From positions 1-24,755 of the IMG/VR virus record IMGVR_UViG_3300032296_000332: a DNA stretch of 24,755 bases, one strand, 5' to 3'. This stretch comes from a virus. The notes under the pieces were generated by a model, which searched no databases, had not been told where the DNA came from, and worked only from the letters and a program-made list of their open reading frames with translations. The translations under genes were made by a program, and so were the position numbers. Positions 1-24,755 of this stretch are shown one piece after another (the first letter of the stretch is position 1; the number at the start of each line of letters is the position of its first letter).

Positions 1-323
1 AACTCTAATGCACGAGTTACCAACACTGAGTTACCGTACTCTGCAAGAGTAATGGTTACTGATGTTGGTGTTGACATTGCTACTGCATCTGGGTCAGTTG
101 TCTCTGTCAGAGCAGTTGTTGCTGCTGAAAGGTCAACATAACGTTGTAGAACAACGGTTGAACCAGGGATTGCTTGACGTGCTGGACGCTTATCTGCTAC
201 AGAACGAATTAGGGGTTCTGAACGGAGAGCGAATTCTAGAAGACGGTCATACGCCTTCTGGACTAGACCAGCACCACCAGCGGTTCCTCCTAAGGAACCT
301 GAATCTGTTGATACATATGCCAT
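1..323 (-). CDS. Major capsid protein, N-terminal part (cut by window edge)
   Basis: The frame is open from an ATG at 323 to the window edge, giving the first 107 residues. The start has an excellent ribosome-binding site (GGAGG at 335-331). The protein has a Gly-rich start, a helix with LRSEPLIRSVADKRPARQAI, then VVLQRYVDLSAATTALTE and a TITLAEYGNSVLVTRALE segment. This arrangement (basic helix, a TALTE turn, then a beta strand ending in YG...VT) resembles the N4-gp56-type HK97-fold major capsid proteins. It follows a scaffold-like gene by 30 nt, which is the classic scaffold-capsid order. The family call is from memory of sequence style, not a search; the role as capsid subunit is well supported by position. 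The C-terminus lies outside the window. Confidence 0.85.
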   Translation of the reverse strand, partial: MAYVSTDSGSLGGTAGGAGLVQKAYDRLLEFALRSEPLIRSVADKRPARQAIPGSTVVLQRYVDLSAATTALTETTDPDAVAMSTPTSVTITLAEYGNSVLVTRALE

Positions 324-353
324 ATCGTCACCTCCAAGTGACTATGAACGGAA

Positions 354-830
354 TTATTGTGAGCGAAGTACATCCAATAATGCATCCATTGAATCTGCAT
401 TATCGATGCGAAGATTTAAGTCTTCTGCTCGGTCAGGGGTCATAGCGTTAGAGGTTAGAACATCCTGTTGACGCAATGCGGCACGGTCTTGTTCTGATAC
501 CTTAGGCTCCTCTTTAGCAACTGTAATTCCAAATAAGTCTGCGTTATCATCAAGCCAGTTATTAACTGACTCCTCGTTAACATCATCCAAATCCTTAAGA
601 ACCAGTCTTGCTGCTTTAAGGTTGACGCCCTTCTTTTCTAGGACTTCTTTGACTGTACGCTCACGCTGCACCTTGGATAATCCCTCAAGTTGCTCAGTGA
701 GTTCCTTAATACGCTTTTCATCGTTACGCTTGGCTTTCCGCAATTTTTTAAGTAAATCGCTTCCTTCCAATTGCACACCGTTGTCGGTATCTTGGTCGTC
801 TTCGTCTTCATCCCAGTAGTTGTTGCTCAT
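354..830 (-). CDS. Capsid scaffold (assembly) protein
   Basis: A 158-aa acidic protein. It opens with an Asp/Glu-rich stretch, then has a highly charged helix rich in Lys, Glu and Arg that probably forms a coiled coil (about residues 25-70), followed by VNLKAARLVLKDLDDVNEESVNNWLDDNADLFGI. That motif is typical of phage scaffold proteins sitting just before the capsid gene. Scaffolds direct procapsid assembly and are then removed, often by a prohead protease; the Ntn hydrolase at 8833-9375 is the only protease candidate in this operon. The ATG at 830 is chosen over a TTG at 863 because AGAAGGGTGG lies just upstream of 830. It is likely cotranscribed with the capsid gene. Confidence 0.8.
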   Translation of the reverse strand: MSNNYWDEDEDDQDTDNGVQLEGSDLLKKLRKAKRNDEKRIKELTEQLEGLSKVQRERTVKEVLEKKGVNLKAARLVLKDLDDVNEESVNNWLDDNADLFGITVAKEEPKVSEQDRAALRQQDVLTSNAMTPDRAEDLNLRIDNADSMDALLDVLRSQ

Positions 831-863
831 AGCAACCCACCCTTCTATTCGTTGTAGTCGCAA

Positions 864-951
864 GCCTCAGATTCTGGTCGGGGAACCAGGCTGGCTCTTG
901 CTATCGGTCTAGTACGCTACGTGAGGCCGATGGATTCACATAGGATTCTAT
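864..951 (-). promoter_or_regulatory. Spacer with hairpins before the scaffold-capsid pair
   Basis: This is one of the longest gaps inside the otherwise tightly packed morphogenesis operon (about 120 nt between the stop at 952 and the ATG at 830). It contains a hairpin CTGGT/ACCAG (874-878 with 885-889, 6-nt loop) and a longer-range pair ATCGG/CCGAT (903-907 with 927-931). There is no U-tract, so it does not look like an intrinsic terminator. A promoter or RNA-processing site that raises scaffold and capsid expression is a reasonable inference, but I see no clear -35/-10 pair. Confidence 0.3.
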
Positions 952-2217
952 TTAGTACTGACCAGCACCACCTTGAGTGAGTGTGGTCTTTGTTAAGCCA
1001 GATTGTCCCTTGAATCTGCCTTCTTCTTGCGCTGATATAGACTCTCTTGCTCTCTTAGCGGATGCTAGACCAAGGAATGCTTCTTGTTCTGCTTGAAGCC
1101 TTGTGTAATCTTCTCCAGTTGAGATGCTTGATAAGAACTCTGCACGAGGAGCAATGCTTGCTACAGTTTGATATCCTTTGCGTGCTTCTTCTTTACTGAT
1201 ACCAAATGAGGCTAGTGCCTCAGCACCTAATGCTCCAGTAGTTACATTTTCAAGTCCTGCAGCCGTTCCAGATGTGGTCGCAAGTCCAGTCTTTAATCCT
1301 TGTATGGCAGCAGCGCCACCAATTTCAGCAATTTGAACTTTACGCTTTAACGCTGGTAATCCTTCTGCTGGGTCTAATATCGCAGAAACAATATCTGTTT
1401 GATTTAATGATGGATAATACTCTGCTAATGCAGCCTTTGTGAATGGGTCAGCATTTTTAACTCTATCTATTGCTAAACCTACTCGGTCAGCCACCTCTGC
1501 TGCAGATATATCTCCAGCGATAAAAGTACTCATAGTCGCTTTGGTTGCAAGATTCCCCACGCCATAAGATTGTAATACCTGAGAATAAGTTCTTTCTGCT
1601 GCTAGGTATTCCCCAGGACTTAGTACTGGTTTACCTGCTGTAAAACGGGCTTTGTTCCCAGAAAATCTAGTTTGAAATGCAACTGCTAGTGGGTCTTTAC
1701 TATTAGGGTCTTGCATAATCAATTGAATAGTATCGTTTGAATAACCTTTTTGTACCGCTTCGGTAATTGAGCCAGTTAAATCACCAAGACCATAAGATGA
1801 AAGTAATGCACTAATGGCTGCAATTTGGTCAACCTTTGCAGTACTAGTCGTTGGAGTGGTTCCCAACTTAACGTCTGTTGCTGGTGGTGGAGGGGTAACT
1901 GGTTTTGGTTGTATAGCGCCAGTGTTTGGGTTTACTTCATATCCAAGTGCTTCTGCCATAGTAGCAACTTTAGTAGTTTTAGTATCTACAGATTTAGCCA
2001 AGCCCTCTAGGGTTGCCCTTACTATTGGGTCTTTAATTTCTGAAAATTGTGATTTTGCTTTTTCGTAATCAGCCAATTGCTGCTGATATGTAACAGGGGT
2101 TGTTTGACTAGTAATGTTTTTTGCAACTTCGACTGGACTTGGTTGGGCATTTAATGCTGCGAGTTGACGCTGCAAATCCAATGCCAATAAGTCCGCTGCT
2201 GTTGGTTTTCTTGCCAT
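952..2217 (-). CDS. Virion-associated protein (internal/ejection-type candidate)
   Basis: A 421-aa protein with no signal peptide. The first 125 residues are Ala/Gln/Thr-rich with a Pro-rich linker (VTPPPP). The rest contains a pattern I recognise from many phage structural operons: ALLSSYGLGDLTGSITEAVQ, then QDPN...FSGNKAR, then LSPGEYLAAERTYSQVLQSYGVGNL, then a DISAAEVADRVGLAIDRV segment and a YPSLNQTDIVSAILDP segment. Such proteins are usually annotated as internal virion or tail proteins; the exact role is not known to me. Its ATG overlaps the stop of the upstream gene (TAATG at 2219-2215), so translation is coupled. Together with the 297-aa and 1765-aa proteins it may form a set of internal or ejection proteins (inference from position). 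Confidence 0.55.
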   Translation of the reverse strand: MARKPTAADLLALDLQRQLAALNAQPSPVEVAKNITSQTTPVTYQQQLADYEKAKSQFSEIKDPIVRATLEGLAKSVDTKTTKVATMAEALGYEVNPNTGAIQPKPVTPPPPATDVKLGTTPTTSTAKVDQIAAISALLSSYGLGDLTGSITEAVQKGYSNDTIQLIMQDPNSKDPLAVAFQTRFSGNKARFTAGKPVLSPGEYLAAERTYSQVLQSYGVGNLATKATMSTFIAGDISAAEVADRVGLAIDRVKNADPFTKAALAEYYPSLNQTDIVSAILDPAEGLPALKRKVQIAEIGGAAAIQGLKTGLATTSGTAAGLENVTTGALGAEALASFGISKEEARKGYQTVASIAPRAEFLSSISTGEDYTRLQAEQEAFLGLASAKRARESISAQEEGRFKGQSGLTKTTLTQGGAGQY

Positions 2218-3110
2218 TAGCCTGCCGCTCCAAACATCTTAGTCAAGTCTCTTCCTAAAGAACCAAGAGAATCTTGAGCATTCTTTGTAAAACGCCATTT
2301 AGGGTTTTTGCGTAAAGAAATTTCGTAGTCATATAAACCCATTAAACCTTTAGGGTCTTTTGCAACTTCTTGCAATTCCTTCAAGTCAATAGCATCTGCA
2401 TCTTCTTCAAGTATATTTGCACGAGTTTGAAGGTATGGGCTAAGTAATTGCTTTACGGTATAGCCCTTGTCAATTTTATCTGCTAATGCAGGGAAGTAAG
2501 TTTTAGCCTGCAAATTAATTAAGTTGATATTAGAACTTAAAATTTTGTTATCCACTGAAGACTCTACTGCTAACTTACCAATCGCAGCATCGTTAAATGG
2601 GATGCCGTTTTCAGCATAAGCCTTTTTTAAAGTTGTATACGTGAGGCCAAAACTACCTCTTTGAAGACCCGCAATAGCCTTAGGGTCGCCCATTGCGGCT
2701 GCTTGAATCTTTTGAGTAGCATATGCTTTAGTTATTTTATCTAAAACATCTCTACGTTCCTGAGGGGAGACTCCTTCTAAGATTATATCAACATCACCAG
2801 ATGGTGTTCTTTTTGTTGAACGACTTCTTTGCAATGCAGACAGTTGACTGTAATATGCTTGGGCTAGTTCCTTAGGAACATCTTCACCAAATACAACTTT
2901 AAACTCATTATTAATTTCAGCAATAGCCTCAGCCCGTGTTGAAACGGTTACTGTAGGACGGGGAGAGTCTAAATCAATACTTCCAGCAGTTACTGGGGCA
3001 GGTCCAATACTTGCATCCTTATCGTTTGAGTCACGTAATGTGACTGGTACGTTTTCTGGATTTTCAGTATCTACTTTCCATCCGTCATCGTCATCGTCTT
3101 TAAGTACCAA
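2217..3110 (-). CDS. Virion-associated protein of unknown function
   Basis: About 297 aa. It begins with an acidic stretch (KDDDDDGWKVD), then a Pro/Thr linker, then a mostly helical region: EFKVVFGEDVPKELAQAYYSQL, GDVDIILEGVSPQERRDVLDKI, FGLTYTTLKKAYAENGIPFN and KIDKGYTVKQLLSPYLQTRA. No catalytic motif is seen. There is no ATG near the start. A TTG at 3110 has GGAG six bases upstream and begins 1 nt after the stop of the giant gene; a TTG at 3122 in the same frame would overlap that gene by 11 nt and has no spaced ribosome-binding site. I therefore choose 3110. Position between giant gene and scaffold argues for a virion part. Confidence 0.55.
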   Translation of the reverse strand: MVLKDDDDDGWKVDTENPENVPVTLRDSNDKDASIGPAPVTAGSIDLDSPRPTVTVSTRAEAIAEINNEFKVVFGEDVPKELAQAYYSQLSALQRSRSTKRTPSGDVDIILEGVSPQERRDVLDKITKAYATQKIQAAAMGDPKAIAGLQRGSFGLTYTTLKKAYAENGIPFNDAAIGKLAVESSVDNKILSSNINLINLQAKTYFPALADKIDKGYTVKQLLSPYLQTRANILEEDADAIDLKELQEVAKDPKGLMGLYDYEISLRKNPKWRFTKNAQDSLGSLGRDLTKMFGAAG

Positions 3111-3111
3111 C

Positions 3112-6100
3112 TCAATCTCCAATCAAAGGTTCAAATATATTCCAGTAAAGCGATATAGCATTAGGGTCAGAACCTGCAAGAGTTCGTAGGAAATCCTTAA
3201 GGTCAGATTTAATCAGTTTCTTATAGGCATCTGCTCGATTAGTAGAACCTTGAATTCCACTTATCTGAGCCTGTGCATTGTCATATTGCATAATCATTGA
3301 TTTAAATAAAGTTCCAAGTTCTTTATTTGGAGCCAATCCATTATCAACAACTTTACGCAAATCGTTTAATGCTTCAATTTTTAGAGACTTATAACCTTCA
3401 TTCATTTCTAACTGTCTAGCAAGTAAAGGATAAGAATTCTTGAAGAATGTTTGTTCTTGTTTCCATAAGTTTCTATAATAACGCTTTACCCCAATACTTG
3501 GGTTTTCCTGTATTAAAGAATCATAATAATCTCTACGAGTATTGTACTTTTGGCGAGCCTCAGCAGTTGATGCTTCTCTCAAATACTCTTCAAGTTGTTT
3601 ATTTTTAACAAATCCCTGAGACTTTAAGTATGAGTATGACTCTAAATCATTCGTTCCATTTATAGGAATAAAGAATGATGCAGCCTGTTTGTGATTATTT
3701 ATTAAGTCTTTATTATCACGAACAAACTGTGCTGCTTCATATGATTTTTGAAATGATGCTTCAGTCTTACTTGTAGTTTTAGGAACTGTATAAACTGTTT
3801 TGGTTGGATAAAGGGTAGCAAAGGCAACTAATGCTTTACTAAAAGCATTTTCTTCATCTGCATATTTTTTAACAAATTTAGCAAATTCAGAGTCCCAGGT
3901 AAAGTAACCAGCATCAATCATTTCTTTTGGCACATCTTTAGTTGCAAAAAGTTGTACAGATGCAGGCGCTCCAAGTCCAGTTACGAACCTTAATGCCATA
4001 ATGTTGGTAGCCTGAACTATTGCTTTAACATTAAAGGAATCTAATTCGCTAGCATCTTTTGGTCCTTGACCAATTGAATTTAATAGACGCATTGCCTGGA
4101 CGGTTGCAGAAAACTTTTGCTCAGTCATCATAACTTTATCGTTACGAATACCCATATCGATTAGACGCTGAAGGTTAATTGGGGTAAACTTACGCCACCA
4201 ATCCTGGTCTGGAATTCCACCAGTAATAACTGGTTCTGCAGATTTTAAGAAACTTCCAATGCCTGGAAGATTTTCAAGAACCGCTAAAGACACTCCGATA
4301 AATGGTCCACCTAGACGTGGTGCTGCTGATTCAGGGTCAAGAGATGGAGTAAGCATTTTAACTTTTCCACCTAGATTTACTGGCAAAACTTGTGCTCCAG
4401 GAATACCCATTAACCTAAATACAGAATTTCCTAATACATAATTTAATACATCATCTCCTGGATATGTAAAATACATTTCTCCATTAGCGTCTTTATGTAT
4501 AAATCCTGAGTGCTCAAATGTTTGATTTAATATGGCAAGACGAACAATTGCTCTTTTCTCATACTTAGCAACTCTAGTTGCACGACGATAAAAGTCTTCA
4601 GTTGCCCTGTAGTAACGACCAAAGTTACGCACATTAAATGCTAGGTTAGTTCTGACGTTAGAGTTATCAATATAACCTATTGTCCTTTGACGGGCAAGGC
4701 TTAGACCAACTTCGTGTGCTTGCTTTCGTGCAAGTGAATTAGCAATTTCTAAGTCTATGCCAGAGTCAACAAGTCCTCGCATAATGTTATTTTGATAGCC
4801 AACTAAATCTTTTCTATACATAAGATAGTTGCCATAAGTAATAGGCTCTCTATCAAGAATAGCAATTTGGCGACCAATCCAGCCGTAACCATTCTTTATA
4901 ATTCTATCAAGAGTACTTACCGCATCACCTACTTGCAGTGGAATTAACTCTCTACCAAGAACACTTTTGGGTTGTTTAAAATCCTTGTTGTATTTGTTAA
5001 GTTGTTTAAAATCAAACTTATCAATTCCGCCAGAATCTTTAATATCTTTGATTAATTCTTTGTTTAATCTACCAGAGAAATCTCTAAGTGTGCTTGTGGC
5101 ATCAGCATATGCTCTTTTAGCAAGACCGTACGAACCCTCGGCCTCATAAATTGCTGACCTTTTGGCTAATTCATTTCCCTTGCCATCTAAGTACTTTGCT
5201 AAAATATCAATAACATCTTCTTCTTTTTTGTAAATATTACTAAATACAATTTGACCCCAAATGTTTCTTTTACCAATTGTATTATTTAAATCTAGATACC
5301 AACTAAGTAGGAATCCTGGTTTATTGTATTCAATTTGACTAAATATTGAAGAAAACTTTTGGTCTTTTAATGCTTCCGCAATATCAACATTATATGTTAC
5401 TGAAGGTCCATATTGATTTAAATACTTTGTTGTATCTTCAGCAACATCCATTTTAAATTCTGTTCTAGTGGAAGCACCATTAATGTCATCAATTACGTCA
5501 CGTCCACCATTGCGAATAAAATCTTCAGCGTATTCAGCATTTCTTTTGCCTTCTGCTGTTGCTAAAAATCCTGGTTTAAATCTATCTCTTGTCAGTGCAA
5601 CACCAACGGCGGTGGCTAAGTCATCGGGGCTATTTGCAAATTTAGCAATTTGCTCTTTGTCGTATGACTTATTTAAAACCCTATACAAGGTTCGAGATAG
5701 TATTCCTAGTGGGCTTACCTCAACATCTCTTTCCCTAAAGGCAGTTTTTTTAGCAGATGGGGCTATTCCTTTGCGGACCTCTTGTGACATTGCAAAACCT
5801 TTTATATAGTTTACGATGCCTTCAAGTCCTCCGATTAAACCATACGTTCCAACTTCTTCAACTGAAGTACGAATACCTAAACGAGGATATAAATTTAAGA
5901 AAGACCAAATATCTGTAACTTTTTGGTTTGCTACAGATTCTCCAACTTTACCAGTTATAGATGAAAATATATTTCCACGTAATTCAAACTTACGAAGGTC
6001 AAGCAAATTTGGCATATAGCGAGACTGAGATAATTGATAAGAGCGAACACCTCGTTGAGCACCATTTAACTCGGCAGCATTATAAATTGCAGCATCTATT

Positions 6101-8409
6101 GGTTCTAAACCTTCAATAATTTCTTTTAAAGCCTTGCGGGACTTTACAGTATTGCCCATAGTTCCGCCAAGAATTTTAAGAGATTTATCAATATCAGAGA
6201 TTGTTTCTGAAATTAAATCTTTTTCTTGTTTTAATACTGCAATTTTTTGACGGTCAAGTAATTGTTTTTTAATAGCCTTAAATGCTTTAATTTGATTAGA
6301 AATATTTGCAATATCAGCGGCGGTAGAGGCAGCAAGACGATTTGCTTTTCCTTCTGCTGTTACTATATCGGTTGCATCTGCGACTAATTTACGAACGCCC
6401 TCTGGGGCTGGCAAGCCAACTGGATTAGCAGTTCCTAATATTCTTGAAAACTCTCCCAGGTCAAGAGCACTTTGGTTTACTGAATAAAGTTCTTTTGACA
6501 TAACATCAATTTCATCAATAAACTTTTTACCACCAGCAGTAAGGTCTAAACCCATTCCATAAGCAAGGGTTTTTAACATACCCTTGTACATAAGTAAACG
6601 TTGACCTTCGGTTGCTGCAATCCAAGCAGCACGAAATGTAGATGCAGAACCTTTATCTACAACTGTTCGCATTAAACGATATACTTGGTCAGCACTTGTC
6701 GTATCTGTTAAAGATATTAAACGTTCTTGAGATGGTGCAATTGAAAATTGACGAAATAGTGAATCAATCTTAGCGGCAGTACTAGCATCTTTGGACTTGA
6801 ATCTTTTACCCTTGTCAAAACCAGTTAACCCTCTGCCAGTTACTTCTTTGTAACCAATTTTATCTGCCCAGCCAACTGGGTTTTCATCAAGTAAGCGAGC
6901 AATATCATCTACCGTGTCAGGAAGATTTAATGACGAATATTTTGAATTTGGTAAATTTTTAGTAAGCGCATCACGAACTGTGTTTGTAAGGCTACGACTC
7001 CAAGTATAGCGTGGTATTAATGGGTCTCTGCGTAGTCCAGCATTGCCTTTAACAATGTCATCAATGATATCTCCGCCTCTAAAGAACTCTAAGGCAGTAT
7101 CTGCGTCTTTAATATTAGGCGCCATATATCTTGCAACATCTAAATTAATTTCAGGGAAACGTTCTTGAACACGAGTTAATACTTTACCCTTGGTAGCAAT
7201 ATCTCCAAGGTTATACTCTTGAAATAATTTACCTAAGTTGTCCCAGTATCTACGAACACTGCGATTTCTCCACGCCTTTTCAAGATTTGCTGGATTCTCA
7301 CCTAGTTTAATTAAACCAAAACGTGCAATATCAGCGGTACGTTTAGCCTTACCTGCAATAATTAATGGGTCCAAGCCAAACGTTACGCTAAAGTCAATAC
7401 CGCCAGAAATTGAATTAAAAAACAAACTGGCTTTACCGTCGCCCATAATTGCTTTTTCGGCTTCAAACGGAAATAGACTAACTAAAGAACGTGCAACATC
7501 TCTTCCTGGGCTGATTTTAGCCTTTTCAAAACTAGCAACTGCACTACCAACTGATTTTCTTATTTCTTCATCTTCTGGTAAACCGCTTGTAAATCGATTG
7601 ACAATATTAAGAGCCTTGGGGTCAGTTAATAATTTGTCATAATAATCTATAAAGTTTTTTCTACCAGCAAGCAACTGTGCAACATAAGCGACCTCTGGAG
7701 TAAGTGTTTGTTTAATCTTTTCAATTTCACTCTTATCAAATACGTTTTCTTTATCAGATGCTTGTTCCCAAAATCTTTTCCAGTTTTGAGAATTATCTTC
7801 TACTGTTGCATCTTCCCCACCTGGTAAAAGTTCTTTGAATCCTTCGACAAAAAATCTTTCAAAAAGAAATTCTGCAGTATCGCCTTCTTCTTGGGCTATT
7901 CTTGACGCTCTATATGGTTGCTTAAGAAGTTTTTCTTGTGGGCGAACAAGCGACTCAAGAACTTTTCCAGCACCAGATGCAACACCAGTATCTTTACTTA
8001 CAGAGACAGGAAAGCCAGTGCCAAGAGTTAAAATTGCTTCTGCTGGGTTTACAGATGTTGTAGGGGTAATTGGTAATCCAGCAATTTGCATACCAAGTTC
8101 TTTAAAAGTTTGTACAGCGTAATCTGCAGATGAACTTAAACTTCTTCCAATATTTCCAAAAAAGCCTCTATCTTCTTGAACATATTTAGGGCTAAAGTAA
8201 GACTTAAGGGCTGACTGCCATTCTGGAGTTAAATTACTAAAACTTTTATATGCATCATTTTGTGGCAATGTTGTAAGAAAATCGTGTGTTTTTTTCAACT
8301 CGGTAAAAGCGGCTAATTGTTGTTTTTCTGAATTAGACAAATTAGACTGGACTGCAGCGGTGGCGACACCAGGAGACAAGCCAGCAATTGTAGTTATTGG
8401 ATTGCTCAA
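3112..8409 (-). CDS. Giant structural/virion protein, 1765 aa
   Basis: This one gene fills about a fifth of the window. It starts at a TTG (8409), one nt past the stop of the 137-aa gene, with AGAGG eight bases upstream. I recognise no catalytic domain. Visible features are a charged, probably coiled-coil region at about residues 690-750; a Tyr/Arg-rich segment near residues 1260-1325 (NFGRYYRATEDFYRRATRV, then MYFTYPGDDVLNYVLGNSVF); a hydrophobic Gly-rich segment near 1360-1390; and a highly charged helical C-terminus. Tailed phages keep one or two such giant proteins for ejection (T7 gp16-like), for a virion RNA polymerase (N4), or as multi-domain cargo. Location between portal and scaffold supports a virion part. 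Which role it has cannot be told from the sequence alone. Confidence 0.55.
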   Translation of the reverse strand: MSNPITTIAGLSPGVATAAVQSNLSNSEKQQLAAFTELKKTHDFLTTLPQNDAYKSFSNLTPEWQSALKSYFSPKYVQEDRGFFGNIGRSLSSSADYAVQTFKELGMQIAGLPITPTTSVNPAEAILTLGTGFPVSVSKDTGVASGAGKVLESLVRPQEKLLKQPYRASRIAQEEGDTAEFLFERFFVEGFKELLPGGEDATVEDNSQNWKRFWEQASDKENVFDKSEIEKIKQTLTPEVAYVAQLLAGRKNFIDYYDKLLTDPKALNIVNRFTSGLPEDEEIRKSVGSAVASFEKAKISPGRDVARSLVSLFPFEAEKAIMGDGKASLFFNSISGGIDFSVTFGLDPLIIAGKAKRTADIARFGLIKLGENPANLEKAWRNRSVRRYWDNLGKLFQEYNLGDIATKGKVLTRVQERFPEINLDVARYMAPNIKDADTALEFFRGGDIIDDIVKGNAGLRRDPLIPRYTWSRSLTNTVRDALTKNLPNSKYSSLNLPDTVDDIARLLDENPVGWADKIGYKEVTGRGLTGFDKGKRFKSKDASTAAKIDSLFRQFSIAPSQERLISLTDTTSADQVYRLMRTVVDKGSASTFRAAWIAATEGQRLLMYKGMLKTLAYGMGLDLTAGGKKFIDEIDVMSKELYSVNQSALDLGEFSRILGTANPVGLPAPEGVRKLVADATDIVTAEGKANRLAASTAADIANISNQIKAFKAIKKQLLDRQKIAVLKQEKDLISETISDIDKSLKILGGTMGNTVKSRKALKEIIEGLEPIDAAIYNAAELNGAQRGVRSYQLSQSRYMPNLLDLRKFELRGNIFSSITGKVGESVANQKVTDIWSFLNLYPRLGIRTSVEEVGTYGLIGGLEGIVNYIKGFAMSQEVRKGIAPSAKKTAFRERDVEVSPLGILSRTLYRVLNKSYDKEQIAKFANSPDDLATAVGVALTRDRFKPGFLATAEGKRNAEYAEDFIRNGGRDVIDDINGASTRTEFKMDVAEDTTKYLNQYGPSVTYNVDIAEALKDQKFSSIFSQIEYNKPGFLLSWYLDLNNTIGKRNIWGQIVFSNIYKKEEDVIDILAKYLDGKGNELAKRSAIYEAEGSYGLAKRAYADATSTLRDFSGRLNKELIKDIKDSGGIDKFDFKQLNKYNKDFKQPKSVLGRELIPLQVGDAVSTLDRIIKNGYGWIGRQIAILDREPITYGNYLMYRKDLVGYQNNIMRGLVDSGIDLEIANSLARKQAHEVGLSLARQRTIGYIDNSNVRTNLAFNVRNFGRYYRATEDFYRRATRVAKYEKRAIVRLAILNQTFEHSGFIHKDANGEMYFTYPGDDVLNYVLGNSVFRLMGIPGAQVLPVNLGGKVKMLTPSLDPESAAPRLGGPFIGVSLAVLENLPGIGSFLKSAEPVITGGIPDQDWWRKFTPINLQRLIDMGIRNDKVMMTEQKFSATVQAMRLLNSIGQGPKDASELDSFNVKAIVQATNIMALRFVTGLGAPASVQLFATKDVPKEMIDAGYFTWDSEFAKFVKKYADEENAFSKALVAFATLYPTKTVYTVPKTTSKTEASFQKSYEAAQFVRDNKDLINNHKQAASFFIPINGTNDLESYSYLKSQGFVKNKQLEEYLREASTAEARQKYNTRRDYYDSLIQENPSIGVKRYYRNLWKQEQTFFKNSYPLLARQLEMNEGYKSLKIEALNDLRKVVDNGLAPNKELGTLFKSMIMQYDNAQAQISGIQGSTNRADAYKKLIKSDLKDFLRTLAGSDPNAISLYWNIFEPLIGD

Positions 8410-8410
8410 C

Positions 8411-8824
8411 TTATAAACCTCTTGACGCTACATAGTTATAAAGTTCTTGAACATCCCCAGTTGGGTCAACATCAATCATTGATGCAAGAATTTCAGAAAG
8501 GCTTCGCTCACGAGGAAGGTTTAATGCTTCACTTCCTGCGCCTGGGCCAAAATCCATACCAGTTGTAATTGGTTCATTAACTCTTTCGGTTGGAGAAGTT
8601 AAAGGAACAATAGGTGGCATAGTAGGTGTAGATTGACTTGGGCCTGCCATAGGAGCAGATTGTTGTTGAGCCATTGTTTCCACACCAGTAGAACCTAATT
8701 GACTCATTCCAGGAATATATCTTGCAGCCTGAGTTCCAGATTGTCCCGCTCCACCAGTTGCGGAAATGTTTGCTGGGTTATTCTGTGGCGCCGTTGGGCG
8801 CATTCCTCCACGATTCTCAGCCAT
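8411..8824 (-). CDS. Small Pro/Gln/Gly-rich protein next to the protease
   Basis: 137 aa. The ATG at 8824 has a strong AGGAGG site. The first 90 residues are low-complexity and rich in Gly, Gln, Pro, Ser and Thr, with a recognisable phage-type segment around residues 17-45 (NPANISATGGAGQSGTQAAR, then YIPGMSQLG). The C-terminal 30 residues form a short ordered part (LPRERSLSEILASMIDVDP). Similar small proteins sit beside portal genes in other phages but have no defined function that I know. A disordered linker, decoration or protease-adaptor role is possible but unproven. It is separated from the protease stop by 8 nt and from the giant gene by 1 nt. Confidence 0.6.
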   Translation of the reverse strand: MAENRGGMRPTAPQNNPANISATGGAGQSGTQAARYIPGMSQLGSTGVETMAQQQSAPMAGPSQSTPTMPPIVPLTSPTERVNEPITTGMDFGPGAGSEALNLPRERSLSEILASMIDVDPTGDVQELYNYVASRGL

Positions 8825-8832
8825 TATTCCTC

Positions 8833-9375
8833 CTACTTAATTTTTCTAGGTTGTTCTTTTGATATATATGGACCTGCTGTAAATGCTGTAAGTTTAGATG
8901 CAATTTCCATTGCTTCATATGCATCTGCTCCAGCGTATAGAGCACCTAGTGCATATGTAGCACCAGAGCCTGCAGCATATACCCCGTCTGCAGATTTGCT
9001 TATTGATAACTCTTGGTCGACATCAAATATTTCTCCACCAATAGCCATAATAAATTGAAATCTATTTTCTTTTGTATCTTCATCAAAGTTGTAACCATTA
9101 TCTGACATACACTTACGAAGAGAAGGCATAGCCTTTACAATCATAAAATGATACAAGTTTTCTCTGTCTTGTTTGGTTGGAACTGGTGGTTCCCAAATAT
9201 GTTGTGCAATATCGCAGGGAAGTGTTTCTCCAGAACCAGCAATTAAAAACATACCACTCTCTGAAATCTTTTTAACTTCAGGGTGAGTATAAATTCTACC
9301 ATCAGCATCAGTAGTCTGACTATCAGCAACTATAAAGCAGCGGTCTTTATATTCTAAACCGATAATTGTTGTCAT
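8833..9375 (-). CDS. Proteasome/HslV-like Ntn-hydrolase peptidase (candidate prohead protease)
   Basis: 180 aa. The N-terminus is MTTIIGLEYKD...IVADSQTT, the hallmark of proteasome beta and HslV subunits. Met removal would expose Thr as the N-terminal nucleophile. Counting from that Thr, Asp17 is in place (residue 18 of the ORF) and Lys34/Lys35 stand next to the usual Lys33. LIAGSG (44-49) and GVYAAGSGATYALGALYAG (131-149) match the conserved Gly-Ser-Gly elements around the family's active site. There is no propeptide, as in HslV. The gene sits between portal and scaffold/capsid, where phages normally carry their capsid-maturation protease; no ClpP-, S49- or U35-type protease is visible. Inference: it matures the prohead or removes scaffold. 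A role in degrading host proteins is the alternative. RBS AGGGGAC precedes the ATG. Confidence 0.85.
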   Translation of the reverse strand: MTTIIGLEYKDRCFIVADSQTTDADGRIYTHPEVKKISESGMFLIAGSGETLPCDIAQHIWEPPVPTKQDRENLYHFMIVKAMPSLRKCMSDNGYNFDEDTKENRFQFIMAIGGEIFDVDQELSISKSADGVYAAGSGATYALGALYAGADAYEAMEIASKLTAFTAGPYISKEQPRKIK

Positions 9376-9389
9376 TGTCCCCTACCTAA

Positions 9390-11168
9390 TTAACTTCTAG
9401 TTACTACTCGTGCATTACCTTTTCCGCTTGCGGTTAAACTTGAAAGAATTGTTTGAATATCTGGAGCCTGTTGTGGAACCATTTCTCCGCCTTGTCCAGG
9501 TGGAAGAGCGCCTCCTACTGGAGCACCAGAGGGAGCAGGGGACGTTTGCTCAACCATAGATGTAGAAACTCCAGCAGGAGGAACTGGTTGCTGCGGAGCG
9601 AATGTGGCCTCAATTGCATCTTCTAATGCTTGACCCTTTTGACGAGCCTTGATAACCGCAGCAATTTTATTTACTATACCAGATGCATCTTGTCCACCTG
9701 CGACCATCTGAGGAATTGCTTGACTTAATGCTGTTAGAGAACCAAGTAAAGATGTTCTCATATTTTCAATTTCAATCTTTTCGAGTTCTTGTGTTACGTT
9801 AACTGTAAATGGCAATTCACGCATAGCCATATCTCTAGAGATTAATCCGCCACCAAGTGCTTGCAACATAAAGATAAGACCTTGGGCTGGGTTAAGACCA
9901 GCAAGCATTCCGTAACGGACATCGGCTGAATAATCACCCTTGATGTCTTTAGTTGGTTTATAGGTAATTTCATATGGTGAACCAGAATCAACACCACGGA
10001 TTGTTTTTTCTTCTGAAAAAATTATTTCATCAATTTCAAAACATAAACGAATTACGTCACGAAGTGCTGCTGCAAAGATTGCTTGGGCTGATTTAACTTG
10101 AGTGTCAAATGCTCCCATAAGAGCCTGTACACCTTGACCAGTAACGATAGATGCGTCAATGTTACCAGTACGTGATTCTGGATAACGAGCACCAACTCTA
10201 AGTTCTTGGTTAAGTAATGTTTGTTCTGTAAATGCGCCTTGCGGCAGTGTAAGTTCTACACGACGGACACCTGCTGGGTTGGCAGTACGGATAACCGCAT
10301 CTCCACCCAACTGTAGTTCTTGTACATCTTGTGGAAGAACAATAGGTGCTTGGACAGATTTCTCTGCAGCCTCCATTGCAAGTAAAGCAAAACGATTACG
10401 AAGTAACTGAATTCCAAGTACGTCATCAAATTGTCCACGTAGTTCGCTATCAATAGATGGTTTACGTGCTACAACTACCATCATCTTACCAAGAGGATTC
10501 TTGGCCCGTGATAGAATTAAATTATCTTTTGCTGGTAAGTAAACAACTGATTGGTCTTTATCATAATAACGAATCATTTCTACTTGACCATTTAAATCTT
10601 GTTTGTATCCATCTTGTCCAAGGATTGTGGAATCATACTCTGGGAATTGAGTTACCAGTTCGCCTAATGTCAATGTATATCTTTTAGCAAATGCTACGCA
10701 ACGACCATATCGGTCAAACTCTGGGTATGAGCCAATTGGATTTTCAATACGAATGCGAGGCATTTTTGCATCATCATCTAGTTCAATTACGAATGGAATA
10801 AATCCATATGTTATATACCAGTCCGCCCCCGAATACATCTGAACAGATAAATCAGAGTGTTGGAAATAATTGCTAGCAATACGAGTACGCTTATCGGCAA
10901 AAGAACGAGCACGGTCATTAACCGCATTAGCCGCCGAGCAGTTGACTGCTGGGAGAGGAGCCATAACCTCTGAAAGGTCCCTGGCAACAACATCAATAAA
11001 ATTTGCAACGACATTAGCATCTACGCCATCTGGAAAAAAATCAGGATAAACTTCAGCAATTTTTCCTTTACGCACAGCAAGAACATCTAAGTTGCGAGCA
11101 TCTCTCTCGCTATTACGATAACGCAGGGATTGAACCCGTGCTGATATCTGTTCAATTGTTAATGCCAT
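9390..11168 (-). CDS. Portal protein
   Basis: 592 aa, a usual portal length. The N-terminus is a helix of the type LTIEQISARVQSLRYRNSER, followed by the portal-like core with ADWYITYGFIPFVIELDD, a YPEFDRYGRCVAFAKRY segment, and a long helical stem region (EKIEIENMRTSLLGSLTAL). The tail, after about residue 525, is Pro/Gly/Gln-rich and probably disordered. Portals form the dodecameric ring at one capsid vertex through which terminase pumps DNA. It follows the terminase by one small gene and precedes the protease, the standard order. ATG at 11168 is preceded by AGGACATAA. The call rests on the family-like core and the location. Confidence 0.87.
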   Translation of the reverse strand: MALTIEQISARVQSLRYRNSERDARNLDVLAVRKGKIAEVYPDFFPDGVDANVVANFIDVVARDLSEVMAPLPAVNCSAANAVNDRARSFADKRTRIASNYFQHSDLSVQMYSGADWYITYGFIPFVIELDDDAKMPRIRIENPIGSYPEFDRYGRCVAFAKRYTLTLGELVTQFPEYDSTILGQDGYKQDLNGQVEMIRYYDKDQSVVYLPAKDNLILSRAKNPLGKMMVVVARKPSIDSELRGQFDDVLGIQLLRNRFALLAMEAAEKSVQAPIVLPQDVQELQLGGDAVIRTANPAGVRRVELTLPQGAFTEQTLLNQELRVGARYPESRTGNIDASIVTGQGVQALMGAFDTQVKSAQAIFAAALRDVIRLCFEIDEIIFSEEKTIRGVDSGSPYEITYKPTKDIKGDYSADVRYGMLAGLNPAQGLIFMLQALGGGLISRDMAMRELPFTVNVTQELEKIEIENMRTSLLGSLTALSQAIPQMVAGGQDASGIVNKIAAVIKARQKGQALEDAIEATFAPQQPVPPAGVSTSMVEQTSPAPSGAPVGGALPPGQGGEMVPQQAPDIQTILSSLTASGKGNARVVTRS

Positions 11169-11194
11169 TTATGTCCTAACGATAGAAAATTGAA

Positions 11195-11503
11195 TTAGTC
11201 ACCCATTGGGCGGTATATTTTATTTACTTCTTTATTACTAATACCAGTAGTAGCACGCCAAGATACTGGAGTATTATTTGGATTGTTTTTAACAAAAGAT
11301 TTTTTAAATCTTGCAATAGCGGCTGTAGGATTTTGTTTATATTTTGCACCAACAGCAGCAATTAAACTAGGGCCACTGGATATATCTTTTTTAGTTTCTG
11401 AAGTTTCTGAAATAGTTTGTACTGCTTCTTTATATTTTTCTGCATTACTGCCTTTAGCGCCTGGGTTAACCCAAGACACATCTGGACGTTTTTTGGCTGC
11501 CAT
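11195..11503 (-). CDS. Small basic protein between terminase and portal
   Basis: 102 aa, Lys-rich, starting MAAKKRPDVSWVNPGAKGSN. I do not recognise a domain. The middle holds EKYKEAVQTISETSETKK and the end has FKKSFVKNNPNNTPVSWRAT and NKEVNKIYRPMGD. The ATG at 11503 has AAAGGAGATAAG directly upstream and begins 10 nt after the terminase stop; a longer reading frame from 11545 would overlap the terminase without a comparable site. Small proteins at this position in other phages are often head-tail or packaging accessories, but that is only position-based. The basic character would fit DNA or portal contact. Confidence 0.6.
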   Translation of the reverse strand: MAAKKRPDVSWVNPGAKGSNAEKYKEAVQTISETSETKKDISSGPSLIAAVGAKYKQNPTAAIARFKKSFVKNNPNNTPVSWRATTGISNKEVNKIYRPMGD

Positions 11504-11513
11504 CTTATCTCCT

Positions 11514-13382
11514 TTAGTTGTAAGTTCCAGCCCATTGCTCTGCAAAGGCTTCGTCTAAATTAAGTGAACCACGTCTTGACTGTTGCGCTCTTGTAGCCCA
11601 TCGATTATTTTGGTATTGCCCAATTCGTGTTGATTGTTGCATTAATTCACGTATGCGTATAACCGCAAACCATAAAGCCATTACACAGTCAGTAGGGTTC
11701 TTAGTATCAGGCTTCCAAGTAATAAGTTCTTGAACTAAAGTCTTAAGACCTTCAGAGCCTTCATTGCTTGGTAATTCTATTATATTGTTGTCTTGAAATC
11801 TACCATCTCTGGTTGAGCCAAAAAGGCTTGCCATAGATGCTACACCAAATCCGACATCCCACTTATTCTTGCCAGTAAAGTGTGAGTTAAGTTGGCAACC
11901 GTATTGGGCTAAGTAGTTTCTTAAATTATCATCCAGGGCGTAAGCCTTTTGGTGGGCGTTAATTTCAATTCGTATTTCTTGTGGCTTGTATTTAGGGACC
12001 CACTCTTCAATCAAGTTTTGAATCTTGGCTGGTGTAGGGTCTGTCATATTAATACAATCTAAAACATATATCTTTCCATCAGCACGGTTATAAGAAACAA
12101 CTACCGCTCCTGTTGCTCCCGCCATTGCTGGGTCGAGGCCAATAACTGTATATGTAGATTCACAATGCTTCGGATGTCCTGGGACTCCAGGCTTGAGAGG
12201 TCCTCTTTTTCGCATTCCATTAACGCTACCTGCGACACAGGTTGGAGAAAAGATTGAATTTTCTGTGACATCTTCTTGCTGGTAGACCATAGCCCAGACA
12301 GATGGGGCCACTTCAGAGCGTCTCGTAAATAGCGAGGGTCCGTCCCACTTAGGGAACAGCCCTTCCTCATTTGCTTCATCTTTTTCGCCCTCTGGTCTAT
12401 CGGTCCAAGGCCATAAGGTTTTCCAGTTGGCTGGCTTTTCATCAAATTCTAAAACTGCTGGTTGGGCGAAGTATGTGAAAGGAGACTTGCCTCCAGTCCA
12501 TTGTCCGCCATCCCTAATCATTTTATATAAATCAATTGAGGAGACACGGGTTCCTACTACTAGCAGTTTTCCGTGCCGCCCCAAACGTGTGATAACTTCT
12601 TTTTGAAGCCATTCAATTTGCTTTTCCCATTCGTGGGCATTTGAGTTCATCACAACGTCATCTAGGATAATTAGGTCTGCTCTTGCACCGTAAATCTGAG
12701 ACCCAAATCCTAAAGCCTGTACCGTAGGGTCCTTCTCACCAGAATCTCTTCCAGTGCCTAGGTAAATCATATCTGCTGACCATTGAGTAGCGTCAGCCTT
12801 ATATCCGCCATTAGGACCGAAGGCGGTCTGGAGTTTAATAAAAGCGGGGTGGCTAAGACGAGTCTTAATCGCACCTAAAAATTTTCTAGCCATACCCTGA
12901 GTCTTAGAGACGATAATTACTCTTGAGTTAGGGTTGGTAACAATTTTATATAAAACGTAATTTATGGTTACGGTTGTAGACTTAGCGTGTTCAGGGGGTA
13001 CGTTAATCAACACACGGTTGTCAGCACCTGGCTCGTAGGTCATAGATGGATGTAGCCACCTAGGAGTCCTACCCTCAATCAGGTCAATCCAATCAAGGTG
13101 GTGTTCAAACAACTTAGTATCTAGGAACTGCTCTGAGAAGTCAGGGAAGGCTATAGATTTCAAATCCCCTAAGTCAGCGATAACTCCCTTACCCATAAGG
13201 CGGGCCTTATCGGCTCTTTCTTTAAAGGCGGGGTCCTGCATCGACCATTGGCGAAAGGTAACATCATTACGACCAACGGATGCCATAGCGGCTGTAATGG
13301 TAGAACCTTGCTGTAATTGTATTAAAACTTTTTCTTGGGCCTCGCCCTTTGGTATATTTTGTATCCCTGGCTTTCGTCCCAT
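11514..13382 (-). CDS. terL: Terminase large subunit with N-terminal HTH extension
   Basis: 622 aa packaging motor. The ATPase half has a Walker A variant PPEHAKST (129-136), Walker B LIILDD (237-242) and a LLVVGTRVSS motif (273-282) fitting the coupling motif. The nuclease half has VIGLDPAMAG with Asp417, RIEIN with Glu473 and PTDCVMAL with Asp565, the three acidic positions of the RNase H-like terminase nuclease. Residues 27-60 (GSTITAAMASVGRNDVTFRQ, then WSMQDPAFKERADKAR) look like the helix-turn-helix of a small terminase subunit placed at the N-terminus. No separate small-terminase gene is seen in the window. ATG at 13382 is preceded by AAGGGG. It is the first gene of the morphogenesis operon. 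Confidence 0.95.
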   Translation of the reverse strand: MGRKPGIQNIPKGEAQEKVLIQLQQGSTITAAMASVGRNDVTFRQWSMQDPAFKERADKARLMGKGVIADLGDLKSIAFPDFSEQFLDTKLFEHHLDWIDLIEGRTPRWLHPSMTYEPGADNRVLINVPPEHAKSTTVTINYVLYKIVTNPNSRVIIVSKTQGMARKFLGAIKTRLSHPAFIKLQTAFGPNGGYKADATQWSADMIYLGTGRDSGEKDPTVQALGFGSQIYGARADLIILDDVVMNSNAHEWEKQIEWLQKEVITRLGRHGKLLVVGTRVSSIDLYKMIRDGGQWTGGKSPFTYFAQPAVLEFDEKPANWKTLWPWTDRPEGEKDEANEEGLFPKWDGPSLFTRRSEVAPSVWAMVYQQEDVTENSIFSPTCVAGSVNGMRKRGPLKPGVPGHPKHCESTYTVIGLDPAMAGATGAVVVSYNRADGKIYVLDCINMTDPTPAKIQNLIEEWVPKYKPQEIRIEINAHQKAYALDDNLRNYLAQYGCQLNSHFTGKNKWDVGFGVASMASLFGSTRDGRFQDNNIIELPSNEGSEGLKTLVQELITWKPDTKNPTDCVMALWFAVIRIRELMQQSTRIGQYQNNRWATRAQQSRRGSLNLDEAFAEQWAGTYN

Positions 13383-13443
13383 TACGTGCCCCTTAAATCG
13401 GTCATATAACGCTACCCGTTAAACGGCATAACTGTGGTCGTCT

Positions 13444-13511
13444 CCTACTTCGTAGGTTAAATATTTATATATTATATTCAACGAACGAGGAGCCAAAACG
13501 ACGAGTTCGTT
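13444..13511 (-). promoter_or_regulatory. Candidate promoter and leader of the morphogenesis operon
   Basis: On the minus strand a perfect TATAAT (13476-13471) lies 16 nt after a weak -35-like TTTTGG (13498-13493). An inverted repeat AACGAAC/GTTCGTT (13480-13486 with 13505-13511) brackets that spacer and could be an operator. Downstream, in the leader, is a hairpin CCTAC-GAA-GTAGG (13456-13444). The terminase ATG is at 13382. The -10 is good, the -35 poor, so an activator or phage-modified polymerase may be needed. Inference only. Confidence 0.4.
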
Positions 13512-13564
13512 TGAACTCTGTAGTTTTAACTACATATATAGATAACCTGTTGGAAGTAGTAAAA

Positions 13565-13590
13565 CCGAACACTAGGTTCGGATATATTTT
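13565..13590. terminator. Hairpin with U-rich flanks, possible bidirectional terminator
   Basis: A 6-bp stem CCGAAC/GTTCGG with a 5-nt loop (13565-13581). On the plus strand it is followed by ATATATTTTTAAAAA; on the minus strand by TTTTACTACTT. It lies upstream of both divergent operons, so it could insulate them or end an unannotated short transcript from this hub. The plus-side U-run begins after 4-5 nt, so the terminator is not ideal. Confidence 0.35.
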
Positions 13591-13691
13591 TAAAAATGTC
13601 CTATTTATGGCACTTTGTGCCTATATTATAGGGGGGATATAACAAAAAATTTTGGAGGAAGAGTACAGTATAGTATTGCACGCAGATTAAA

Positions 13692-13731
13692 TAACCGTGG
13701 GTCAAAACCCTCAACCTCTACCTGACGGTTA
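13692..13731 (+). other. Extended stem-loop in the control hub
   Basis: Outer arms TAACCGT (13692-13698) and ACGGTTA (13725-13731) are perfectly complementary over 7 nt. A second hairpin GGGT-CAAA-ACCC (13699-13710) stacks directly on the outer 5' arm. This is compatible with a small structured RNA or a DNA cruciform at an origin. No function can be assigned. Confidence 0.35.
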
Positions 13732-13937
13732 GACACACACCTGACCCCTAGGCACACCCTTATCCTTTGCACTTGGCTAGGTTTTAAAGTCTTTTCTTGG
13801 GGTAATAAATAAATACTTATGGCGTGCGTCTATCCCCCCTGCACTTATCCCCCCCTTATAAATGGAATTCAAAAGAACTTAATCAATAATCCAGAGGGCA
13901 CAAGGTCTCACATATTGAGACAATCACCCCACCCAAT

Positions 13938-13970
13938 TATAACGAAAGTGTTATACAAATATCCTTGACA
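13938..13970 (+). promoter_or_regulatory. Palindromic operator plus consensus -35 for the plus-strand operon
   Basis: TATAAC-GAAAGT-GTTATA (13938-13955) is a perfect 6+6 palindrome with a 6-nt spacer. A consensus -35 TTGACA follows at 13965-13970. The best -10 at 17-nt spacing is CATTCT, which is poor. Nearly the same palindrome occurs at 15183-15198, also upstream of a TTGAC. The pair suggests a phage or host regulator controlling the small-gene operon. Confidence 0.5.
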
Positions 13971-14042
13971 AGCCCCCCGCCCCGTGTCATTCTTCATTCA
14001 CTAGCCCAAGCAACCACGCAAGGGCAGGACAGGAGCAAGGCA

Positions 14043-14237
14043 ATGAAATACCAAGTAAAAGAAAATGATGGTAAATGGCAGGCAATAATCTCTAATCCAG
14101 TTCTTAACTTAGATAGGGTTTATACCTATGATGAGAAAGAACAGGCGGAGTATAGAATTGAGATGGAAAAGCAACAGGTGAACGATTGGCTTTCCACAGT
14201 TTCCAAATTATCCGATTATTTCAAACCACAGAACTAG
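14043..14237 (+). CDS. Small hypothetical protein, first of the plus-strand operon
   Basis: 64 aa, starting MKYQVKENDGKWQAIISNP. No domain is recognised; the sequence is a short beta-rich start followed by a charged helix (YDEKEQAEYRIEMEKQQVND). The ATG at 14043 has ACAGGAG eight bases upstream. A longer frame reaching back to a TTG at 13965 overlaps the -35 element and is rejected. The stop codon lies inside an 18-nt repeat (14232-14249) also found at the end of the 14515-14688 gene. Expected to be an early, host-directed small protein by position only. Confidence 0.6.
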   Translation: MKYQVKENDGKWQAIISNPVLNLDRVYTYDEKEQAEYRIEMEKQQVNDWLSTVSKLSDYFKPQN

Positions 14238-14249
14238 CAACACCGCCCC
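14232..14249 (+). repeat. Module-end repeat, copy 1
   Basis: AACTAGCAACACCGCCCC. The TAG inside is the stop of the preceding gene (14235-14237). An identical 18-nt copy lies at 14683-14700 in the same position relative to another gene's stop. Each copy is followed by a GC-rich structured leader. Confidence 0.75.
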
Positions 14250-14350
14250 CCGCCCGCTAACGACGGCGACGGCTCAAGACCGACAGGGGGCACGCAATTA
14301 CCTAGGCGGGAAATACTCGCTCAGGATTTGCAAGAAGACAGGAGCAAGAA
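14250..14350 (+). promoter_or_regulatory. Structured leader, copy B
   Basis: Ordered landmarks shared with the leaders at 14701-14797 and 15219-15305: GGCTCAAGACC (14271-14281), GGGGGCAC (14286-14293), a long hairpin CCTAGGCGGG-AAATA-CTCGCTCAGG (14301-14325; one mismatch, two G-U pairs), TTGCAAGA (14328-14335), then a GACAGGAG ribosome-binding site (14337-14344) before the ATG at 14351. Sequence differs between copies while the hairpin position is kept, as expected for a functional RNA. Confidence 0.55.
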
Positions 14351-14515
14351 ATGACACGCAAAGACTTTGAACTCATAGCGGAGGTTATCGCTACAAGTTG
14401 GCACGGCAATGGGGAGTTAAAATTCCAACTCTCCCACAATATGGCGGACAAGTTAGAAACCACTAACCCCCGCTTTAATCGGGAACTATTTCTAACCGCT
14501 TGCGGGGTGAACTAA
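14351..14515 (+). CDS. Small hypothetical phage protein (54 aa)
   Basis: 54 aa, MTRKDFELIAEVIATSWHGN at the start and FQLSHNMADKLETTNPRFNR in the middle, ending FLTACGVN. The pattern (MTRKDFELIA..., TNPRF, FLTACG) resembles a small protein found in many unrelated phages, with no function I know. The ribosome-binding site GACAGGAG is 6 nt upstream and sits just after the leader hairpin. Its stop overlaps the next gene's start (TAATG at 14513-14517), so the two are translationally coupled. Confidence 0.7.
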   Translation: MTRKDFELIAEVIATSWHGNGELKFQLSHNMADKLETTNPRFNRELFLTACGVN

Positions 14516-14688
14516 TGGCATATGACCCAGACAATCAAAGCCACCACTTAATTCTAGACTTGGTGGACAATATGCAAAGTTTTAAGGATTTTGATAACGC
14601 CATAAGCGTGCTAATTGAATGGGGTTTGATTGATGCCGAAATTGGCGCACAAGCCCCCGAAATGTGGACGGAGACGGAAGAAAACTAG
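14515..14688 (+). CDS. Small acidic hypothetical protein (57 aa)
   Basis: 57 aa, strongly acidic, MAYDPDNQSHHLILDLVDNM at the start. Probably two helices, ending in GAQAPEMWTETEEN. No domain is recognised. Its ATG overlaps the preceding stop by 1 nt and a GCGGGGTG stretch precedes it. A TTG at 14500 in frame is ignored because it would overlap more and lacks a better site. The stop lies inside the second copy of the 18-nt module-end repeat. Being acidic and small, it could mimic DNA or inhibit a host protein, but nothing specific supports that. Confidence 0.6.
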   Translation: MAYDPDNQSHHLILDLVDNMQSFKDFDNAISVLIEWGLIDAEIGAQAPEMWTETEEN

Positions 14689-14700
14689 CAACACCGCCCC
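14683..14700 (+). repeat. Module-end repeat, copy 2
   Basis: Identical over 18 nt to 14232-14249 and placed in the same way, with the stop codon of the preceding gene inside (14686-14688). The two upstream proteins are not alike, so the repeat is not explained by gene duplication of the coding part. Confidence 0.75.
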
Positions 14701-14797
14701 GCCTCCTTAACCAGAGGGCACAGGCTCAAGACCTGAGCGGGGCACAAGGTAAGGCGGGAGACACCCGCAGACCTTACAAAGAAAGACGGGGGAAATA
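14701..14797 (+). promoter_or_regulatory. Structured leader, copy C
   Basis: Landmarks in the same order as copies B and D: GGGCAC (14716-14721, within a 12-nt match to 13891-13902), GGCTCAAGACC (14723-14733, identical to copy B), GGGGCAC (14739-14745), then a two-part hairpin AAGGT...ACCTT enclosing GCGGG-AGACA-CCCGC (14746-14775). A GACGGGGG ribosome-binding site follows and the ATG is at 14798. The distance from hairpin to ATG is 22 nt (25 in B, 28 in D). Confidence 0.55.
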
Positions 14798-15031
14798 ATG
14801 AAATGGCACATAAGGAGAGGGAGAGTTTACAAATCCATAAACGGGACGGCTAAGGCTCATCTTTTTTATTGGGTAAAGCAAGAGGGGGCTTACCACTTTG
14901 TGGCGGGTTATTATGGATTTGGGCAAGATGTCCAATTTCAGGGCTTAACCTTTAAAACTGCGGGAGAGGCTAAGAATTACTGCGCCACAAAGGACGCTCA
15001 GGCGGTAATAATTGAGGAGGTGGGGGCGTGA
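14798..15031 (+). CDS. Small basic hypothetical protein (77 aa)
   Basis: 77 aa, MKWHIRRGRVYKSINGTAKA at the start. It is beta-rich, with aromatic residues (HLFYWVKQEGAYHFVAGYYG) and a helical end (FKTAGEAKNYCATKDAQAVI). I do not recognise a family; the strand-strand-helix order could be a small nucleic-acid-binding fold, but that is speculation. The start has GGGGG upstream, at the end of leader C. The stop overlaps the next gene's GTG start by 3 nt. It is one of a series of leader-headed small genes. Confidence 0.65.
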   Translation: MKWHIRRGRVYKSINGTAKAHLFYWVKQEGAYHFVAGYYGFGQDVQFQGLTFKTAGEAKNYCATKDAQAVIIEEVGA

Positions 15032-15186
15032 TTGACTTAAAGAACTTATTCACCATTTCGTTAGACGATTATGGCTTGGTAGTTCAAGGGTATTTCGGAG
15101 ATGTTTATATTCCTTGGCGCACTCTAATCCTTGGCCTGCTTGTAATTACGGGGCTTAAGATTTGGAGAAGGTGGCAAGATAGATAA
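15028..15186 (+). CDS. Small single-pass membrane protein (52 aa)
   Basis: 52 aa starting at GTG (15028), which overlaps the previous stop (GTGA). GAGGAGG lies upstream. The sequence MIDLKNLFTISLDDYGLVVQ... is followed by one hydrophobic helix TLILGLLVITGLKIW (about residues 32-46) and a basic end RRWQDR, so the predicted orientation is N-out, C-in. This ORF is short, but the start overlap, good ribosome-binding site and clear membrane segment support it. It may act at the host membrane (for example superinfection exclusion); unproven. Confidence 0.6.
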   Translation: MIDLKNLFTISLDDYGLVVQGYFGDVYIPWRTLILGLLVITGLKIWRRWQDR

Positions 15187-15224
15187 CGAAATTGTTATAA
15201 GAAACAAAGCCCTAACCCTTGACG
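15183..15224 (+). promoter_or_regulatory. Second palindromic operator with a -35-like TTGACG
   Basis: ATAAC-GAAATT-GTTAT (15183-15198) matches the palindrome at 13938-13955, sharing ATAACGAAA, then TGTTATA. TTGACG follows at 15219-15224. The gap from the palindrome to the TTGAC is about 20 nt here and 9 nt in the first copy, close to one DNA helical turn apart. No convincing -10 is seen at 17 nt. The operator overlaps the stop of the preceding gene. Confidence 0.5.
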
Positions 15225-15305
15225 GGGGCACGGTGAGCAAGACACCATAGGGCACGGGGTAAGGCGAATGCCTAACCTTGCAAGACTAGACGGGAGACTA
15301 GAAAA
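15219..15305 (+). promoter_or_regulatory. Structured leader, copy D
   Basis: GGGGGCAC (15224-15231), GAGCAAGACACC (15235-15246), GGGCAC (15250-15255), hairpin GGTAAGGC-GAAT-GCCTAACC (15258-15277; one A-A mismatch), TTGCAAGA (15278-15285) and GACGGGAG before the ATG at 15306. The order and spacing are those of copies B and C; GGTAAGGCG is shared directly with copy C. Confidence 0.55.
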
Positions 15306-15752
15306 ATGGAAAATAAAGTAAAGGGCGTGGAGTTATTGGCTACGCTTGAGAAAATTAAAGGCGGAGAAACTTACGACATCTTTAACCTGTTGCCAGATAT
15401 TGCAGGGGGTAGCGTGTGGTTAGATGAAATCAAAGACACCGCAATGTATGTCCAAGGTTATGTTAATGCTTACGAGGATTACAGCATAGATGACCTTAGA
15501 GATTACGGGCACGAGTATGCAAACGGGCAATGTGAAACCTATTACAAAAACATAAATGACGAGGTGCAAGCCTTGAGCCTATGGGCTAGTAATGAAATCG
15601 ACGAAGGGGTGGCAGAGTTAGCGTCAGATATAGAACCAAAACTTACAACTTTGCAGAGCCTTTATTTATTCGTGGCAAAGCGTATGGTATGGGACGCAGT
15701 AGTAGACCAAACCTTTCAACACACAACACAAGACGAATTGGTGGAGGCATAA
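15306..15752 (+). CDS. Hypothetical acidic protein (148 aa)
   Basis: 148 aa, acidic and mostly helical, with no family I recognise. Visible segments are KGVELLATLEKIKGGETYDI, DDLRDYGHEYANGQCETYYK and a long helix at the end (LTTLQSLYLFVAKRMVWDAV). There is no Cys-pair, nucleotide-binding or membrane motif. The ATG follows leader D. Its stop (15750-15752) is directly abutted by the ATG of the next gene. It is the largest protein of the small-gene modules and could be their main effector, but only position suggests that. Confidence 0.65.
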   Translation: MENKVKGVELLATLEKIKGGETYDIFNLLPDIAGGSVWLDEIKDTAMYVQGYVNAYEDYSIDDLRDYGHEYANGQCETYYKNINDEVQALSLWASNEIDEGVAELASDIEPKLTTLQSLYLFVAKRMVWDAVVDQTFQHTTQDELVEA

Positions 15753-15902
15753 ATGAAATCTCCTACCTATTACCGCACACGCACGATTGTGCGGGCGTTG
15801 TTTGCGCTTGGCGTGTTTGTTATCTTTTACCTAATCGCAACCCGTATCTGGTGGACGGGCACGGGATTTTGCTTTAACACTATCGAGATTTGTGGGGTGT
15901 GA
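15753..15902 (+). CDS. Small membrane protein (49 aa)
   Basis: 49 aa, MKSPTYYRTRTIVRALFALG at the start. The N-terminus is basic (RTRTIVR) and is followed by a hydrophobic helix (about residues 13-31, ALFALGVFVIFYLIA), then RIWWTGTGFCFNTIEICGV with two cysteines outside. The positive-inside rule predicts N-in, C-out. GGTGGAGG lies within the end of the upstream gene as the ribosome-binding site. The last codons lie in an imperfect tandem repeat (see 15882-15980). Function unknown. Confidence 0.6.
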   Translation: MKSPTYYRTRTIVRALFALGVFVIFYLIATRIWWTGTGFCFNTIEICGV

Positions 15903-15980
15903 TATGTGTGGCGATTGCTTACAAGATATAAAGATTTGTGGGTGTGATAAATGAATTGCAATTTATGTGGGTGTGATGGT
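15882..15980 (+). repeat. Imperfect tandem repeats spanning three small genes
   Basis: Three related stretches occur in about 90 nt: AGATTTGTGGGGTGTGATA (15885-15903), AGATTTGTGGGTGTGATAA (15931-15949 region) and ATTTATGTGGGTGTGATGG (15960-15978 region). The first two end just before an ATG and give CGV-stop and CGCDK-stop; the third is inside the 42-aa gene. This suggests a local duplication that produced the 16-aa ORF. Confidence 0.5.
15904..15954 (+). CDS. 16-residue Cys-rich microprotein (possible gene remnant)
   Basis: MCGDCLQDIKICGCDK, 16 aa, with CxxC and CxC. The ATG follows GGGGTGTGAT and its stop overlaps the next ATG (ATGA). The CGDC..D core is repeated in the next protein (CGDCWYD). 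It could be a true microprotein, a leader peptide that couples translation across the junction, or a fragment left by the tandem duplication described at 15882-15980. It is too short for any standard gene caller. Confidence 0.35.
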   Translation: MCGDCLQDIKICGCDK

Positions 15981-16079
15981 GCATACTTAGCACACGAAGT
16001 TGGACGCAAGACCGTATCCATATGCGGTGATTGTTGGTATGACGAAATGAAATGGCAACGAAAGATGGGAGAAAAATAA
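15951..16079 (+). CDS. Small zinc-ribbon protein (42 aa)
   Basis: 42 aa, MNCNLCGCDGAYLAHEVGRK, then TVSICGDCWYDEMKWQRKMG. Two Cys pairs (CNLC and CGDC) separated by about 20 residues make a classic treble-clef or zinc-ribbon microdomain. Such small zinc proteins in phages may bind nucleic acid or host RNA polymerase. The start overlaps the preceding stop (ATGA). The stop is directly adjacent to the next gene's ATG (16080). No specific family identified. Confidence 0.65.
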   Translation: MNCNLCGCDGAYLAHEVGRKTVSICGDCWYDEMKWQRKMGEK

Positions 16080-16265
16080 ATGTTAGATGAAGATACACCA
16101 GAATGGGAACACACAATAACCGCAACGGTTAAACTACGGCAACGCAACAGAGCAACCGACGCAGACAAAAGTTGGTTTCTTGCAAAGGATGATGAAGAGA
16201 GTTGGTATGTTCTCTCGATTGATTGGGATAACCTTGCCAATTCAGACACAATCAGAATAAAATAA
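16080..16265 (+). CDS. Small hypothetical protein (61 aa)
   Basis: 61 aa, MLDEDTPEWEHTITATVKLR at the start, then SWFLAKDDEESWYVLSIDWD. It is probably an all-beta protein of about four strands. No cysteines, membrane segment or recognised domain. GGGAG lies upstream of the ATG. It abuts the zinc-ribbon gene on one side and is separated by 22 nt from the next gene. Function unknown. Confidence 0.6.
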   Translation: MLDEDTPEWEHTITATVKLRQRNRATDADKSWFLAKDDEESWYVLSIDWDNLANSDTIRIK

Positions 16266-16287
16266 ACCAATGGAGACAGGAGAAGCA

Positions 16288-16647
16288 ATGAACGCAACAC
16301 AAGAAATAAAAATTACTGGTAAAGAGCACGAAGAATTATCTTGGAAAAGATATGTTTATTTTGAATATCAAGGTAAAGAATATGTAGTCATATTATTTTG
16401 GGATGAGTTCAATGGGTATGAAATCTATTGGAAAAACTCCGAAAGTGGTTTGATTAACTCTCAAGAAGCCCCAGATTGGGTGGTAAATTGGGATGAGGAC
16501 GAGCACGAAGGAATGAGTTTTGGTCATTACTTAGATGAACTTACTTACCAATGGAAACCAAGTCGAAATAATCCTGACTTATTTGATGACTTAGTATCTT
16601 CGGCAGAAAGATTAATTCAATTAACAGGAGAGAAAAAGAATGGTTAA
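16288..16647 (+). CDS. Hypothetical acidic protein (119 aa)
   Basis: 119 aa starting MNATQEIKITGKEHEELSWK. It looks beta-rich, with aromatic strands (RYVYFEYQGKEYVVILFWDE) and an acidic region (DEDEHEGM), then a helix at the end (LFDDLVSSAERLIQLTGEKK). An in-frame ATG at 16270 exists, but GACAGGAG lies between it and 16288, so 16288 is chosen. The same GACAGGAG sequence precedes the genes at 14043, 14351 and the leftward gene at 24134. No family recognised. Confidence 0.6.
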   Translation: MNATQEIKITGKEHEELSWKRYVYFEYQGKEYVVILFWDEFNGYEIYWKNSESGLINSQEAPDWVVNWDEDEHEGMSFGHYLDELTYQWKPSRNNPDLFDDLVSSAERLIQLTGEKKNG

Positions 16648-16753
16648 GTATCAAATAACCGCAGAGGTTGATAGCCAATGGTTTGATATTCTAGGGCAGA
16701 TTACTAGGTATCAAGATGGGTTTGTGTGGCACGCAGTAGAGGAGGTAAAATAA
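16640..16753 (+). CDS. Small hypothetical protein (37 aa)
   Basis: 37 aa, MVKYQITAEVDSQWFDILGQ at the start, ending HAVEEVK. Its ATG overlaps the previous gene by 8 nt and is preceded by AACAGGAG within that gene. It is probably a short beta protein. There is nothing catalytic. The overlapping arrangement and ribosome-binding site make it likely to be translated. Confidence 0.5.
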   Translation: MVKYQITAEVDSQWFDILGQITRYQDGFVWHAVEEVK

Positions 16754-16755
16754 CA

Positions 16756-16890
16756 ATGGACATATGCCAATTTTGTGGGTGGGAAATAAAAAATCCTGCT
16801 TGGTATAACTACTATAATCAGAAACCATTTTGCGACGATTGCAATATGGATATGTATTTAGAAAAAGAAAAAGAAATGGAGAATGCATAA
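16756..16890 (+). CDS. Small zinc-ribbon protein (44 aa)
   Basis: 44 aa, MDICQFCGWEIKNPAWYNYY, then NQKPFCDDCNMDMYLEKEKE. Two Cys pairs (CQFC and CDDC) 18 residues apart form a zinc ribbon, followed by a charged helix. It has the same architecture as the 42-aa protein at 15951-16079, although the sequence is different. GGAGG lies at 16740-16744. The stop overlaps the next ATG (TAATG). Confidence 0.65.
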   Translation: MDICQFCGWEIKNPAWYNYYNQKPFCDDCNMDMYLEKEKEMENA

Positions 16891-17180
16891 TGATTGGAAC
16901 AAGCAGGGTAGTTAGAACAGATAGCAATGGTGAAAGATTTTTAGGCGACCCACCTAGTAATGTGGTTGTTCTAAGAAATGCTTTTGATGTTGTCTATGAA
17001 ACCAAAGGGACGGAATGTGTAAGAGTATTCCTACCAGAGGGCGTCGGTATTCCAGAGGATTGGAATGAATGGACAATGCAGGCTAAAGATGAATGGTTAT
17101 TTGAGAACCAAGATTATGTAAACTACAAATGGAAAGATGTAGATAGAGGTGATGTAGTCCAGATACAAGAATTAAGATGA
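16890..17180 (+). CDS. Hypothetical protein (96 aa)
   Basis: 96 aa, MIGTSRVVRTDSNGERFLGD at the start, then NVVVLRNAFDVVYETKGTEC and FLPEGVGIPEDWNEWTMQAK. The C-terminal part is acidic. A frame from 16830 exists, but the ATG at 16890 overlapping the previous stop is the likely start. No recognised family. Its stop overlaps the next small gene by 4 nt (ATGA). Confidence 0.6.
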   Translation: MIGTSRVVRTDSNGERFLGDPPSNVVVLRNAFDVVYETKGTECVRVFLPEGVGIPEDWNEWTMQAKDEWLFENQDYVNYKWKDVDRGDVVQIQELR

Positions 17181-17266
17181 GCATAACAGTATTCTTCCTC
17201 CTATTACTTGTGCTCAGATACCACAGAAAATGGCTTACCTATTGGAGAAGTTGGAGGACTAGATGA
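17177..17266 (+). CDS. 29-residue membrane microprotein
   Basis: MSITVFFLLLLVLRYHRKWL is followed by TYWRSWRTR. A hydrophobic helix of about 10-12 residues is followed by a strongly basic, Trp-rich tail. Both ends overlap neighbours with ATGA (17177-17180 and 17263-17266), exactly the pattern of real coupled genes in this operon. The small, basic, membrane-facing shape would suit a membrane-interacting peptide; its role is unknown. Confidence 0.5.
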   Translation: MSITVFFLLLLVLRYHRKWLTYWRSWRTR

Positions 17267-17514
17267 GTATAATTGCTGAGGTGTTAATGCCACCTGAGTG
17301 GACTAAAAAGGCGTTGTGTGCTGAGGTAGACCCTGAGATATTCTTTCCCGACAAAGGGGAGAGGACAGCCCACGTTAAACAAATATGTAAAGCCTGTATT
17401 GTCAAGGTAGAGTGCCTTGAATATTCGATACAGAACAACGAAAGGTTTGGCGTATGGGGCGGACTAACGGAACACGACAGACGCAAGGTAAGAGCAAGAA
17501 AAAAGGTAAGTTAA
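17263..17514 (+). CDS. whiB: WhiB-family Fe-S transcription regulator
   Basis: 83 aa. Cysteines at 19, 42, 45 and 51 (C, then QICKAC, then VEC) give the C-x(22)-C-x(2)-C-x(5)-C pattern that binds a [4Fe-4S] cluster. FGVWGGLTEHDRRK (62-75) is the GVWGG turn followed by the basic DNA-contacting tail (KVRARKK). WhiB-like proteins are specific to actinobacteria and their phages and act with the sigma factor of RNA polymerase. Phage members such as WhiBTM4 are known to alter host transcription. ATG at 17263 overlaps the preceding stop by 4 nt. The sigma-like protein at 18243-18893 is a possible partner (inference). Confidence 0.95.
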   Translation: MSIIAEVLMPPEWTKKALCAEVDPEIFFPDKGERTAHVKQICKACIVKVECLEYSIQNNERFGVWGGLTEHDRRKVRARKKVS

Positions 17515-17918
17515 TACACAAGCGGGTGGTAGCCACGGCTTTGTTGGTTATCACCCTAACTTTATTTTCTGTCAATAAGATAAACTCACCCTCCAAATCC
17601 CCCACCCCTGAGCCGACTAAGGCTACAATGGAGCAGAAGAAGGCTAACAAAGCGTTGGCTAAAAAGATTGCTTGGGTTGGGTATGGTTGGAAAGATAAAG
17701 AATGGGCTTGTCTTGATAAAATATTTATTAAAGAAGCAAAGTATGACCATCTTGCAAAGAACCAATCTGGTTCAAGTGCATACGGAATTGGACAAAGACT
17801 TAAAGAAAAAAGCAAAGACCCTATGGTTCAGTTATTACATACATATAAATATATCCAGCACAGATATAAAACCCCTTGTTCTGCTTGGCGGTTCCACGTT
17901 AAATACAATTATTATTAA
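17454..17918 (+). CDS. Membrane-anchored lytic transglycosylase
   Basis: 154 aa. After a Lys-rich start (KSKKKGKLIHK) there is a hydrophobic helix (about residues 24-39, RVVATALLVITLTLFSV), then a Pro/Thr linker, then the catalytic domain: WACLDKIFIKEAKYDHLAKN with the presumed catalytic Glu94, QSGSSAYGIGQ (104-114), and PCSAWRFHVKYNYY at the end. This is the actinobacterial small transglycosylase layout, usually with a C-terminal HW(S)...GWY-like end. It would cut glycan chains. The N-terminal anchor implies an exported or membrane-tethered enzyme. The ATG at 17454 overlaps whiB by 61 nt and has only a weak site. A GTG at 17526 would keep the anchor and avoid the overlap, so the start is uncertain. 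Confidence 0.75.
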   Translation: MGRTNGTRQTQGKSKKKGKLIHKRVVATALLVITLTLFSVNKINSPSKSPTPEPTKATMEQKKANKALAKKIAWVGYGWKDKEWACLDKIFIKEAKYDHLAKNQSGSSAYGIGQRLKEKSKDPMVQLLHTYKYIQHRYKTPCSAWRFHVKYNYY

Positions 17919-18094
17919 TGTTTGACTTGCGAGGCGAGCCAGCACTTGTATGTGTGTGTGGTTCAAAGATGTGGAACTTAAAAGTTATGTGGGATAGTGA
18001 GACTAGACAAGTAGGAATGTATTTGTTAGACCAAGTATGTGATGAGTGTGGGGCTATAGCCACCGCTCCGACAGAGATAGATGGGTGTGATTAA
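17918..18094 (+). CDS. Small zinc-ribbon protein (58 aa)
   Basis: 58 aa, MFDLRGEPALVCVCGSKMWN, with CVC near residue 12 and CDEC at 41-44, a zinc-ribbon pattern separated by a beta hairpin (LKVMWDSETRQVGMYLLDQ). It ends in TAPTEIDGCD. The start overlaps the transglycosylase stop (TAATG) and its stop overlaps the next gene (TAATG). Role unknown; probably nucleic-acid or polymerase binding. Confidence 0.65.
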   Translation: MFDLRGEPALVCVCGSKMWNLKVMWDSETRQVGMYLLDQVCDECGAIATAPTEIDGCD

Positions 18095-18261
18095 TGCCAA
18101 CATATGAATATAAATGTAATGTATGTGGTGGGCAACAAGAACTTAGTAAGGCGCACGACGACGAGACAATACCTGTTTGTTGTGATACAAGTATGACACG
18201 TTTATGGTCTGCCACTCCTACCATTTTTAAGACAGGTGGATTTTATTCTACAGGTGGTTGA
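18094..18261 (+). CDS. FmdB-type zinc-ribbon protein (55 aa)
   Basis: 55 aa, MPTYEYKCNVCGGQQELSKA at the start and TPTIFKTGGFYSTGG at the end. The MPTYEYxCxxC opening and the late PTIFKxGGFY motif are the signature of the FmdB putative regulator / CxxC-CxxC-SSSS zinc-ribbon family. The second metal site here is CC (VCCDTS), not CxxC. In the host family these are small regulatory proteins; the phage role is unknown. It is the last gene of the plus-strand operon and its end overlaps the converging sigma-like gene by 19 nt. Confidence 0.8.
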   Translation: MPTYEYKCNVCGGQQELSKAHDDETIPVCCDTSMTRLWSATPTIFKTGGFYSTGG

Positions 18262-18893
18262 GGTTCTTCAGTTTCAGGTAAATCTTCATCACGAAAAGGT
18301 TTAAATCCTCCAACTTTATTAATCAATTTCTTTATTGCACGTTTATTTCTCATACGAGCAGTGTCTTCACTAGGTAGTTTCATCTCATCTGCAATTGCTT
18401 GGAAGTCCATACTCTCAGAGTAGCGAAGGAACAATAACTTCCTATCTTCTTTACCCAACTTCCAAAATCCTGCATCAATTTCAATCATCATTGCCATTAG
18501 ATTTCCTCCTTCGGAGGGAGCAGAGGGACGAGCAGTGCCACCAAGATTTAATTTATGTGCAAGGTTTATCTCACCCCTTAAGACAGAGGGCAACAAGGCT
18601 TCAATCATATCTGCTTGGTAAAAGAATAGGTCAGAGGTTTCATACCCACCTGTCTTTGCTTTCCAAGCCTGACAATAATCTAGTGCTTGATTGCGAAGCG
18701 AACGATAGATTAAATTCTTTGCATCTTTCTCACCTATTGCTTCCCAAGTATCTAGTTTATTTGGGTGCTCAACAAACCATTGATATAGATTTTGTTTTAT
18801 ATCTTGTATATCAATCTTAAATTTAAGTTGATATTCAGAGGCAACAGAGTCCACAATGTAGTCCCACTTTTGTATTCTATTCCATTCAATCAC
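18243..18893 (-). CDS. Sigma-factor-like protein
   Basis: 216 aa. The C-terminal half has a sigma-70 region-4-type HTH: EDRKLLFLRYSESMDFQAIA (about 152-171), then DEMKLPSEDTARMRNKRAIK. The N-terminal half (DIQDIKQNLYQWFVEHP..., IYRSLRNQALDYCQAWKAKT) is similar to the sigma-like proteins of other actinobacteriophages. It may act as an ECF-like sigma for late genes, or as a non-canonical transcription factor. The weak -35 sequences seen upstream of the phage operons would suit an alternative sigma. GTG at 18893 overlaps the previous stop (GTGA). It is the last gene of the leftward early operon and is convergent with the FmdB gene. Confidence 0.7.
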   Translation of the reverse strand: MIEWNRIQKWDYIVDSVASEYQLKFKIDIQDIKQNLYQWFVEHPNKLDTWEAIGEKDAKNLIYRSLRNQALDYCQAWKAKTGGYETSDLFFYQADMIEALLPSVLRGEINLAHKLNLGGTARPSAPSEGGNLMAMMIEIDAGFWKLGKEDRKLLFLRYSESMDFQAIADEMKLPSEDTARMRNKRAIKKLINKVGGFKPFRDEDLPETEEPQPPVE

Positions 18894-19279
18894 GTTAGTT
18901 TTATGCCCAATTCTACTGGTAAAAATGTAACTAATTTAGTTGTCTTTGACTTATCTTGAAACTCAGTAGTAGTTGGTAGCCATTTATCAACCCATTCTAA
19001 ATCTTTTACTACCGAGTTTAGAGGGAAAGCCCAGACTCCAATAGGTGTAGAGTTTATATACCAAGGTTCATAATTTAAAACCTTTGCAGTCGTAACTAAA
19101 AAATCAAACTTCTTTCTCTCTAGTAACAAAGTATCATAGTGAGTAAGCCTAGACTTAAGTTCAATAAACATTTTGAAACTACTACTTGTGCAGTCAAATC
19201 CATCATATTCATTAGAAGACTTTTCTAAATCAGAATAGTGTCCAGTCTTTAACCAATCGAATAACTCTTGTTCTTTCAT
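18890..19279 (-). CDS. PD-(D/E)XK-like nuclease family protein
   Basis: 129 aa. Residues 25-44 (YDGFDCTSSSFKMFIELKSR) give the D...ExK core of a restriction-endonuclease-like fold, with Asp26 or Asp29, Glu40 and Lys42. They are followed by LTHYDTLLLERKKFDFLV, a conserved-looking helix. The size is small and no DNA-binding extension is seen. It may nick or trim DNA or process recombination intermediates. The start ATG overlaps the preceding stop (ATGA). Calling it an active nuclease is inference from the motif. Confidence 0.6.
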   Translation of the reverse strand: MKEQELFDWLKTGHYSDLEKSSNEYDGFDCTSSSFKMFIELKSRLTHYDTLLLERKKFDFLVTTAKVLNYEPWYINSTPIGVWAFPLNSVVKDLEWVDKWLPTTTEFQDKSKTTKLVTFLPVELGIKLT

Positions 19280-19659
19280 TCAGTATCCCACTTATGCCTC
19301 AAGACTAACAGGGCTATGATTGAGTAGTTTGCCATATCTTTAAAGGAGTCTTCAAGCGATTCGTATTGTGGTGTTGCGCCTTTGTCAACAAGGTTATTAA
19401 TGCGGGCAAGTTTGTCGTGCATACGCACTCGTAATCCATTAAGAGGTCCACCTGGTGATTCGGAGATATTCTTCGGGCCGTAATCAAGATGTTTCTTGAT
19501 GAGTAATTGTTTGAGTTCATCAAAGGTTTCACTGACCGCTATTGCAAACTTGGGGTCGTAAGCAGGGGCACTGTAATTTGTAGTATCAATTGATTGTCCT
19601 GTATCTTTGTTGATGTTATATGGAAACCTTGCCGTTCCAAGTGGGTTATAATCTGCCAT
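19276..19659 (-). CDS. DUF1599 / nucleotide-modification-associated-like protein
   Basis: 127 aa. The block KKHLDYGPKNISESPGGPLN, then GLRVRMHDKLARINNL and YESLEDSFKDMANYSIIALL, matches my memory of the DUF1599 (nucleotide-modification-associated domain 1) family, found in phages with altered bases. It is a helical domain, probably handling nucleotides; no thymidylate synthase or base-modifying enzyme is visible in this window. ATG at 19659 is preceded by GGGGAG. The gene lies in the replication operon. Confidence 0.6.
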   Translation of the reverse strand: MADYNPLGTARFPYNINKDTGQSIDTTNYSAPAYDPKFAIAVSETFDELKQLLIKKHLDYGPKNISESPGGPLNGLRVRMHDKLARINNLVDKGATPQYESLEDSFKDMANYSIIALLVLRHKWDTE

Positions 19660-19665
19660 ACTTCT

Positions 19666-20031
19666 TCACTCCCCATTCTCTTTGTCACCTTCAGTTAGTA
19701 ATTGCTGAAGTGATTCGTCAAAATTCTGTAGAGAAGATTTGACTATCATATCCTCAATCAACGTGTCAATTAAGTCATAGCCATTTTCTGCTGCAAAAAG
19801 TGTAACATATGTAGATTGTGCTATATGTCTTATTTGTTCCGTGTTGTCCGAATTGTCGTAAATAAATTTTAGCAAAGAACCAAGCATTAATCTGTAGCCA
19901 TTAGGAAGTATTAGATAAGGGTCAAAGTCATCATCATCTTCCAAGGTATGGTCTATTAAATCAAATGAATTATCAAACACTTGACCACAATCGTGACACT
20001 TCAGATAGTCTGGGTCAATTGGGTCTATCAC
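19666..20031 (-). CDS. Hypothetical protein with N-terminal C2H2-like finger
   Basis: 121 aa. The start carries CHDCGQVFDNSFDLIDH (12-28), a CxxC...H finger of C2H2 type; the fourth ligand is not obvious. The rest is acidic and helical (EDMIVKSSLQNFDESLQQLL). GTG at 20031 overlaps the primase stop (GTGA), so translation is coupled. It may be a primase accessory by position only. Confidence 0.55.
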   Translation of the reverse strand: MIDPIDPDYLKCHDCGQVFDNSFDLIDHTLEDDDDFDPYLILPNGYRLMLGSLLKFIYDNSDNTEQIRHIAQSTYVTLFAAENGYDLIDTLIEDMIVKSSLQNFDESLQQLLTEGDKENGE

Positions 20032-20648
20032 TCAAGCCCAGCCTTCTCTCTTATATATCCTGCTCCGAATTTAACATAGGCTGAGTTGACATCTTCTCCT
20101 TCTGGCAGTTGCACAATAGTAACGGGGAGTTCCCTAGCCAATGAGCGTGCGAACTCCGTGCCTGGTTGGTCTCCGTCGGCAAAGACAAATACTCTTTCAA
20201 AGTCCGCAAGTAAGCGAGTGTAATGTTTCTTCCAACTATTAGCCCCAGGAACACCGATACAAGGAATACCAACACAAGCAGAAAGAGTAATAGTATCGAG
20301 TTCACCTTCACACACTCCAATGTAATCGCTTGCCTTGTCTATGTCTAATACGTTATACATTCTGGTATCAGCACCAGTCATTCCCATATATTTAGGTTCA
20401 ACAGCAGGATTAAGACTGCGAAAACGCAAATCGACTGCACCAGTCTTGGTAATATACGGTATGGATAATCTTCCTTGGAATGCTTCGTGTCCAACTTCAG
20501 GCTCCACGACTACGCCTAATTGCGCCAGCCGTGCTACCTCCAATGGAATGCCTCTGCTTTTTAGGTAATCTTCCGCCCGATAAATGTTTTCCCCGTAACG
20601 TGCTGCTGCTTTGTCCAGTAATTCCTTCTGCGATGCGCTCTGCTTCAC
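20028..20648 (-). CDS. DnaG-like primase, TOPRIM part
   Basis: 206 aa. A DnaG-type primase catalytic region: RAEDYLKSRGIPLEVARLAQ and FQGRLSIPYITKTGAVDLRF near the start, VCEGELDTI with Glu114 (TOPRIM glutamate), and FVFADGDQPG with Asp158 and Asp160 (metal-binding DxD). No zinc domain is present in this frame; it lies in the overlapping upstream ORF (20497-20877). GTG at 20648 is inside that ORF. The frame of this ORF is +1 relative to the zinc ORF. Together they make a complete primase for lagging-strand priming. Whether they are two proteins or joined by frameshift is unknown. Confidence 0.85.
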   Translation of the reverse strand: MKQSASQKELLDKAAARYGENIYRAEDYLKSRGIPLEVARLAQLGVVVEPEVGHEAFQGRLSIPYITKTGAVDLRFRSLNPAVEPKYMGMTGADTRMYNVLDIDKASDYIGVCEGELDTITLSACVGIPCIGVPGANSWKKHYTRLLADFERVFVFADGDQPGTEFARSLARELPVTIVQLPEGEDVNSAYVKFGAGYIREKAGLE

Positions 20649-20877
20649 GTATATTAACTCCTTCTTGTTGGCTTATTATTTGTAAACTGTTACCTTGCAC
20701 TCCGCAGGCGAAACAGAAGAATATATTATTGTCAAGATTCGCAGTTCCTGATTGGTGCGTATCGGAGTGGAAAGGACACTTGAGATTAACTTGCCCGTGG
20801 TCTTGTCGTAGATTTGCTCCGTAGTGCAAAAGAATTTCTCTAATGCTTGGTAAGTCATTGTCATTTCTTCTCACCAT
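20497..20877 (-). CDS. Primase zinc-binding (CHC2) part
   Basis: 126 aa as read. C34, H37, C55 and C58 (KCPFHSD, then FFCFACGVQGNSLQII) form the CHC2 zinc finger that lets DnaG-type primases recognise template. The final 40 residues are Arg/Ser/Gly-rich (RLPKKQRHSIGGSTAGAIRR) and read in a frame overlapping the TOPRIM gene by 152 nt. The ordered domain ends near residue 85. ATG at 20877 overlaps the HJ-resolvase-like gene by 17 nt. AGGAT precedes it but is very close, so a GTG at 20874 is possible. Confidence 0.8.
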   Translation of the reverse strand: MVRRNDNDLPSIREILLHYGANLRQDHGQVNLKCPFHSDTHQSGTANLDNNIFFCFACGVQGNSLQIISQQEGVNIREAERIAEGITGQSSSTLRGKHLSGGRLPKKQRHSIGGSTAGAIRRSRGA

Positions 20878-21208
20878 ATCCTGCCTCTCTTAAAAGATTA
20901 ACAACATCTTCTAACCTCAACACTACAACCCAATCTTTAATTCTTTCTTCACCTTGACCATTAAGTCTTAAACAAACTAAACCAAGTATGCCAGTCTTAG
21001 CACGTTCTTTTAATTGCTTAATAGCACTAGATGGATTGAACCCAGTTCGTGCTTTGACTTCCCAATCTATACCAACACACCCAGTTATATCTGTACCACT
21101 ACGACCTGCACCAGTAGATTCTGCATATGGGAATCCATTAAGTGCTAAGTATTCAGCCACTACTTTTTGGCTACGGTATCCCCTATGTTTACGGGATTGA
21201 GATGGCAC
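20861..21208 (-). CDS. Holliday-junction-resolvase-like PD-(D/E)XK nuclease
   Basis: 115 aa. AESTGAGRSGTDITGCVGID (29-48), then WEVKAR, puts Asp40, Glu50 and Lys52 in a nuclease core; GYRSQKVVAEYLALNGFPY at the start matches resolvase-like nucleases that act on branched DNA. In phages these trim recombination intermediates before packaging. GTG at 21208 overlaps the preceding stop. It sits directly before the primase genes, a common arrangement in actinobacteriophages. Confidence 0.7.
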   Translation of the reverse strand: MPSQSRKHRGYRSQKVVAEYLALNGFPYAESTGAGRSGTDITGCVGIDWEVKARTGFNPSSAIKQLKERAKTGILGLVCLRLNGQGEERIKDWVVVLRLEDVVNLLREAGYGEKK

Positions 21209-21411
21209 TAGTACGCACTCTTATCTTTCCTAAGAATGCGAACAGCCCAATCTAATCCTTGATTAAGTCCATCACCCCACTCATCGGTAGGTTTAATCTT
21301 TCTTTCTTCAATCTTGGTAATAAAATCTTTTAGTTCTGCGTTAACCTCAAGTAAAACAAGACGACGAATCTCCTGTGTCATATCATCTTCTTCTTCTCTA
21401 ATCACACTCAC
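21208..21411 (-). CDS. Small acidic hypothetical protein (67 aa)
   Basis: 67 aa or slightly less. It is charged and helical: MTQEIRRLVLLEVNAELKDF, then DEWGDGLNQGLDWAVRILRK. No recognised domain. The first GTG (21411) overlaps the previous stop, but GTG at 21405 (spacing of AAGGAG better) or ATG at 21381 are also possible starts. It lies between two nuclease-like genes in the replication operon. Confidence 0.55.
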   Translation of the reverse strand: MSVIREEEDDMTQEIRRLVLLEVNAELKDFITKIEERKIKPTDEWGDGLNQGLDWAVRILRKDKSAY

Positions 21412-21887
21412 TCCTTAAACTGTTCGACTGGCACTCGCCAGCCTTCAATGTATGAATCATACCATTCGTCAGTCATATAGTCGGTAGGCGCAATGTGTCC
21501 ATATACCTCAACTTCAGAGTAATACTCAGTGTCCAATACTTTAGCCCCAAAAATATAGTTGTTGATGTCCTTCTTCCAAAAGGGTATAGAAGTTTGGGTT
21601 CGTATAGACCTAACCTCATAGTTCGCCCCCACATCAGCCAATAATTTACGTTGAGGATGAAGATTATTAGGGTACCAAGGGACATTCCAAGACTGGTTAT
21701 ACTGCTTGGCTACCGCCCACTCGCATACATTTGCCCTGATATTGGACAGCAATTCGTGCTCCAACTTGCCATCTATCTTACCTTTAGCATAGTTGGGTTT
21801 GTCTGTTGAGCCGAACTTGGCTAGCCATCTTTCTACTGCAAGGATAGTAGCAACCCTGACCTCATCTTTATCTAGGGCTACTATCAA
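21408..21887 (-). CDS. Hypothetical protein, possible nuclease-like fold (159 aa)
   Basis: 159 aa, starting at TTG 21887, which overlaps the stop of the small upstream gene (TTGA). It has a helix-rich N-terminus (HELLSNIRANVCEWAVAKQY) and a core LLADVGANYEVRSIRTQTSI, where Asp...EVR resembles a degenerate D...ExK nuclease motif (Arg replaces Lys), and then FWKKDINNYIFGAKVLD. That pattern is seen in phage proteins of restriction-endonuclease-like fold. Catalytic status is unclear. It may be a structure-binding relative. Confidence 0.5.
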   Translation of the reverse strand: MIVALDKDEVRVATILAVERWLAKFGSTDKPNYAKGKIDGKLEHELLSNIRANVCEWAVAKQYNQSWNVPWYPNNLHPQRKLLADVGANYEVRSIRTQTSIPFWKKDINNYIFGAKVLDTEYYSEVEVYGHIAPTDYMTDEWYDSYIEGWRVPVEQFKE

Positions 21888-22060
21888 CGCCAGGCAACCT
21901 TTGGATACTTAGTAAAATTAATAAAGAAAAATAGGAAATCAAATCTATTTACCCTAGCAACTATTGTATTTAGATTGTCTTCCTTCATATCTATCAAAGG
22001 ATACTTTTCATATCCAATACCAAAACAATGTATAGTATTAAACCCAATAGTTATAGACAT
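21884..22060 (-). CDS. Small hypothetical protein (58 aa)
   Basis: 58 aa from ATG 22060, MSITIGFNTIHCFGIGYEKY at the start, with a Phe-rich stretch (FDFLFFFINFTKYPKVAWR) at the end. It is probably beta-rich and compact. A TTG at 22081 would add seven residues, but AGGT just ahead of 22060 fits better. The stop overlaps the next gene (TTGA). Similar small phage proteins have no known role. Confidence 0.5.
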   Translation of the reverse strand: MSITIGFNTIHCFGIGYEKYPLIDMKEDNLNTIVARVNRFDFLFFFINFTKYPKVAWR

Positions 22061-22085
22061 ACTACCTATATCTTTAGTCAATTAA

Positions 22086-22871
22086 TTAACCACCATTCTC
22101 TGGTATGTCAGACATAAACATAAACTCAGGATTAAAAGATAACCAGCAGTTTAAATTAGCGTTAGCATCTGCCCGACCATATCTGTTCTTTACAGGGGCA
22201 ACAGCCATAGAAGTACCAACAACTCCAAGAGTGCAGATAAGAGCAGGAAGTTGCGCCACTTTGCCCTGAAGAGCCGAGCGAGGCTGACAAGGAGTACCAA
22301 GTACAGCCTCAGAAGTGTGATGAAGAATAATAATAGCAGCGTTAGTAGCACGAGCAAGGTATTTCAACTCCTTCATAATCGCCCTCATAGAAGCGAACTC
22401 TTCGCCTCCGTCAGTTGCAATGTCCATAAGATTATCTACAAAGATTGCTACGGGTGGGCAACCCCATAGTTCTTCAAAGGCTTGGACTTCTTCATCTATG
22501 TCTTGCAATGTAGGACTAGATTCAAATGACCAAACAATATGAGCACCCTTTGCTAATACAGCACGAGTCCAGCCTTGGTCAGTATTCATTAACTCTTCTA
22601 CATCAGTTTGATTCTTACCTGAAATCATTGAGGCTAATCGCATAGCCATAGTGTGAGCATTAGTGTCAGCAGATATGTATAGGCTAGGCACTTTCATATT
22701 TAATGCTAAGGCTAAAGCAAGAGTTGACTTACCTACACCTGGAGTTCCTGCAAGCATAGAGACTTCTGCTCTACGAAATATAATTTTATTACTTTCGAAT
22801 GTTTTAAATACTGAAGGTAGTGGCTCTCCGCCAATATCTTTTCTACCTACGCTACGAACAAGCGTTCTCAT
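22086..22871 (-). CDS. RecA-fold ATPase / DnaB-like replicative helicase
   Basis: 261 aa. Walker A GTPGVGKST (42-50), Walker B VAIFVD (141-146) and IIILHHTSE (180-188), which holds the polar residues that follow the sensor strand. It lacks a DnaB N-terminal domain and is shorter than full DnaB, as in many phage helicases and RepA/RadA-like loaders. It would unwind the fork or load proteins onto DNA, working with the primase downstream. Its ATG (22871) is preceded by GACAGGA and by a leader hairpin at 22889-22934. Confidence 0.85.
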   Translation of the reverse strand: MRTLVRSVGRKDIGGEPLPSVFKTFESNKIIFRRAEVSMLAGTPGVGKSTLALALALNMKVPSLYISADTNAHTMAMRLASMISGKNQTDVEELMNTDQGWTRAVLAKGAHIVWSFESSPTLQDIDEEVQAFEELWGCPPVAIFVDNLMDIATDGGEEFASMRAIMKELKYLARATNAAIIILHHTSEAVLGTPCQPRSALQGKVAQLPALICTLGVVGTSMAVAPVKNRYGRADANANLNCWLSFNPEFMFMSDIPENGG

Positions 22872-22888
22872 TGGTTTCCTGTCTTAAG

Positions 22889-22961
22889 TTGGAGGAGGGA
22901 TAATATCTTCCCCTTGCTACTACCCCTCCGCCAATTCTTATTCTAGTTCTTGTTGAACTAG
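22889..22961 (-). promoter_or_regulatory. Leader hairpins before the helicase gene
   Basis: Two hairpins lie in the gap of about 86 nt. One pairs TTGGAGGAGGG (22889-22899) with CCCTCCGCCAA (22924-22934), one mismatch and a 24-nt loop. The other is a perfect 7-bp CTAGTTC/GAACTAG with a 5-nt loop (22943-22961), overlapping the stop of the upstream gene. Neither has a U-tract on the minus strand, so they may be processing or attenuation sites, not terminators. Confidence 0.45.
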
Positions 22962-23356
22962 TTTGCTGGTTTGCATTGGTCTGGTGTCCCCTGCGGGGTT
23001 GGGCAAGCCCAGAATGCGTAAGGTTTCCCCGTCGTTTTGCTTACTCCACTGCGATGGATTCTTGCTCCGTGTATACACGTCGGGGTTGAGAGACCTCCCG
23101 TAGCGGATGGAGGCGATTGCGGGGCGGTTGTGGAGGTAGGCGACTGCACTATGCCTACTGTTGAACCAGTGGTCCCCAAAGGGGCGACAGTGTAAGCACC
23201 TTGAATTAACTTTCCAGTTGCTGCAATCTGTGTAGAGTAATCACTCACACCTTCAAGCAACACTGATAGTTCTTCAGAAGTATTTGCACGTATATTAATC
23301 AAGTCTCCAGATGGAGTTTTATAAGAGACTTGTAACTTCCAGTCTTCGTTTGCCAT
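22958..23356 (-). CDS. Zinc-ribbon protein, candidate ssDNA-binding accessory
   Basis: 132 aa. A folded N-terminus (MANEDWKLQVSYKTPSGDLI, EELSVLLEGV), a long Pro/Thr/Gly linker (about 55-92), then a C-terminal zinc motif with Cys94, His96, Cys118 and Cys128 (CIHG...KPYAFWACPT...QC). I have seen this C-terminal pattern in actinobacteriophages near recombination genes, where a single-stranded-DNA-binding role is often suggested. It lies between the Cas4-like nuclease and the helicase. The function is inferred from context only. Confidence 0.6.
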   Translation of the reverse strand: MANEDWKLQVSYKTPSGDLINIRANTSEELSVLLEGVSDYSTQIAATGKLIQGAYTVAPLGTTGSTVGIVQSPTSTTAPQSPPSATGGLSTPTCIHGARIHRSGVSKTTGKPYAFWACPTPQGTPDQCKPAN

Positions 23357-23953
23357 TTATTTATCCTTCGTGAATTGGCAGTGTTCTGTGAGTCCACAGT
23401 AACTGCACGATTGTAGGTTCGGTAGAAATATACCAGCCTTGCGAGCCTTATCAAAGCCTGACACAAAATATTCTAATGTATCTAGTGTATATCTACTAAG
23501 GTCAATCATTTCCCCTGTCCCTGACTCACGAGACATCCAGTAATTACCTAGATTGACTTTAACACCAAGCATCTCTTCTACACCGACTTTATAAAAGCCT
23601 AATTGTAAATCAGATACTGGCTTACGAGAGGATGTTTTCAAGTCGACAATCACAAGTTGTCCGTTAACTTCAAATATCCTGTCAATAAACATCTTCACTG
23701 GCACGTCAGCAATGATGGGATTTAATTCCAACTCAATAGCCCGAACACCTTGAGGGGTAGTCCAGATTTTCCAGTCTTTATTATTTTTGCGCCAAGAGAT
23801 GTAGTTGTCTACCCACTTGGAACCCTGTGTATTCCACCAAACAGCATCTTCCTTGTTTGGATTTGCAATAGTTGAACGACCAGCAACACGAGCAGTTGTT
23901 AAATCTAGTCCTTCAGATTCTTTAGCCCAAGCCTTTTCCCATAGTTCATTCAT
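23357..23953 (-). CDS. Cas4/RecB-type nuclease, main part
   Basis: 198 aa. RecB/Cas4-family core: VKMFIDRIFEV with Asp91, VIVDLKTSSR with Asp104 and Lys106, LQLGFY with Gln117/Tyr121, and three cysteines near the end (Cys183, Cys186, Cys192; SCSYCGLTEHC). Cas4-type nucleases need four cysteines for the Fe-S cluster; the fourth (C24) and the N-terminal SYS..TYL and GRAFH elements are encoded in the preceding ORF (23946-24134). The ATG at 23953 has no strong ribosome-binding site and overlaps that ORF by 8 nt. In phages these exonucleases process DNA ends for recombination. Confidence 0.8.
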   Translation of the reverse strand: MNELWEKAWAKESEGLDLTTARVAGRSTIANPNKEDAVWWNTQGSKWVDNYISWRKNNKDWKIWTTPQGVRAIELELNPIIADVPVKMFIDRIFEVNGQLVIVDLKTSSRKPVSDLQLGFYKVGVEEMLGVKVNLGNYWMSRESGTGEMIDLSRYTLDTLEYFVSGFDKARKAGIFLPNLQSCSYCGLTEHCQFTKDK

Positions 23954-24134
23954 TTTCTAGGTCATACAATTCTGTCGCATAGTGAAAGGCTCTGCCACCA
24001 GCAGACCATATTGAAGGCTCTTCTTCTAACTTCAGTAATCTTCCTAAGTAATACTGATAGCCACAAGTTAAATAAGTTGTAAATGCTGAATAAGATATAT
24101 GTGCAGGCAGTTCATATCCATCAAGTTTAAGCAT
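23946..24134 (-). CDS. Cas4/RecB-type nuclease, N-terminal part in a separate frame
   Basis: 62 aa. HISYSAFTTYLTCGYQYYLG (12-31) and SAGGRAFHYATELYDLE (44-60) are the N-terminal helix, the cluster cysteine (C24) and the GRAFH...E motif (H51, E55) of Cas4/RecB nucleases. The frame ends at TGA within ATGAATGA, and the rest of the enzyme reads in +1. Either a +1 frameshift or reinitiation is needed to make the whole enzyme, or two chains assemble. ATG 24134 has GACAGGAG 5 nt upstream and is the target of the predicted pseudoknot. Confidence 0.75.
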   Translation of the reverse strand: MLKLDGYELPAHISYSAFTTYLTCGYQYYLGRLLKLEEEPSIWSAGGRAFHYATELYDLENE

Positions 24135-24210
24135 AGTTTCTCCTGTCTATTGAATTAGATAACCCTCCTGCGGAGGACAGGAGAGTACTCAACACAAGAG
24201 AGTTATCTAA
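24134..24210 (-). promoter_or_regulatory. Pseudoknot-like leader that pairs with the ribosome-binding site
   Basis: On the minus strand: TTAGATAAC (24210-24202), a 17-nt gap, TCTCCTGTC (24184-24176), a 12-nt segment containing the GCAGGAGG half of a small CCTCC/GGAGG hairpin, GTTATCTAA (24163-24155), 7 nt, GACAGGAGA (24147-24139, the Shine-Dalgarno), then ATG 24134. The two 9-bp perfect helices interleave, which is the H-type pseudoknot order. Formation would hide the ribosome-binding site. Confidence 0.5.
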
Positions 24211-24225
24211 ATTTATTTATATTTA

Positions 24226-24246
24226 ATTATACTACCCTGTCGGGTA
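24226..24246 (-). promoter_or_regulatory. Candidate early promoter with operator
   Basis: TATAAT at 24231-24226 on the minus strand, with no TTGACA at normal distance. Immediately upstream is TACCC-GACA-GGGTA (24246-24233), an inverted repeat in the -10/-35 spacer. The 10 nt ACCCTGTCGG recurs at 24308-24317. It would drive the leftward replication operon. The missing -35 suggests an activator-dependent or repressed promoter. Confidence 0.4.
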
Positions 24247-24430
24247 ATTAGATTTAGGAAAGCCCCCCTACCCCCCATAAAAAATTATGGTTGGTAGAGA
24301 AGACATAACCCTGTCGGTATAACCGTCATTGAGGTTTCGCCCCCACCATTGCTGGTAGATGAATATTAACACAAGCACCTGACATATGGAAGCCATAGAC
24401 ACACCAATTAAAAACACAATAATGAACGAC
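24247..24430. other. AT-rich non-coding segment between early promoter and terminator
   Basis: It contains C-runs (24267-24273 and 24277-24282) and the second operator copy, and no credible gene on either strand. It separates the lysis cassette terminator from the early promoter. A distant enhancer, origin or unrecognised short RNA cannot be ruled out. Confidence 0.4.
24308..24317. repeat. Second copy of the operator-like ACCCTGTCGG
   Basis: Direct repeat of 24234-24243, 74 nt away. It carries one half of the inverted repeat (ACCCTGTCGG followed by TAT). The distance is about seven helical turns, so both could be bound by one looping repressor. It is short, so chance cannot be excluded. Confidence 0.35.
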
Positions 24431-24469
24431 AAAAGACCCCCTTCCCAGTATCTCTACTAGGTCGGGGGT
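24431..24469 (-). terminator. Strong intrinsic terminator after the lysis cassette
   Basis: Minus strand: outer stem ACCCCC/GGGGGT (24469-24464 with 24441-24436), a small interior loop, an inner stem of 7 bp (one G-U) with a GAGA tetraloop, and a CTTTT tract (24435-24431). It sits after the holin-like gene, so it stops lysis transcripts before the early promoter. The plus-strand side ends in TTATTT, so it may work in both directions. Confidence 0.75.
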
Positions 24470-24495
24470 TATTTGTGTCTTAAATGGGCGTTTAA

Positions 24496-24510
24496 AGCCC
24501 GATTAGGGCT
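24496..24510 (-). terminator. Short hairpin directly after the holin-like stop
   Basis: AGCCC-TAATC-GGGCT (24510-24496), followed by TTTAAA on the minus strand. It overlaps the last base pairs of the stop codon. It is a weaker, first terminator-like element ahead of the one at 24431-24469. Confidence 0.35.
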
Positions 24511-24703
24511 ACTTCTCTGTGCGTCCGAACTCTGGTGCTGACTTATCTAGTGCCTTTAAAATAGGTCCTACTAGGCCAGCAATGAATGCTGCTGCCAATA
24601 CCTTTGACTCACGTTGTCCTGCCGTATATAGCGCAACTGCAGATGCTGCAGCAGCACGAAGGTATGAGAGGGCAATTTGTTTTACTTTTTCTTTGTCAAA
24701 CAT
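24509..24703 (-). CDS. Holin-like small membrane protein (64 aa)
   Basis: 64 aa, MFDKEKVKQIALSYLRAAAA at the start. One or two hydrophobic segments are present: SYLRAAAASAVALYTAG (13-29) and LAAAFIAGLVGPILKAL (36-52). The end is charged (DKSAPEFGRTEK). The pattern, Ala-rich helix then a GP..KAL helix, is like the small holins of actinobacteriophages. It lies 9 nt after the endolysin stop, the normal lysis-cassette order. AAGGAG precedes ATG 24703. Holins permeabilise the membrane and release endolysin. Function inferred; confidence moderate. Confidence 0.65.
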   Translation of the reverse strand: MFDKEKVKQIALSYLRAAAASAVALYTAGQRESKVLAAAFIAGLVGPILKALDKSAPEFGRTEK

Positions 24704-24712
24704 TTTTTCTCC

Positions 24713-24755
24713 TTAGAGGAACTTAACTAACTCAGCCCAAGTTTTTGGACCGATG
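24713..24755 (-). CDS. Endolysin C-terminus (peptidoglycan-binding domain), partial
   Basis: The last 14 codons of a leftward gene that enters from the right edge: IGPKTWAELVKFL-stop. The phrase (V)GPKTWAxL is the ending of the peptidoglycan-binding-1 domain of endolysins. Only the tail is visible, so the catalytic type is unknown. Its stop is 9 nt from the holin-like start, which supports a lysis cassette. Confidence 0.65.
   Translation of the reverse strand, partial: IGPKTWAELVKFL

Follow-up and report, generated by a model that had tools for sequence, protein, structure and literature searches.

A three-way-junction RNA element between exchangeable small genes of freshwater actinophages, a putative intercistronic punctuation

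The early mRNA of bacteriophage T7 carries R sites, which are long hairpins cut by RNase III. A second group of natural processing sites is formed by tRNA-like substrates of RNase P, such as the mitochondrial t-elements and the precursor of the C4 RNA of phages P1 and P7 (reviewed in PMC4919922), and in plastids an intercistronic expression element allows unrelated genes to be stacked in one operon through intercistronic cleavage (PMC2230500). The nearest described phenomenon to the element reported here is the pair of repeats known from Cluster K mycobacteriophages, namely SAS, a conserved 13-bp DNA sequence (GGGATAGGAGCCC) of unknown function, about half of whose copies come with an inverted repeat, and ESAS, a conserved 17-bp inverted repeat (PMC3203893).

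The DNA analysed here, referred to as the window, is the whole of the 24,755-nt phage record IMGVR_UViG_3300032296_000332 (IMG/VR). Its TerL is 85% identical to those of the cultured phages LanE43-AprE7 and LanE43-AprF5 (E7 and F5), the hosts of which belong to Ca. Planktophila landstejnensis, order Nanopelagicales (PMC10202952). Starting at position 14043 and extending rightwards, divergent from TerL, lies an array of small genes in which three structured leaders are found, each sitting between two small genes; the three are copies of one RNA class. The 660-nt divergent non-coding region that separates TerL from the array (13383-14042) holds paired TATCCCCCC repeats (13831 and 13846), several hairpins and a TTGACA at 13965, and is a candidate packaging, origin or early promoter region. 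Elsewhere, the window encodes a WhiB-family transcription factor (17263-17514, Pfam E 9e-23), typical of actinophages, and a minus-strand protein (18243-18893) with weak, below-cut-off similarity to sigma-70 region 4, a sigma-70 factor having been reported as encoded by the cultured relatives. A 180-aa protein beside the portal gene (8833-9375, minus strand), with sub-threshold proteasome/Ntn-hydrolase similarity (E 0.0097), could be a protease, and a 1765-aa ORF amid the structural genes (3112-8409, minus strand) takes up about one fifth of the window.

The core of the element, recognised when 80 related contigs were compared over this region, forms a three-way junction that measures 47-50 nt in the window. 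It is composed of P1 (7 bp, with GCC at its 5' end and GGC at its 3' end), P2 (3-5 bp) and P3 (4-5 bp, capped by a 7-nt NKCRMRA loop), and is followed by AC. A complete unit reads stop codon, a spacer of usually 5-9 nt, the P1/P2/P3 junction, AC, a variable hairpin P4, a Shine-Dalgarno site that is left open, and finally the start codon. A preliminary description of this DNA had listed ordered motifs shared by the three leaders, and these are present and can now be placed on the fold: 'GGCTCAAGACC' is hairpin P3, and GGGGCAC combines the 3' strand of P1 with the conserved AC, while 'TTGCAAGA', attributed to all three, occurs in leaders 1 and 3 but not in leader 2. The hairpins it described are P4 in all three leaders, with the arms as given, but they represent only the outer part of the structure, the diagnostic junction core upstream having been overlooked, and the third leader begins at 15209 and not at 15219. 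The two identical 18-nt boxes AACTAGCAACACCGCCCC are present at 14232-14249 and 14683-14700, but do not exist as free-standing boxes, each being made up of stop codon, spacer and 5' strand of P1. The features concerned are the following.

11514-13382, minus strand: TerL
14043-14237, plus strand: first small gene of the array, 64 aa, its TAG end lying in the first 18-nt box
14245-14293, plus strand: element 1 core, P1/P2/P3 three-way junction and trailing AC (covariance models and fold), beginning 7 nt past that TAG
14294-14331, plus strand: element 1 hairpin P4 (RNAfold, z-scores)
14337-14344, plus strand: element 1 Shine-Dalgarno site GACAGGAG before ATG 14351 (from sequence), unpaired in the fold
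14351-14515, plus strand: small gene, 54 aa, TRKDFELIAEV family (ORF and clustering)
14515-14688, plus strand: small gene, 57 aa, no family match, overlapping the previous stop by 1 nt, its own TAG lying in the second 18-nt box
14696-14745, plus strand: element 2 core, three-way junction and AC (covariance models), beginning 7 nt past that TAG
14746-14775, plus strand: element 2 hairpin P4 (fold)
14785-14792, plus strand: element 2 Shine-Dalgarno site GACGGGGG before ATG 14798 (from sequence)
14798-15031, plus strand: small gene, 77 aa, no family match (ORF)
15028-15186, plus strand: small gene, 52 aa, no family match, overlapping the previous gene by 4 nt
15209-15255, plus strand: element 3 core, three-way junction (P1 GCCCTA/TAGGGC) and AC (covariance models), beginning 22 nt past the TAA of the preceding gene
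15256-15279, plus strand: element 3 hairpin P4 (fold)
15289-15296, plus strand: element 3 Shine-Dalgarno site GACGGGAG before ATG 15306 (from sequence)
15306-15752, plus strand: gene of 148 aa behind element 3, no family above cut-off (ORF)

The promoter-proximal gene of the array has no element before it, while later genes have; the TRKDFELIAEV protein behind element 1 belongs to the largest downstream cluster and weakly matches phrog_19432, a family of unknown function. A covariance model built from a 14-sequence seed (R1) scores the three cores at 26.0, 51.9 and 50.4 bits, and a broader one (R2) at 45.5, 62.7 and 49.4 bits, the R2 E-values of 1.2e-6, 1.9e-10 and 1.6e-7 excluding a chance origin of the window copies. 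The search set behind these values includes the model-building loci, but the two cultured phages are independent of it.

Across 185 distinct contexts, the core lies at a median of 47 nt from the start codon (quartiles 44-52), and the preceding stop codon is mostly found 5-9 nt upstream of P1. The coupling of the element to the preceding stop is as tight as that to the next start; the median stop-to-start distance is 104 nt. Where the stop codon is farther away, another hairpin, often GNRA-looped, frequently abuts P1, and a P1-abutting hairpin is found in 55 of 184 copies (counts out of 184 exclude one partial R2 match, with a core starting AGT, that is present among the 185 contexts). All 184 copies have A or C at position -1, and P1 is for that reason not extended by pairing to the A that follows it; AC stands directly after P1 in 176 of 185, and the bottom of P1 is nearly invariant. 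In the predicted fold of the leader, the Shine-Dalgarno site has a median unpaired probability of 0.95. The downstream ORFs, typically of 50-100 aa, fall into 53 unrelated clusters (163 ORFs assigned), which agrees with the earlier observation of unrelated small genes behind a shared structured RNA.

The covariation is overwhelming, and the elements are under RNA-level selection. Over 86 distinct aligned rows, 98.7% of the pair cells hold standard pairs, as against 70.2% in shuffles and at most 50% with slid partners, although covariance-model alignments are fitted to the structure and the percentage is thereby biased upwards; doubly changed cells number 311 against 71 in shuffles, and 13 of the 15 pairs show changes on both sides. 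P1 occurs in 27 sequence versions (e.g. GCCCCGC/GCGGGGC, GCCACGC/GCGTGGC, GCCTTGC/GCAAGGC and GCCCTAA/TTAGGGC). The P4 segments have a median folding z of -3.29, with z below -2 in 130 of 149. Of the 33 doubly changed P4 pairs in leaders that can be aligned, 29 are retained, compared with 29 of 59 for slid partners. A test that is not fitted to the model, and hence free of the bias, is given by E7 and F5, in which one gene (MAKFFEIGLDRFGF...) is preceded by orthologous leaders: a C-G pair in P1 corresponds to A-U, a G-C pair in P3 likewise to A-U, and P4 differs as well, with the fold kept in both versions. The compensatory-like variation noted earlier in the hairpins thus consists of true compensatory changes, and a covariance-model search of the kind proposed as a check returned both strong covariation and further copies before unrelated small genes. 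Plain recent duplication of a spacer is ruled out, since the P1 sequences are all different in 49 of 57 multi-copy loci, with covariation, and since the element persists in phages with TerL identities of 43-50%.

Comparisons between phages show that leader and gene behave as one unit in gain, loss and exchange. When the window is set against locus L002 or L004, leaders 1 and 2 appear as islands of about 120 nt with 89-94% identity, flanked by non-homologous genes, and a unit of E7 comprising one leader and two genes is missing in F5, at whose junction the 5' end of the first E7 leader is joined to the body of the second, a joint of the kind that recombination between leaders would give. These two comparisons support the exchangeable-cassette part of the first reading, and homologous recombination is sufficient to account for the exchange, which the element, as shared homology between otherwise unrelated genes, would help along.

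The carriers form one family of freshwater (and related) actinophages. R1 finds 98 copies and R2 106 copies in 81 records (764 kb), and all of the latter lie on the small-gene strand, upstream of TerL and within about 2.7 kb of it (for the 89 measured copies, at 842-2676 nt from where TerL starts), with 1-4 copies per phage fragment. E7 has three copies, and F5 one by R2 and another by alignment; since R2 missed this real copy, the copy counts are lower bounds. The pattern AGGTTCACGACCTANNNNGGCAC is found in 79 IMG/VR contigs, among them those of the distant phages just mentioned, which have the element at the same place. R2 gave 137 matches at E <=1 on the pattern-selected loci together with eleven bacterial loci, just one of them, at 18.6 bits, being in a bacterial locus. 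Among bacteria, a pattern scan of 257 Gb returned 11 matches, about the number expected by chance on the analysis's own estimate, none of which R2 backs apart from the one at 18.6 bits; R2 under strict filters, run without a positive control, found none in 297 class-level bacterial genomes, and no relative of the TerL was found in GTDB contigs. R2 likewise has no match in the Streptomyces phages Stella and ZooBear (L175 and L176, about 38.4-44.9 kb; TerL about 45% identical). Nearly every gap between their leftward small genes contains a strong long hairpin, often with a second one, and behind it a common AAGGGAGAG-like ribosome-binding site; this is possibly an analogous punctuation system.

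The reading favoured here, with a probability of roughly 0.45, is that the element serves as intercistronic RNA punctuation. It would fold as the transcript behind the stop codon emerges, and the folded element would mark where one cistron of an early multigene transcript gives way to the next, such that each small gene may become an independent unit with structured, protected ends and an isolated, free ribosome-binding site that does not depend on its neighbours. Unrelated genes would be swappable because of that independence. A neutral boundary is favoured over gene-specific control because the downstream proteins fall into so many unrelated clusters, and the hairpins of Stella and ZooBear in the same intercistronic gaps also count for punctuation.

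Arrangement in a distant subgroup of the elements (P1 GCCACGC and similar) bears on this choice. In 11 of its 21 copies a strong sigma-70-like promoter with 10-11 of 12 matches, where shuffles give 2.6% at 9 of 12, follows 3-23 nt after the element, mostly at 3 nt (as in L085, L089, L126, L084, L148, L136 and L090), and in four promoter-proximal copies (L096:4411, L148:4509, L090:10097 and L136:4331) a promoter-like site overlaps the element. The sites read TTGACA-17-TATACT or similar, and those after the element have their -35 box within a CTTGACAAGCCGTCAAG-like palindrome. The order of stop codon, element, promoter-like site and next gene suggests that here the element acts as a boundary behind the upstream gene and not as a leader, since it need not be present in the mRNA of the next gene, a point that also counts against the favoured reading. 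It is because of this arrangement that a boundary is preferred over a control leader, and that a 3'-end role is kept as a candidate.

With respect to control, the preliminary description had proposed a common RNA control element, of which the common element stands, with control of the downstream gene as a candidate function. Such a cis-regulatory leader, in which a phage or host protein or a ligand would bind the junction and switch translation of a small regulon, could draw on the fixed distance to the start codon, on the one to four copies in front of unrelated genes, and on the near-invariant bottom of P1 and the U-turn/GNRA-like KCR of the P3 loop, which could be a protein-recognition site. 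It is nonetheless rather unlikely, and less probable than punctuation, in that the predicted fold leaves the Shine-Dalgarno site open, the junction nucleotides are few, variable and unlike known ligand pockets, no Rfam riboswitch matches, the coupling to the upstream stop codon is equal, and the subgroup promoter-like sites lie downstream of the element. An alternative in which the fold shields or sets the 3' end of the message before it, as a terminator-like structure or exonuclease barrier, fits the tight coupling to the stop codon and the order seen in the distant subgroup; a T tract is found after none of 184 cores and none of 162 P4 hairpins, no terminator-like site lies at the window elements on the plus strand, and P4 and the start-codon spacing are conserved in the main group, which makes this explanation somewhat less likely still than the regulatory one.

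Transcription antitermination by a put-like RNA, easing the passage of RNA polymerase along the early array, would agree with a structured nascent RNA in a single orientation near the start of that array, but the elements occur in several copies per operon and always at cistron boundaries, while put and nut sites are located near the promoter, and the proposal is improbable. An attC-like folded cassette recombination site acting at the DNA level, suggested by the position at the 3' end of each small gene and the exchange of modules there, has hardly any probability left, given that core sites GTTRRRY/RYYYAAC occur in 0 of 184 copies, that no integrase is among the window proteins scanned (part of the ORFs), that RNA-type loops are conserved and that ordinary homologous recombination explains the exchange.

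Several known identities were tried and rejected. The element is not a tRNA (ARAGORN predicts none in the window, the core is built of just three helices, CCA occurs in 0 of 184 copies and no Rfam tRNA matches in the loci tested), nor an intrinsic terminator, given the lack of T tracts and the negative plus-strand scan of the window, nor a hammerhead ribozyme (CUGANGA/GAAA in 0 of 184 cores, no Rfam match). A T7-type RNase III site would be a hairpin of about 20 bp with an internal loop, against a longest conserved helix of 7 bp here. For SAS, the window has one match to its sequence, with 2 mismatches, in the portal gene region, at a chance expectation of 0.33. A stop-codon read-through stimulator is rejected because the frames of the next gene show no preference (0:40, 1:58, 2:58) and the read-through frame is open beyond the next start in only 34 of 156 cases. 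Rfam 15 gives no match in the window at the gathering threshold, and at relaxed E-values only chance matches to eukaryotic RNAs outside the elements, in keeping with the initial statement that no such family had been described; the RNA element class is previously undescribed.

To return to intercistronic punctuation, its most likely route, a speculative one, would be recognition of the P1-P3 stack by a host RNase, whose cut at P1 or close by would part the messages. In its dimensions the stack matches the acceptor/T half of a tRNA, with 7 (or 6) bp, a 5-layer stem and a 7-nt loop carrying K55, C56 and R57. Among 135 distinct cores, 21 have a 5-bp stem exactly abutting P1 together with a 7-nt loop, and 7 of these have the full T-loop consensus NKCRANY (TTCGATT, TTCAATT, TTCGAGT, TTCAACC, TGCAAGT and TGCGAGT); most cores outside this set have loops of the TTCACGA type, which fit the T-loop incompletely and keep the U-turn/GNRA-like KCR. 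In a search for the 3' RCCA of RNase P substrates, AC was present, but no copy has C at position 75 or a CCA, which leaves these elements short of one determinant for bacterial RNase P, and the hairpin abutting P1 in some copies could hinder the enzyme. Polycistronic mRNAs and phage RNAs are among the known targets of RNase P (PMC4919922), and on this account putative processing at the tRNA-half-like fold is plausible. The specific proposal that the elements are minimal tRNA-half mimics, an acceptor/T-arm stack without an anticodon arm, at each of which host RNase P and/or RNase Z cuts, is doubtful, and falls between the regulatory and the 3'-end explanations in probability.

In concrete RNA terms, the element offers an account of how unrelated and exchangeable small genes can stay expressible in phage arrays. 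Its carriers infect, or are related to phages that infect, Ca. Planktophila (Nanopelagicales), which are among the most abundant freshwater bacteria, and it is testable because two carriers are in culture (PMC10202952). Since the Streptomyces phages fill the same position with other strong hairpins, intercistronic punctuation may be general in the early arrays of actinophages. The element may also reveal tRNA-like cutting as an RNA-processing route that is not known to punctuate phage messages; were the elements indeed tRNA-half mimics, they would yield independent messages and freely exchangeable small genes, a viral counterpart of mitochondrial tRNA punctuation.

Compared with the known systems, the element resembles the T7 R sites in being structured and in separating small early cistrons of one transcript, but has short helices (P1 of 7 bp, P2/P3 of 3-5 bp) in a three-way junction in place of long hairpins. 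It resembles tRNA punctuation and tRNA-like substrates in its end-paired 6-7-bp stem, 5-layer stem and 7-nt T-like loop, in the unpaired base at -1 and in the A and then C past the stem, but has no anticodon arm, D arm or CCA, and the full T-loop consensus is confined to 7 of 135 cores. Like the plastid intercistronic expression element, it is short, lies between cistrons and allows unrelated genes to be stacked, but organism, sequence and enzymes are different, and cleavage is putative here. SAS and ESAS (PMC3203893) are likewise repeated, close to the ribosome-binding site and placed before many small genes of different families in actinophages; they conserve their sequence, whereas the element described here varies in sequence and conserves the structure of its three-way junction and P4.
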